Shown here: in pieces, positions 1 to 64,000 of the stretch
How positions within the stretch are numbered: position 1 is the first letter of the stretch
How the letters are laid out: each line of letters begins with the position of its first letter
Source of the DNA: Sphingomonas hankyongi
GTDB taxonomy: Bacteria > Pseudomonadota > Alphaproteobacteria > Sphingomonadales > Sphingomonadaceae
Assembly (NCBI RefSeq): GCF_023516575.1
Contig: NZ_JAMGBE010000001.1
Span: forward strand, 434,001 to 498,000
Direction: 5' to 3'
DNA: 64,000 nucleotides
Translations under genes and position numbers: made by a program
The notes under the pieces: generated by a model
The model's database searches: none
Told to the model about the DNA's origin: nothing
The model's input: the letters and a program-made list of their open reading frames with translations, nothing else

Positions 1-1310
1 AAGGGAAGCGCGAGGCCAAGGCCCAGCGCGGCGAACACCGCGACCCCGCCAGCGGGCGGGAGCAGCAGGGCGGTCCCAAGGGCCGCGCCGAGAAACGGGC
101 CGGCGCAGGGCGTTGCGACAAAAGCCGCTAATGCTCCGGTGCCGAAGCTTCCGCTCATCATCCTCGCGCCGCCGACAGCAGGCAGCTCGTACAAGCCAAG
201 CAAGTTCAGCGTGATCGCAGTCGTGAGCAGCAGCAGGATCAGGATCGTGCGTGGATCCTGTAGCTGGAAGGCCCAGCCCGCTTCGGCCCCTGCCGCGCGT
301 ATCGCCAGAAGCGCCACGCCCAGCGCGCCTGTGCCGACTATCGCGCCGGCAGTGTAGGCAAGCCCGTCGCGCTTCGCTTCAGGCGCTTCGCCGCCGGCGC
401 GGGAAAGGTGCAGCGCCTTCAATGCGAGGATCGGGAACACGCACGGCATGAGGTTCAGAAGGATTCCGCCCAGAATTGCGGCAAGAACCGCCCAAACGAC
501 CGCCGTTGCGTCCTTGCCGCCGATTCGCGTGCCGCCTTTGGGCACCTCCCCCGGGACGGCGTTGAATTCCAGTCCGCGGCCATCGCCAAGCGCGAGCACG
601 CCCGCAAAGCGCTGCGGCGCGTTACCATTGCGCCTCAATTCCGCGACTAGCAGGTCGCCCGCGCGGCGGAACGACTGCCTGGCCTGGTAATCGACGACCC
701 CGTCTGTTTCCGGAAACAAGTAAGCCTGCTCTGCGGCCACATTTGCGGGAAGCGGTATCGCGACGCGCAGCGTGTTGCCGGCGACTTGGAGCTTGCCGAG
801 AGTCGCAAGCGGCTGCGGAATAGCTCGACGCCACTGGTCGAATTGCGCTCGGTTCGGCGTACCGCTGCCGATCGGCAGGTCCAGAGCAAGTTCGCCCTGC
901 TCCGGCACGCAGATCTTGTCCGTACAGGCAAGCCAATGCGCCTGCGCGCGGATCGGCACCGTGCCGCTCGCGTTGCCCGGCACCTTCAAGCGGACGAGCA
1001 GGGCGTAGTCGCTCTCATAGACATAGTTCATGAGATCGGCGACGGTCAGGCGGCTCGGGACCGGATACTGGAGTTCACCGGCAGTAAATCCGGCCGGAAG
1101 CTGCCAACGGACATCCATTGGCAGGCCCGCGTCGCCCGGATTGAGCCAATAGCCATGCCAACCCGGGTTGGGGCGCATGTGGATCGCGAGCTCGACCTCG
1201 CCGCCGGCTGGTGCGGGCCCCTCGGCGACCAGCCGCGGTTCAATGCCGCGTGCGTGCACAGCCGCCGGCATCAGCAGGACTGCGAGAAGCAATATCAGCC
1301 GGCGGATCAT
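1..1310 (-). CDS. DsbD/ScsB-type thiol:disulfide interchange protein (partial, C-terminus off the left edge)
   Basis: Partial gene: it starts at ATG 1310 and runs off the left edge, so about 436 residues are visible. It begins with a hydrophobic signal peptide (residues 1-20, ending AVHA). A DsbD-alpha-like periplasmic domain follows with a cysteine pair in WLACTDKICVPE (C129, C134). A polytopic membrane domain then has two proline-flanked cysteines, MPCVFPIL (C290) and TPCAGPFLG (C402), the pair that carries electrons across the membrane in the DsbD/CcdA family. The C-terminal thioredoxin domain expected in full-length members would lie outside the window. Likely role: moving reducing power from cytoplasmic thioredoxin to periplasmic thiol proteins. 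The exact subtype (DsbD or ScsB) cannot be settled from the part seen. Confidence 0.88.
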   Translation of the reverse strand, partial: MIRRLILLLAVLLMPAAVHARGIEPRLVAEGPAPAGGEVELAIHMRPNPGWHGYWLNPGDAGLPMDVRWQLPAGFTAGELQYPVPSRLTVADLMNYVYESDYALLVRLKVPGNASGTVPIRAQAHWLACTDKICVPEQGELALDLPIGSGTPNRAQFDQWRRAIPQPLATLGKLQVAGNTLRVAIPLPANVAAEQAYLFPETDGVVDYQARQSFRRAGDLLVAELRRNGNAPQRFAGVLALGDGRGLEFNAVPGEVPKGGTRIGGKDATAVVWAVLAAILGGILLNLMPCVFPILALKALHLSRAGGEAPEAKRDGLAYTAGAIVGTGALGVALLAIRAAGAEAGWAFQLQDPRTILILLLLTTAITLNLLGLYELPAVGGARMMSGSFGTGALAAFVATPCAGPFLGAALGTALLLPPAGGVAVFAALGLGLALP

Positions 1311-1319
1311 TACACTGCC

Positions 1320-1395
1320 GTCATTGCGAGGAGCATGGCGACGAAGCAATCCACCTTTTGCTGCTGACTGGATTGCTTCGCTTCGCTCGCATGAC
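1320..1395. repeat. Imperfect inverted repeat between metH and the dsbD-like gene
   Basis: The left arm (1320-1353, begins GTCATTGCGAGGAGC and ends GAAGCAATCCA) and the right arm (1369-1395, TGGATTGCTTCG to CATGAC) are inverted copies separated by about 15 bases. The left arm has about seven extra bases in its middle. The layout resembles the interspersed palindromic elements found between genes in many alphaproteobacteria. It lies just past the metH stop codon and before the next gene on the same strand, so it could also fold in RNA and end or protect the met transcript. No T-run follows. Confidence 0.6.
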
Positions 1396-1403
1396 GCCGA
1401 ACG

Positions 1404-4022
<2,619 letters not shown>

Positions 4023-4025
4023 GCC

Positions 4026-5072
4026 TCAGGCCGCGATCAGCATAGGCTCGAGGCCGGCCAGCAAGGTGCCGTCTCGTGCCGCCGGGACGACGCGCGGCGT
4101 GCAATCACGCGCCGCCCCGGCGATTGCGGCGATGTGCTGCGGCGTAGTGCCGCAACAGCCGCCGACGACGTTGACCAGGCCGCCTTCGACCCAGTCGCGA
4201 ACTTGCGCGGCAGTTTCGGCCGCCGCTTCGTCATATTCTCCCAATTCGTTGGGCAGCCCGGCATTGGGGTAAGCCATGACCAGGGTGTCGGCGATCGACG
4301 CCAGCGCCGCGAGGTGCGGTCGAAGCTGGGATGCTCCGAACGAGCAGTTGAGCCCGATGGTGACCGGTTTTGCGTGCCGAACGCTCGCCCAGAAGGCTTC
4401 GACCGTGTGTCCGGACAAATTGCGCCCCGACAGGTCGGTGAGCGTCATCGAGATCATCAACGGCAGCTCGCGGCCGAGCGCCTGCTCCGCCTCCAGCGTC
4501 GCCATGATCGCTGCCTTCGCGTTCAACGTGTCGAAGATCGTCTCGATGAGGATGAAGTCGACACCGCCTCTCGCCAGCGCGTCGATTTGTTCGCGATAGA
4601 CGGCCTTGACCTGGTCGAAGTCGACTTCGCGATAAGCCGGATCGTTGACGTTCGGCGAAAGCGACAGCGTCTTGTTCGTCGGCCCGAGCGCCCCGGCGAT
4701 CCAGCGCGCCTTGCCGTCGCGAGCGGAATAACGATCGGCGACTTCCCTGACGATGCTCGCCGACGCTTCATTGATCCGCGACACGAGCGTTTCCGCTGCG
4801 TAGTCGGCCTGGCTGATCGCATTGGCGTTGAACGTGTTCGTGGCCAGAATCTCCGCCCCCGCCTCGGCGAAGCTTTCACAGATCGACCGCACCACCTCAG
4901 GCTGCGTGATATTGAGAAGGTCGTTGTTTCCGCGCTGATCCTTTATGAGGTCGAGACCGGCGCAAAAATCCGCGCTCTGCAGCCTGTGCGCCTGGATCAG
5001 CGTGCCGTAGGCCCCGTCCTTTATCAGGACCCGCTTCGCCGCGGCGGCGCGCAAGTTCGCGCTGTTGCTCAC
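4026..5072 (-). CDS. Homocysteine S-methyltransferase module of split MetH
   Basis: 348 residues matching the N-terminal homocysteine-binding barrel of MetH. The zinc-binding cysteines are visible: C243 in GLNCSFGA and the pair C306-C307 in VVGGCCGTT. It should bind homocysteine on zinc and receive the methyl group from the cobalamin module encoded just downstream. The start is GTG at 5072, which overlaps the metF stop as GTGA and implies translational coupling. The break falls exactly at a domain boundary, so this looks like a stable two-gene MetH and not a frameshift; both halves have intact starts and full domains. Confidence 0.95.
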
Positions 5073-5974
5073 CGCGCCCGCACACCGAGGAGGTGACAGA
5101 TCGCGTAGCTTAGCTCCGCCCTGTTGAGCGTGTAGAAATGGAAGTGGCGAACGCCGCCAGCGTAGAGCTGACCGCAGAGCTCCGCCGCTACCGTGGCCGC
5201 GATCAGCTGCCGCGCCGCCGGCAAGTCGTCGAGACCTTCAAAAAGGCCGTTCAGCCAGTCCGGGATCGCCGCGCCGCACATTTCCGCGAACCGGCGCGTC
5301 TGCGCGACGTTCGAGACCGGAAGGATGCCGGGGACGATCTCGATCTCGATTCCGGCCGCGGCAGCTTCATCCTGGAAACGGAAGTAACAGTCTGCAGAGA
5401 AGAAGAATTGGGTGATGGCCCGGTCCGCGCCTGCATCCACCTTGCGCTTGAGGTTCTCCAGATCGAACGCCCGCGACGACGAGTCGGGATGCACCTCCGG
5501 ATAGGCAGCGACCGATACGTCGAATGGAGCGACGCGCTTAAGCCCGGCGACCAGGTCAGCAGCGTCGCGATAACCCTGCGGATGCTGCCGGTATTTCGTG
5601 CCGGGCTCGGGCGAATCGCCCCGCAAAGCCACGATATGGCGAACGCCGAGATCCCAATATTCCCGCGCGATTGCGTCGATTTCGTCGCGCGGGGCGCCGA
5701 CGCAGGTGAGGTGCGCGGCGGGCGTAAGCGACGTCTCCTTCAGGATGCGCTCCACCGTCGCGTGAGTGCGCTCTCTTGTCGAACCGCCGGCGCCGTAGGT
5801 TACCGACACGAAACGAGGCTCGAGCGGGGCAAGCGTCTGGATCGACGACCACAACGTCTCGGCCATCGCATCGGACTTCGGCGGGAAGAATTCGAAGCTC
5901 ACGGCAATGTCCCCGCGAGCCTGTGCAAACAATGGCTCGTGATGACGCAGCTGTTCCCACGGATGCCGGTTCAT
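5069..5974 (-). CDS. metF: 5,10-methylenetetrahydrofolate reductase
   Basis: 301 residues from ATG 5974. MetF reduces methylene-tetrahydrofolate to methyl-tetrahydrofolate using FAD and NADH and supplies the methyl donor for MetH. Family hallmarks near the N-terminus are SFEFFPPKSD and FVSVTYGAGGSTR, followed by HLTCVG, IVALRGDSP and QFFFSADCYFRF, all on one TIM-barrel domain. I prefer the start at 5974 over an upstream in-frame codon because it overlaps the stop of the regulator gene as ATGA and the MNRHPWEQLRHH N-terminus looks normal. Coupled to the regulator gene in front and to metH behind. Confidence 0.96.
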   Translation of the reverse strand: MNRHPWEQLRHHEPLFAQARGDIAVSFEFFPPKSDAMAETLWSSIQTLAPLEPRFVSVTYGAGGSTRERTHATVERILKETSLTPAAHLTCVGAPRDEIDAIAREYWDLGVRHIVALRGDSPEPGTKYRQHPQGYRDAADLVAGLKRVAPFDVSVAAYPEVHPDSSSRAFDLENLKRKVDAGADRAITQFFFSADCYFRFQDEAAAAGIEIEIVPGILPVSNVAQTRRFAEMCGAAIPDWLNGLFEGLDDLPAARQLIAATVAAELCGQLYAGGVRHFHFYTLNRAELSYAICHLLGVRAR

Positions 5975-6936
5975 GCGGCCCTCCGTTCGCGTTGCTGCTG
6001 CTCGGACTTGGCGCCGCGCCAAAGCGCGACGGTCAACTCGCCCCCTGGCAGATGCTCGACGTGATTCAAGGCGAGACCCGCAGCAGCGAACCAGGCCCTA
6101 ATCGATTCATCATCGAAGCCGAGACGGATATGCGCGTCCGTCTCCCGAAGCTCTTCGCGGTCGTGCGCCGCAAAGTCGACGATCAGCAAGGTTCCGCCGG
6201 GGCTGAGCACGCGCGCGGCCTCGGAGATCGCAGCCGCGGGCGAATGCGCATAGTGGAGGACCTGGTGGATGATCACGCAATCGGCGCTCTCGTCCTGCAG
6301 GGGCAAGGCGTACATGTCTCCCTGCCGAAGGTTGGAGCTTACGCCGGCCTCCTCTAGCTTCACGCGAGCAAGCCGAAGCATCTCCGACGATTTATCGATG
6401 CCGATGGCATAAGCGGCGCGTGGCGCGAATAGCTCGATCATCCGGCCGGTGCCGGTTCCGATATCTACGAGTCGGCCCAGCGGACGCTTGCCCAGGGTGC
6501 GATCGATCGCTTTCTCGACATCAGCCTCTGCGACATGAAGCGAGCGGATCTGGTCCCATATTCCCGCGTGGGCGCTGAAATATCGCGCGGCGGCCTCGGC
6601 GCGCTCGGCGCGAACGACCTCCAGACGAGCCGCGTCTGCCGCAAACAAGCCCTCAGTTCCCGCATCCGCCCACAGTTCGATCAGCGCGAACATCGGACTG
6701 ACCTGTTCTTCATGGGACAGTGTCAGGAAAACCCAGCTGCCTTCCTTCCGGCGCTCGAGAACGCCGGCGTCGGCGAGGATCTTGAGATGGCGAGAGACGC
6801 GCGGTTGGCTCTGGCCAAGAACCTGCGCAAGTTCGCCGACCGAGAGCTCCATCTGCCGCAACAGACCCAGGATCCGCAGCCGTGTAGGGTCTGCGAGCGC
6901 CTGGAAGCGGTCAGCAAGCGGGAAGGTCGCAGTCAC
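5971..6936 (-). CDS. ArsR-type regulator fused to a SAM/SAH-binding methyltransferase-like domain (SahR-like)
   Basis: 321 residues. The first 90 or so form a winged helix of the ArsR family (ADPTRLRILGLL, then recognition helix SQPRVSRHLKIL). Residues about 150-300 form a class I methyltransferase fold with motif I VDIGTGTG at 157-164. ArsR proteins with this extension that sit with methionine-cycle genes are known as SahR, which senses S-adenosylhomocysteine and represses met genes; that assignment here is inference from fusion and context. The start is GTG 6936. A perfect 20-base palindrome lies 10-29 bases upstream, so self-repression of the whole regulator-metF-metH operon is likely. Confidence 0.85.
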   Translation of the reverse strand: MTATFPLADRFQALADPTRLRILGLLRQMELSVGELAQVLGQSQPRVSRHLKILADAGVLERRKEGSWVFLTLSHEEQVSPMFALIELWADAGTEGLFAADAARLEVVRAERAEAAARYFSAHAGIWDQIRSLHVAEADVEKAIDRTLGKRPLGRLVDIGTGTGRMIELFAPRAAYAIGIDKSSEMLRLARVKLEEAGVSSNLRQGDMYALPLQDESADCVIIHQVLHYAHSPAAAISEAARVLSPGGTLLIVDFAAHDREELRETDAHIRLGFDDESIRAWFAAAGLALNHVEHLPGGELTVALWRGAKSEQQQRERRAA

Positions 6937-6945
6937 CGGATAACG

Positions 6946-6965
6946 ATATAAAGATATCTTTATAT
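6946..6965 (-). promoter_or_regulatory. Perfect 20-bp palindromic operator, probable site of the ArsR/SahR-like regulator
   Basis: The half-site ATATAAAGAT is followed at once by its exact reverse complement. It lies just upstream of the GTG start of the ArsR-methyltransferase gene, where a repressor would block the promoter or the start of transcription. ArsR-family sites are typically AT-rich palindromes of this kind, and the AT-richness stands out in this high-GC window. No second copy was noticed in the window. Confidence 0.75.
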
Positions 6966-7103
6966 GGTCAATTCGAATACAAACATTGATGTCTTGTGCA
7001 CTGCTAGGGATTGTAGCTATGCCAGGACATTCGGCTCTGGCGAATCGCGAGAGTCGGGGGAGATGCCTGTCCCCATGGCATCAATGAAGGGAGTGAAACG
7101 AAC

Positions 7104-7367
7104 ATGAAGAAGGTTGCACTGACCGCTGTTGCTCTTCTCGGCCTCGGCCTCGCCGCGTGCCAGAACAATGCTGGCGATAACAACGCCGCCAATGAGACTG
7201 CGGTTGAGAACAACGCGGAAGCCGACGTCAACGCGGCCACCGACGACGCCGCGACGAGCGCCGACAACGCGCTGAACGCTGCGAGCAACGCCGTCGAGGA
7301 TGCGGGCAACGCCGTCGACAACGCCGGTGAGGCACTCGAGAACGCAGCCGACAACGCTGCGCACTAA
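7104..7367 (+). CDS. Small Ala/Asn-rich lipoprotein with heptad-like repeats
   Basis: 87 residues. A lipoprotein signal peptide (MKK, hydrophobic stretch, LAAC lipobox) predicts lipidation at C19. The mature part is almost only A, N, D, E and V. Toward its end it falls into seven-residue units (NAVEDAG, NAVDNAG, EALENAA), suggesting a long acidic amphipathic helix. A good ribosome site (AAGGGAG) precedes the ATG and a strong terminator follows, so it is probably a single-gene unit. It has the size and style of entericidin-like or Lpp-like envelope lipoproteins, but I do not recognise a named family. Confidence 0.85.
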   Translation: MKKVALTAVALLGLGLAACQNNAGDNNAANETAVENNAEADVNAATDDAATSADNALNAASNAVEDAGNAVDNAGEALENAADNAAH

Positions 7368-7398
7368 GTTGCGTTAGTTCCGAGCCTTTTTCGGAGAT

Positions 7399-7430
7399 GG
7401 GCCGTCCGGATGCCGGGCGGCCCTTTTTTT
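7399..7430 (+). terminator. Rho-independent terminator of the small lipoprotein gene
   Basis: A nine-base GC stem (GGGCCGTCC pairing with GGGCGGCCC, one wobble pair) closes a seven-base loop and is followed by seven Ts. It lies 31 bases after the lipoprotein stop codon on the same strand. Confidence 0.9.
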
Positions 7431-7493
7431 ATGCGCGGAGCATCGCCGCGCTTCAGGATGCGATGCGCTTGCGCCCAAATCCGCCAGCTGGCC

Positions 7494-8264
7494 TCAGCGC
7501 GGCCAATGAGCATCGACAGCCATCCGGTCGAATTGCGCCGGCTGAGACCCCAGGGCGAGCGAATCCGCATGACCCTCGGCGCGATCGGCGGCGCGTTCCA
7601 GTTCCTCGAAGCGGCTGAGGGCGTCCTTCACGTGCTCGCCGTACAGGAGTTGTCGCGCACGAGCGCTGCTCTCGGCAGCGTGAAGGCGCGTCTCCGCCAT
7701 ATGATTGCGGCGGTAAATGCCGCTGAGATTGATCTCCAGGCTCTGGATGTCGCTCGCGTGCGTCGTAAGCAGGCGCCGCATCTGGGAGACATCCTTTTCG
7801 AGGTCGGCGACGCGTTGCTGCGTCCGCATGCGCTCCTCGATCGCAGCGCGCGCAAGATCATTGCGCTCGTGGGAAAGTGCGACCGCCGCTTTCTCCGTCC
7901 AATCATCGGCCGCACGCTTCAGCTGCTCGATGGCATGCTCCCAGTCGGCGATATCGCGACCGAGACGCTCCGCCATCCGCCTTTCTTCGTCGAGCGCCTG
8001 CTGCATGTCTTGGGTGACGTTGTGGATGGCGGGAACCGGCGTTCGTGCCGCGCGAGCCGAGAGCTGGCGATATTCCTCGTCCGACCAAGACTGGCCCATC
8101 GAACCGCGCAGTGTCGGGAACAGATCGCCAGTGCTGCCCCACGGCGTGCACAGCCAAGTCCAGAATTGCGCCATGCGGCCGACGAGACCCTTGATGCCAA
8201 GCACCAGGATCCAGGCCCACAGGAGCATGAACAGCAACGGCCACACTACGAGATCCACACCCAC
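7494..8264 (-). CDS. Membrane-anchored coiled-coil protein of unknown function
   Basis: 256 residues. One hydrophobic helix at about residues 5-28 (VVWPLLFMLLWAWILVLGIK) anchors it. From residue 85 to 240 it is charged and helical with heptad-like spacing, a long coiled coil somewhat like PspA/IM30 in composition, though no diagnostic PspA motif was seen. The start is GTG 8264, backed by AAGGGG six bases upstream; no ATG near the front fits better. It sits alone between the small lipoprotein terminator and a divergent small lipoprotein gene. Function unknown; envelope or cytoskeletal scaffolding is only a guess. Confidence 0.75.
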   Translation of the reverse strand: MGVDLVVWPLLFMLLWAWILVLGIKGLVGRMAQFWTWLCTPWGSTGDLFPTLRGSMGQSWSDEEYRQLSARAARTPVPAIHNVTQDMQQALDEERRMAERLGRDIADWEHAIEQLKRAADDWTEKAAVALSHERNDLARAAIEERMRTQQRVADLEKDVSQMRRLLTTHASDIQSLEINLSGIYRRNHMAETRLHAAESSARARQLLYGEHVKDALSRFEELERAADRAEGHADSLALGSQPAQFDRMAVDAHWPR

Positions 8265-8350
8265 GCAACCCCTTCACCCGCAAAGGTAACCCGCAGATAA
8301 GGAAGTTTCGTTGACGAACCGTTGAAACGCGAAAGACGTTAAGCACCGAG

Positions 8351-8539
8351 ATGCCGATCCTCAGACCTCTGTTCCTTTGCGCAGCCCTTCTGATCGCATC
8401 GTGCCGCGACAAGGAACCTCCGGCACCGACATCCGCGGAGTCCGCGCAGCTCAACGAGGCCGAGGAAATGCTCAACGGGCTCGCCCAAAATGAAGAAGGG
8501 CCGGAGCAAAGCCCCGGCCCTTCCAATTCGTCGGAGTGA
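8351..8539 (+). CDS. Very small putative lipoprotein
   Basis: 62 residues. The N-terminus MPILRPLFLCAALLIASC has a short positive start, a hydrophobic core and an IASC lipobox, predicting lipidation at C18. The rest is acidic and proline-rich with no recognised domain. No strong ribosome site is visible. Its last 15 codons overlap the hairpin that probably terminates groEL on the other strand, so the 3' end may be shaped by the terminator and not by protein function. Real gene likely but not certain. Confidence 0.5.
   Translation: MPILRPLFLCAALLIASCRDKEPPAPTSAESAQLNEAEEMLNGLAQNEEGPEQSPGPSNSSE
8496..8522 (-). terminator. Probable groEL terminator hairpin
   Basis: A twelve-base stem (AAGGGCCGGAGC against GCCCCGGCCCTT, one mismatch) with a three-base loop lies 27 bases past the groEL stop. 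The T-run on the minus strand is weak (CTTCATTTT), so it may be an imperfect terminator or a 3' end stabiliser. It lies inside the coding part of the small convergent lipoprotein gene. Confidence 0.6.
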
Positions 8540-8548
8540 GCTCCGGAC

Positions 8549-10210
<1,662 letters not shown>

Positions 10211-10242
10211 TCAGATTTGCGTTGCTGTTTGGAAGCGAAGGC

Positions 10243-10530
10243 TCAGCCCACGATTCCGAGGATGTCGCTTTCCTTCATGATGATCAGGTCTTCACCGTCG
10301 ATCTTCACCTCGGTGCCCGACCATTTGCCGAACAGGATCTTGTCGCCAGCCTTGACGTCGAGCGGCGTAACCTTGCCCTCTTCGCTTTTGGCGCCGCCAC
10401 CGACGGCGACGACTTCGCCTTCCTGCGGCTTTTCCTTGGCGGTGTCGGGAATGATGATCCCGCCTGCAGTCTTTTCATCAGCCTCGACTCGACGGACGAG
10501 GACGCGGTCATGAAGCGGCCTGAAACCCAT
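10243..10530 (-). CDS. groES: 10-kDa co-chaperonin GroES
   Basis: 95 residues, the usual length. It caps the GroEL ring. It shows the typical start ([13 protein letters not shown]), the mobile-loop region with [16 protein letters not shown], and the conserved tail [14 protein letters not shown]. The start at ATG 10530 is canonical. First gene of the heat-shock operon; a CIRCE inverted repeat lies 38 bases upstream. Confidence 0.99.
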
Positions 10531-10568
10531 GGGTCTTAACCCCCTCTTTCTCTCTAGTTAAACTTCCG

Positions 10569-10595
10569 TTGGCACTCTCCCCACGAGAGTGCCAG
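10569..10595 (-). promoter_or_regulatory. CIRCE element (HrcA operator) for groES-groEL
   Basis: TTGGCACTC, nine bases, GAGTGCCAG. This matches the CIRCE consensus TTAGCACTC-N9-GAGTGCTAA at seven of nine positions in each arm, and the arms pair with each other except at the outermost base. Its place upstream of groES is the standard one. HrcA repression released on heat shock is the known role of this element; hrcA itself is not in the window. Confidence 0.93.
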
Positions 10596-10656
10596 CGATG
10601 GCGCGCATGTGGTTGTCGGCTGTTCATCTGTCAACGGGTGACGAGACGGACTTTTT

Positions 10657-12081
10657 TCAGCCGTGCCGAAGATGGGTCAGCCCGAGACTTTCACGCATGA
10701 TCCAACGCCAGATCATCAAGACGGCGACCGCTGCCAACCCGCTGGCGAGGCCGATCCAGATGCCGACGCCGCGCCAATCGAGGCTGAAGGCCAGCCAAAG
10801 GGCGATGCCGAGGCCCACCACCCAATAGCCGACAAGCGCGAAGACCAGCGGCCACTTGGTGTCGCGAAGCCCGCGAAGCATGCCGGCGCCTATCACTTGT
10901 GCGCCGTCCACGAGCTGGAATGCCGCTGCGACGCGCAGGAAGCCGACCGCAAGACCGATCACCACCGCGTTTTCGGGCACGTCCGCAAGGAACAGCGTGA
11001 CCAGCGCGCGCGGCACAATCCACATGATGAGGGCCATGGCTCCCATGAATCCGACGCCTACGATCCACGCCGTCCAGCCGGCGCGCGCGATGCCGGCCCG
11101 GTCTCCGCGGCCGAGCGCCAGGCCCACCCGAACCGTAGCGGCTTGCCCAAGGCCGAGAGGGACCATGAACGTCAGCGCAGCGAGCTGAAGCGCAACGGCA
11201 TGGGCCGCGACCGCCGGTGTCCCGATCCAGCCCATAAAATAGGCGGCAAGCGCAAATACGCCCATCTCGAGCGCCATCGTGGCGCCGATCGGCCAACCGA
11301 GCCGCACCAATGCCAGCGTGCGCTCCCAGTCGAGCCGCCAGAAACGGCCGAATAGATGGAAACGACGAAAATGCCGATCGCTCGATACGAATAGGATGAG
11401 GGCGCCGCACATCGTCGCCCACGTCAGGGTGCTGCCAAGCCCCCCGCCGACGAGTCCGAGGGCGGGCAGACCGAAATGGCCAAAGATCAACGCCCAGCTA
11501 AGCGCCGCATTCACACCTATGCCGGCGACGCTGAGCCACAAGACAACGGCTGGCCGCTCGAGTGCTGAAACGAAGTTTCTCAGCAGCTGGAAGAGCAACC
11601 ACGGCGCCGTGCACCACATGTAAGCGCGCAGAAACGTCTGCCCCTGGCTAGCCAGCTCCTCCGTCTGGCCGAGCGCCCGCATGATGTCGCCGACATGCCA
11701 GAGCAGCAACCAATAGGGCGGCAGGGTGAAAGCAAGCAGCCAAAGGCCGGCGCGGAACGTCCGCCTCACGTCCCGGACAGCATTGGACCGTTGACCCAGC
11801 GCCGTCGCCATCATGGGTGAGGAGGCTATCAAGAGGCCAAGCAACAGCAGGTTGAACGTGTAAGTCAGATTCAGCGCCAGCGTAGCGGCGGCCAGCTGGG
11901 TCGCGCCGAGCCATCCCATCAATAAGACGTCGGTCGCAGTGATGATTTGGGTCGTCAGGTTCGCGAGCATGAGAGGCCAGGCCAGCGAAAACATGGCGCG
12001 AAGCTCGTCGCGCCACTCGCTTCGCCCGGCGACCGGTAAAATCTCGGCATCGCTCTCCACAGCTGCCGCGCGTAGCTGCAA
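10657..12081 (-). CDS. MATE-family multidrug/metabolite exporter
   Basis: 474 residues with about twelve membrane helices in two related halves, as in NorM-type MATE antiporters. It shows the family-style first helix pair (FSLAWPLMLANLTTQIITA, then DVLLMGWLG) and the repeated feature in the second half (LVRLGWPIGATMALEMGVFA). It probably exports cationic drugs or metabolites using sodium or protons; the substrate cannot be read from sequence. The start is unsure: the longest reading begins with TTG 12081 preceded by GGAG at very short spacing, and a GTG at 12060 is an alternative. Divergent from sppA. Confidence 0.9.
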   Translation of the reverse strand: MQLRAAAVESDAEILPVAGRSEWRDELRAMFSLAWPLMLANLTTQIITATDVLLMGWLGATQLAAATLALNLTYTFNLLLLGLLIASSPMMATALGQRSNAVRDVRRTFRAGLWLLAFTLPPYWLLLWHVGDIMRALGQTEELASQGQTFLRAYMWCTAPWLLFQLLRNFVSALERPAVVLWLSVAGIGVNAALSWALIFGHFGLPALGLVGGGLGSTLTWATMCGALILFVSSDRHFRRFHLFGRFWRLDWERTLALVRLGWPIGATMALEMGVFALAAYFMGWIGTPAVAAHAVALQLAALTFMVPLGLGQAATVRVGLALGRGDRAGIARAGWTAWIVGVGFMGAMALIMWIVPRALVTLFLADVPENAVVIGLAVGFLRVAAAFQLVDGAQVIGAGMLRGLRDTKWPLVFALVGYWVVGLGIALWLAFSLDWRGVGIWIGLASGLAAVAVLMIWRWIMRESLGLTHLRHG

Positions 12082-12155
12082 GGACTCCGGTCGAAAAGGT
12101 TTGGCCGGGCCGCCTCGCGTCCGCTACCGGGGCACGAGCAAGTTGAGGAGCGAAG

Positions 12156-14018
12156 ATGAAGTTCGTCCGTGCGGTGTGGAAGTTGCTTGTCGGGATCAAG
12201 GACGCACTCGTCCTGATCTTCATGCTGCTTTTCTTCGGTGCCCTTTACGCGGCACTTTCCGCTCGGCCCGCTCCCATCGGGGAGGGCGTTCTCGACCTGG
12301 CGCTCACCGGCAACGTCGTCGAGCAGCCGGCGCGGATGGATTGGGCCGACCTCGCAGCCGGGGGGACTGTGATCCGCGAGCACAGGCTGCGCGACCTCGT
12401 CGCTGCAATCGACTCCGCGCGCACCGACAAAAGGGTCAAGGCGCTGGCGCTCGACCTCGACAGCTTCACCGGTGGCGGACAGACGGCAATCGGCGACGTC
12501 GCCGACGCGATCCGCCGCGTGCGCGCGTCGGGTAAGCCGGTCGTCGCCTATGCGACCGGATATACGAACGACAGCTACCAGCTCGCCGCGGCCGCGTCTG
12601 AAATCTGGTTGAATCCGCTCGGCGCCGTAGTTGTGACCGGACCTGGCGGATCCAACCTCTACTACAAGGGATTGCTCGACAAGCTCGGCGTCACCGCCAA
12701 TATCTACCGCGTCGGCACGTACAAGGCGGCAGTCGAGCCGTTCATGCGCGAAGACATGTCTCCGGAAGCCAAGGAGAATGCGCTTGCGCTGGGCCAAGCG
12801 ACCTTGGAGACGTGGCGGCAGTCGATCCGCCAGGCCCGTCCCAATGCCGATGTCGACGCCATCCTGCGAGACCTGCCGGGCGCAGTCGCCCGCGCCAATG
12901 GCGACATGGCCAAGGCGGCGATCCAGGCTCATCTCGTCGACAAGATCGGCGGTCGCGACGCTTTCGAGGCGCGGCTGGCGCAGCTCGGAGGCGAGGACGC
13001 CGACGACGAGGCCGGTTTCAAGCGAATCAAGCTTCCGGCTTACATCAGCGACAAGGTCGATCGCGATCCGGACGGGCCGATCGGAATCGTCACCGTCGCC
13101 GGCATGATCGTCGACGGGGAAGCTGCCCCCGGCACCGCGGGCGCGGACACGATCGCCCATGCGATCGAGCGCGGCCTGCAGGATGGAGGACTCAAAGCCC
13201 TCGTGGTTCGCGTCGACAGTCCCGGAGGCTCGGTCTTAGCTTCTGAGCGCATTCGCGACGCCCTTCTCACAGCGAAGGAAAGCGGCATCCCGATCGTCAT
13301 CTCGATGGGTAGCGTCGCCGCTTCCGGTGGCTACTGGGTGGCAACCGCGGGAGATTATATCTTTGCCGAGCCTTCGACGATCACGGGCTCGATCGGAGTT
13401 TTCGGCGTTCTCCCCAGCTTCCAGGGGACCCTGCAGAAGCTGGGTCTGGGCGCGGACGGCGTGAAGACGACACCACTTGCCGGCGAACCGGACCTGCTGA
13501 AAGGCCCCTCGCCTGAAGTGAACCAGCTCATCCAGACCGGCGTCGAAGCGACCTACGCACGGTTCCTCAACATTGTGGCGAAGTCGCGGAAGAAGAGTCC
13601 CAGCGAAATCGATCGTATCGCGCAGGGCCGCGTTTGGGACGGCGGAACCGCTCGCCAGCTCGGTCTCGTAGACGGCTTCGGCGGCATGGACGAAGCAATC
13701 GCCAAGGCGGCCGAGCTCGCCAAGCTCGGTGACGAACGCGACGTCCGCTACCTCGAGCCACCCAAGAGCTTCCGCGAGGAGCTGGTGGAGACGCTGGCTG
13801 GCGAGGAGTCCGGCGAGCCCGCGGAAACGAGCGACGCATTTGCGGCATTCGCGCGCCAGCCTCAGGCGCAACTCAGCGCCGCGCTTTATGAGCTAAGGAT
13901 GATCCTTTCGGGTCCGACTATTCAGGCGCGCTGCCTTGCCTGTCCGCCGGTAACATCCGTGGCGCTTCGTCCGCGCGACGTGGGCCTCCTCGACCTGGTG
14001 AAGGCGTGGCTGTCCTAA
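12156..14018 (+). CDS. sppA: Signal peptide peptidase A, long (67K) type
   Basis: 620 residues. An N-terminal membrane anchor (about residues 15-36) is followed by two ClpP-like repeats, as in E. coli SppA. The catalytic lysine is probably K190 (VGTYKAAVE) in the first repeat, and the nucleophile S390 (SVAASGGYWVA) is in the second, matching the serine/lysine dyad formed across subunits in this family. It cleaves leftover signal peptides in the inner membrane. GAGGAG lies seven bases before the ATG. The 3' end overlaps the following acetyltransferase gene by 13 bases. Confidence 0.95.
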   Translation: MKFVRAVWKLLVGIKDALVLIFMLLFFGALYAALSARPAPIGEGVLDLALTGNVVEQPARMDWADLAAGGTVIREHRLRDLVAAIDSARTDKRVKALALDLDSFTGGGQTAIGDVADAIRRVRASGKPVVAYATGYTNDSYQLAAAASEIWLNPLGAVVVTGPGGSNLYYKGLLDKLGVTANIYRVGTYKAAVEPFMREDMSPEAKENALALGQATLETWRQSIRQARPNADVDAILRDLPGAVARANGDMAKAAIQAHLVDKIGGRDAFEARLAQLGGEDADDEAGFKRIKLPAYISDKVDRDPDGPIGIVTVAGMIVDGEAAPGTAGADTIAHAIERGLQDGGLKALVVRVDSPGGSVLASERIRDALLTAKESGIPIVISMGSVAASGGYWVATAGDYIFAEPSTITGSIGVFGVLPSFQGTLQKLGLGADGVKTTPLAGEPDLLKGPSPEVNQLIQTGVEATYARFLNIVAKSRKKSPSEIDRIAQGRVWDGGTARQLGLVDGFGGMDEAIAKAAELAKLGDERDVRYLEPPKSFREELVETLAGEESGEPAETSDAFAAFARQPQAQLSAALYELRMILSGPTIQARCLACPPVTSVALRPRDVGLLDLVKAWLS

Positions 14019-14554
14019 TTCGGCCCGCCCGGGCAGACGACGCAGCGGCGCTTGCAGGGATTTACGCTCCCTACGTTACGGATAGCCGGATCAGCTTCGA
14101 GGAAATCCCTCCGGAAGCGGATGAGATGGCGCGTCGACTGACTGGCGATCGGCCTGGATACTATCCATGGTTCATCGCCGAAGTTGACGGCAAGGCGTGC
14201 GGCTTTGCGTCAAGCTCGCCCTTCCGCGCGCGGCCCGCATATCGCTGGACTGTCGAAACCGGCATTTATCTTTCGGCCGACATGTGCGGTCAGGGCATTG
14301 GCCGGGACCTCTTGGCAAGGCTGCTCACAGTGCTCGAGGGGCAAGGTTATGTCGCCGCAATAGGCGCCATTACGCTGCCGAACGCGGCGAGCGTCATCCT
14401 CCACGAACGGCTGGGATACGCCCAGGTCGGCACTTATCGCCGCGTGGGCTTCAAGCTCGGCGGTTGGCTGGACGTTGGCCTGTGGGAAAGGAACCTCGCG
14501 GCGCGAGAAACCGACCCGGAAGAACCGAGACCCTTTACCGAGGTGCCGGCCTAG
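14006..14554 (+). CDS. GNAT N-acetyltransferase, phosphinothricin acetyltransferase-like
   Basis: 182 residues with a GNAT fold. The acetyl-CoA loop reads CGQGIGRDLL (about residues 93-102). The end of the domain has YRRVGFKLGGWLDVGLW, the signature of the phosphinothricin/methionine-sulfone acetyltransferase group. Many chromosomal members acetylate amino-acid analogues of unknown physiological identity, so the substrate is left open. Start GTG 14006, inside the last codons of sppA, with AAGG nearby, so translation is probably coupled. It converges on lpdA with four bases between stops. Confidence 0.88.
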   Translation: MAVLIRPARADDAAALAGIYAPYVTDSRISFEEIPPEADEMARRLTGDRPGYYPWFIAEVDGKACGFASSSPFRARPAYRWTVETGIYLSADMCGQGIGRDLLARLLTVLEGQGYVAAIGAITLPNAASVILHERLGYAQVGTYRRVGFKLGGWLDVGLWERNLAARETDPEEPRPFTEVPA

Positions 14555-14558
14555 CAGC

Positions 14559-15950
14559 TCAGATGTGGATCGGTTTCCCGGTGACCGCCATCGCCGCTTC
14601 CTTGAGCGCCTCGCTATGCGTCGGATGAGCGTGGCAGGTGTAAGCGATGTCTTCGCTGGTCGCGCCGAACTCCATCGCCTGAGCGGCTTGGGCGATCATG
14701 GTCCCCGCGACGGAGGCGATCATCCACACGCCGAGGACGCGATCGGTCTTGGCGTCCGCAATGACCTTCACGAAACCGTCGGGCTCATGGTTGGTTTTGG
14801 CGCGGCTGTTGGCGAGCATGGGGAACTTGCCGACCTTGACCTCGCCATGTTCCTTGGCCTGTGCCTCTGTGAGGCCGACGCCGGCGATCTCCGGCATGGT
14901 GTAAACGACGCTCGGAATGACGTCGTGGTTCACGATGCCGGTGAGCCCCGCGATATTCTCCGCGACGGCGATGCCTTCATCCTCAGCCTTGTGAGCAAGC
15001 ATCGGGCCGGGGATCACGTCACCGATCGCCCAGATGCCTTTGACGCTGGTGCGGAAGTCGTGATCGGTCTCGATCTGCCCGCGCTGGTTCGCCTGGAGGC
15101 CTGCCTTGTCGAGAGCGAGACCTTCGGTGTTGGGCCGCCGCCCAATCGATACAAGGACGGCATCCGCTTCGATCGTCTCGGCGGCCCCGCCCTTGGCGGG
15201 CTCCACAGTCAGCCTGGCTTTCCCGCCGTCGACCTTGACGCCCGTCACCTTGGTTCCGAGCTTGAACTCGACGCCCTGCTTCTTGAAGATCTTGTTCGCT
15301 TCCTTGCGAACGTCGTCGTCGAAGCCGGGGAGGATCTGGTCGAGAAACTCGACGCAGGTGACCTTTGCGCCCACGCGGCGCCAGACGCTGCCAAGCTCGA
15401 GGCCGATGACTCCCCCGCCGATCACCACGAGATGCTGGGGCACCTTCTCCAGCTCTAGCGCGCCGGTCGATGAGACGACGATCTTCTCGTCGATCTCGAC
15501 GCCGGGGAGCGGCGTGACCGATGAGCCGGTTGCGATGACGATGTTCTTTGCGCGGACCGTGCGATCGCCGACCTTTACGGTATCGCCGCTTTCGAAGCTC
15601 GCATGGCCCTTCAGCCACTCGACCTTGTTCTTCTTGAACAGGAACTCGATGCCGCCAGTGAGGCCTTTCACAGCATCCTTGCGCTGGCCGTGCATGGCCT
15701 CGAGATCCAGCTCCGGCGTGACCTTGATGCCCATCTTGGCCATCGCACCGCCCGCGGCGGCCTCATAATATTCGGAAGCGTGGAGCAATGCCTTTGACGG
15801 AATGCAGCCGACGTTGAGGCATGTGCCACCCAAAGTGTCGCGGCTTTCCGCGCAAGCCGTTTTAAGGCCGAGCTGCGCGGCGCGGATCGCGGCGACGTAG
15901 CCGCCGGGGCCGGCGCCAATCACCAAGACGTCGAAATCATATTCAGCCAT
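14559..15950 (-). CDS. lpdA: Dihydrolipoyl dehydrogenase (E3)
   Basis: 463 residues from ATG 15950. It is the FAD enzyme that reoxidises lipoyl groups of 2-oxoglutarate and related dehydrogenases and makes NADH. It has the FAD-binding GAGPGGYVAA, the redox disulfide in GGTCLNVGCIPSK (C44 and C49), the NAD-binding GGGVIGLELGSVW, and the C-terminal HAHPTHSE active-site histidine. An in-frame upstream start at 16013 was rejected because the extra 21 residues are not part of the family and AAAGAG lies properly before 15950. It is near odhA and odhB but separated from them by a convergent gene. Confidence 0.98.
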   Translation of the reverse strand: MAEYDFDVLVIGAGPGGYVAAIRAAQLGLKTACAESRDTLGGTCLNVGCIPSKALLHASEYYEAAAGGAMAKMGIKVTPELDLEAMHGQRKDAVKGLTGGIEFLFKKNKVEWLKGHASFESGDTVKVGDRTVRAKNIVIATGSSVTPLPGVEIDEKIVVSSTGALELEKVPQHLVVIGGGVIGLELGSVWRRVGAKVTCVEFLDQILPGFDDDVRKEANKIFKKQGVEFKLGTKVTGVKVDGGKARLTVEPAKGGAAETIEADAVLVSIGRRPNTEGLALDKAGLQANQRGQIETDHDFRTSVKGIWAIGDVIPGPMLAHKAEDEGIAVAENIAGLTGIVNHDVIPSVVYTMPEIAGVGLTEAQAKEHGEVKVGKFPMLANSRAKTNHEPDGFVKVIADAKTDRVLGVWMIASVAGTMIAQAAQAMEFGATSEDIAYTCHAHPTHSEALKEAAMAVTGKPIHI

Positions 15951-16110
15951 GTTTCTCTTTCGGGGGACGATGCTTTGGCGCGCGACATAAGCGGGCACCG
16001 GCCTTGAATCCACCCCGGCCTATTTCTGTCGTACTCAGCCAGCCCCGCGCCGGCATCGTTTGGCGTTCCCGAGCTTGCGGTCGGCACGAGCGCCAATTAA
16101 CCCTGACGCC

Positions 16111-16563
16111 ATGATAAAAAGCCGTTCGGTCGCGTTGCTTTGCGCACTTCCCGTTCTGATTGCCGCCGCGCCGAACTGGAAGGCGCAAGCCCTCGCTGCC
16201 GCCGCGCCATTCATCGATAGGGCCAATGCCGAATGGGAGACCGCTATCGTCACGGGTGACGCAAATAAGCTGAGCGCGCCTTACGCTGACGGCGGAATCT
16301 TCATCGGTCCGGACGGGTCGACGATCGTCGGCCATGACGCCGTTCGCGCGATGTACGCAAGGCCGCGATCCGCGCAGGTGGTCAAGGCCCGCATCAGCAG
16401 CGACGGTCGTGCTGCAGCCGACCCCGATGACGTCTATGAATGGGGAAGTGCGACGATGACCGTGAGGCGGGACGGCAAGATCAAGAGCGCAACGGGGCGC
16501 TATCTAACCGTCTGGCACCGTGACGGCCGCGCCTGGCGCATCACGCGCAACATCGCATTCTGA
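16111..16563 (+). CDS. Secreted SnoaL/DUF4440-like protein
   Basis: 150 residues from ATG 16111. A signal-peptide-like N-terminus (MIKSRSVALLCALPVLIAAA) precedes a small NTF2-like domain. The pattern of a helix with ANAEWETAIVTGD, then APYADGGIFIGPDGSTIVG, then late strands with YLTVWHRDGRAWRITRNIAF is typical of the DUF4440/SnoaL group. Such domains bind small molecules or act as light enzymes; no catalytic residues are diagnostic here. A longer in-frame start at 16060 would bury the signal peptide and was not chosen. It is the only plus-strand gene between lpdA and odhB. Confidence 0.8.
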   Translation: MIKSRSVALLCALPVLIAAAPNWKAQALAAAAPFIDRANAEWETAIVTGDANKLSAPYADGGIFIGPDGSTIVGHDAVRAMYARPRSAQVVKARISSDGRAAADPDDVYEWGSATMTVRRDGKIKSATGRYLTVWHRDGRAWRITRNIAF

Positions 16564-16578
16564 TTTTTACGTCCCGGA

Positions 16579-17865
16579 TCAGAGATCGATCAGCAGCCGC
16601 GTTGGGTCCTCGATCGCTTCCTTGACGCGCACCAGGAAAGTAACGGCTTCGCGGCCGTCAATCAGCCGATGGTCGTAGCTGAGCGCCAGATACATCATCG
16701 GACGAGCAACGATCTGCCCGTCCTTGACGACCGGCCGCTCCTCAATCCGATGCATGCCCAGCACGGCGGACTGAGGCGGATTAATGATCGGCGTCGAAAG
16801 TAGCGAACCGAACACCCCGCCATTGGAGATGGTGAACGTGCCGCCGGTCATCTCATCGACCGAAAGCGTGCCTTCCTTTGCCCGCTTGCCGTAATCGGCA
16901 ATCGTCTTTTCGATTTCCGCGAAGCTCAATTTATCGGCATTGCGCACCACCGGCACAACGAGACCCTTGGGCGCGGATACCGCTACCGAAACGTCGAGAT
17001 AATCGCGGTAGACTATCTCGTCGCCTTCGATGCTCGCGTTGACCGCCGGCACGTCCTTCGCGGCAAGCGCGCACGCTTTGACGAAGAAGCCCATGAAACC
17101 CAGCCGGATGCCGTGCTTCTTCTCGAACAGGTCCTTGTAGCGGCCCCGCGCCTCAATCACCGCTGACATGTCGACGTCGTTGAACGTCGTCAGCATCGCC
17201 GCCGTATTCTGCGCTTCCTTAAGGCGCCGGGCGATCGTCTGACGTAGGCGCGACATCTTGATTCGCTCTTCGTGCCGATCTCCGACTGCGGGAGCCGGCA
17301 CTGCCTTCGCCTGTGGAGCGGGCGCGGACGCGCGAACCTCCGGCTCCGGCTGGGGGGCTCGCGCCGTCTCGCCGTCCTTCTGCGATTGCGCGGCCGCCAA
17401 CACGTCGTCCTTCGTCAGCCGGCCATCCTTGCCCGTGCCCTTAATCTTGCTCGGATCCACGTGATATTCGAGCACGGCACGGCGAACCGCGGGCGACAAG
17501 GTGGTGATGTGATCGTCGTTGGCATCCGGCGCATGCTCATCGCCGCGCAAGGCCGGCGTCTCGCCAGCTCCCGCCGGATTGGTGGTGGCGTCTGCCACTT
17601 CCTGCGCCGGAGCAGCAGCAGCTTCCGCCGCTTCGCCGATCCGCGCGATCACTGCGCCCACGGCAACGGTGTCGCCTTCCTTGACGAGCTGCTCGGTCAG
17701 CACTCCAGCAGCGGGCGCCGGCACATCCACGGTGACCTTGTCCGTCTCGAGGCTGGCGATTGCCTCATCGGCCGCCACGTTTTCACCAGGCTTCTTCAGC
17801 CACTGGGCGAGCGTGCCTTCGGTGATCGATTCCCCGAGCGCGGGGACCTGGACGTCGGTTGCCAT
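16579..17865 (-). CDS. odhB: Dihydrolipoyl succinyltransferase, E2 of 2-oxoglutarate dehydrogenase
   Basis: 428 residues. One N-terminal lipoyl domain carries the lysine K43 in [11 protein letters not shown] linker rich in alanine follows, then a peripheral subunit-binding domain at about 120-160 ([15 protein letters not shown]). The catalytic core ends in [11 protein letters not shown], with H399 and D403 as the expected catalytic residues. It transfers succinyl groups to CoA in the TCA cycle. It is nine bases downstream of odhA on the same strand and completes the mdh-sucD-odhA-odhB operon. Confidence 0.97.
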
Positions 17866-17874
17866 TCTAATCCT

Positions 17875-20685
<2,811 letters not shown>

Positions 20686-20688
20686 CGA

Positions 20689-22568
<1,880 letters not shown>

Positions 22569-22715
22569 CTATGTTCCGGGTGCGCCAAGGTGCGGCGCGT
22601 ACGTGGGCGGCGCTCTAGCCCCGTGGAAAGAGTCGGGCAACCGAGGAGCCGTGGCTTTTGATGTAACAACGAGCGTCAAAGTTCGTTCATGTCGCGAACA
22701 ATAGGATGACGACCT

Positions 22716-23123
22716 ATGAAACAACTATTCTTGATCGCGGGCGCCGCAGCGGTTTCGCTGGCCGCGCCGACATTCGCGAAGCCGGGACAGGGTCACGGTC
22801 AGGGTCAAGGGCACGGCAACCCGCATGCTTACGGCGCCGCGGGCCCAGTCGGATATGGCGCAGGCGGTTGTCCGCCAGGGCTGGCGAAGAAGAACAATGG
22901 CTGTCTTCCGCCCGGCCAGGCGAAGAAGCTCTACAACGTCGGTCAGCGCTTCCCGACCGGCTACGGCTATGCCTGGAACTACAACCAGATCCCGTACGAT
23001 ATCCGCACACACTACGGCCTGCCGCAGGCCGGCAATTACTATTATGGCGATGGGTACATCTATCGCGTCGATCCGCGGACCATGCTGATCCAGCAGGCGG
23101 TGAGCGCGCTTCTCTACCGCTGA
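22716..23123 (+). CDS. Secreted Gly/His/Tyr-rich protein with a duplicated CPPG(L/Q)AKK motif
   Basis: 135 residues. Residues 1-21 form a signal peptide (cleavage near TFA-KPG). A short Gly-Gln-His repeat stretch follows (GQGHGQGQGHG), then CPPGLAKK and CLPPGQAKK as two imperfect copies each with one cysteine, then a Tyr-rich C-terminal half (NYYYGDGYIYRVDPRTMLIQ). The last part resembles the tail of RcnB-like periplasmic proteins, but the assignment is weak. The His/Gly stretch and paired cysteines could bind metal. It has its own terminator, so it is a single-gene unit. Confidence 0.82.
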   Translation: MKQLFLIAGAAAVSLAAPTFAKPGQGHGQGQGHGNPHAYGAAGPVGYGAGGCPPGLAKKNNGCLPPGQAKKLYNVGQRFPTGYGYAWNYNQIPYDIRTHYGLPQAGNYYYGDGYIYRVDPRTMLIQQAVSALLYR

Positions 23124-23140
23124 CGTCGATCGGGAAACAT

Positions 23141-23172
23141 GGCCGTCCGCTTCGCCGGGCGGCCTTTTCTTT
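23141..23172 (+). terminator. Rho-independent terminator after the Gly/His-rich secreted protein gene
   Basis: A stem of GGCCGTCCG with CGGGCGGCC (one wobble pair) closes a short CTTCGC-type loop and is followed by TTTTCTTT. It lies 17 bases after the stop codon. Confidence 0.88.
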
Positions 23173-23219
23173 GAGGCTCCGCCCATGCTAGCGGCTCCGC
23201 CCAAGCAAGGAGTTGTCGC

Positions 23220-23996
23220 TTGGCCGAATTCACGCTTCCCAAGAACAGCAAGATCCAGAAGGGCCGCACCTACGAGCCCGAGCAGGGCAAGCGCCTAAAG
23301 TCGTTCAAGATCTATCGCTACGATCCGGACAGCGGCGCCAATCCCCGCTTCGATCGCTACACCATCGACCTCGACAAATGCGGCCCGATGGTCCTCGACG
23401 CGCTGATCAAGATCAAGAACGAGATCGACCCGACGCTGACCTTCCGGCGGTCCTGCCGGGAAGGCATCTGCGGATCGTGCTCGATGAACATGGATGGCCG
23501 CAACAGCCTGGCCTGCACGACGGCGATCGAAGACTTGAAGGGCGACGTCCAAATCACGCCCCTGCCGCATATGGAGGTGGTGAAAGACCTCGTTCCCGAC
23601 CTTACCCATGCCTACGCACAATATGCGCTCGTGCAGCCATGGCTCAAAAGTGCGACGCCACCGCCCTCGCGCGAGCGGCTCCAATCGCCGGAAGATCGCA
23701 CCAAGCTCGATGGGCTTTACGAGTGCATCCTCTGCTTTTGCTGCTCGACGAGCTGCCCAAGCTACTGGTGGAATGCCGACCGCTTCCTAGGCCCGGCGAT
23801 CCTGCTCCAGGCTTATCGCTGGCTGGCCGACAGCCGCGACGAGGCGACCGGCGAGCGGCTCGATCAGCTTGAGGACCCATTCCGGCTCTATCGCTGCCAC
23901 ACGATCATGAATTGCGCGAACGTGTGCCCGAAGGGCCTAAATCCGGCCAAGGCTATCGCCGAGACCAAAAAGCTGATCGCAGAACGGGCCGCGTGA
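23220..23996 (+). CDS. sdhB: Succinate dehydrogenase iron-sulfur subunit
   Basis: 258 residues. SdhB passes electrons from the flavoprotein to quinone in complex II. The 2Fe-2S ligands are C79, C84, C87 and C99 ([10 protein letters not shown], then C99), and two later cysteine clusters, [12 protein letters not shown] and [12 protein letters not shown], bind the 4Fe-4S and 3Fe-4S centres. The start is TTG 23220, decided by a perfect AAGGAG seven bases upstream; no ATG fits. The sdhC, sdhD and sdhA genes are not next to it. The following thioesterase gene overlaps its stop. Confidence 0.97.
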
Positions 23997-24490
23997 GCGA
24001 CGTTCCAACTGGCAACCCGGGCTCCGCCGACCAGGCGGGCATCCCCCGAGGCGCCTCGCCCGATCCGGACAATCCCGGCTGGTACAGTTGGGGGGATTTT
24101 CCCCGCGGAAGTTTTGCCGGCGCGACTGGTCGCCTGCTGTTCAAGCCCGATGGGCCGGGCCGGGGCATCGCACGCATGTTTCCGACCGAGGCGCATATGA
24201 ACATGGGCGGATCGCTGCACGGCGGCTCGGTCATGAGCTTCATCGACATGTCGATGTTCGCGGGCGGTCTGTGCGCCGGCATGGCGCCGGGGCATTTCGT
24301 AACACTCGATTTGACCACCCATTTTCTCGCCCGCGGTCAGCCCGGGCCGCCGCTCGACGCGCATGTCGAGCTGGTACGAGAGACGCGGGGACATGCTTTT
24401 CTCCAGGGCGTGGTCAAGCAGAACGGCGAAAATTGCTACAGCTTCAGCGGTACGTTGAGGCGCATCCGTGAGCGCAACGCCCCGGCATGA
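23993..24490 (+). CDS. Hotdog-fold thioesterase, PaaI-like
   Basis: 165 residues from GTG 23993, which overlaps the sdhB stop as GTGA. The hotdog signature is [20 protein letters not shown] followed by [14 protein letters not shown]. The central helix with G-G and the aspartate in FIDM match the PaaI/acyl-CoA thioesterase type, which hydrolyses small acyl-CoA esters. The exact substrate is unknown. A longer reading from 23912 would overlap sdhB by 85 bases and add residues foreign to the family. Its stop overlaps zapE as ATGA, so sdhB, this gene and zapE are likely translated together. Confidence 0.85.
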
Positions 24491-25593
24491 TCGGACCCGT
24501 CCGGGCTGCCTATGACGAGCTTCTCACGGCGGGCGAGCTGAAGGCCGATCCGGCTCAAGCGAGAGCGGTCGCGGCACTGGATCGGCTAGCGGCCGCTGCC
24601 TCCCCAAGATCCTTCCTTTCGAAGCTGTTCGGTAAGGAAAGCGATGGACCCGCAGGGGTTTATCTTTGGGGCGGTGTCGGACGGGGCAAGTCGATGCTGA
24701 TGGATCTTGCATTCGACACGATCGCGACCGAGCCCAAGCGCCGGGTCCATTTCCATGCCTTCATGATCGAGACACATGCGCGTCTGAAGAACGCCAGAGC
24801 GAAAGAAGAGGGCGACCCAATCGAGCCGGTCGCCGAACAAATCGCTGCTGAAGCGAGCTTGCTATGCTTCGACGAGATGCAGGTTACCAACCCTGCGGAT
24901 GCGATGATCCTATCGCGACTATTCGAGAAGTTGCTCGATCTCAGGGTGATGGTGGTCACGACGTCGAACCGCCCACCAACGGACCTGTACAAGGGCGGGC
25001 TCAATCGCGAGCTCTTCCTGCCCTTCATAGGGCTGGTGGAGCGGTGCATGCTCGTGGTCGAGGTCAACGGACCGACTGACTATCGGCTCGATCGCTTGAC
25101 AGGCGTCGACGTATGGCATGTGCCCAACGGCCCGAAGGCAACCGCCGACCTGAGCCGCGCCTTCTTCCAACTGACCGACTATCCCGTGGAGGACCGGGCG
25201 AAGGTTCCGACCGAAGATCTCGATGTCGGCGGTGGCCGGACCTTGCACGTGCCGAAAAGCCTGAAGGGTGTCGCGGTCTTCTCATTCAAGCGGCTGTGCG
25301 GCGAGCCTCGGGGCGCGGCGGATTACCTCGCGATCGCGAGACGCTACCACACGGTGATCATCGTCGGCATCCCGGTCATGGGGCCCGAAATGCGCAATGA
25401 GGCCGCGCGGTTCGTCACGCTCATCGATGCGCTTTACGAGCATAAGGTGAAGCTGCTGGCCGCGGCCGATGCCGAACCGGCCGGCCTTTACGCGTCAGGC
25501 GACGGCAGCTTCGAGTTCCAGCGGACCGTCAGTAGGCTCGAGGAAATGCGAAGCGCCGAATATCTTGCCGAGGGCCATGGCGTAGCGGCTTGA
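24487..25593 (+). CDS. zapE: Cell division protein ZapE (AFG1-like ATPase)
   Basis: 368 residues. Walker A is GGVGRGKS at 62-69 and Walker B is LLCFDEMQV; VTTSNRPPTDLYKGGLNRELFLPFI is the typical sensor region of this AAA+ family. In E. coli ZapE binds FtsZ and affects Z-ring stability, while mitochondrial AFG1/LACE1 acts on respiratory complexes. Linkage to sdhB is compatible with either role. ATG 24487 overlaps the stop of the thioesterase gene. Confidence 0.95.
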   Translation: MIGPVRAAYDELLTAGELKADPAQARAVAALDRLAAAASPRSFLSKLFGKESDGPAGVYLWGGVGRGKSMLMDLAFDTIATEPKRRVHFHAFMIETHARLKNARAKEEGDPIEPVAEQIAAEASLLCFDEMQVTNPADAMILSRLFEKLLDLRVMVVTTSNRPPTDLYKGGLNRELFLPFIGLVERCMLVVEVNGPTDYRLDRLTGVDVWHVPNGPKATADLSRAFFQLTDYPVEDRAKVPTEDLDVGGGRTLHVPKSLKGVAVFSFKRLCGEPRGAADYLAIARRYHTVIIVGIPVMGPEMRNEAARFVTLIDALYEHKVKLLAAADAEPAGLYASGDGSFEFQRTVSRLEEMRSAEYLAEGHGVAA

Positions 25594-25643
25594 CGGTTGC
25601 GTAATGCAACCTAGCGTGCGCCGCCTCGAGGGGAGATTCTTTT

Positions 25644-27071
25644 ATGCGCTTTGTCGCCGCACTTGCCGTTGCCTTGTCGTCCAGCGTCGCGTTCGCCGCA
25701 ATTCCGATCGACGTTCCTTCCAAGCTTGATCCGACTTGGCAGGCCAAGACGCGCGAGTTCTTCAAGCAGACGATTGAAACCCCTTCGGTCGTGGGTCGCG
25801 GCCAGGTGGGCCGGGTGGCCGAGCTCGTGGCGGACCAGCTTAAGGCCGGCGGTTTCCCGGCATCGGATATGCAGATCATCCCCTACGAGGGGCTCAACGG
25901 CGACAAGACCGCGGCGTTCGTTTTCCGCTGGAAGGCAGCCAAAGCGACCAAGAAGCCGATGCTGATCATTGGCCACATGGACGTGGTCGAGGCCAAGCGT
26001 GAGGATTGGAAGCAGGATCCCTTCCAGTTCATCGAGAAGGACGGCTATTTCTACGGGCGTGGCACGTCCGACATGAAAAACGGCATCGTCGCGACCACGC
26101 TTTCGCTGGTGAAGCTGAAGAAGGAAGGCTTCAGGCCGGACCGGGACATCATCCTCTATTTCACCGGAGATGAAGAGACCAAGATGAACGGGGCGCTCTT
26201 CGCCTCGACGAAGTGGCGCAATCTTATCGACGCCGACTTCGCTCTTAACGCGGACGGCGGCGGCGCATCGTTCGACAAGGAGGGCCGCCCGCTCGGTTTC
26301 TCCCTGGGCGCAGCAGAAAAGGTCTACCAAACTTACTTCTGGACCGTTCACAACCGCGGCGGGCACAGCAGCCGCCCTCGGCCGGACAACGCCATCTATG
26401 AGCTCGCAGACGCACTGAAGAAGCTCCAGAACTACCGTTTCTCGCCACAGCTCAACCCCACGACGCGCGCCTACTTCCACGAGCGCCAAAAGGCCGAAAA
26501 GGGCGCGCTTGGGGATGCCATGCGGAGGTGGCTGGCAAACGAGAAGGACGAGCAGGCGGCCGACCTTATCGAGGCCAATCCTCTCGAAGTCGGCCTGACG
26601 CGCACTCGTTGCGTGGCGACGATGCTCAAGGGCGGTCACGCCGACAACGCTCTCGCGCAAAGCGCGACTGCCGTGGTCAATTGCCGGATGATGCCCGGGA
26701 CGGAGCCCAAGAACGTCCAGGCCGAGCTTCAGCAGCTCGTGGGGCCCAATGTGGAGATCGTCCCCGATCCGGAGTTCATCGGCCAGCCGACGCCGGTCCT
26801 GCCCCTGCGTGACGACGTCACAGCAGCGGTCAGGAAAGCCGTCACCAAATTCTACGGCGCGGACATGGCCGTCATCCCGTCCATGTCGACCGGAACCAGC
26901 GACGCCTCATTCTTCCGCGCGGTGGGCATACCGGTTTACGGAACCGATGGAGCCTTCGGAATCAGCCCGGACGACGAGCGTGCGCATGGACTGGACGAGC
27001 GTATCCCGGTCCGCGCGATGTATGACGACGTGCTGTTCTGGGAAGAACTGGTCCGCGACCTCGCGAGCTAA
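25644..27071 (+). CDS. Periplasmic M20-family metallopeptidase
   Basis: 475 residues. A signal peptide of about 18 residues (ends AFA) precedes an M20 peptidase catalytic domain. Expected zinc ligands and base: H in IIGHMDVVEA, D in GTSDMKNG, EE in FTGDEETKMNG, D in LNADGGG, and H near the C-terminus in DERAHGLDERI. A dimerisation domain is inserted at about residues 220-340. Members cleave dipeptides or acylated amino acids; this one is predicted to act in the periplasm. GGGGAG lies ten bases before the ATG. Convergent with bcp, with only six bases between stops. Confidence 0.93.
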   Translation: MRFVAALAVALSSSVAFAAIPIDVPSKLDPTWQAKTREFFKQTIETPSVVGRGQVGRVAELVADQLKAGGFPASDMQIIPYEGLNGDKTAAFVFRWKAAKATKKPMLIIGHMDVVEAKREDWKQDPFQFIEKDGYFYGRGTSDMKNGIVATTLSLVKLKKEGFRPDRDIILYFTGDEETKMNGALFASTKWRNLIDADFALNADGGGASFDKEGRPLGFSLGAAEKVYQTYFWTVHNRGGHSSRPRPDNAIYELADALKKLQNYRFSPQLNPTTRAYFHERQKAEKGALGDAMRRWLANEKDEQAADLIEANPLEVGLTRTRCVATMLKGGHADNALAQSATAVVNCRMMPGTEPKNVQAELQQLVGPNVEIVPDPEFIGQPTPVLPLRDDVTAAVRKAVTKFYGADMAVIPSMSTGTSDASFFRAVGIPVYGTDGAFGISPDDERAHGLDERIPVRAMYDDVLFWEELVRDLAS

Positions 27072-27077
27072 GGCGGC

Positions 27078-27545
27078 TCAGGCGGCGGCGGTTGCGCTGG
27101 CCGCCTTCAGCACCTCCTCGGCGTGCTTCGGCACTTTGACCTTGCGCCAAGATCGTAGCACCCGGCCGTCGGCGCCGATCAAATAGGTCGCGCGTTCCAT
27201 TCCCATATATTTGCGCCCGTACATCGACTTCTCGACCCAAGTGCCGAAAGCGTTTGAAATCCGTCCGTCCTCGTCCGAGGCTAACGGCACGGCGAGCCCA
27301 TATTTGCCGATGAACTTTTCATGGCTCTTCATGGGGTCGCGCGACACTCCGACGACCTTCACTCCGGCTTTATCGAAGTAGTTTGCGAGCGCCGTAAAAT
27401 CCTGTGCCTCACGTGTGCAGCCCGACGTATCGTCCTTCGGATAAAAATAGAGCACCAGCGGCTGGCCGGGTGCGGAAAGATCGATCGCGGAGCCGTCGCT
27501 AGCGCTGATCGTAATCGCCGGAGCCTTGTCACCTTCCCCAATCAT
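27078..27545 (-). CDS. bcp: Thioredoxin-dependent peroxiredoxin, Bcp/PrxQ family
   Basis: 155 residues. It reduces hydrogen peroxide and organic peroxides. The peroxidatic cysteine is C43 in PKDDTSGCTREAQDF. The position five residues later, where many Bcp proteins have the resolving cysteine, is Q48, so this looks like the one-cysteine form, which must be reduced directly by another thiol protein. The ATG overlaps the glnE stop as ATGA. Confidence 0.95.
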   Translation of the reverse strand: MIGEGDKAPAITISASDGSAIDLSAPGQPLVLYFYPKDDTSGCTREAQDFTALANYFDKAGVKVVGVSRDPMKSHEKFIGKYGLAVPLASDEDGRISNAFGTWVEKSMYGRKYMGMERATYLIGADGRVLRSWRKVKVPKHAEEVLKAASATAAA

Positions 27546-30235
27546 TGTTCACCCTCTCGCTTGATGCTGTCCCAGAGCTCGGCGACGCTTTGTCGCGCTG
27601 CGTCGTGGCCGGCGAGCAATGCGTCCCAACTCCCCGCGCCGCAAGCCTCAGCAACGAGCTGCCAGGTCTCCGCCGTGGGCTTCACGTCATCGGGCGCCAC
27701 CAGCCGCATCAACACCAACATCCTGGTGAGCAACTTTTGTGCATCAACAATATTTGAGTTCAGTAAAGAATCGGCTTCCAGTTCTGAGAGGGCGACATCG
27801 AGACGGGGATCGAGACCAACATGCCTTGTTAACTGCAACACGTGGACCGCGAATTCGAGATCGACGAGGCCCCCCGGTCCCAGCTTCACGTCGAGCGCGC
27901 TCTTCGCGGGTTTGTGGTGCTCCATATCGGTGCGCATCTTCGCGGCATCGCGGGATACCTGCGCGATGTCGCGCGGCCGCCGAAGGATCGCATCGATGAC
28001 GCCCTGCACTTGCGCCCTGCCCTCGTGTGACCCGAAGACCGGGCGCGCGCGGCACAACGCCATATGTTCCCATGTCCAGGCTTCGTCTCTCTGGTAGCGT
28101 TCGAAGGCTTCTAGCGAGACGACGAGCATGCCTTTCGCACCCTCAGGGCGGAGGCGGATGTCAACATCGTAGAGCGGGCCCGCGGCCGTCGGCACGCTGA
28201 GGGCCGCCGTCACTCTGCTCGCGAGCCGATTGAAGTAGTCGTTTGGCCCAAGTGGCTTTGCACCGTCCGAGACGGAGCCTTCGGGCGCGGTGTGCAGATA
28301 GATGATGTCGAGGTCCGAGGCGTGCGTCAGCGCGCAGCCGCCGAGGCGCCCAAGCCCCAATATCAGCAGTTCGCCGGCCGCAAAACTGCCATGGCTTTCC
28401 TCAAACTCTCGGCACGCCGCGGACGCGAGCGCCCGCACTGCCCCTTCCGCGACCCGCGCATAACCGAAGGCGACCTCAAGAGGGTCGCGATGCCGATCGA
28501 TGAGCTGGACGCCGAGCGCGAACCGCCGCTCATTCACGAGCCTTCTTACCCGGTCCAGCGCGACGTCGTAGGGATGACCGTGCATGGCCGCTGTCAGCTG
28601 ATCCGCAAGTTCCTCCGCAGGCGGAGGCATCTCGAAGCTCGAAGCGTCGAAAAGACCTTCCAGCAGCTCCGGTCGGCGAGCCAGCTGATCCGCAAGGGTG
28701 GGGGCATGGGCCAGTATCTTGGCCAGGAGTCGCGCAAGGTTGGGGCGGGCTCCAAGCAGGCGGAACAGGTTGATGCCGCTCGACAGCCGCTCGACGATGT
28801 CGCTGAGGCGGTTGAGCGCATGGGCCGGATCGGCGCCACTGGCGATCGCCTGGAGCAATCCGGGCAGCATGGCTTCGAAGGCCTGCTGTGCCGCCGGCGA
28901 CCTCAGCGAGCGGGCCTTGCCCGACCGCCAGGCCGCGACGTGCCGCGTGGCGAGTTCCGGTTCGGTAAAGCCTAGTCCCTTGAGCTCGCTCGCAAGAAGG
29001 TTCGGGTCGTTCGAAAGGCGGTCGTCGCCCTCCGGCGACAGGCTGTCGAATAATGAGCCGGCCGCTTCCACATGGGGTTCGAGCAGGCGCAGGAGAGCGC
29101 TGCCCGAATCGAGCCCATGCAGATGCGCGACATTCTCGAGGGCCTCGGGCACCGCGGGAAGCATGTGAGTCTGAGCGTCCTCGACCATTTGAACACGATG
29201 CTCGATCGTTCGCAGCAATCGGTATGCTTCGCTGAGCACCGACGCAGACTTCTCATCCATTCTCCCCGTCTCAACGAGCGCCGCTAATGCATCCAGCGTG
29301 GCGCGGTTGCGCACCGACATGTCGCGGCCGCCATGAATCATTTGCTGGATCTGGACGAAGAATTCGATTTCGCGGATTCCCCCGCGCCCGCGTTTCAAGT
29401 CGTACCCGGGGCCAATCTTCGCGCCTTGGGCGAAATGGTCGCGGATCCGCGCGGAAATCTGCCGCACGTCCTCAATAACGCCGAAGTCGAGCGACCGCCG
29501 CCAAACGAAGGGGCGTATCGCCTCCAGGAAGCGCTCGCCGAGTTTTTTGTCGGCGGCGCAGGCGCGCGCACGGATGAAGGCAGCACGCTCCCACGGCGCG
29601 GCGCTCGACTCATAGTGAGAGATGGCGGCGTCCACCGGCAGAACGATGGGCGTGACCTCTGGCGAGGGCCGCAGTCGAAGATCGACCCGTGCGACATAGC
29701 CGTCGGACGTCCGCCGCTGGAGAAGTTCGATCACCCGCCGGCCGATGCGGACCGCCGACTCCCCCGCGTCGTCACGATCGCGCTTTGCGAGCATTGCGGG
29801 ATCGAACAGGAAAAGCAGGTCGACGTCAGACGAATAATTCAGCTCACCGCTGCCGAGCTTGCCCATTGCGATCACAGCAAAACCCGCGGCACCGGCGCCC
29901 GGCACCCGCTCCTCGATCGCTTGAGCCAGCGCACGATCTATTGCGGAATCCGCAAAATCGGAAAGCAATGTTGTCACCTGTTCGAGCTCGATCTCTCCCG
30001 AAAGGTCCCCCAGCGCGACTGCGAGGGCCAAAGCGTACCGACGCCTCCTCAGCTCGACTTCGACTTCGGGCGCGACTTTAGAGAGAGCGACGTCAATTGC
30101 CGCCGAAGTCCCAATGCCAAGGAACGTCTCGGCCACATCCGGAAGCTGCTCGATCGCTTCACGCAGGAAGGGAGAATGAGCCTTCGCGCGGATGACCGCG
30201 CTTTCACGAGTCTTAGTGTTGCCGTCAGACCTCAT
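27542..30235 (-). CDS. glnE: Glutamine synthetase adenylyltransferase/deadenylyltransferase
   Basis: 897 residues from ATG 30235. It switches glutamine synthetase off and on by adding or removing AMP. Two nucleotidyltransferase domains are visible: the first with GSGELNYSSDVDLLFLFD and the second with LGGCALTHASDLDIIYLH, joined by helical regions. An upstream TTG start at 30304 is possible but would leave no room for promoters next to the divergent small gene, and AKAHSPFLREAIEQLP already looks like the usual N-terminus. Co-transcribed with bcp. Confidence 0.96.
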   Translation of the reverse strand: MRSDGNTKTRESAVIRAKAHSPFLREAIEQLPDVAETFLGIGTSAAIDVALSKVAPEVEVELRRRRYALALAVALGDLSGEIELEQVTTLLSDFADSAIDRALAQAIEERVPGAGAAGFAVIAMGKLGSGELNYSSDVDLLFLFDPAMLAKRDRDDAGESAVRIGRRVIELLQRRTSDGYVARVDLRLRPSPEVTPIVLPVDAAISHYESSAAPWERAAFIRARACAADKKLGERFLEAIRPFVWRRSLDFGVIEDVRQISARIRDHFAQGAKIGPGYDLKRGRGGIREIEFFVQIQQMIHGGRDMSVRNRATLDALAALVETGRMDEKSASVLSEAYRLLRTIEHRVQMVEDAQTHMLPAVPEALENVAHLHGLDSGSALLRLLEPHVEAAGSLFDSLSPEGDDRLSNDPNLLASELKGLGFTEPELATRHVAAWRSGKARSLRSPAAQQAFEAMLPGLLQAIASGADPAHALNRLSDIVERLSSGINLFRLLGARPNLARLLAKILAHAPTLADQLARRPELLEGLFDASSFEMPPPAEELADQLTAAMHGHPYDVALDRVRRLVNERRFALGVQLIDRHRDPLEVAFGYARVAEGAVRALASAACREFEESHGSFAAGELLILGLGRLGGCALTHASDLDIIYLHTAPEGSVSDGAKPLGPNDYFNRLASRVTAALSVPTAAGPLYDVDIRLRPEGAKGMLVVSLEAFERYQRDEAWTWEHMALCRARPVFGSHEGRAQVQGVIDAILRRPRDIAQVSRDAAKMRTDMEHHKPAKSALDVKLGPGGLVDLEFAVHVLQLTRHVGLDPRLDVALSELEADSLLNSNIVDAQKLLTRMLVLMRLVAPDDVKPTAETWQLVAEACGAGSWDALLAGHDAARQSVAELWDSIKREGEQ

Positions 30236-30304
30236 TCGACGAACAGATGGCCGAAAATGCCCTTCGACGAAACTTCCCCCGCGTTTTAGTCGTTTGTCTC
30301 TCAA

Positions 30305-30487
30305 ATGAAGCTGGAACGAGAAAACGTTGCGGCGTCGGAATTAGATAGCATGGACCGTCGGGTCATTCGTGTGGACATTCCGCCCGCTCACGCCGGTATC
30401 ACGGCCGCGCTGCGCCGCGCCTTCGAGGCTGCGGCGGCAGAGCCGAGCGACCGTGATTTTGCGGAGCTGTTGCGGAAGTTGAACTGA
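30305..30487 (+). CDS. Second NepR-like small protein next to ecfG
   Basis: 60 residues. The last 30, ITAALRRAFEAAAA then EPSDRDFAELLRKLN, align without gaps to the core of the canonical NepR encoded 2 kb away (LGRALRTIYDDTLR then EPVPDDFADLIGKLS): A-L-R, an aromatic, E-P, D-F-A, L and K-L are shared. NepR proteins are anti-sigma factors that hold EcfG and are pulled away by phosphorylated PhyR. This gene runs tail to tail with ecfG, 15 bases between stops. The start is uncertain (ATG 30305 or ATG 30350; no clear ribosome site). Called from motif similarity only. Confidence 0.65.
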   Translation: MKLERENVAASELDSMDRRVIRVDIPPAHAGITAALRRAFEAAAAEPSDRDFAELLRKLN

Positions 30488-30502
30488 AAGGAATCGCCGC
30501 GA

Positions 30503-31171
30503 TCACTCGCGTTCGTGGTCCCGGCTTAGTTCATCCACCTCGCCCATGATTGTCTGCAGGGCTGACTTGTCAGGGTCGGTCCGGTGTTGCCGACGCGATG
30601 GCAATTTGCCGCTCGAAAGCAATTGTTCGAGCGCAACCCTTCCGCGCGCCACGCGGCTTTTGATCGTGCCGACCGCGCAGCCGCAGATTTCCGCAGCTTC
30701 TTCGTAGGCGAACCCGCCCGCGCCCACCAGGATCAGCGCCTCGCGCTGGGGCTGCGGCAAATGCATCAGCGCCCGCTGCATGTCGCCAAGCTCGATGTGC
30801 CGGTCCTGGCTTGCGGGTGCTGCGAGGATCTTCGACGCGGTAATATCGTCCCATTCGCCCTTGAACCGGGCTCGCCGCATCTGGCTCAGGAACAAGTTGC
30901 GCAGAATAATGAAGGTCCAGGCACGCATGTTCGTGCCGGCCTGGAAGCGCTGGCGCGCAGCCCATGCCTTCAACAGCGTTTCCTGGACGAGGTCGTCCGC
31001 AAGATCGCGGCTTCCCGAAAGGGACCGGCCGAATGCACGCAAATGCGGAATAACCGCCGACAGCTGTTCCTTGAATTCCGGATCCGACAACGGGACGTGT
31101 TCGGCCGGGGCTTCGCTCAGTTCCTCAATACGATCTTCAGCCAAGGACTGATCCCCACCCGTTATGCACAC
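30503..31171 (-). CDS. ecfG: General stress response ECF sigma factor EcfG
   Basis: 222 residues with sigma-70 region 2 (LRAFGRSLSGSRDLADDLVQ, then AWTFIILRNLFL) and region 4 (LPQPQREALILVGAGGFAYE, then GCAVGTIKSRVARGR), as in EcfG/RpoE2-type sigma factors of alphaproteobacteria. It directs RNA polymerase to GGAAC-N16/17-CGTT promoters. The longest reading starts at GTG 31171; a TTG at 31144 with GGGGA upstream is an equal candidate. A perfect promoter of its own type lies upstream of the small membrane protein gene in front, so positive autoregulation is likely. It converges on a NepR-like gene. Confidence 0.95.
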   Translation of the reverse strand: MCITGGDQSLAEDRIEELSEAPAEHVPLSDPEFKEQLSAVIPHLRAFGRSLSGSRDLADDLVQETLLKAWAARQRFQAGTNMRAWTFIILRNLFLSQMRRARFKGEWDDITASKILAAPASQDRHIELGDMQRALMHLPQPQREALILVGAGGFAYEEAAEICGCAVGTIKSRVARGRVALEQLLSSGKLPSRRQHRTDPDKSALQTIMGEVDELSRDHERE

Positions 31172-31231
31172 GGCCTTGGAGCCGTGAGGTTTGATCCAAG
31201 ATGAACAGCGAACGTGGCAGAAGCTAGGTGC

Positions 31232-31387
31232 TCAAGACCGCCCGACGAAGACGATGATCGCAAAAAAAATCACGACCAACAGCGTACCGATGACCAGCAC
31301 GTTGCGCGCAACGCCGGGCGTTGACCCGGCTCGCGCCTCAGTGGTGGTTTCCCGAACGGAGGGTTCGGTGTGCAGCGGATCGACCAT
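31232..31387 (-). CDS. 51-residue single-pass membrane protein in the stress-response operon
   Basis: Found by reading the 280 bases between ecfG and phyR. ATG 31387 to TGA 31232 gives 51 residues. A polar start (MVDPLHTEPSVRETTTEARA) is followed by one hydrophobic helix at about residues 29-48 (NVLVIGTLLVVIFFAIIVFV) and a GRS end. GAGAG lies a few bases before the ATG. It is directly downstream of a perfect EcfG-type promoter and 60 bases upstream of ecfG on the same strand, so it should be induced by stress and co-transcribed with the sigma factor. No known family recognised. Confidence 0.7.
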   Translation of the reverse strand: MVDPLHTEPSVRETTTEARAGSTPGVARNVLVIGTLLVVIFFAIIVFVGRS

Positions 31388-31422
31388 TAAGCTCTCGTCA
31401 CGAAATCACTGTTCCCCCGGCC

Positions 31423-31447
31423 AACGCGCCTGCCCGGCCCCTGTTCC
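31423..31447 (-). promoter_or_regulatory. Perfect EcfG-type promoter (GGAAC-N16-CGTT) upstream of the 51-residue protein and ecfG
   Basis: On the minus strand GGAAC lies at 31447-31443 and CGTT at 31426-31423, spaced by exactly 16 bases, matching the EcfG consensus at all nine positions. The expected transcript start is about 28 bases before the small membrane protein ATG. Autoregulation of ecfG by this route is common in the group. Confidence 0.85.
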
Positions 31448-31451
31448 GTGA

Positions 31452-32252
31452 TCAGGCGGCAGGAACGGTGGCTGCGTCGAAGAACAATGCTTGTGCGATC
31501 GCCGCTTTAACGGTCGAACGCTGGAATGGCTTGGTGATCAGGAAGGTAGGCTCCGGTCGAGTTCCGGTCAGCAAGCGCTCCGGGAACGCTGTGATGAAGA
31601 TCACCGGTACCGAGAACTCGGCTAGGATGTCCTTTACCGCGTCGATACCGCTTGAATCGTCGGCAAGCTGAATGTCGGCGAGCACCAATCCCGGCGGGTG
31701 CTGCCGCGCCTGGGCGACCGCTTCGTCGCGCGTGACGGCAACGCCAGTCACGTTGTGGCCGAGGTCACGAACGATCGTCTCGATATCCATCGCGATGATC
31801 GGCTCGTCCTCGATGATGAGCACATCCGCCAGCGTCTGGCGCTCGATTTCCTCGAGCGCCTCGGCGACGAGCGAATCCACGTCCGCGGGAGACGCGCCGA
31901 TCAGATAGGCGGTGTCCTCCGAGGAAAATCCCTCGAGCGACGTGAGCAACAGCGCCTGGCGAGACAAAGGGGTGATTCGCGATAGGCGCGCCTGCGCGAT
32001 GCCCTCTGCGCCAGTCAGGCTCTGGGATGGCTCCTCGCCTTCCTCGATATTGGCGGTCGACCAGATCGCATGGAACGTCTTGTAAAGTCCAAGCCGCGGA
32101 TCGACGTCGCGCGGGAATTCGTCGGGCTGCGCCACGATTGCCTCTAACGTCGCGCGAACGAACGCATCCCCGTGCGCCTGGCTGCCCGTCAGGGCACGCG
32201 CATAACGGCGGAGGAATGGCAAATGTGGAGCGAGTTCCTGGCCAAGCGACAT
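31452..32252 (-). CDS. phyR: General stress response anti-anti-sigma regulator PhyR
   Basis: 266 residues from ATG 32252 (GGAGAG nine bases upstream). The N-terminal half mimics an EcfG sigma factor (about 1-135) and binds NepR. The C-terminal half is a receiver domain with phosphoacceptor D193 (LADIQLADDSSG), the acidic pair in VLIIEDE, T221 and K241 (ITKPF). When phosphorylated it takes NepR away from EcfG. An in-frame start at 32315 would add 21 residues not seen in the family and was rejected. Divergent from nepR-phyP. Confidence 0.97.
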   Translation of the reverse strand: MSLGQELAPHLPFLRRYARALTGSQAHGDAFVRATLEAIVAQPDEFPRDVDPRLGLYKTFHAIWSTANIEEGEEPSQSLTGAEGIAQARLSRITPLSRQALLLTSLEGFSSEDTAYLIGASPADVDSLVAEALEEIERQTLADVLIIEDEPIIAMDIETIVRDLGHNVTGVAVTRDEAVAQARQHPPGLVLADIQLADDSSGIDAVKDILAEFSVPVIFITAFPERLLTGTRPEPTFLITKPFQRSTVKAAIAQALFFDAATVPAA

Positions 32253-32558
32253 AAGTGAAGGCTCTCCATCAAATCGATTTGCCGCGTCTTTGGCGGCGCC
32301 TCGGAATTGTTGCAACCCTGGAAGGACCGTTCGTCAGCCCGGCTTTCTTCCGCCCCCAGAGAATGATCAGCACTGGAACAAAGCACCGGCCATTTGGTTT
32401 CCCTCCCGGGCTAACCGCACGTGAAATCTACGACTGTGGACGAAGCAGTGGTTGGCCCAAGCTGTATCGGGGTTGGACAGATCCACAGTTAGACCGTTGC
32501 GCCGCAAGGCTGAATTTGTATGACGCGCGCTTGTACCCGCGCGAGGGGGGACGAGAGG
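32253..32558. other. phyR-nepR divergent control region
   Basis: 306 bases without a protein gene that I can support. It holds the promoters of phyR (minus) and nepR-phyP (plus). A near-consensus EcfG-type promoter for nepR is at 32375-32399, and the opposite strand of the same stretch has a weaker match reading toward phyR (GGAAA-N17-TGTT). Nothing else was recognised. Confidence 0.5.
32375..32399 (+). promoter_or_regulatory. Near-consensus EcfG-type promoter for nepR-phyP
   Basis: GGAAC at 32375-32379, 16 bases, then GGTT at 32396-32399 in place of CGTT: eight of nine consensus positions with normal spacing, reading toward nepR. It would leave a leader of about 150 bases, longer than usual, so the call is tentative. 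Confidence 0.5.
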
Positions 32559-32753
32559 TTGAGTGCCAAAAATAAGGGCGAGGCGGAAGGAGCAGGGAAC
32601 ATCAGGCGCTCCAGGTCATCCTCGGCTTCCGACAGAAAATCCCGCAAGCAGCGATCCGGCGACCTCGGACGCGCCTTGCGCACGATTTACGACGATACGC
32701 TTCGCGAGCCCGTCCCCGACGATTTCGCCGATCTCATCGGGAAGCTCAGCTAG
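32559..32753 (+). CDS. nepR: Anti-sigma factor NepR
   Basis: 64 residues from TTG 32559. A basic, low-complexity N-terminus is followed by the two-helix NepR core (GDLGRALRTIYDDTLREPVP then DDFADLIGKLS). NepR sequesters EcfG until PhyR, once phosphorylated, binds NepR. The start is chosen because GGGGGG lies eight bases before TTG 32559; the longest reading from ATG 32520 adds 13 arginine-rich residues that look like translated leader. Divergent from phyR and followed after 21 bases by the phyP-like gene on the same strand. Confidence 0.88.
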   Translation: MSAKNKGEAEGAGNIRRSRSSSASDRKSRKQRSGDLGRALRTIYDDTLREPVPDDFADLIGKLS

Positions 32754-32774
32754 GTTCGTCGGCTGGAGCGCTGA

Positions 32775-34307
32775 ATGAGCGCGGCGGAACGATTCGCCCG
32801 TCTTCCGACGGCAGCCAAGCTCCTCCTCATACTCACCGCGGTGCTCCTGCCGATCGGTATCGGCCTGGCCTACGTCGGTCAGGAAGGCATTCGCGAAGCC
32901 AATTCGGCATTGGAAGGCCGCAGCCAAGACCAGGCGCAGGTGGCCGCTCGGTCAATCGAAAGCTTGATTGCCCGTAACGCCCTGGCGTTGCGCATTGCCG
33001 CCAACGGCGGCCTTGAAGGCGGCGCATCGAGGGCTTGCGACCGAGCGCGCAACGCGCTTGCGATCGCGCCGGCGGTGTCCCAAGCGTTCGAACTCGAATC
33101 TCCGGATGGGAATCCCATCTGCCAAACCGTCAGCCTCGGCGACACGAGCTCGCTCCCGGTGACGGCGCCCGGCGCAATTACGGTGCAAATCTCTCCTGCG
33201 GGGAATGCCATCGCGCTTCGCACCGGAGTCATCAATGGCATGGCTACAGCCGTGATCCCCCTGCAGGAGCTGCGCGCCGCCATCTCGGACGCGGGATTCG
33301 ACATCCCTCTCCTCGTCATTCGCGACCGCGACGACGAACTAACGCTCATCGACCCGGGCGAGGGCGTCGACGATCTCGCAGTCAGCGACTGGCCCATCGC
33401 CGGCACCGATCTGAAAGTTCGTGTGGGCATGGCCGAACAGCGCATCACTACCGCCGACCGTCTCTTATTACTCCTTCCGCTCCTGATGTGGGTCGCGGCC
33501 GCGCTGATCGCCTGGCTGCTCGTTTCGCGGTTGCTCATCCGCCCTCTCAAGCGGCTCCAGCGATCCGTTCAGGGATACGACCCGGCGCAAGGCCCGCTCC
33601 AGCTTCCGCGAAAGGTAGGCCCGTCGACCGAGATACAGGACCTGCGCGATGCCTTTGGGAGGGCGTTTTCACGGGCCGAGGAATCCGAACGTGAGGTCAC
33701 GACAGCTCTCGAAGGGCAGAAGCGGCTGGTGCGGGAAGTCCACCATCGCGTGAAGAACAACCTGCAGGTGGTGGCCTCCCTGCTAAACATTCACGGACGC
33801 AGCGCGGCGACCACGGAAGCGCGCGCCGCTTATGCCTCGATCAGCCGGCGAGTGGGCGCTCTTTCCATCGTACACCGGAACCATTTCGCCGAGATGGAGG
33901 AAAGCCGGGGAATCGCGCTTCGGCCGCTGCTTACCGAGCTTGCCGCGGAGCTCCGCGCAAGCGCACCGGAGGCCGCGCGTGGACTGATGATCGAGCTGGA
34001 CCTCGACAGTGTTTACACGACCCAGGATGCCGCGGTTGCCGTGGCGTTCCTCGTCACCGAAATCGTTGAGTTCGCGATGCTGAACTGTCCGCAGGACCCA
34101 ATCGAGGTATCGCTTCGGCGGAGCAGTGAGCTGACGGGCCGGCTTACTCTCAACAGCCGGGTGCTCGTTCCCGAAGGCGACTCGAACGAAACGCCAGAGA
34201 AAGTTCAATTCGAGCGGATCGTCGGGGGTCTGGCGAAGCAGCTCCGATCCAACCTCGACCGCAAGCTGGGCCGCTATAGCGTTGATCTGCCGGTGTTTCC
34301 CGCCTGA
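32775..34307 (+). CDS. phyP: PhyP-like sensor protein with degenerate kinase domain (PhyR phosphatase candidate)
   Basis: 510 residues. Two membrane helices (about 13-34 and 230-252) flank a periplasmic sensor of about 190 residues; a HAMP-like linker follows. The dimerisation/phosphotransfer helix reads REVHHRVKNNLQVVASLLN, with H324 as the site in the HRxxN-type family. The ATP-binding part is degenerate: where active kinases have an N-box like NELVTNA this has TEIVEFA (about 428-434), and no DxGxG box is seen. In Sphingomonas the protein beside nepR with these traits is PhyP, which acts as a PhyR phosphatase. Gene order and degeneracy both fit; the symbol is by inference. Confidence 0.82.
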   Translation: MSAAERFARLPTAAKLLLILTAVLLPIGIGLAYVGQEGIREANSALEGRSQDQAQVAARSIESLIARNALALRIAANGGLEGGASRACDRARNALAIAPAVSQAFELESPDGNPICQTVSLGDTSSLPVTAPGAITVQISPAGNAIALRTGVINGMATAVIPLQELRAAISDAGFDIPLLVIRDRDDELTLIDPGEGVDDLAVSDWPIAGTDLKVRVGMAEQRITTADRLLLLLPLLMWVAAALIAWLLVSRLLIRPLKRLQRSVQGYDPAQGPLQLPRKVGPSTEIQDLRDAFGRAFSRAEESEREVTTALEGQKRLVREVHHRVKNNLQVVASLLNIHGRSAATTEARAAYASISRRVGALSIVHRNHFAEMEESRGIALRPLLTELAAELRASAPEAARGLMIELDLDSVYTTQDAAVAVAFLVTEIVEFAMLNCPQDPIEVSLRRSSELTGRLTLNSRVLVPEGDSNETPEKVQFERIVGGLAKQLRSNLDRKLGRYSVDLPVFPA

Positions 34308-34358
34308 TGCGATCGCCGAGATCGTTACGGCTGTAGCCAAAAAAAGATTCTGATCGCC

Positions 34359-34384
34359 GGAACTGTTCTCGAAGAAGGGGCGTT
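34359..34384 (+). promoter_or_regulatory. Perfect EcfG-type promoter (GGAAC-N17-CGTT) with no protein gene downstream
   Basis: GGAAC at 34359-34363, 17 bases, CGTT at 34381-34384: all nine consensus positions at an accepted spacing. It lies 51 bases after the phyP stop and points away from it, toward the 3' end of tatC on the other strand. The only thing it could drive is a short RNA. Confidence 0.75.
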
Positions 34385-34390
34385 ATGCAG

Positions 34391-34495
34391 TTCGGATAGT
34401 GACCTTTTGCCCCCCCGCTCTCGCTATCCGCTTAAATGGGCCCGGAACCGCCAACCCTCCCCCCCCCCGGTGGCGCTTCCGGGCCCTCTTCTGTC
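34391..34495 (+). ncRNA. Candidate EcfG-dependent small RNA with two C-rich-loop hairpins (GsrN-like)
   Basis: Starting about seven bases after a perfect EcfG-type promoter. Hairpin 1: ten-base stem 34393-34402 with 34421-34430 (one U-G pair) and an 18-base loop holding seven Cs (34410-34416). Hairpin 2: 34438-34447 pairs with 34477-34486 (ten GC-rich pairs), extended inside, with a loop of ten Cs (34459-34468), then a partly T-rich tail (TCTTCTGTC). Caulobacter GsrN is an EcfG(SigT)-driven RNA with a C-rich loop that pairs with mRNA leaders, so the architecture matches. The second half lies antisense to the end of tatC. Both ends are predicted, not measured. Confidence 0.45.
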
Positions 34496-35274
34496 TGGGG
34501 CTCAGCAACTTCGGCACCTTCTGACCGCGCGGCTCGCCTCGCGGCGCGCCAGTGCGTGATACGGATCGCCAGGATCGCCAATTCGTAAAGGCCGTACAGC
34601 GGCACTAGCAGGATCAGCATTGACACGACGTCGGGTGGCGTCAGCACCGCAGAAACCGCGGCGGAGGCCACGATGGCGTAGCGCCGTGACTTCGCGAGTT
34701 GCTCGCGCGTGACGATTCCTGCCCGCTCGAGGATCATCAGCAGGATCGGCAGCAGGAACGCGGCGCCGAAACCAAACAAAAATCGGGTGACGAAATTAAG
34801 GTAGTTTCCGACGCCGGGCAGAGCTTCCTGGCTGACGCCGCCCACATCGCCTTGGAACCCAAGCAGGAAATGCAGGGCCCAGGGCATTGCGATGAAATAT
34901 GCAAAAGTGGCCCCGCCGGCGAAAAAGAAGGGTGTCGCCAGCAGGAAGGGCAAGAAAGCCTTTTTCTCCTTCGCGTAGAGGCCGGGCGCGGTAAAACGCC
35001 ACAGTTGCGTCGCAAGCATCGGGAAGCTGAGCATGAAGGCCGCGAACAGCGCGACCTTCACCTGCACGAAGAAGGCTTCAAAAATGTCCGTGTAGATGAG
35101 CTTGCCTTGCCCTGCTTTCAGCAGCGGCTGCACCAGGATCGCGAAGATATCCTTCGCGAATGCAAGGCAGATGAAGAAGGTCACGACCAAGGTCGCAAGG
35201 CACCATAGGAGGCGGCGCCGGAGCTCGATCAAATGCTCGAGCAGCGGCTGCTTTGTCTCGTCGATGTCCTTCAT
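34432..35274 (-). CDS. tatC: Twin-arginine translocase subunit TatC
   Basis: 280 residues, six membrane helices. TatC is the receptor for twin-arginine signal peptides. It shows PLLEHLIELRRRLLWCL at the start (the conserved cytoplasmic N-terminus) and FTAPGLYAKEKKAFLPFLL in the first loop region. ATG 35274 overlaps the tatB stop. The C-terminal tail (about residues 245-280) is Glu/Pro/Gly-rich; its last codons contain a run of ten G on the coding strand (34468-34459) that could slip. Last gene of a long minus-strand run. Confidence 0.97.
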   Translation of the reverse strand: MKDIDETKQPLLEHLIELRRRLLWCLATLVVTFFICLAFAKDIFAILVQPLLKAGQGKLIYTDIFEAFFVQVKVALFAAFMLSFPMLATQLWRFTAPGLYAKEKKAFLPFLLATPFFFAGGATFAYFIAMPWALHFLLGFQGDVGGVSQEALPGVGNYLNFVTRFLFGFGAAFLLPILLMILERAGIVTREQLAKSRRYAIVASAAVSAVLTPPDVVSMLILLVPLYGLYELAILAIRITHWRAARRAARSEGAEVAEPQTEEGPEAPPGGGRVGGSGPI

Positions 35275-35615
35275 GGAAGGGGCCGCTCGGTGGGCGGGCG
35301 CGGGTCTTCGTCGGCGTCACCGGGCTTCATGACCGGAGGCATCGCATCTGGCTGGCCAGCGCCGCCGAGCTCATGGTCCGGCGGATAAAGCCGCATGATC
35401 CGCTCATTCTCCTCGCGCCACTTCTTCTCCATTTCTTCCAACTCGGCTTCGCGCATCATGCTTTCGATGCCGGAAGTGAAATGGCGCGCCATGCCTCGAA
35501 CGCGGCCCATCCAATAGCCGATCGCCCGCAAGACTTTCGGGAGGTCCTTGGGACCGATGAAGATTAGAGCAAGGATCGCGACGACCGCTAGCTCAGTGCT
35601 GTCGACGCCAAACAT
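35271..35615 (-). CDS. tatB: Twin-arginine translocase subunit TatB
   Basis: 114 residues. A short N-terminal membrane helix (MFGVDSTELAVVAILALIFI, then GPKDLPKVLRAIG) is followed by an amphipathic helix and a charged tail, the TatB layout; the GP after the helix and the early glutamate (E8) are family features. It binds TatC in the signal-peptide receptor complex. It lies 19 bases after tatA and overlaps tatC by ATGA. Confidence 0.95.
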   Translation of the reverse strand: MFGVDSTELAVVAILALIFIGPKDLPKVLRAIGYWMGRVRGMARHFTSGIESMMREAELEEMEKKWREENERIMRLYPPDHELGGAGQPDAMPPVMKPGDADEDPRPPTERPLP

Positions 35616-35634
35616 GGCGGATGCCCCTCAGGGC

Positions 35635-35913
35635 TTAGCGCGCTTGATCGTCCCGCGGCGGCGGGGCGGCGCTGTCCTCACGGCGGGGCGTCACGTCGAT
35701 CGGTTCGTCCTGGCGAATCTGGCGCGGCGGCTCGGAACGACGCTGCTCGTCGTAGCGCTGACGCTTTTCGTCATCCTCGTCTGCCATGCCCTGCTTGAAG
35801 CTTTTCAGGCCTTTGGCAACGTCTCCCATCATCGCGGAGAAGCGGTTGCCTCCAAAGAGCAGCAACACGATGACCGCGAAGATCAGGATATGCCAGATGC
35901 TAAAACCGCCCAT
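35635..35913 (-). CDS. tatA: Twin-arginine translocase subunit TatA
   Basis: 92 residues from ATG 35913. N-terminal membrane helix ([20 protein letters not shown], then [20 protein letters not shown]), the FG-type hinge and amphipathic helix, then a charged tail: TatA, which assembles the pore for folded proteins. An in-frame start at 36000 was rejected because it would put 29 basic residues before the membrane helix and overlap scpB. GGAG lies just upstream of 35913. Confidence 0.96.
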
Positions 35914-35938
35914 GGGGAAACTCCTTTGAGGCGGGTAT

Positions 35939-36517
35939 CTAGCCCTCCTCGTCCTCGCTTTCCAGTTGCTCTTCGCCGAGCGACTGGAACATGCCCTCAT
36001 CGAGCGGATCCAGCAGCCCGGCAGCCTTCAGATCGTCAATGCCGGGCAGGTCGCGGCGCGAACCAAGGCCGAAGTGGGTGAGGAACTCCTGCGTGGTCGC
36101 ATAAAGCAAAGGCCGACCGGGCGCTTCCCGTCGCCCAGCAGGACGAACCCACCCCGCATCCATCAGCACGTCGAGCGTACCCTTGGAGATCTGCACTCCG
36201 CGAATTGCCTCGATCTCAGCCCGGCTGACGGGTTCATGATAAGCGATGATCGCCAGGGTCTCGGTCGCTGCCCGGGAAAGGCGGCGCGGCTCCTCCCGGG
36301 TTCGACGCAGCAAGTGCGCGAGATCGGGTGCGGTCTGGAAGTGCCACCGGCCGCCACGCTCGACCAGCTCTATCCCGCGCCCCTCATAGTGCGCCGAAAG
36401 TTCGCCAAGCGCGATCTCTATGTCGCCGTCGCCAACATGCTCGCGAAGCTCGTCGGTGCTGAGTGGTGACGCAGAAGCGAACAGGGTCGCTTCCACAGCT
36501 CTGGCAAACTCATCCAT
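35939..36517 (-). CDS. scpB: Segregation and condensation protein B
   Basis: 192 residues from ATG 36517. ScpB forms winged-helix dimers that join ScpA and SMC in the condensin complex for chromosome segregation. Typical parts: [20 protein letters not shown] at the N-terminus and [20 protein letters not shown] with the second winged helix ([13 protein letters not shown]). The start overlaps the scpA stop (TGATG). A longer in-frame reading to 36832 lies wholly within scpA and is a shadow. The C-terminus is acidic. Confidence 0.96.
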
Positions 36518-37278
36518 CAGGCCGCCCTTCGGAGGCGGATCGGCGCGAAAGCGTCCTCCTGGACGAACTCCAGGCGACCGCGTCTGGCCAGCTCCAGCAT
36601 CGCCAGGAAACTTGACGCGAGCGACGAGCGCCTGAACTTCGAGTCTTGAGTTGTCGGCAGGAAGCTTTCGAGGAAAGTCCAGTCCAGCGCTGCCCCGATC
36701 ATTCGTCCGACGCGCTCGATCGCCTCGTCCAGCGTCATCACCGAACGCGCGTGAACGACGTGCATCGCCGGCGCCGTGCGCGCCTTGACGGCACCATAAG
36801 CGGCAAAGAGGTCGAAATCGCGCACCTGCCACGCAGACTTCCGAACCAGCCGGAGGCCTTCCGGCGCGCCGCGAAGGAATACGTCGCGCCCGACGCGATC
36901 GCGCCCGAGCAAGCGAGCACCGGCCTCGCGCATCGCGTCGAGCCGCTGAAGGCGCATCTGCAGGCGGAGGGCGATCTCTTCAGGACTCGGATCCTGCTCC
37001 GGATCCTTGGGAAGCAGCAGGCAAGATTTGAGATATGCCAGCCAGGCGGCCATCACCAGATAGTCGGCAGCAATCTCAAGCTTCAGCGCGCGGGCTTCGG
37101 CAAGATAGGTCAGATATTGCTCGACCAGTTCCAGGATGGAGATTTGCGCGAGATCGACCTTTTGGGCCCGAGCCAGGTTCAGCAGGAGGTCGAGAGGCCC
37201 CTCCCAGGCGCCCAGGGTCAGCGTAAGCTCGTCCGACTGGCGGACCGGTTTGCTGTTGAAATCCGCGTCGGTGTCCAT
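36517..37278 (-). CDS. scpA: Segregation and condensation protein A
   Basis: 253 residues from ATG 37278. ScpA is the kleisin that bridges SMC heads. The N-terminal block WEGPLDLLLNLARAQKVDLA is the family hallmark, followed by ISILELVEQYLTYL and the C-terminal winged helix (FLAMLELARRGRLEFVQEDA). The start is one base after the nagZ stop. Codons upstream of 37278 in the longer frame overlap nagZ and were rejected. Confidence 0.96.
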   Translation of the reverse strand: MDTDADFNSKPVRQSDELTLTLGAWEGPLDLLLNLARAQKVDLAQISILELVEQYLTYLAEARALKLEIAADYLVMAAWLAYLKSCLLLPKDPEQDPSPEEIALRLQMRLQRLDAMREAGARLLGRDRVGRDVFLRGAPEGLRLVRKSAWQVRDFDLFAAYGAVKARTAPAMHVVHARSVMTLDEAIERVGRMIGAALDWTFLESFLPTTQDSKFRRSSLASSFLAMLELARRGRLEFVQEDAFAPIRLRRAA

Positions 37279-37279
37279 C

Positions 37280-38287
37280 TCAGGCCAGCGCCAGCAAGGC
37301 GTCGCGCTTCGCGACCATCTCGGCAAACTCCGGCCCTTCGTCGTCGACGAGCGTCGACGCCATAGCCCGCGCCAATCTCGCCTCCGCCTCGGGCGCGAGA
37401 TCGCCAACATGCGCGGCCACATCGAGCATTTCATCGAACTTGCCGGAGCAATGCAGCACGGCATCGCAGCCTGCCAGGAGCGATCGCTTTGCGCGCTCTC
37501 CCGGCGTTCCGGACAAGGCCTCCATCCCGATATCGTCGGTCATCAGGAACCCGTCGAAGCCAATGCGCGTGCGAATGATGTCTCGAATGATTCCCGGCGA
37601 TTGGCTTGAGGGCCTTTCGTCATCCCATTGGGTGAACAGGATGTGGGCGACCATCCCCATGGGTGCCCATGCAAGCCGCTCGAACGGCTCAAGGTCGGTC
37701 TCAAGATCCTCGGCGCTGGCAGTAACCACCGGCAGTTCCTTGTGGCTGTCGACCAATGCGCGTCCATGTCCCGGAATGTGCTTGACGACGCCGACGACCC
37801 CGGCGGAGGCGAGCCCATCGAGCACCGCACGTCCGAGCGCCGCGACCTGCATCGGCTCCGAGCCCATTGCCCGATCGCCAACGATGTCACTGGCCCCTTT
37901 CTGCCGGACGTCGAGCACGGGCAGGCAGTCGACGTTCACGCCGACCTCTCGAAGCATCAAGGCGAGGGCGCGCGCATTGGCGCGAGCCGCCTCGATCGCG
38001 GACGAAGGAGCGATGCGGTAGAGGCGGTCGAACGCCTCGCCCGGTGGAAAGGCAACCCACTCGGGTGGCTTCATCCGCGCAACGCGACCTCCCTCCTGGT
38101 CGATCAGGACAGGAAGGTCGGCTCGTCCATGGATTGCGCGAAGATCGTCCGTCAGGCGCGCAAGTTGCGCGCGATCGATGCAATTGCGCGCGAACAGAAT
38201 ATATCCCGCGGGATCGGCATCACGGAAGAAAGTGCGTTCGTCTTCGTTCAGCTCGGCGCCGGCCAGGCCATAGATCGCCGCCTGCAT
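37280..38287 (-). CDS. nagZ: Beta-N-acetylglucosaminidase NagZ
   Basis: 335 residues, glycoside hydrolase family 3, cytoplasmic. It removes N-acetylglucosamine from muropeptides imported during wall recycling. Family motifs: LIDQEGGRVARMKPP, then VKHIPGHGRALVDSHKELP, which holds the catalytic histidine loop, and MTDDIGMEAL with the nucleophile aspartate (TDDI). Its ATG overlaps the stop of the SPOR gene before it (TGATG). Linkage to two SPOR proteins that bind denuded glycans is consistent with wall recycling and division. Confidence 0.96.
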   Translation of the reverse strand: MQAAIYGLAGAELNEDERTFFRDADPAGYILFARNCIDRAQLARLTDDLRAIHGRADLPVLIDQEGGRVARMKPPEWVAFPPGEAFDRLYRIAPSSAIEAARANARALALMLREVGVNVDCLPVLDVRQKGASDIVGDRAMGSEPMQVAALGRAVLDGLASAGVVGVVKHIPGHGRALVDSHKELPVVTASAEDLETDLEPFERLAWAPMGMVAHILFTQWDDERPSSQSPGIIRDIIRTRIGFDGFLMTDDIGMEALSGTPGERAKRSLLAGCDAVLHCSGKFDEMLDVAAHVGDLAPEAEARLARAMASTLVDDEGPEFAEMVAKRDALLALA

Positions 38288-38961
38288 CAGCGTGCCACGA
38301 AGCAGTTCTCGCCTGCTGCCTTCAATGCCTGGCAGGCTTCGCGGGCTGCGGCCGGCGAGGGAGCGCCAGCGCGAAGTCGGATCCCGCCGGGAAAGGGCAC
38401 GATCATCTTGCTGAGCGCCGCAACGCTAGGGAACCTCGCGGCAAGCGCGCTCCATGCCCGCTCCGCCTGCGCCTGATTCTGGAAGGCACCGAGCTGGATT
38501 ACGCTGCCGGAGCCGCCGGACGTGGGAGGTTCCGCCGGGAGGGGAGTTTTCCCTTCGGCGGGCGCCGCCGTCGGCTTCGGCTCCTGCTTGGGTTCGGGCT
38601 TGGGCGCCGCGACCGGCGTTTCCGGCACGGCGCTGAGATCCAGCTGTGCGTCCTTGTCCTCACCGGCGCTGGTCTCGAAGGCGGTCTGGCTTTCGCCGGC
38701 AACATCGAGACCACCCGGGTTCGGTGGCTTTACTTTGTACGGCCCGGCTTCTGCCCGGATCAACTCGGGCGGGCCGCTAACATCGCCGCCGCGGCTGCCG
38801 AGCCAGAAAAACGTGCCCGCCACCAGTGCTCCCGCAGCAAGGACGACGAGGAGGGCGGCAAGCATCTTGCGCCCCGAAACGCCGCGCGGCTCGTCTTCGT
38901 CTTCAACCGCCTGCAGCCAGGGCAGTTGTCCGTCGTCGTAAGTGCCGCGCTGGTCTGTCAT
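38287..38961 (-). CDS. SPOR-domain membrane protein (first of a tandem pair)
   Basis: 224 residues. Short cytoplasmic N-terminus (MTDQRGTYDDGQLPWLQAVE), one membrane helix at about 33-54 ending FFWLGSR, a periplasmic linker rich in Pro, Lys and Ala, and a C-terminal SPOR domain (about 150-224; VIQLGAFQNQAQAERAWSAL). SPOR domains bind glycan strands without stem peptides at the septum. The N-terminal LPWL motif and membrane segment match the upstream neighbour gene, suggesting duplication. It overlaps both neighbours. Confidence 0.92.
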   Translation of the reverse strand: MTDQRGTYDDGQLPWLQAVEDEDEPRGVSGRKMLAALLVVLAAGALVAGTFFWLGSRGGDVSGPPELIRAEAGPYKVKPPNPGGLDVAGESQTAFETSAGEDKDAQLDLSAVPETPVAAPKPEPKQEPKPTAAPAEGKTPLPAEPPTSGGSGSVIQLGAFQNQAQAERAWSALAARFPSVAALSKMIVPFPGGIRLRAGAPSPAAAREACQALKAAGENCFVAR

Positions 38962-39803
38962 CGCTCAACCTTGGCCTTCCAGGGCAGCCCGACCACGGCA
39001 CAGCTGAAATGAATCGTCTGCATCCTTTGGCAAAGAACCTCCGAATGCGCCTGCGATGTCGTTCCGATCTGGAAGCGATAGAAAGTCCTTCCGCGCGAAT
39101 TGCGGTCCGTGACGACAGTGGCCGGAAGCCGGCCGACTGCAGGATAGGCACGCTGCATGCGCCGCCAGCCGAGCTTGGCCTGCTGCCGAGTCCCGAATGC
39201 GCCTATCCTCACGACCCGGCCGTAGGCGCCCTTGCTTTCGGTCGATGGCCACAGCCGCAGCGGTTGCGGCTTTGCAACCGCCGGCGGAGTTGCAGCCGCT
39301 GGCGCGGTGGCCGGTTTCGCCACTTCGGATTTCGCCGATTCTGGCTTCGCAGTCGCGCGCTCCTGTTCCTCCACGGTCTTGGACAAATCGCTGCTCTTCA
39401 TGTCCATCGGCGAGAGTTTTCTCGAGCGAACTAAGGTTCGCCGAACCGGTGACGGCGGCACGGCGATGGTAGGGGTCGGGGACGGCAGAACTTCAGGCGC
39501 GGTAGCGATCGGCACCTGCGGCTGAATATTTGAGGCGGCTTCAGGAAGCTTTGCCGTCGACTGCGTTGGGGGAGGTGCGAGCGCTTCCGGGGACTCCCGG
39601 GCCGACTGCGTGCCCAGCCAGAAGGAGCCGCCCGCTACCAGCAGTGCAGCCGCCACAGCCCATCCAGCCAACTCACGACCGCTCGGCGACCTCGGCCGTG
39701 ACTTCGTCCGAACAGGTGTGGGTGCGGCGCGCGGCGTTTGAGCCGGCTCGTCGTCAAGCCACGGCAGCCGGTCCATGCCGACCGCCGCCTGGGCGTCGGT
39801 CAT
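38958..39803 (-). CDS. SPOR-domain membrane protein (second of a tandem pair)
   Basis: 281 residues. N-terminus MTDAQAAVGMDRLPWLDDEP, one membrane helix at about 47-65 (VAAALLVAGGSFWLGTQSA), a long Pro/Ala/Ser/Lys linker and a C-terminal SPOR domain (about 197-281; VVRIGAFGTRQQAKLGWRRM). It has the same plan as the following gene: MTD, LPWL, FWLG, linker, SPOR. Its stop overlaps the next SPOR gene by ATGA; argS ends two bases upstream of its start. Confidence 0.92.
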   Translation of the reverse strand: MTDAQAAVGMDRLPWLDDEPAQTPRAAPTPVRTKSRPRSPSGRELAGWAVAAALLVAGGSFWLGTQSARESPEALAPPPTQSTAKLPEAASNIQPQVPIATAPEVLPSPTPTIAVPPSPVRRTLVRSRKLSPMDMKSSDLSKTVEEQERATAKPESAKSEVAKPATAPAAATPPAVAKPQPLRLWPSTESKGAYGRVVRIGAFGTRQQAKLGWRRMQRAYPAVGRLPATVVTDRNSRGRTFYRFQIGTTSQAHSEVLCQRMQTIHFSCAVVGLPWKAKVER

Positions 39804-39805
39804 TG

Positions 39806-41539
39806 TCAGCGCATCTCCTCGGTCGCGGTGACCCCCATGAGCCCTAAACCGCTCCGAATAATTTGCGCGATTCCGAGAGCCAGTTCCAGCCGCGCGCGAG
39901 AAAGCTGTGGATTGTTTTCAAGCAGGAAACGCCGCGAGGGATCGTCGTTTCCCCTGTTCCACAAAGCGTGAAATTCGGCAGCCAAATCATAGAGGAAGAA
40001 AGCGATCCGGTGCGGCTCGTGCGCCATGGCCGCGCTTTCGATCGCTCTTGGGTATTGGGCGGCTCGCCTAACGAGAGCGAGTTCCTCATCATCCAGCAGC
40101 GCCAGATCGGGATGCTCAGAGAGATTAACGCCGGCATCCGCAGCCTTGCGCTTCAACGAGCTGATCCGCGCATGGGCATATTGGACATAGAAGACCGGAT
40201 TGTCCTTGGAAGCTTCGAGGACCTTCGCGAAGTCGAAATCCAGGGGCGTGTCCGCGCGCTTCGTGAGCATCATGAAGCGCACGACGTCCTTGCCGACCTC
40301 ATTTACGACGTCAGCGAGCGTAACGAAGTCGCCGGCCCGCTTCGACATCTTCACCGGCTCGCCGGCGCGGAACAGGCGCACCATGTTCACGATCTTGACG
40401 TCGAGATCGACGCGACCGTCGGTTAGTGCCTTCACCGCCGACTGCACCCGCTTCACGGTGCCGGCGTGGTCGGCGCCCCAGATGTTGACCAGATGGTCCG
40501 CGGATTGAGCCTTTTCCCAATGATAGGCCGCGTCCGATCCGAAATATGTCCAGCTGCCGTCCGACTTCTTCATCGGGCGGTCCTGATCGTCGCCGAACTG
40601 CGTCGACCGGAACAATGTCAGCTCGACGGGCTCCCACTCGTCGTGGGGATCGATGCTCTTCGGCCGCTCAAGCTCACCTTCGTAGACGAGGCCTTTCTCG
40701 CGAAGGACCTCCATCGCGCGGGTGACGGAACCCGATGCCTGCAACTCCGCTTCGGAAGAAAATTTATCGTGATGGATATCGAGGAGGCCAAGATCGTGCC
40801 GGATAAGGTCGAGCATCGCCTTGATGGCAGCCTCCCGAAACGGAGCTAGCCACTCTGTCTCGGGCGCATCGACGAATTTGTCGCCATATTCGGCAGCGAG
40901 CAGCGTGCCGACAGGCTTCAGATAATCGCCCGGATAGAAGCCTTCGCCAATCTCCCCGATCTCCTCGCCCAGCGCTTCGCGGTACCGAAGATGCACGGAC
41001 CGGGCGAGCGTATCGACCTGCGCGCCCGCGTCGTTGACATAATATTCCTTCGTGACGCGGAAGCCGGCGGCCTCGAGAAGGCGGGCGAGGCTGTCCCCCA
41101 CGACTGCTCCCCGGCAATGACCCACGTGCATCGGCCCCGTGGGGTTTGCCGAGACATATTCGACGTTCACGCGCTCGTTCGCGCCGATCTTCGACAGGCC
41201 ATATTTCTCCCCGTCCCGAACGATAGTGCGCAATTCGTCGCGCCAGGCGTCCGGGGACAGGCGAAGGTTGATGAAGCCGGGTCCCGCGACCTCCACAGAA
41301 GCCACGGGCGGCAATGCCTGAAGCTTTGGCTTGATCGCCTCGGCAAGCACCCGCGGATTCGTCCCGGCCGGCTTCGCCAGCACCATCGCAGCATTGGTGG
41401 CGAGATCGCCATGGGAAGGGTCGCGCGGCGGCTCTACAGTTACGTTCTTGCGGTCAAGCTCCGGAGGCAGCGTGCCGTCGGCAACGAGGTCGTCAAGCAC
41501 TCCATCGAGAAGCGCGGCATATTGGGCGTACAGGCTCAA
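39806..41539 (-). CDS. argS: Arginyl-tRNA synthetase
   Basis: 577 residues, class I. It shows the N-terminal additional domain ([20 protein letters not shown]), the HIGH-type motif as HVGH in [20 protein letters not shown], and [15 protein letters not shown]. The anticodon-binding end has [16 protein letters not shown]. The only sensible start is TTG 41539 (reads as [13 protein letters not shown]), since no ATG lies near and the family start fits. It lies 62 bases after dgt on the same strand. Confidence 0.97.
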
Positions 41540-41601
41540 TTTCAGTCCCGAATTTCCGGAAAGCGTGCGCCTCTAGCGCAGCCGCGCCCGAACGTCACCT
41601 G

Positions 41602-42762
41602 TCAGAACCGGTCGGGCAGATGTACCGGTCCAACCAGCTCTTCATGCCGGGCGATTGCGAACCGATCCGTCATCCCGGCGATGAAGTCGCCCATGTTCCG
41701 CAGCTTTCGCTCCTCGTCGCCTTCGCCGCGCCAAGCCTCCGGCAGGAGTGATGGGTCGTTGCGATAGGCGGCCGCGAGGTTCGTCACGACCCGCTCGGCC
41801 TCAAGCCGCACAGCTTCGAGCTCCGTTGATCCATAGAGGCGATCGTAGAGGAAGCGCTTCAACTCGCGCTCTTCCGCCGCGAGATCGACTGAAAAGCCGG
41901 CAAGCTGCACGCCTGCCGCGCGAACATCGTCAATCGTTTCGACTCCAGCTTCTGCGACGCGCCTCTGAGTCTCCGCCAGCACATCTTCGACCATGGTCCC
42001 GATCATGTCACGGGTGAGTGCGCGTTGCCGCTTATCCGTGGAGATTCCGGGATGACGCTCGGCCACCCGATCCCACAGCCGGTTGACGATCGACAGCTCC
42101 CGCAGCTCGTCGATGTCTAGCAGGCCGGCCCGCAGTCCGTCGTCGACATCGTGATTGTCATAAGCAATGTCGTCCGAGATCGCTGCGACCTGGGCTTCAA
42201 GGCTCGGCCAACTCGTCAGGTCGAGGTCCCACTGGCTGTTCGCTTCCCTGAGCGCCCATGAGGGATCGAGCACCGGCCCGTTATGCTTTGCCAAGCCCTC
42301 GAGCGCTTCCCAGCTGAGGTTGAGTCCGTCGAAGTCCGGATAGGGCATCTCCAGCAAGGTGAGGATGCGTATGGTGTGCGCGTTGTGGTCGAACCCGCCG
42401 GCCTCGGCGAGCGCTGCGTCTAGCGCATTTTCACCCCCGTGACCGAAGGGAGGGTGGCCGAGATCGTGGGCAAGACAGAGCGCCTCGGTCAGGTCTTCGT
42501 TCAGTCCCAACGCTCGCGCAATGGTGCGGCCGATCTGCGCGACCTCAATGCTGTGCGTCAGCCGCACCCGATAGTGATCGCCGTCAGGAGCAACAAACAC
42601 CTGCGTCTTGTGGCGCAGGCGGCGGAAGGCGACAGAATGGATGATACGATCGCGGTCGCGCTGGAAGATGTCGCGCGGACCGCGCGGACCTGGGTCAGGC
42701 TCTGGATGGCGACGGCCCACCGACATTGCCGGCTGGGCGACGACGCCTGGAGGAAGCTTCAT
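41602..42762 (-). CDS. dgt: dGTPase-like HD-domain triphosphohydrolase
   Basis: 386 residues. It has the HD metal ligands in YRVRLTHSIEVAQIGRTIAR and LCLAHDLGHPPFGHGGENAL, and the later D in ISDDIAYDNHDVDDGL, as in the Dgt family (RDIFQRDRDRIIHSVAFRRL at the N-terminus). It hydrolyses dNTPs to the nucleoside and triphosphate. The ATG overlaps the stop of the TPR-SPOR gene (TAATG). Confidence 0.95.
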   Translation of the reverse strand: MKLPPGVVAQPAMSVGRRHPEPDPGPRGPRDIFQRDRDRIIHSVAFRRLRHKTQVFVAPDGDHYRVRLTHSIEVAQIGRTIARALGLNEDLTEALCLAHDLGHPPFGHGGENALDAALAEAGGFDHNAHTIRILTLLEMPYPDFDGLNLSWEALEGLAKHNGPVLDPSWALREANSQWDLDLTSWPSLEAQVAAISDDIAYDNHDVDDGLRAGLLDIDELRELSIVNRLWDRVAERHPGISTDKRQRALTRDMIGTMVEDVLAETQRRVAEAGVETIDDVRAAGVQLAGFSVDLAAEERELKRFLYDRLYGSTELEAVRLEAERVVTNLAAAYRNDPSLLPEAWRGEGDEERKLRNMGDFIAGMTDRFAIARHEELVGPVHLPDRF

Positions 42763-44000
42763 TATGTGCCGAGTGGCACAATCGTATCGGATTCGGAACT
42801 GGTCCAGCTGAATGCGTTGATGCCCACGGATTCCAGGTCCTGCTGGAAGATCTGCGCGTCGGAGCTGCCGCGGAACGGTCCGATCACAAGTCGAGAACGG
42901 TCCGGGCTCCTGGCGACATAGCCGCTTATACCGTCAAACAGGTCGCTGTTGCGGGACTTGATACGGCGGAACTGACCCGAAAGCGCATCGGCATTCTGAC
43001 CGCTTGCGAGCTGTAGCCAGAGCTTTTTCTCTGAGGCCGTGGCGGGACTTGGCCGGGCTTGGGCAGCGCGCGCCGGAATCTGGGCTGACGCCAAATGCGC
43101 AGGCGGCGCCGATTGCCAGCTCGGAGTTGCTTGCGCAGCGGGCCTCGGAGCGCGCAGCAATTGATCGATCGGCAGAGCCGGAGAGTCGGCGGATGAGTAA
43201 TTCACCGACGGAGCTGAAGGCGCCGGTGGCGGTCCGCCGTAAGCATAAGTGTCGGACGTATCCGGGAAGATTCCGAGGTTGACGGCAGCAGCCTTCTGGC
43301 CCGCCGGCAGCGCGGGCAGACGCTTCAGGAACGGCGCGATGCTCGACCAGCTACCGGGCATTGCGGCATCGAACGCGGCCATGGCCCCGTTGCTGTCGCC
43401 GCTCAACGCGAGAATGAACGCACGGCAGCGCCGCGCACCGGCATCGCCGCCGAGCGACGCCAGCGTCTGTAGCGCCTCGGACTGTTTACCGCTTATCGCC
43501 AGGCTCAGCGCCAACCGGCGGCGAGCTTCCGCGCCATCGGATCCAATGAGTGCGGCACGGTAATCCGCCTGCGCCTCCGCTTGACGGCCGAGCAGATCGT
43601 AGGCGAGGCCACGATCGGCACCGATCACAGCAACAGGCGCTCCGAGCTGCTGCGCGCGGGCGAAATATGGAAGGGCGGCCTGCGCCTCTCCGTTGGCTAC
43701 TGAAACTGCGCCCATGCCTGCCTGCGGCAGCGGACTGCGCGGGTTTGCCTCGTCGGCACGCGCGAAGAAGCCCGCAGCAGCCTGCGCGTCACCGACCGCG
43801 AGAGCGGCTCGGCCCGCGCCAATCAACGCCGAAAAATCGGTGGGGGTGGACGCCAGCAGGCGCACGTAGCGCGCGAGCGCGGCAGAAGGGGTCTCCGCAT
43901 ATTGTGAATAGCTCGACTGAGCCGACGCAGGCGCGACTGAAAAGGCCGCACCCGCACAGGCCAGCGCCAAAACCAGTGATCTGCGCATCGCTCCCCGCAT
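42762..44000 (-). CDS. Secreted TPR and SPOR-domain protein
   Basis: 412 residues from ATG 44000 (GGGGAG seven bases upstream). A signal peptide (about 1-27, ends APASA) is followed by TPR-like repeats (about 40-200; FSALIGAGRAALAVGDAQAA, FFARADEANPRSPLPQAGMG), a Pro/Ala/Ser linker and a C-terminal SPOR domain (about 335-412; LWLQLASGQNADALSGQFRR). It is likely a periplasmic protein that finds division sites through SPOR. A 121-residue longer frame into the ftsZ gene was rejected. Third SPOR protein within 6 kb. Confidence 0.85.
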   Translation of the reverse strand: MRGAMRRSLVLALACAGAAFSVAPASAQSSYSQYAETPSAALARYVRLLASTPTDFSALIGAGRAALAVGDAQAAAGFFARADEANPRSPLPQAGMGAVSVANGEAQAALPYFARAQQLGAPVAVIGADRGLAYDLLGRQAEAQADYRAALIGSDGAEARRRLALSLAISGKQSEALQTLASLGGDAGARRCRAFILALSGDSNGAMAAFDAAMPGSWSSIAPFLKRLPALPAGQKAAAVNLGIFPDTSDTYAYGGPPPAPSAPSVNYSSADSPALPIDQLLRAPRPAAQATPSWQSAPPAHLASAQIPARAAQARPSPATASEKKLWLQLASGQNADALSGQFRRIKSRNSDLFDGISGYVARSPDRSRLVIGPFRGSSDAQIFQQDLESVGINAFSWTSSESDTIVPLGT

Positions 44001-44120
44001 CAAACTCCCCGTGGAGTAGAGAATCTTACGGAGAGCTTTCTGCCTAGATGCTTTACGATGAGCCGTGCCGACGCGGCGGTGAGGCGGCTGCTGTTTCGCA
44101 TTTCCCGCCGCCGAATAGAC

Positions 44121-44148
44121 AAAAAAGGCGGCCCCGGAGGGCCGCCCG
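44121..44148 (-). terminator. Rho-independent terminator of ftsZ
   Basis: On the minus strand GGGCGGCC, a short CTCC loop and GGGGCCGCC form a strong stem, followed by TTTTTT. It starts 22 bases after the ftsZ stop and separates ftsZ from the TPR-SPOR gene. Confidence 0.9.
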
Positions 44149-44169
44149 ATGGTGTTTGAGGACGTCTGA

Positions 44170-45531
44170 CTACTGGTTATTCTGCCGGTTGAGGAAACGC
44201 GGAATATCGATCGGCTCGCGGAAGCCGGGTTCATCGCCCTCGATCTGCGCCTTGGGAGCGCCGCGAGCGATGTTCGACATACGCTCGAACAGGGTTCCCC
44301 CGGCAGTTCTAGTACCCGCATCCACGGCGTCGTCATCGTCCGGCGGAGCAATCGGCGGCGCACCCACGGGTGCCGTCAGGATGTCGTCGGCATCCAGGAG
44401 AAGCTCGTTCTCGTCATCTGTCTCATCGCCGAGTTCGAGCGCCGCCTCTTCGTCGGATTCAGGCGCTTCCGCTGTTTCCGGCTTTGCGAAGTTGGCAGCG
44501 GGCACCGGGGCAGCGGCACGCTGCGGGAAGGTGAAGACCTTGCCCGGAGCCGGCTGGGCCGAGGCCTCCGCCTCGATGCCGGTCGCAACCACCGAAACCC
44601 GAATCTTGCCGCCAAGGTCGTTGTTGAAGGCCGAGCCCCAGATGATGTTCGCGTCGGGGTCAACCAGCTCCTTGATATGGCTGGCGGCCTCGTCGACCTC
44701 CATTAGGCGCATATCCTCGCCGCCGGTGATCGAGATGATGACGCCCTTGGCGCCCTTCATGCTGACCCCGTCGAGCAGCGGATTGGAGATCGCCTTTTCT
44801 GCCGCCTCGATCGCCCGGTTGTCTCCGTCTGCTTCGCCCGTTCCCATCATGGCCTTGCCCATCTCGCTCATCACCGAACGAACGTCGGCGAAATCGAGGT
44901 TGATGAGTCCCGGCATGACCATGAGGTCGGTGATGCCGCGAACGCCCTGTTGCAGCACCTCGTCCGCCATCTCGAAGGCTTCCTTGAAGGTCGTCTCCGA
45001 ATTGGCGAGCCGGAACAGGTTCTGGTTCGGAATGACGATCAGCGTGTCGACGTGCTGCTGAAGCTCCTGGATTCCGGAGTCGGCTGAGCGAGAGCGACGG
45101 GCCCCCTCAAACGCGAACGGCTTGGTCACGACACCGACGGTCAGGATGCCCTTGTCCCTGGCGGCCTTGGCGATGACCGGGGCCGCGCCGGTTCCGGTGC
45201 CGCCGCCCATGCCGGCCGCGATGAAGCACATGTGTGCGCCCTCGAGCGACTGGATGATCTCGTCGAGGGTCTCTTCCGCCGCGGCACGTCCGATCTCGGG
45301 CCTGGAGCCTGCGCCCAGTCCCTGCGTGATCTTGAGGCCGAGCTGGATCCGGCGGTCCGCGTCGGAAGCGTTGAGCGCCTGGGCGTCAGTGTTCGCAACG
45401 ACGAAATCGACACCTTGCACGTCGGCACGCATCATGTTCGCGATCGCGTTCCCGCCCGCACCGCCGACGCCGATCACGCTGATCCGCGGACGAAGTTCGT
45501 CGACTTCCGGCCGGATGAAATCGATGCTCAT
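44170..45531 (-). CDS. ftsZ: Cell division protein FtsZ
   Basis: 453 residues from ATG 45531 (GGGGGGA eight bases upstream). FtsZ is the tubulin-like GTPase of the division ring. The GTP site shows [13 protein letters not shown], and the tubulin signature is [19 protein letters not shown] long variable linker (about 320-440) precedes the conserved C-terminal peptide (about 440-453; [12 protein letters not shown]), which binds FtsA and others. FtsA is not adjacent: 3 kb with three other genes lies between. Three GANTC sites lie 46-68 bases upstream, and a terminator follows. Confidence 0.99.
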
Positions 45532-45576
45532 GACCAAAATCCCCCCAAAAGCAGCAACGCGTTGAGCCTACAGGAT

Positions 45577-45599
45577 GAATCTTTGAATCATCGCGAGTC
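45577..45599. promoter_or_regulatory. Cluster of three GANTC (CcrM-type) methylation sites upstream of ftsZ
   Basis: GAATC at 45577-45581, GAATC at 45585-45589 and GAGTC at 45595-45599: three GANTC sites in 23 bases, 46-68 bases before the ftsZ ATG. In Caulobacter, CcrM methylation of such sites together with GcrA activates the ftsZ promoter. Chance spacing of GANTC in high-GC DNA is hundreds of bases, so a cluster this tight is unlikely to be random. Confidence 0.6.
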
Positions 45600-45785
45600 G
45601 CAAGCCAAGCGAAAAAGTTAACAATCGCGACGAAAGTGGGGAAAAAGTGGCTAGAAAGACTCACTTTCCGCGTAAACGGCCCCGCCCGGCCGGGGCAGTT
45701 GCTCGCAACTCGTCGCGAATTGGCTTAGCTGCGCGGGCTCAGGGGGCTTCGCTGACCGCATACACACCACAAAACGGGTGCCATT

Positions 45786-46526
45786 TTGTTCGACACGTAC
45801 ACCGAGATCTTCGCGGATCGGGCGAGCAGCTACCATCAGGCAATGGGGCTCGCGCCTGAGGCACGTGCAGCCGAGTTCGAGGCAGTCCTAGAGCCGCTGC
45901 GAGGACGGGGCCCGGGCGTCGTGTGCGACATTCCCGCGGGCGGCGGCTATCTTGCTCCCTATCTTCCTCCGTACCTGTCTTATGTCGGGGTCGAGCCGGT
46001 TGAAGAGTTCCGGGAGCTTGCGCCAAAGGACCGCGAGACCATCCTCGCGCCGATCACCGAAATTCCGCTTCCCTCGCAATCAGTGGATCACGTGATCAGT
46101 CTTGCGGGCCTTCACCATGAAGAACAGCTTCCCCTGGTCTTCAGAGAAATGCGGCGCCTGATTCGCAAGCGAGGCACGGCTGTCCTCGCGGACGTCGCAG
46201 TCGGCACGGCGCCTGCTCGCTTCCTGAATGGGTTCGTCGCCTGCCACAACCCTCGAGGGCACAACGGCCGATTCCTCGACGACAAAACATGCCTTTCGTT
46301 GGCGGAGTCGTCCTTCCGCGTCGTCGATGACAGCTTGATCAGCGTCCCCTGGCAGTTTCGCGACAGGATCGAGGCAGGCGAGTTCTGCTCGGGCCTCTTC
46401 GGCATTGACGCACTCTCGCCGCCCGAGGTCGCCAGTTCCCTCGAGCGCGAGATAGGCCTGGACGCCGCGGGGAGCGGTGTCGAGCTTCGCTGGGTATTGC
46501 GGCGCATCGTCTGCGAAGCGGCCTGA
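45786..46526 (+). CDS. Class I SAM-dependent methyltransferase of unknown substrate
   Basis: 246 residues. Motif I reads VCDIPAGGGYLAPYL (about 46-60) with a proline where glycine is usual; VGVEPVEEF follows at the next strand and LPSQSVDHVISLAGLHHEEQ matches the acidic loop and post-II region of small-molecule methyltransferases. The C-terminal half (about 150-246) is a helical lid rich in Arg/Glu. The start is TTG 45786 with no clear ribosome site, so the exact N-terminus is uncertain. Seven bases separate it from the ATP-grasp gene, which suggests a two-gene unit inserted between ftsA and ftsZ. Confidence 0.78.
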   Translation: MFDTYTEIFADRASSYHQAMGLAPEARAAEFEAVLEPLRGRGPGVVCDIPAGGGYLAPYLPPYLSYVGVEPVEEFRELAPKDRETILAPITEIPLPSQSVDHVISLAGLHHEEQLPLVFREMRRLIRKRGTAVLADVAVGTAPARFLNGFVACHNPRGHNGRFLDDKTCLSLAESSFRVVDDSLISVPWQFRDRIEAGEFCSGLFGIDALSPPEVASSLEREIGLDAAGSGVELRWVLRRIVCEAA

Positions 46527-46533
46527 GCGACCG

Positions 46534-47424
46534 ATGGCGAAGCTTGTGATCGTCACGCACGAGTTCGACGTATTCGTCCGGCGCGATCCGTCTGGCGCAA
46601 TTTCCAGCATGTACATGCTCTGGGATGTCATGAACCACCTCGCCGCCATGGGTCACGATTGCCACGTGACGACGGGGCCAAAGCCCCATCCGGGAGATAT
46701 CGCTCTGTTGCACGTCGATGCGTCGGTGGTCCCTGAAGAATATCTCGCCCTTGCCGCACACTATGAAGCAACGATCAATTTCGCGGCCACGGATATCACC
46801 AAGCGCCGTATTAGCAGTCTCCGCTTGGCGCCGGGAGACGATTGGTCCGGGCCGGTGATCGTGAAGTCAAACCTCAACTCGGAGGGCAAGCCGGAAGTCG
46901 CCCACAATCGTCTTGCCGAAAACCGCAAGCGAGCGATGCCGCACCCGGGCGCGATGCGCACTCCCTACCGCATCTTCAATCATCGAGACGAGGTCGACGA
47001 CGCGGATTGGCAAGACCCGTCGCTTATCGTGGAGAAGTTCATCACCGAGCCCGATGCATCGGGCGGCTTTGCGTTCCGCACCTGGGTTTTCATGGGATCG
47101 CGGGAGCGCTGCACGCGCTTTGTTGGCCCGAAGCCAATCGGCAAGGCGAACGACGCTGTGGAAAATAAACCGGTCGACGTTCCGCCTGAGCTTCGCGCCG
47201 AACGCGAGCGGCTGGGCTTCGACTTCGGCAAGTTCGACTGGATCATGCACGACGGGCACGCGGTTCTGATCGACGCGAACCGCACGCCAGGTACGGCGCG
47301 ATCGATAGAAAGCTTCATAAGCGCGGGATCCAAGAACCTGGCCGATGGGTTGAATGGACTGATCGCCGACCGGCTCCCGAGGCGATTCAAACGGGGATCT
47401 GTTGGATCCTTGGCACGCCAATGA
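46534..47424 (+). CDS. ATP-grasp-like protein of unknown function
   Basis: 296 residues from ATG 46534. N-terminal preATP-grasp-like part (MAKLVIVTHEFDVFVRRDPS; ALLHVDASVVPEEYLAL). ATP-grasp features: VIVKSNLNSEGKPE (about 108-121; the ATP-binding lysine), LIVEKFITEP, and FDFGKFDWIMHDGHAVLIDA followed by NRTPGTA (about 228-254), matching the late acidic and asparagine ligands for Mg-ATP. Such enzymes ligate a carboxylate to an amine or thiol. The partner methyltransferase is upstream. The longer reading from 46477 overlaps the methyltransferase gene and was rejected. The last 38 bases overlap the MFS gene. Confidence 0.75.
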   Translation: MAKLVIVTHEFDVFVRRDPSGAISSMYMLWDVMNHLAAMGHDCHVTTGPKPHPGDIALLHVDASVVPEEYLALAAHYEATINFAATDITKRRISSLRLAPGDDWSGPVIVKSNLNSEGKPEVAHNRLAENRKRAMPHPGAMRTPYRIFNHRDEVDDADWQDPSLIVEKFITEPDASGGFAFRTWVFMGSRERCTRFVGPKPIGKANDAVENKPVDVPPELRAERERLGFDFGKFDWIMHDGHAVLIDANRTPGTARSIESFISAGSKNLADGLNGLIADRLPRRFKRGSVGSLARQ

Positions 47425-48571
47425 CCCACCACAAAGCACCGGCAGCCGCGACCGCGGCGGTCACTACGAACGCAGTGCCGTAACCAGCGCTATCTACGAT
47501 CGCACCCGTGGCGACCGGACCGAAGATTCCCGAAAGATTCCCGACGGCATTCTGGAAGCCTACCCAGGTTCCCGCCGCTCTCGGCCCGGAGAACATCTGC
47601 GCTACTGCATATGTGTTGAGGGACAGCGCTCCGGTCGCCATTCCTGCGACACAAAGCAGCACAGCGATTTCGACCTTCGTGCTTGCATAAGCGAGGCCGA
47701 GAACCGCCCCTGCGGCCACCAGCTGACCGAGCATCATCATCCCTCTGCGAACCGACGCTTCGCTCCGGCCATTCCTCGTCCACCAATCGGAGATGCCGCC
47801 GAACGTCAGTGCGGCGACGGCCTGCGCCGCATAGCCCAGTGTAGCGAGCAACGTCATTTCGGGGATCGACAGGCCGCGCGACTGTGTGAGGTACAGCGGC
47901 AGCCAGGCCAGTATGAAATAGAAGACGTAGTTGCTGGCGATGTGCGCGATGGACATCGACCACAGCGACCACCGCCCGATCAAAAAGCGAATGGGGACAT
48001 TCGGTTCGACCTTTTCGTCCACAACGTCCAGTCCACGCGTTGTCCTGTGCCAGGGCAGCAGCCAAACGAGCGTCACAACGCCGAAGGCGAGGAAGATCGC
48101 GCGCCACCCGAAGGAGGCGAGGATCATCCCGCCGACCAAAGTTCCCGCCGCAGGCCCGAGGGCGATGCCTAGCGCCAGTGCAGCGTTGGCCATACCGCGC
48201 CGCTCCGGTGGGACATGGCGAGTGATGATCTTCGATCCGCCAGGAAAAGCGATCGTCTCTCCGACCCCCAGCAGGATTCTGAGTACCAGCAGCGACGCAA
48301 AGCCGCCGGCAAGGCCCATCGCCAGGGTGCTCAGCGCCCACAGGACCAAGCCGCCGGCCATCAGGCGATAAACAGAGAAGCGATCGACGAGCCAGCCGAC
48401 GAAGAGCTGGACCGGCGCGTAAACCCAGAAGAAGGCCGAGACGATGAGGCCGAACTGGGTGGCGCTGAGGCGCAGCTCGGTCTTCATCAAAGGCGCGGCG
48501 ATACCGATGGCGCCGCGGTCGACATAATTGAGGAAGACGGCGGCGCCCAGGAGCAGCACGAGCAGCCCCAC
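47387..48571 (-). CDS. MFS transporter, ACS (anion:cation symporter)-like
   Basis: 394 residues, about twelve membrane helices. The first helix has FLNYVDRGAIGIAAPLM and the loop after helix 2 has GWLVDRFSVYRLMAGG, as in the ACS family of organic anion/sugar acid symporters; GETIAFPGGSKIITRHVPPE is a typical cytoplasmic loop. The direction of transport is not readable. Start GTG 48571, 23 bases past the ftsA stop on the same strand. It therefore sits where ftsZ is expected. Its 3' end overlaps the ATP-grasp gene. Confidence 0.85.
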   Translation of the reverse strand: MGLLVLLLGAAVFLNYVDRGAIGIAAPLMKTELRLSATQFGLIVSAFFWVYAPVQLFVGWLVDRFSVYRLMAGGLVLWALSTLAMGLAGGFASLLVLRILLGVGETIAFPGGSKIITRHVPPERRGMANAALALGIALGPAAGTLVGGMILASFGWRAIFLAFGVVTLVWLLPWHRTTRGLDVVDEKVEPNVPIRFLIGRWSLWSMSIAHIASNYVFYFILAWLPLYLTQSRGLSIPEMTLLATLGYAAQAVAALTFGGISDWWTRNGRSEASVRRGMMMLGQLVAAGAVLGLAYASTKVEIAVLLCVAGMATGALSLNTYAVAQMFSGPRAAGTWVGFQNAVGNLSGIFGPVATGAIVDSAGYGTAFVVTAAVAAAGALWWVIGVPRIQQIPV

Positions 48572-48594
48572 CGACGGCCTTGCTCCACGCGCCG

Positions 48595-49851
48595 TCAGAA
48601 GCCGCCCTTCATGGCGCTGATCAGCCGGCCGAACATCCCCGTGGCCTGCCTGCGCTGGGCGATCGGACCGAGCGCGATGTCGCGAATGTCGCCAGTCCCC
48701 GAGCCGGCCAGCAACGCGAGGCCAACGAGCGTCGAGAAAGCCGGGCCGCTGTGGGCGTCCGGAAGGCCGGTAATCTGCTTCGGCCGGCCCACGCGAACTG
48801 CACGTCCGAGCACACCCTGCATATAATCCGCGATATTCTTGAGCTCGGCCCCGCCGCCCGTCAGCACCACCTGCCGGCCTACGGGCCCGGTGAAACCGAG
48901 GCCTTTCAGCGCTGCCTCAACCTCGTTGGTCAGCTCCTCCACGCGCTGGCGGATCACCATCATCAGCTGGGCGCGCGTGATCTTCATCGGCTCGGCGCCG
49001 GGCTCCGCACCAATCTGCGCCGCTTCGATCATCTCATGATTGTCGCGCGGGCTCGTCATCGCAGAGCCGTAGAAGCATTTGAGCCGTTCCGCGTCGCGCC
49101 GCTGCACAGCGAAAGCCGCAGCTATGTCGTTGGTAATGTCGCGAGCACCCAGCTCTACCGAGCGCAGACCGACGAGCATGCCGCCAAAGTGCACGGACAC
49201 ATTCGTCACCTCGGCACCAAGCTCGACCAGCGCCACACCGAGTTCGCGTTCCTCTTCGCTGAGGCACGCAAGCGCTGCCGCAATCGGCGAAGCGACGATC
49301 GCCTTGACGCCCAGGTGCGCCGAGCGGATGACCGTATCGATATTCCTGAGCGGAGCAGGATCGGCAGCGATGACGTGGATGTCGACGCCGAGCCGATTGG
49401 CGAAAAGGCCGATCGGCTGCTGCACGCCCTGCGCGCGATCGATCGTATAGAGGGCTGGGTGAGCGTGCAGAACGACCTGCCCATTGCGGTCGATTGCCCG
49501 CCGGCCCGCCCCCATCAGTTCATCGATATCCGATTGCTCGATCGGATGACCGCCGAGCTCGACCTCGACGTTTGCGACATCGCTCACAAGGCCGCCGGCA
49601 CCGTAGCTCGCCCAGACATCGTCGACCGTCACCGCCGACATGCGCTCGGCGAGCTCGACTGCCTCGCGCACTGCGAACTCGCTTGCTGCCATGTCGGTGA
49701 TGTATCCGCGCTTGACGCCGCGGCCCTCGCGCTGTCCCGTGCCCAACACCGTCAACCGGCCATCATCGCCGCGCGTGACTATCAAGGCGCTGACCTTCGA
49801 CGAACCGATGTCGAGTGCCGCGATTACCTCTTGCTCGCTCGGCTGGGCCAA
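48595..49851 (-). CDS. ftsA: Cell division protein FtsA
   Basis: 418 residues from TTG 49851. FtsA is the actin-like protein that ties FtsZ to the membrane. The phosphate-1 loop reads IAALDIGSSKVSALIV, connect-1 and phosphate-2 are in LVELGAEVTNVSVHFGG, and adenosine motif VVLTGGGAELKNIADYMQ. The C-terminal amphipathic targeting helix is GMFGRLISAMKGGF. The TTG start is supported by GAGGA seven bases upstream; the longer frame from 49926 overlaps ftsQ by 65 bases. The gene after it is an MFS transporter and not ftsZ. Confidence 0.97.
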   Translation of the reverse strand: MAQPSEQEVIAALDIGSSKVSALIVTRGDDGRLTVLGTGQREGRGVKRGYITDMAASEFAVREAVELAERMSAVTVDDVWASYGAGGLVSDVANVEVELGGHPIEQSDIDELMGAGRRAIDRNGQVVLHAHPALYTIDRAQGVQQPIGLFANRLGVDIHVIAADPAPLRNIDTVIRSAHLGVKAIVASPIAAALACLSEEERELGVALVELGAEVTNVSVHFGGMLVGLRSVELGARDITNDIAAAFAVQRRDAERLKCFYGSAMTSPRDNHEMIEAAQIGAEPGAEPMKITRAQLMMVIRQRVEELTNEVEAALKGLGFTGPVGRQVVLTGGGAELKNIADYMQGVLGRAVRVGRPKQITGLPDAHSGPAFSTLVGLALLAGSGTGDIRDIALGPIAQRRQATGMFGRLISAMKGGF

Positions 49852-49861
49852 CTCGTCGTCC

Positions 49862-50776
49862 TCAGCCCTTGTTCGCGGCGTCTTCGCCGGAAATCGGCTC
49901 GCCGGGAGCACGCGGCAGACGTGCAATCATCTTGCCGGGGATGCGAAGGTCGAAGCGCAGGATTCCGCGGCCGAGCAACCCGGTGGACCGGTCCATCTTC
50001 GCGAATTTCTGGAGTGCTGCACCGGCCGCCTGGTTCCCTTCGGGGAGGGCAATGGTCTCGCCCGATTGGAAATTAAGGTCCCACCGACGGCGGCCGACCC
50101 ATGTGGCGGAAGCTAGCTGCGGCTTGAGGGTCGGAACCCCCGCCATGAGCTGGTCAAGCTCCTGGCTGTGCGCATTCGCCCCCGGCCCAATGAGGAGCGG
50201 CAGGTCGGGCATCTTCGAAATCGGAACGCGATCCAGCACCACGCCCTCACCATCGATCAAGGCAAGCTGCCCCTGGTTCTGCCAAAGTGCTGCGGGCGTG
50301 CGCTCGACGATATCGATAACCAGCGTGTCGGGCAGTCGCCGCGACACTCGGGCGTCGCTCACCCAACCGAACTGCAGTAGCCGATCGCGGATCGCGCTGA
50401 CGTTCACAAGCGGCTGCGGCGCCTTGGATTTGCCAGTCGTCTCCGCTGCGCGACGCAATTCATCGGTCACGACTTCATCGACCAAACGGCGGTCCATGCG
50501 ATTGATCCCGACGATCTGGTACCCGTTGACGATAAAGCCTGCGCGCCCGACGGCGGCAGCGGCCGAACGCTCGGCTTTGGCGGGAACGTCGAGCGCGACC
50601 AGCACTACGACGCCGATAGCGAGCATGAAAGCTGCGAAGGTCAGGCCAGCCAGCTTGTTGGCCCGGGCCTGGTCTACGGGCAGCTTCTTGGCGATGTTCT
50701 TCGGAACCGTGACCTTGGCCGGCTTGCGCGTCTTGTTGCGCGCGCCGCCCCCGCGACGGACATGGCTGGCGCTCAT
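49862..50776 (-). CDS. ftsQ: Cell division protein FtsQ
   Basis: 304 residues. Basic cytoplasmic N-terminus (GGARNKTRKPAKV), one membrane helix at about 47-67, POTRA domain (about 85-160; VSAIRDRLLQFGWVSDARVS) and beta domain. FtsQ links the ring to FtsB, FtsL and FtsI in the periplasm. The N-terminus overlaps the ddl stop as ATGA and the ftsA start lies ten bases after its stop. Confidence 0.95.
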   Translation of the reverse strand: MSASHVRRGGGARNKTRKPAKVTVPKNIAKKLPVDQARANKLAGLTFAAFMLAIGVVVLVALDVPAKAERSAAAAVGRAGFIVNGYQIVGINRMDRRLVDEVVTDELRRAAETTGKSKAPQPLVNVSAIRDRLLQFGWVSDARVSRRLPDTLVIDIVERTPAALWQNQGQLALIDGEGVVLDRVPISKMPDLPLLIGPGANAHSQELDQLMAGVPTLKPQLASATWVGRRRWDLNFQSGETIALPEGNQAAGAALQKFAKMDRSTGLLGRGILRFDLRIPGKMIARLPRAPGEPISGEDAANKG

Positions 50777-51699
50777 TTGAGCGCCTCCTCGATCAGCCGC
50801 TCGACCAGCTCGCCGTAAGCGATGCCCTTGAGTTTCGCCTGCTCCGGGACGAGGCTCAGCGGCGTCATCCCGGGCTGTGTGTTCACCTCGAGCAGGTAGA
50901 TGCCGGCTTCCCCTTGCTCATCGTCCCAGCGGAAGTCCGATCGCGACGCCCCCTTACAGCCAAGCAGGCGATGGGCCTTGGCCGCCATGGCCATCATTGA
51001 TCCGGCGATATTGTCAGGGACCTCGGCGGGGCAGACATGGACAGTCAACCCGTCCGTATATTTCGCGTCATAATCGTAGAAGCCGGCGACCGGCTTCAGC
51101 TCGGTGACGGCCAGCGCTTCGTCGTTGATCACCGCGACAGTCAACTCGCGCCCCTTGATGAAGGGCTCGGCGAGAAGCTGGTCGAAATGATGCCACGGTC
51201 CTTCGACATCGCGGCCGATCGGCGAGCCGTAATTGCCGTCCGCGGTGACGATCGCGACCCCGACCGACGAACCCTCGTTGACGGGCTTGAGAACGTAAGG
51301 CCGCGCAATCGGGTCACGCTCGAACAGGCGTTCACTGTCGACCAAAGTACCCTCGGGCATGCGGACGCCATGCGGGACGAGCACCATCTTGGTCAGCTCT
51401 TTGTCGATGGCGATGACTGAAGTTTCGAGACCGCTATGTGTATAGCGCAGGCCCATCAGGTCCATCATGCCCTGCACCGTCCCGTCTTCGCCTGGCGTTC
51501 CGTGGAGGGCGTTGAAAACGACGTCAGGCTTCAGCTCCGCCAGCCGCGACGCAACATCACGGTCCATGTCCAGTTCGGTCACATTGGTCCAACCGCGTTC
51601 GCGCAGCGCCTCCGCCACCCCGCGGCCGCTCGTCAGCGACACTTCTCGCTCGGAAGACCAGCCGCCCATCAACACGACGACATGCAAATCCTTGTTCAT
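50773..51699 (-). CDS. ddl: D-alanine--D-alanine ligase
   Basis: 308 residues from ATG 51699. ATP-grasp ligase that makes the dipeptide end of the wall precursor. N-terminal VVLMGGWSSEREVSLTSGRG carries the first D-Ala site (SSEREVS), and LLEVNTQPGMTPLSLVPEQA holds the second and the Mg ligands. The start at 51699 overlaps the murB stop as ATGA; the ninefold longer N-terminal option from 51726 was rejected because those codons are murB sequence. Confidence 0.97.
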   Translation of the reverse strand: MNKDLHVVVLMGGWSSEREVSLTSGRGVAEALRERGWTNVTELDMDRDVASRLAELKPDVVFNALHGTPGEDGTVQGMMDLMGLRYTHSGLETSVIAIDKELTKMVLVPHGVRMPEGTLVDSERLFERDPIARPYVLKPVNEGSSVGVAIVTADGNYGSPIGRDVEGPWHHFDQLLAEPFIKGRELTVAVINDEALAVTELKPVAGFYDYDAKYTDGLTVHVCPAEVPDNIAGSMMAMAAKAHRLLGCKGASRSDFRWDDEQGEAGIYLLEVNTQPGMTPLSLVPEQAKLKGIAYGELVERLIEEALK

Positions 51700-52592
51700 T
51701 CCGTGCCGACCCGCTGGATTTCCCATTCGAGAGTGATGTTGCTTTTTGCCTTAACTCGGCGGCGAACTTCCTCGCCCAATGCCTCGATGTCGGCACTGGT
51801 TGCGCTACCGAGATTGAGCAGGAAGTTGCAATGCTTTTCCGAGACTTGTGCGTCGCCGATTGTCAGTCCGCGGCATCCTGCCGCGTCGACGAGGGCCCAC
51901 GCCTTGTGACCAGGCGGATTCTTGAACGTGGATCCCCCCGTCCGGCTGCGCAGGGGCTGCGACTCCTCGCGGGCTCGCGCGATGGCATCCATCTCCGCGC
52001 CGATCGCGTCGGGCTTGCCGGGGATCCCGCGAAAGGTCGCTTCCAGGACCACGGCGCCTTCGGGCACTTCGCTGTGCCGATAGGTGTAACCGAGCTTGTC
52101 GGCCGGCCATTCCTCTACATCGCCTGATCGCAGCGCGAGCTTTGCCGAAACGAGAATGTCGCTGACTTCGCGGCCATATGCGCCGCCATTCATGCGGACG
52201 AAACCGCCAACCGTCCCTGGAATGCCGCGCAGGAATTCGAGCCCGGCGATGCCGGCGTCGCGAGCAGTGGAGGAGACAAGGATACCGCTGGCTCCGCCGC
52301 CACAGCGCAACGTCACCTCATCCACACGCTCGATCTTCGCAAAAGGCTTGCCGAGTCGAATGACCACACCGCGAACTCCTCCGTCGCGCACGATCAGGTT
52401 GGACCCGAGCCCGAGCGCCATGACCGGCATGTCGCTCTCAATCTGCCGCAGGAACTGAACGAGGTCCTCGGCATCGCTCGGCTCGAACAGCCATTCCGCA
52501 CTTCCGCCGCTCTTGAACCAGACAAGCGGCGCCAGCGGCGCGTTCGGCGTCAGCTTGCCGCGTACGGCCGGCATGGTTGCGACGGCGCTCAT
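51696..52592 (-). CDS. murB: UDP-N-acetylenolpyruvylglucosamine reductase
   Basis: 298 residues. FAD enzyme that reduces the enolpyruvyl ether to give UDP-MurNAc. FAD-binding segment [20 protein letters not shown], the active region [20 protein letters not shown], and [13 protein letters not shown] with the serine general acid. The size and lack of the extra C-terminal loop suggest the shorter (type II) form. Between murC and ddl, with overlapping stop/start codons on both sides. Confidence 0.97.
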
Positions 52593-54001
52593 TTAGTCGC
52601 CCTCGCACCGCGGACGCCATCCGGAATGGCCGCCGCCCACCTGGTGATGTCACCCGCGCCCATACAGATGATCATGTCGCCTTCGGCGGCGAGGTCCCTC
52701 AATTCCCGGCTCAACTCGCCAAGGTCGGCCACGGCGCGGACCATGCGGTGGCCGCGCGCGCGCAGGCCCTCGACAAGAGAAGCCGAATCCACGCCCTCGA
52801 TCGGCTCCTCGCCGGCCGGATACACCGGCGCGACGAAGACGACGTCTGCGTCATTGAACGCGCTCTGGAAGTCTTCCATCAGCGCCTCGAGCCGGGTGTA
52901 GCGATGAGGCTGCATCACGGCGATCACCCGCCCTTCGGCGCCTTCGCGCGCCGCCGAAAGCACGGCGCGTATCTCCGTCGGGTGATGAGCGTAATCGTCG
53001 ATGACCATCGCACCGTCGACTTCGCCGACATGGGTAAAACGCCGCTTCACGCCTTCGAACTTCTCGAAGCCTGCAACGATCGCGTCGTCAGCGATGCCAA
53101 GCTCCAATGCGACCGCGATTGCCGCGAGCGCGTTCTGGACATTGTGACGGCCGGGAATCGGCACGTAGATGGCAACAGTGCGGCGCTCGCCGTCCTTGCC
53201 CAGGATGACGGCATCGAACCTGCTACCCCCGGGAACCGGAGTGACATTATCCGCGCGGACATCTGCGAGCGCCGAGAAGCCATAAGTCACGATGCGCCGG
53301 TCGCGAATTCGGCCGATGACGTTTTGCACTTCCGGATGGTCGACGCACAGGACGGCGAGGCCGTAAAAAGGCACGTTCTCGATGAACTCGACGAACGCGT
53401 CCTTTACCTTGTCGAAGTCGCCATAGTGCTCGAGATGTTCGGGATCGATGTTCGTCACGACCGCGATCGTGCCGTCGAGCCGAAGGAAGCTGCCGTCGCT
53501 CTCGTCGGCCTCGATCACCCACCAGTCGCTCTTTCCGAGGCGCGCATTCGATCCGTAGCGATTGATGATGCCGCCGTTGATGACTGTCGGGTCGAGGCCG
53601 CCATTGTCGAGGAGGGCCGCGATCATCGATGTAGTCGTCGTCTTCCCATGCGTGCCTGCGACGGCCACCGTCTTCTGCATGCGCATAAGTTCGGCGAGCA
53701 TCTCGGCGCGCTTGACCCGCGGCAGGCGCCGCTCGGCCGCGGCATCCATCTCCGGATTGTTGTCCTTAATCGCGGAAGAGCAGACGACGACCGCCGCCTC
53801 GCCGATATTTTCGGCCGAGTGGCCGATCATGACCTTTATGCCCTCCTTGCGCAGCTTTTCGACGACATAGCTTTCGGCGACGTCGGATCCCTGCACTGTG
53901 TAGCCAAGCTGGTGCATCACCTCCGCGATGCCGGACATTCCGATCCCGCCGATCCCGACAAAGTGGATCGTCCCGATGTCCGTGCCCAAGGCCTTCATCA
54001 T
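52589..54001 (-). CDS. murC: UDP-N-acetylmuramate--L-alanine ligase
   Basis: 470 residues from ATG 54001. Mur ligase that adds L-alanine. N-terminal [20 protein letters not shown] (UDP-binding domain), ATP loop [16 protein letters not shown], and the central metal/substrate motif [20 protein letters not shown], then NPTE-type C-terminal rotating domain with [13 protein letters not shown]. The start overlaps the murG stop; the longer frame to 54496 is within murG. Stop overlaps murB. Confidence 0.98.
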
Positions 54002-55158
54002 GCGGGGACGCCCCCCGCAGGAGCTCCAACGCGAACGCGAGGTGTGAGTCCCGCTCCGACTTCCACTGGGGCAAGCCCGTTCCCGATCCGCTCGACTAGG
54101 TCGGCAAGGTCGCGGGCCGCATGGGGACGACCGACGGAAAGTGCGCGGGCGGCGGCATTGTTCAACGCAATAGGATCGGCCGCCATCGCCTCGATCTGCC
54201 GCGCCAGCACTTCGGCCGTAAAGCTCGCCTGCTGGATCGTGCGCGCGCCGCCTGCCTTGGTCATCTCGCGCGCATTGGCCGTCTGATGATCGTCGGTCGC
54301 GGCGGCAAAAGGGATCAGGATGGCAGGCCGACCGGCCGCGCTTAGCTCCGCAATGGTCGAAGCGCCCGCGCGGCCAATGAAGAGGTGCGCATCGGCGAGC
54401 TTCTCGGCCATGTCCTCGATGTAGGTTGTGAGCTCCGCTGGAATGCCCAGTTCCGCATAGCGGCCGCGAACACCTTCGATGTCCTCCGGCCGGCATTGCT
54501 GCACGACCTGCAGGCGCCTGCGCAAAGAGGCTTCGAGCATGCCGAGGCCTTCGGGCACAACCTGCCCGAGCACCGTCGCGCCCTGACTTCCACCCGTGAT
54601 CAGTATTTTCAATGGTGCGAATTCGTCGAACGGCGGGAACGGAAGTTCGCCAAGTTTCGCGATTTCGATCCGAACCGGATTGCCGACCAGCACCGTCTTC
54701 GCGCCATATTTGGGCTTGAGCCGATCGACCTGGTCGTAAGCCGTGCCGATCGCTTCTGCCTCGGCAGCGAGGAGTCGATTAACCCGCCCCAGCACCGCAT
54801 TCTGTTCGTGAAGCACGGTGGGGATTCGAAGAGCACTCGCTGCGAGCAGGGACGGAAACGCCGGATAGCCTCCGAAACCTACGACTGCATCGGGCCGGTG
54901 TTCGCCGTACAACCGCTTGGCCTGCGCCCGCCCGCGGGCCACGGCTCCGAGCGCCTTGATCCATCCGACCGGCCCCCCGCCCAGGCGCCCGGCAGGCAGG
55001 ATGTGAACCGGTACATTTTCGAAGATGCCGGGGAAGCGCGCCCCGCGCTCATCGGTGATGAGAAGCACGCCATGGCCGCGACTTTTCAATTCCACGGCTA
55101 GCGCATGGGCGGGGATCATGTGCCCGCCGGTGCCGCCCGCCGCCAATACAAAGTTCAT
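53998..55158 (-). CDS. murG: UDP-GlcNAc--undecaprenyl-P-P-MurNAc-pentapeptide transferase
   Basis: 386 residues from ATG 55158. Peripheral membrane GT28 enzyme that makes lipid II from lipid I. Glycine-rich loop [20 protein letters not shown], membrane-contact region, [15 protein letters not shown], then [15 protein letters not shown] and [20 protein letters not shown] in the C-terminal nucleotide domain. The start overlaps the ftsW stop (ATGA). A longer frame upstream belongs to ftsW coding sequence. Confidence 0.98.
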
Positions 55159-56378
55159 GCCGTTAAGCTCTCCCCGCTCCATCTCACCACGTAGGGCGAG
55201 CGGGTCAGATACGGGTTCCGCCGCGTGAAGGCGAGCAGCAACCCCATGCCGATCGAGAGTGCCAACATCGAGCTTCCGCCATAGCTGATGAACGGCAACG
55301 TCATTCCCTTGGAAGGCGCCAGTTGCACGTTGACCATCATATTGATCAGCGCCTGCAGTCCGAACTCGATCACCAGGCCGGCGGCGGCAAGGATCGCGAA
55401 GCTGTTTTCCTCGTCGAGCAGCTTGATCAGCACGCGCGCGACAATGCCCAGATAGAGGCACGCGATCGCGAGGCAGGCAATCAGCCCGAACTCCTCGCCG
55501 ATGACGGAGAAAATATAGTCGGTGTGCGGCTCCGGGAGCCCGAACTTGCGGGTGCCTCCCCCCGGGCCCATGCCGAACAGGCCTCCCGCGGTCAGCGTCC
55601 GCATCGCATTCTCGACCTGGAAATTGTCGCCTTCGCCGAAGAGGAAGCCGTCAATGCGAACCGTCGCGACCGGATAAAAGAAATAAGCGAGGATCACCCC
55701 GGCGACCGCAGCACCGGCGAGGATACCCAGCGTACGGAGGCTCACGCCGGCCAGCGCAAGCATCGCAATCCATACGCAGCAGTAGATGATGGTCGATCCG
55801 AAGTCCGGCTGCTGCATGAGAAGCGCCGCAACCGCTCCCGTGATCAATGCCGAAAGGAGGAACACCGGAAGCGACTTGTCTGCCTCCTTCAGGCTGAGCA
55901 GCCAGGCCATGGCGATGACGAAGAAGGGCTTCAGGAATTCGGAAGGCTGGAGCTGGCCGACGCCGATTTCGATCCACCTTTTCGCGCCGTTCACCTCCGG
56001 CCCCAGCACGGGCACGAAGATCAGCAGCACGAAGAAGAATGCCGCGCCGAACAGCGAGAGGCGGCGCGCGCGGTCCCTGGGCATCATCGAAATGCCGATC
56101 ATCACCGGAACGCCGAGCGCGATCCACGCAAGCTGGCGCCAGAAATAATAGAGCTCGGAGAAGTGGACTTTGCCGCCCGAATAGCGCTCGGCGGCGGCCG
56201 GCGACGCGGCAGCGACTGCGATCAGCCCGATGCCGATCAGCGTCGCGACAAGCAGGAGCAGGACCTTGTCGATCTCCCAGAACCAGCGTCCCAACGGCGA
56301 CGTGTCGGAACGGCCGTAATTGCCGGGGTCCATCAACGCTGCCTTGGCTTTGATCTTGCCCGAGATGCTCCCGATCAT
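55155..56378 (-). CDS. ftsW: SEDS-family peptidoglycan polymerase FtsW
   Basis: 407 residues with about ten membrane helices. FtsW is the septal glycan polymerase paired with FtsI. Family blocks: KRWIEIGVGQLQPSEFLKPF (SEDS signature), MQQPDFGSTIIY with the catalytic aspartate region, and the C-terminal LPFISYGGSSMLALSIGMGL. Overlaps murD (ATGA) in front and murG behind. Confidence 0.97.
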   Translation of the reverse strand: MIGSISGKIKAKAALMDPGNYGRSDTSPLGRWFWEIDKVLLLLVATLIGIGLIAVAAASPAAAERYSGGKVHFSELYYFWRQLAWIALGVPVMIGISMMPRDRARRLSLFGAAFFFVLLIFVPVLGPEVNGAKRWIEIGVGQLQPSEFLKPFFVIAMAWLLSLKEADKSLPVFLLSALITGAVAALLMQQPDFGSTIIYCCVWIAMLALAGVSLRTLGILAGAAVAGVILAYFFYPVATVRIDGFLFGEGDNFQVENAMRTLTAGGLFGMGPGGGTRKFGLPEPHTDYIFSVIGEEFGLIACLAIACLYLGIVARVLIKLLDEENSFAILAAAGLVIEFGLQALINMMVNVQLAPSKGMTLPFISYGGSSMLALSIGMGLLLAFTRRNPYLTRSPYVVRWSGESLTA

Positions 56379-57613
56379 AACCCCTCCACCAATGACCGGT
56401 ATTGGTCCCCCCGGTCCTCGAAGTCGCGGAACTGGTCGAAACTCGCGCAGGCCGGCGACAGCAGCACCGTATCACCGCTCTGGGCGTCCGCAGCGGCCTG
56501 ACGCACAGCATCAGCCAGTTTTCCACAGTTTTTCACGGACATGTGAGGACTTAACAGTCCATCGAACAGCTCAGCGGCTTCGCCGATCGTGTAGGCGGAG
56601 CGGACGTGGCCGAAGTGCGGCGCGCATTCGTCGAGATTGTCGGTCTTCGCCTGCCCGCCCAGGATCCAGCGGATCGACGGGAAGGCCGCGAGGGCGGGAG
56701 CGGTGGCGGTCGGGTTGGTCGCCTTGCTGTCGTTGACGAACAGGACGCCGTGCTTCTCGCGGATGCGCTCCATGCGATGCGGCAGGCCGGGGTAGGTCCG
56801 GAGGCCTTCCTCTATCTCACCGGCGCCTATGCCGAGAATCTCACAACTCTCGATCGCGGCAGCGGCATTCTGAGCATTGTGCGGACCTTGCAGAGAGGGC
56901 CAATTCCTCTGATCAAGGCCCGCATCGCGGCCGCGAACCGTGACACCCGTCGACATTTGAAGCAGCCGCTCTTTCGACGCGCAATATGCCTCGAAGCTAT
57001 CGTACCGATCGAGATGGTCGGGCGTGATGTTGAGCAGCACCGCGACGTCGCAGTCGAGGCTCTGCGTCAGGTCGATCTGGTAGCTTGAAAGCTCCAGAAC
57101 ATAGACCCCGCCTTTCGGAAGCGGGTCTTGCGCGAGGATTGGAAGCCCGATGTTGCCGCCCATCGTCGTCGGCACTCCGGCGGTTTCGAGGATATGATGA
57201 ACGAGCGCGGTCGTCGTGGACTTGCCGTTGGTGCCGGTGATTCCGACGACCTTGTGCGGCGGCAGCTCGAGCCGCGCGCGGGCGAAAAGCTCGATGTCGC
57301 CAATGATCTCGACGGCGGCATCCCGCGCCCGCTTCGCAATCGGGTGACGATTGAGCGGAACGCCGGGTGAAACTACCAGCGCATCAAAGTCGCCGATTTC
57401 GCGAAAATCTGTGTCCCCGCGGAGGCGGGGATCCAGCACGAGGCTCCTGCCTTCGCAGGAGCACAATTCTGCGTTTGCCCGTGCATTCGGATTTTCATCC
57501 CACGCCGTGACCTTCGCGCCGCTGGCAAGCAGCGCCTCGACCGTCGCCAGCCCGGAGCGAGCGAGACCGTAAACCGCGTAGTGCTTGCCGGCGAAGGCCC
57601 GGGCCGTGATCAC
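56375..57613 (-). CDS. murD: UDP-N-acetylmuramoylalanine--D-glutamate ligase with inserted palindromic element
   Basis: 412 residues from GTG 57613 (GTGA overlap with mraY). Mur ligase for D-glutamate; ATP loop [20 protein letters not shown], central [10 protein letters not shown] and C-terminal [20 protein letters not shown]. Residues about 50-68 ([19 protein letters not shown]) do not look like MurD: they are the translation of a double-hairpin DNA repeat at 57411-57464. The frame is kept and the flanks continue as normal MurD ([16 protein letters not shown]). The insert lies in the UDP-binding N-terminal domain, probably in a surface loop, and the enzyme is expected to stay active since it is essential. 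Confidence 0.96.
57411..57464. repeat. Double-hairpin palindromic element inserted in frame in murD
   Basis: Two perfect hairpins follow each other: CCCCGC-GGAG-GCGGGG at 57415-57430 and GCTCCTGC-CTTC-GCAGGAGC at 57443-57462, with 12 bases between. This 54-base unit, a multiple of three, reads through in the murD frame with no stop. The same style of sequence (paired hairpins reading as 'LDPRLRGD'-type peptides) is familiar as an interspersed repeat in alphaproteobacterial genomes, usually between genes. Confidence 0.85.
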
Positions 57614-58680
57614 CGCAGCTTCAGGGTTGAAAGACCGGCAAGCGCAAGAATGAATGCGATGATCCAGAAGCGGATCACCACCGTCGGCTCCGACCAGCCC
57701 TTATGTTCGAAGTGATGGTGGATCGGCGCCATCAGGAATACGCGTTTGCCCGTGCGCTTGAAGACCGCCACCTGGATCACGACAGACAAGGCCTCGACTA
57801 CGAACAGGCCGCCGATGATGACGAGCACGAATTCGTGATGCGTCGCCACGGCGACGGCTCCGAGCGCTCCGCCGAGCGCCAGGCTGCCGGTGTCCCCCAT
57901 GAACACCGCGGCGGGAGGCGCATTGAACCACAGGAAGGCCAGGCAGGCTCCGACCACTGCGAGCAGCAATACCGTGAGGTCGCCCACGCCGAGGATGTGC
58001 GGAATCCCGAGGTAATTGGCGAAGCGCGCGTTACCGACGAGATAAGAGATGAGGAGGAAAGCGATCGCCGCAATCACGACCGGCATGGTCGCCAGGCCAT
58101 CGAGCCCATCCGTAAGATTTACGGCATTGCCGAAGGCGACAATCACGAACGCGCCGAACGCAATGTAACCCCAACTGAGGTCGACGACCGGGCCTTGAAC
58201 GAAGGGTAGATAGAGGTTCGTCGTGCCTTCCTTGACGATGAGCCAGGTGGCGAAACCGGCGATCAAGAATTCGAGCGCGAGGCGAGTCTTCCCCGAGAGC
58301 CCGGCATGGTGCGCCTTCTTCACCTTGTCATAATCGTCGAGGAAACCGATCGCGCCGAAGCCGGCGGTCACCAGAAGGCAGGCCCAGACATATGGGTTCT
58401 TGAGGTCCATCCAGAGCAGGACCGAGACCGACACGGAGATGAGGATGAGGAGCCCGCCCATCGTCGGCGTTCCCCGCTTGGCGAGGTGCGTCTGCGGGCC
58501 GTCGGCGCGAATGGGCTGGCCCTTACCCTGGCGTTCGCGAAGGTAGGAGATGAACCAGGGACCCAAGAGCAAGCCGATGAGCAGTGCAGTCGCGCTCGCC
58601 GCGCCCGCGCGAAAGCTGATGTAACGGATCAGGTTGAGGACGCCGGGGAAGCCCAGCTGCTCGGCAATTACGTAGAGCAT
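57610..58680 (-). CDS. mraY: Phospho-N-acetylmuramoyl-pentapeptide transferase
   Basis: 356 residues, about ten membrane helices. MraY makes lipid I. Metal site motifs: [20 protein letters not shown] (DDYDK) and [19 protein letters not shown] (DGLDGL), plus the histidine loop [20 protein letters not shown] near the C-terminus. Its start is within the last 13 bases of murF and its stop overlaps murD. Confidence 0.98.
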
Positions 58681-60053
58681 GACGGCGCCTTCGCCACATG
58701 CTCGACCAGCTTGGCAAGCCCCACGGAGTTCGACGCCTTGACCAGGACCGCGTCGCCGGGCCGGAGCATCTGCATCAGGTCCTCGATGGCCTCGTCGACG
58801 GTCGCGGTCAGGTCGAGCGCGATCTTTCCGACGATCTGCTCTGCAAGCGGCCGCATCTCGTCTCCGATCAGGATCAGGCGATCGACATGCGCGCCGAGAA
58901 CGGCGGGGGCGAGGCCGGCGTGAAGGGCGTCGCTATGTTCGCCCAGCTCCCGCATCGGTCCCAGGACCGCGATCCTGCGGCCCACGTCGCGTTCATCGCC
59001 GAGGCTTTTCAGCGTCGCCGCCATCGACGCGGGGTTCGCGTTGTAGCTTTCGTCGATGAGGAGCACTTCGCCGTCTTCGAGCGGCACCATGTGGCGCTGC
59101 CCGCGTCCCTTGAGCCCGGCCATGTCGGCGAGCGCCAATCCCGCGACAGCCACATCTTCGCCCAATGCTTCGACCGCGGCGAGCACTGCGAGCGCGTTGG
59201 TGACCCAATGCTCGCCGCGCTGCGAAATTGTGAAGGTGAGCTCCCGTTCCAGGAGGGCCGCGCTGATCAGGCTTCCGCCCCCTTCTGCCGCCACCGCATG
59301 AATCGCGTGAACGTCTGCGTCGCCGCCCCCAAAGGTGATGATCCGATCGGCATAACGGCGCGCGGCCCTCACCAGACGATCGCGGTGTGCCGTGTCGTTC
59401 GGGACGATTGCGATGCCGCCGGGCTCGAGACCCTGGAAGATCTCGCCTTTCGCGTCCGCGATGGCTTCTTCCGAGCCGAGGTTTTCGATGTGGGCGGGGG
59501 CGATGGCCGTCACCAGCCCGAGGTCGGGTCGGATCTGCCGGGTCAGCGCTGCAATCTCACCCGCATTGTTCATGCCCATTTCCAACACCGCGAATTCGGC
59601 ATCGCGCGGCATGCGGGCGAGGCTCAGCGGAACGCCCGTATGATTGTTATAGCTTTTAACCGAGCGGTGAACCTTGCCTGGTCGGCACCGGTCCAGCGCG
59701 GCGTAGAGCGCCTCCTTCGTGCTGGTCTTGCCGACCGATCCCGTGACCCCGAGGATCGTTGCGCTGGTCCGCTCGCGCGACGCCCGACCGAGCGCCTGCA
59801 ACGCTGCAAACGTGTCTTCCACCAGCACGTGGGGACCACTGACGGGCTGCGACACGATCGCGCCCGCCGCTCCCGAGGCAAATGCCTGATCCACGAATTT
59901 GTGGCCGTCATGGACCGTGCCGGGCATGGCGACGAACAGGTCTCCGGGCTGGACCTCGCGGCTGTCGAAAGTCACGCCGCTCACCACGAAAGGTGTGCTC
60001 GCGATCCCGCCGGTCGCCGCCGCGATCTCCTCGGAGGTCCAGAGAGCGCTCAA
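58668..60053 (-). CDS. murF: UDP-N-acetylmuramoyl-tripeptide--D-alanyl-D-alanine ligase
   Basis: 461 residues. ATP loop [40 protein letters not shown], and [19 protein letters not shown]. It adds the D-Ala-D-Ala dipeptide to complete the precursor. The start is TTG 60053, backed by GGGAGG eight bases upstream and by overlap with the murE stop (TTGA); [16 protein letters not shown] is a normal family N-terminus. Overlaps mraY by 13 bases. Confidence 0.97.
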
Positions 60054-61465
60054 GCGGCGACCTCCCGCGCGACCAGCGCGTCGTCGAAGGGCAGCACGCG
60101 GTCTCCGACGATCTGGCCCGTCTCATGACCCTTCCCGGCGACGAGGACGATGTCTCCGGCTCTCGCGCGCCGAACCGCCTCGGCGATCGCTTCGCGCCGT
60201 CCGCCCACTTCCAGGGCTCCCGGCGCCCCGGCGAGGATCGCAGCCCGGATCTCCGCAGGGTCTTCGCTGCGGGGATTGTCGTCGGTGACGATGACGATGT
60301 CCGACATGCGGGTCGCGACTGCGCCCATTTCGGGCCTCTTGCCTTGATCTCGATCACCCCCCGCGCCGAAAACGGTGATCAGTCGCCCCTCGACGTGCGG
60401 CCGCAAGGCCCCGATCGCCGCGTCCAGCGCATCGGCGGTGTGCGCGTAGTCGATATAGATTGGCGCGCCGGCACTGGTGATCACCGCGCGCTCCAGACGG
60501 CCCCGAACCGGAGCGACGCGCTGCATCGCCGAGAAGACAGCGTCCCACTTGCCCGCCGTCGCCAGCGCAAGCCCGGCCGCGGTGAGGACGTTGGCAGCCT
60601 GATAAGCACCGATCAGCGGCAGAGCGAGCCGGTACGGCCTCTCGCCATGCTCGAGCATCAGAGTCTGACCCAGCGGCGTCGGAACCTGCTCGACAAGGCG
60701 GATGGTTTCGCCCCTGCGGCCTACCGTCAGGACCTCATGACCAGCCCGTTTCGCGCGTTCGATCACCTCTTCGGACTTGGCATCGTCGGTCCAGACGACC
60801 GCGGGCTTGCCGGCCGGAAGTAGCTCTTCGAACAGCCGCATCTTGGCTTCGAAATAGGCCTCCATCGTCTCATGATAATCGAGATGATCGCGGCTGAAGT
60901 TGGTGAACGCGGCAGCGGCCAGCGGAACTCCTTCGGCGCGATGCTGGTCGAGGCCGTGGCTGGACGCTTCATAAGCGACATGGCTGATGCCCATGCGCTT
61001 CAGGCCCGCGACATTGTTGAGGAAGGTGACGATGTCCGGCGTCGTCAAACCCGTCTTCACCTGGTCGTCGGACGTCGTCACTCCAAGCGTGCCGATGGAA
61101 GCCGAGCGATGGCCCGACATGCGCCAGATCTGGCGCGTCATCTCGACCGTTGAGGTCTTGCCGTTGGTCCCCGTCACCGCAACGACGGTCTCCGGATAAG
61201 GCGCGTAGAATTTGGCCGCGAGATCGGCGAAGCGTCTGCGCGGCTTATCATCGGCGAGATGCGGGACGCGTGTAACGGCGGCTTCAGGCCGGGCAACCAC
61301 CGCCACCGCCCCGCGATCGACGGCGATTGGGATGAAATCCTCGCCATTGAAGACCTCGCCTTTGAACGCGCCGAACACGCTGCCCGGAGCAACCTTTCGA
61401 TGGTCGATCGCAAAGCCCGTCACTTCGGAATCGCTATCGACCCCGGCGAGGTCACGAAGGCGCAT
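60050..61465 (-). CDS. murE: UDP-MurNAc-L-Ala-D-Glu--meso-diaminopimelate ligase
   Basis: 471 residues from ATG 61465. N-terminal ITGFAIDHRKVAPG-type segment, ATP loop VAVTGTNGKTSTVEMTRQ, and the DNPR motif in IVTDDNPRSEDPAE, which marks meso-diaminopimelate as substrate and so a Gram-negative type wall. GGAGC lies upstream; the far longer frame to 62035 is inside ftsI and was rejected. Five bases separate it from ftsI; its stop overlaps murF. Confidence 0.97.
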   Translation of the reverse strand: MRLRDLAGVDSDSEVTGFAIDHRKVAPGSVFGAFKGEVFNGEDFIPIAVDRGAVAVVARPEAAVTRVPHLADDKPRRRFADLAAKFYAPYPETVVAVTGTNGKTSTVEMTRQIWRMSGHRSASIGTLGVTTSDDQVKTGLTTPDIVTFLNNVAGLKRMGISHVAYEASSHGLDQHRAEGVPLAAAAFTNFSRDHLDYHETMEAYFEAKMRLFEELLPAGKPAVVWTDDAKSEEVIERAKRAGHEVLTVGRRGETIRLVEQVPTPLGQTLMLEHGERPYRLALPLIGAYQAANVLTAAGLALATAGKWDAVFSAMQRVAPVRGRLERAVITSAGAPIYIDYAHTADALDAAIGALRPHVEGRLITVFGAGGDRDQGKRPEMGAVATRMSDIVIVTDDNPRSEDPAEIRAAILAGAPGALEVGGRREAIAEAVRRARAGDIVLVAGKGHETGQIVGDRVLPFDDALVAREVAA

Positions 61466-61470
61466 CGCGA

Positions 61471-63186
61471 TTAGTGCTCCGCTTTTTCGTGAACGAACGG
61501 AAGCACTTCCGCCATGTTCGGCTCGCGCGTCTTGTTCGGGTGCACGCCAAGCATCGGAGCGATCCGGCTGACAGTCCGGCTGATCACCGGTGCGACGTTC
61601 CAGCCGGCGGTATGGAAGCCGTAAGTGTCGGCGGTTGCTTTGGGATCGTCCAGCATTGCGACGACCACATAACGGGGTTCGTCCATCGGGAAAACGCCCG
61701 CGAACGTCGTGACCACCGCGGAGGATGTGTAATGGCCGTTGAGAAGCTTCTCCGCGGTGCCGGTCTTGCCACCGACGCGATAGCCGGGCGCATCCGCCTT
61801 CTTGCCGGTGCCTTGAGTGACAACCAGCCTGAGCAAAGCGCGCATGCGGTAGCTCGTATCCTCGGTGAACACGCGCACGCCCTTCGCCGGCGGATGGCGG
61901 CGGTCGACCTTCAACAAGGTCGCGGGCCGGTAGATGCCGCCGTTGAACAAAGTCGCATAGCCCGTCGCCAGGTGCAGCGGTGTGACCGCGATTCCGTGGC
62001 CGTAGCCGACGGTCATGACCTCCAGCGGCCCCCAATTGTTGCCCGGCGTGAGCGCCCGGGCCCGCTCCTTGAGCTCAATCTTCACCGGCCCAAGGAAGCC
62101 CATCTTCCCGAGGAAATATTGCTGTCTCTGAGCCCCGACCTGAGCGGCAATCTGCGCCGTCCCGATGTTGGAGCTTTCCTTCATGATCTCGGCGACGGTG
62201 CACGGACGCCCGAAAGGATGGGTGTCCGTGATCGTGTGCCCGTAGGCTCTCAAAGCGTCGGGACAATTGTAGATCTGGCCGAAGCTTTTGATGATGCCGC
62301 TATCCATCGCCATCGCGACTGTGAACGGCTTGAACGTCGAGCCGAGCTCGTAAACGCCGAGCGTAGCACGATTGAATCGTGCTTCCTGGCTGCCCTGGCC
62401 GGCTGCGTTCGGGTTCAGTTGCGGAAGCGAGGTCATCGCGAGGACTTCGCCGGTATGAATGTCCATGACGATGCCGGCCGCCCCTAACGCCGAGAACGTT
62501 GTCATCGCGTCGAGCAACTCATGCTCGAGAGCCTGCTGTAGCCGACTGTCGATCGACAATATCAAAGGATCGCCGCGGGTGGCCGCGTCCGACAAATAAC
62601 CATCGAACGCGCGTTCCATGCCGGCAACGCCGTGCCCGTCGATATCTGTGTAGCCAATCACGTGCGCGCCAAGGCTCGTCTGAGGGTAGAGCCGGTCCGG
62701 CTCGCGCTGAACCGCGAGGCCTGGCTCACCCAGTGCGTTCACCGCTTCGACCAGGGCCGGTGCCGCGCGCCGGCGTAGGTAGAAGAACGGCTTACCCGAG
62801 GTCAGCAGCGCATAATATTGCTCTTCGCTCTTCTCCGGCATGAGCCGGGCAAGATTGCGAGCAAGCTCCAGCTTGCTGCCGATCACCTTGGTCGGGTGAA
62901 GCGCGATGATCCATGCGTCAATCGTTCGCGCCAGCGGCTCGCCGTCGCGGTCGACGATATCGCCGCGGTCCGGGATGAGCGTCGTCAGCCCGACCTTCCG
63001 CCCAGCATGATCGCCGAACGCTGCGAGGTACAGGATTCGGAGCGCGATCAACGCGATCACGCCGGCGTAGACCAGCATGCCGAACATCAGCCGCTGGTGC
63101 ATCAGGGCGAGGAGCTGGCGACGCTGGCCGACGAGCCGAAGCCGCTCGGGCCGTGGCGCGACGAGAGCGGGCGTCGGAGCGTTCAT
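61471..63186 (-). CDS. ftsI: Septal transpeptidase FtsI (PBP3)
   Basis: 571 residues. Cytoplasmic start, membrane helix (about 36-56), dimerisation/pedestal region with RGDIVDRDGEPLA, and transpeptidase domain with STFK (S283 to K286), SSN (S338-N340) and KTG (K474-G476). It cross-links septal wall together with FtsW. ATG 63186 overlaps the ftsL stop (ATGA). Confidence 0.98.
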   Translation of the reverse strand: MNAPTPALVAPRPERLRLVGQRRQLLALMHQRLMFGMLVYAGVIALIALRILYLAAFGDHAGRKVGLTTLIPDRGDIVDRDGEPLARTIDAWIIALHPTKVIGSKLELARNLARLMPEKSEEQYYALLTSGKPFFYLRRRAAPALVEAVNALGEPGLAVQREPDRLYPQTSLGAHVIGYTDIDGHGVAGMERAFDGYLSDAATRGDPLILSIDSRLQQALEHELLDAMTTFSALGAAGIVMDIHTGEVLAMTSLPQLNPNAAGQGSQEARFNRATLGVYELGSTFKPFTVAMAMDSGIIKSFGQIYNCPDALRAYGHTITDTHPFGRPCTVAEIMKESSNIGTAQIAAQVGAQRQQYFLGKMGFLGPVKIELKERARALTPGNNWGPLEVMTVGYGHGIAVTPLHLATGYATLFNGGIYRPATLLKVDRRHPPAKGVRVFTEDTSYRMRALLRLVVTQGTGKKADAPGYRVGGKTGTAEKLLNGHYTSSAVVTTFAGVFPMDEPRYVVVAMLDDPKATADTYGFHTAGWNVAPVISRTVSRIAPMLGVHPNKTREPNMAEVLPFVHEKAEH

Positions 63187-63878
63187 TGCGTCTTGGCGGA
63201 GTCCTTGGGCGTTTTCTTGACGGTGGGCGTAGCGGGCTTGGCCTGCAGCGGCGCGAGCGGATCGACCTTCGCCATCCGCACCTCTTTTGTCACCGGTTTG
63301 GCGGCCGCGAGGCCCGGCTTATCCACGGATTTCTTTTTGTCCGGCTTCGCCGCCGCGGCCGGAGCATCCGTGGACTTCAGCCCGGACGCCGGGGGCACGG
63401 CGGCGGGCTTTGCCGGGACCTCGCGCGTCCCGGATATCTTCAAACTTGCTTCATGGAACAGCGCGCGTGGATTCGACGCGGGGACCTTGCCCGTGTCATC
63501 CGCAGCAGGCTCGCCGATCGGCGCGCTCGCACCAGGCGCCGGCGCCGCGGCAAGCACGACAGGCGCGTCAAATTCCACCTTGCGCTCCGGCCTTGCGAGG
63601 CGGGCGAGCTCAAAGCTCCCCCCGAGCAACTGGTCGGCGGACGGCGCCGACAAGGCGAGCACCTTCACATTCCAGCGCTCCAGCTGGGCGAGGCGTCCGC
63701 GCGTACCGATCTCCGTCTGGAGCACGCGAAGGTCGCGCTGTGCCAGGACGATCTTGGTTTCGACATCTTCCAGCGAAGCGCGTTCGGATGCGACGCGAAG
63801 CGACACGAGATAGCAGCCAAGTGCTGCACCGGCGCAACTCGCGACCATGAAGACGGAGCGGAAGCTACGGGCACTCAT
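63183..63878 (-). CDS. ftsL: FtsL-like division protein with long Ala/Pro/Lys-rich tail
   Basis: 231 residues from ATG 63878, which overlaps the rsmH stop (ATGA). One membrane helix (about 9-29) is followed by a short coiled-coil (about 30-75; LEDVETKIVLAQRDLRVLQT) and then about 130 residues of low-complexity Ala, Pro and Lys ending KTPKDSAKTQ. Identity rests on position between rsmH and ftsI and on the helix/coiled-coil plan. E. coli FtsL is about 120 residues, so the tail is an extension; alphaproteobacteria often have such long forms. Confidence 0.8.
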   Translation of the reverse strand: MSARSFRSVFMVASCAGAALGCYLVSLRVASERASLEDVETKIVLAQRDLRVLQTEIGTRGRLAQLERWNVKVLALSAPSADQLLGGSFELARLARPERKVEFDAPVVLAAAPAPGASAPIGEPAADDTGKVPASNPRALFHEASLKISGTREVPAKPAAVPPASGLKSTDAPAAAAKPDKKKSVDKPGLAAAKPVTKEVRMAKVDPLAPLQAKPATPTVKKTPKDSAKTQ

Positions 63879-64000
63879 TGCAAGGTGGCCTTCCATGCTG
63901 GGGCCGAGGTGCGCACCGCGCTGCGCAGCCGCGCCGAGCGGGCACGGGGATTCGCGGCCAGTTCGCGCTCCGTCGGGGAAACCGGCTTGGCGACCCGATC
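63875..64000 (-). CDS. rsmH: 16S rRNA (cytosine-1402-N4) methyltransferase RsmH, C-terminal end only
   Basis: The final 41 residues, running in from the right edge. PVSPTERELAANPRARSARL and RSAVRTSAPAW match the highly conserved RsmH (MraW) tail (ANPRARSAKLR). Position as the gene before ftsL at the head of the dcw cluster supports it. Stop overlaps the ftsL start. Confidence 0.9.
   Translation of the reverse strand, partial: DRVAKPVSPTERELAANPRARSARLRSAVRTSAPAWKATLQ

Follow-up and report, generated by a model that had tools for sequence, protein, structure and literature searches.

A conserved candidate RNA gene with C-rich loops at the general stress response locus of Sphingomonas hankyongi and other Sphingomonadaceae

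Gene organization and promoter motif at the stress locus

The stretch of the Sphingomonas hankyongi genome analyzed here (64,000 nt of contig NZ_JAMGBE010000001.1, hereafter the window) carries on its minus strand a sigma factor gene (30503..31171; Pfam Sigma70_r2 and Sigma70_r4_2), which we presume to be ecfG because phyR and nepR lie next to it, together with phyR (31452..32255 for the portion scanned; Pfam PhyR_sigma2, PhyR_sigma-like, and Response_reg). On the plus strand lie the anti-sigma factor gene nepR (32559..32753; Pfam NepR), with a likely TTG start, and phyP (32775..34307), which is HisKA_2/HWE kinase-like by Pfam and owes its name to the initial annotation of this DNA and to its position. 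A motif match upstream of nepR, GGAAC-N16-GGTT (32375..32399, plus strand), resembles an EcfG site, and nepR-phyP may itself be EcfG dependent given this match. Beyond phyP, tatC (34432..35274, minus strand; Pfam TatC) is encoded convergently. As Pfam domains identify a sigma factor, PhyR, NepR, a HisKA_2/HWE kinase, and TatC around the RNA described below, this is the general stress locus.

The EcfG-type promoter that had been noticed behind phyP is borne out by the sequence: GGAAC-N17-CGTT occupies 34359..34384 of the plus strand (GGAAC at 34359-34363, a 17-nt spacer, and CGTT at 34381-34384), 51 nt past the phyP stop, which ends at 34307. The match alone proves nothing, because the motif is no more frequent than expected by chance (GGAAC-N16-18-CGTT in the window, 2 observed versus 1.35 expected from shuffles; GGAAC-N16-17-CGTT genome-wide, 30 versus 51 for a reversed control pattern), and it is conservation that decides. 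GGAAC-N16/17-CGTT is kept in all 69 full copies found in the genus, always 9 nt before the GGATAG of the first hairpin, with N16 in 26 copies and N17 in 43 and with drifting spacer letters. In a family-wide alignment of 100 rows, GGAAC-N16/17-NGTT, counted independently of the covariance model, lies upstream in 99 (L262 lacks the site), with a −10 box reading CGTT in 79, GGTT in 12, TGTT in 7, and AGTT in 1; the promoter-to-RNA distance is identical in 93 rows. In a report on another sphingomonad, Sphingopyxis granuli, the promoter of the general stress response (GSR) is given as GGAAC-N16-CGTT with a flexible −10 box (PMC7083833). The motif and its conservation agree with the earlier proposal of an EcfG-type promoter and make it very likely that the promoter of the RNA gene is an EcfG promoter.

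Structure, conservation, and distribution of the RNA

Behind this motif we place a putative RNA of about 105 nt on the plus strand (34391..34497), the ends of which are predicted from promoter spacing and from a terminator-like hairpin. Hairpin 1 (34393..34430), supported by the fold and by pair changes, starts 8 nt after CGTT and consists of 10 pairs (34393-34402 with 34421-34430) around a nearly invariant 18-nt loop, CCUUUUGCCCCCCCGCUC (34403..34420), whose C7 run at 34410-34416 is mostly unpaired, confirming the ten-pair stem and the 18-base loop with seven Cs described at the outset. Hairpin 2 (34438..34486), supported by covariation, is terminator-like and has 10 outer pairs, about 4-5 inner pairs, and a C-rich loop (ACCCUC10) with a C10 run at 34459..34468; the ten outer pairs and the C10 loop had been described correctly, but the pairs are not all GC (8 GC and 2 AU). 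The fold of the RNA region is more stable than 200 of 200 dinucleotide shuffles (z −3.22). The predicted length and the 3′ hairpin would fit a GsrN-type RNA of ~100 nt with an intrinsic terminator; the T tract is moderate. C-run lengths differ between copies by numbers that are not divisible by three, which speaks against a small open reading frame across the loops.

Two features favor the plus strand. Read on this strand, the alignments have more G-U than A-C cells (84 versus 8 in the genus, 106 versus 62 family-wide), and the two numbers would be exchanged if the opposite strand were read. The 3′ side is also T rich: the T fraction 3-12 nt beyond hairpin 2 is 0.525 on the plus strand versus 0.348 on the minus strand, and at least five Ts among these 10 nt are found in 72 of 100 rows on the plus strand versus 19 of 100 on the minus strand. 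From these patterns, it is very likely that the RNA gene lies on the plus strand.

Within the genus, a blastn search of 71 genomes with positions 34345-34510 as the query returned matches in 70 at an E value of ≤1 and in 69 at an E value of <1e-13, the own genome included. The exceptions are two incomplete assemblies (79% and 77%), one (G058) without a match and one (G055) with a match only at an E value of 0.02; a third genome, G060, retains a 52-nt piece of the RNA region at a contig start. These three gave no full copy, and the other 68 of the 71 genomes gave 69, since G052 carries two (a partial second match in G056, L180, was dropped before counting). Outside the own genome, the main RNA matches are 83-98% identical, compared with 47-69% for full-length PhyP matches. 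In an alignment of the 64 distinct rows among the 69 copies, identical rows having been dropped, 96.2% of cells are paired in a 25-pair structure and both-side changes occur at 9 of the 25 pairs; the observed values were reached by 0 of 500 shuffles on four of five measures and by 3 of 500 on the fifth. Comparison of the 34350-34500 region among related sphingomonads, proposed earlier as a check, thus shows the promoter motif, the stems, and the free C-rich loops to be conserved.

Beyond the genus, a covariance model (R1) was applied with strict filters that lose weak matches. It detected the RNA in 98 of 298 family genomes, which represent 35 of 96 genera with the own genus counted. The RNA does not occur throughout Sphingomonadaceae; two of the 98 genomes (G247 and G102) have only weak matches without the promoter. 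The 100-row alignment combines 17 genus copies with 83 of the 97 other loci (L187-L283) and leaves out the 14 lower-scoring ones (L270-L283). Of these 14, L270-L276 and L282 carry GGAAC-N16-NGTT at a distance of 4-7 nt and L283 carries GGAAC-N16-CATT, whereas a site of this kind is missing from the expected position in L277-L281. Both-side changes are found at 23 of 24 pairs (223 cells versus 49.7 in shuffles, with 0 of 500 shuffles reaching the observed value on any of five measures) in this alignment, which was fitted to the structure and so leans to it. Hairpin 1 loses its outermost pair in 53 of 96 family-wide rows. With a second model (R2), additional genera yielded copies that are more divergent, have the promoter, and mostly lie beside tatC, and a promoter scan beside tatC in 30 family genomes, most of them without a good model match, added two divergent copies (L421 and L442), with none in 27 genomes and one stretch (L419) ending at a contig end. 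Family matches with low scores and with the promoter not at the right place (L277-L281, L358, L359, and L366-L371) were not counted. Also rejected were candidates outside the family, namely, weak matches of 23-34 bits in 5 of 385 class genomes and of 25-28 bits in four order-level genomes, none with the promoter.

Stretches of ~1.5 kb to either side of the RNA were examined at the 83 loci outside the genus. PhyP upstream is combined with TatC downstream in 56 of them, 14 have TatC only, 11 have PhyP only, and 2 have neither, where PhyP was called by tblastn at 1e-5, a threshold that a related kinase could pass. PhyP thus lies upstream in 67 of the 83, and 14 of the 16 loci without it keep TatC downstream; these 16 loci indicate that the RNA also exists away from phyP. 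Approached from the protein, 80 of 558 PhyP relatives were kept; among the first 39 from named records (L002-L040), the RNA lies just after phyP in 26, no GGAAC-N15-18-NGTT was found within 700 nt after phyP in the other 13 (six of them named Sphingobium), and the rest of the 80 are Rhodobacteraceae. On the far side, the second half of the RNA had been described as antisense to the end of tatC. The overlap is real here (stop at 34432-34434), but it is not conserved: TatC stops within the RNA or ahead of the RNA end in 7 of the 76 loci with TatC found (of 100 rows), all from the own genus, and at least 100 nt downstream of the RNA start in the remaining 69. As the overlap is confined to the own genus, we take it to be incidental and reject antisense action on tatC as a general function.

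The longest C run of loop 1 is at least 6 in 99 of 100 rows, with a mean probability of 0.89 of being unpaired, and the loop reads GC6-7GCU in 89. That of loop 2 is at least 5 in all 100, with a corresponding mean of 0.98, and CCUCC is present there in 55. This is striking because long G or C runs are otherwise avoided: base composition would predict 28.8 runs of at least 7 in the window, and only two occur, both in the RNA. A second, distant copy (L275 of G292, about 1517-1642) keeps a 22-nt loop 1 region, GACCTTTTGCCCCCCCGCTCTC, letter for letter and has another stem, another terminator, and its own GGAAC-N16-CGTT, which points to loop 1 as the working part. A weak match of 25 bits in G075 (L282, minus strand, about 1479-1620) combines a C8 loop and a CCUCCCCCC loop with GGAAC-N16-TGTT; it is possibly a further paralog, G075 also having L276. 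Other hairpins with C-rich loops, like CCCCUCCCCCUCCC, occur shortly before a start codon in several genera (L278, L366, L367, and L369) without an EcfG site, the downstream frame beginning with ATGCTC in L278, L367, and L369. Similar hairpins with CCCUCCCCUCCCC-like C-rich loops and no EcfG site in another family of the order (L362, L363, L364, and L365) possibly represent a separate RNA family.

A search of the window against Rfam release 15 at the gathering score gave no match, and we found no published report of this RNA in a literature search that covered few subscription journals. In the main text of the Sphingopyxis GSR paper, the words “sRNA” and “small RNA” are absent, and its reference list cites the small non-coding RNA SuhB (PMC7083833); GsrN is not mentioned in the available part of a further paper (PMC8103513). 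Judged by sequence comparison, the RNA is an unrecognized RNA family of Sphingomonadaceae, and it is close to certain that its gene is real and under selection.

Candidate targets of the C-rich loops

The best candidate target found for loop 1 lies in the stress locus itself. The nepR ribosome-binding region (32541..32558, plus strand) contains a G6 run, and its predicted duplex with loop 1, CCUUUUG-CCCCCC-CGC with GCG-a-GGGGGG-a-CGAGAGG, has an energy of −29.3 kcal/mol (loop 2 with the nepR leader, −23.9). As good an energy was obtained for 1 of 5,975 random 40-mers and for 0 of 55 called gene leaders. This 16-pair duplex would require the opening of hairpin 1. Across 30 genus loci, which are related and so not independent, the median z for loop 1 against the nepR leader is −2.25, with a P value of ≤0.05 in 20 and ≤0.01 in 8 (L139 being counted as a miss). 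The duplex is no better than background in 23 named loci, 22 outside the genus plus L002 (median z, 0.0; P ≤ 0.05 in 2 of 23), partly because the nepR start is badly projected there.

Of 29 genus loci (the same 30 minus L139, whose leader is cut off), 28 have a run of 5 to 8 Gs immediately ahead of TTGAGTG, the nepR start, and L125 has 4. Outside the genus, a run of at least 5 Gs lies within 190 nt before the NepR core in 17 of the 22 RNA-bearing loci with nepR found, against a background of ~10% of equal windows in the same loci (binomial, 8e-14). Of 8 loci in which phyP has no such RNA next to it, 4 have the run too, a difference that is not significant (17/22 versus 4/8, Fisher P = 0.20), and in some of these genomes the RNA could lie elsewhere. 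The run may be no more than a strong ribosome-binding site. We put forward the nepR ribosome-binding region as the best candidate target found, as a testable proposal and not as a result.

Pairing with a katG-type leader, mentioned earlier for Caulobacter GsrN, is not supported here. The gene is present in the genome, but its leader has no G run of at least 5, and we rejected it as a target on this ground; duplex energies of the whole RNA with katG are uninformative because they are spread over the full length. A weaker, second candidate suggested by sequence is ftsZ (assigned by NCBIfam equivalog), whose leader has a G6 run at the ribosome-binding region (45531-45546, minus strand). At least 5 Gs are found at this place in 12 of 18 genus genomes. 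A kept G run of this kind is absent from the remaining 17 called frames of the 20 kb compared, several of which are probably not genes or have misplaced starts. Before the first start, a run of at least 5 Gs occurs in 1 of the 55 called genes of the window, namely, ftsZ; when any early start is accepted, the number rises to 5 of 55. The ftsZ duplex energy is ordinary (441 of 5,975 random 40-mers are as good).

Other complementary sites were also considered. The perfect 10-mer complement of loop 1, GCGGGGGGGC, has one genomic site besides the antisense of the RNA itself, and we rejected it as a target as it lies inside a coding sequence and not in a leader; from a motif, we take this coding sequence to resemble nitronate monooxygenase. 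GGGGRGG ribosome-binding sites number 43 in this genome versus 6 for a control pattern; we rejected them as evidence of specificity and regard them only as a pool of possible partners. A GGGGAGG site with a nearly identical 13-nt stretch to the ATG occurs in L374, in L375, and at two further places, in four of the four genomes searched, and the protein that follows it, translated in two of the genomes, presumably resembles the pilus assembly protein CpaB.

Proposed role and comparison with known RNAs

The initial annotation had read this region as a GsrN-like, stress-induced C-loop RNA, a reading that is partly supported: the RNA gene, the EcfG-type motif, the location, and the conserved stems with free C-rich loops stand. 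Our best overall explanation, which we hold to be probable, is a two-hairpin C-loop RNA that likely acts in trans on G-rich ribosome-binding regions, with nepR as the best candidate. EcfG would drive transcription of the RNA under stress, the two hairpins would keep C runs of mostly 6 to 10 single stranded, and the C-rich loops would pair in trans with G-rich ribosome-binding regions of mRNAs; by analogy with GsrN, such action of the loops is likely. If loop 1 covered the nepR start region, NepR synthesis would be lowered and the stress response would become stronger or longer. A more specific version is tentative and, in our judgment, has perhaps a one-in-three standing at best: the EcfG-made RNA could cover the nepR ribosome-binding region both in cis and in trans, forming a positive loop at the RNA level and perhaps also, through the same code, braking ftsZ and with it division under stress. 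Action in cis, from 3′ untranslated region (UTR) to 5′ leader, in addition to trans action is conceivable because the RNA lies at the end of the nepR-phyP operon.

The same position allows the element to be read as a structured 3′ UTR or terminator of the nepR-phyP mRNA that pairs in cis with the complementary nepR leader or only protects the message, its EcfG site being an internal promoter. The start 51 nt after phyP and the terminator-like hairpin 2 fit this reading, which we nevertheless find unlikely, as the element has its own promoter motif in 99 of 100 rows and as 16 of 83 loci outside the genus have no PhyP upstream within ~1.5 kb, 14 of them keeping TatC. As nothing but a terminator, conserved and serving the convergent genes phyP and tatC in both directions with no regulatory RNA, it would account for a strong GC hairpin between convergent genes and leave unexplained the promoter motif, the second hairpin, and the near-invariant C loops; the wobble-pair excess and the T-rich side, both fitting the plus strand, also speak against it, and this reading, already disfavored, is scarcely credible.

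The RNA could be, by descent, the Sphingomonadaceae GsrN, an activator of catalase and other G-rich leaders as in Caulobacter, with which it shares the sigma type, the GSR-locus position, a predicted length of ~100 nt, a 5′ C-run loop, and a terminator-like 3′ hairpin (PMC5869019). We doubt this, as a search with the second model of 385 genomes drawn from the class, a few of them from the own family, brought up nothing convincing beyond the family and as the katG leader here has no G run. The loops might instead bind a protein rather than mRNAs, the RNA serving as a protein sponge, since the conservation of loop 1 (GC6-7GCU) exceeds what a single short pairing would seem to need and perfect 10-mer complements of the loop are rare. 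These genomes have few G runs of such length in any case, however, and the nepR and ftsZ leaders bear conserved shorter ones, so that we give the sponge very little credence and retain the trans-acting C-loop RNA as the preferred reading.

Erythrobacter litoralis belongs to the sphingomonad order. The legend of figure 9 in the GsrN study gives no apparent gsrN-like gene for this species, and GsrN-like RNAs are proposed there for Rhizobiaceae and others (PMC5869019). The RNA gene described here, strongly conserved and simple to delete, fills a gap of that study, which saw no candidate in its one named sphingomonad (PMC5869019), and its covariance model offers a means to find family members. Should nepR prove to be the target, an RNA feedback arm would be added to the partner switch of the general stress response in Alphaproteobacteria, and if ftsZ is a target, one short code would link stress and division.

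In icaR of Staphylococcus aureus, the 3′ UTR carries a UCCCC-type motif that pairs with the operon's own ribosome-binding site. The C-rich element considered here differs from that 5′-3′ UTR pairing in having its own stress promoter motif and, as its candidate partner, an anti-sigma factor gene. The CcsR RNAs of Rhodobacter have several hairpins whose stems vary and whose C-rich loops are anti-Shine-Dalgarno-like. The same traits are seen in the CCUCCUCCC-loop RNAs of Rhizobiales, SmelA075 and SmelA099, which have three or four hairpins each with CCUCCUCCC (PMC3927594), whereas the RNA of Sphingomonadaceae has two hairpins with C-run loops; in addition, CCUCC is present in its loop 2 in no more than 55 of 100 rows, and it has an EcfG-type promoter.

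The closest parallel is GsrN of Caulobacter crescentus, whose 5′ loop has six tandem Cs, and a proposed function of these Cs is to find targets that are G rich (PMC5869019). Both have a general-stress sigma promoter, a 5′ C loop, and G-rich proposed targets, and the predicted length of ~100 nt and the terminator-like 3′ hairpin would fit GsrN as well. GsrN is processed to a stable 5′ isoform, and its full-length form is stabilized by Hfq. The position in the GSR locus corresponds to that of GsrN in most Caulobacteraceae, not in C. crescentus itself (PMC5869019). The present gene lies in the locus of nepR, phyR, and the sigma factor gene, and its exposed 5′ loop has at least six Cs in 99 of 100 rows. 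It departs from GsrN in the second C-rich loop within the terminator hairpin, in its neighbors phyP and tatC, in the katG leader lacking a G run, in its candidate target nepR, and in showing no homology by model. The earlier designation as GsrN-like therefore holds for the kind of RNA and not for homology; with no homology found by model and no G run in the katG leader, the RNA is not to be filed as GsrN, and yet, as far as can be seen by analogy, it would work like GsrN.
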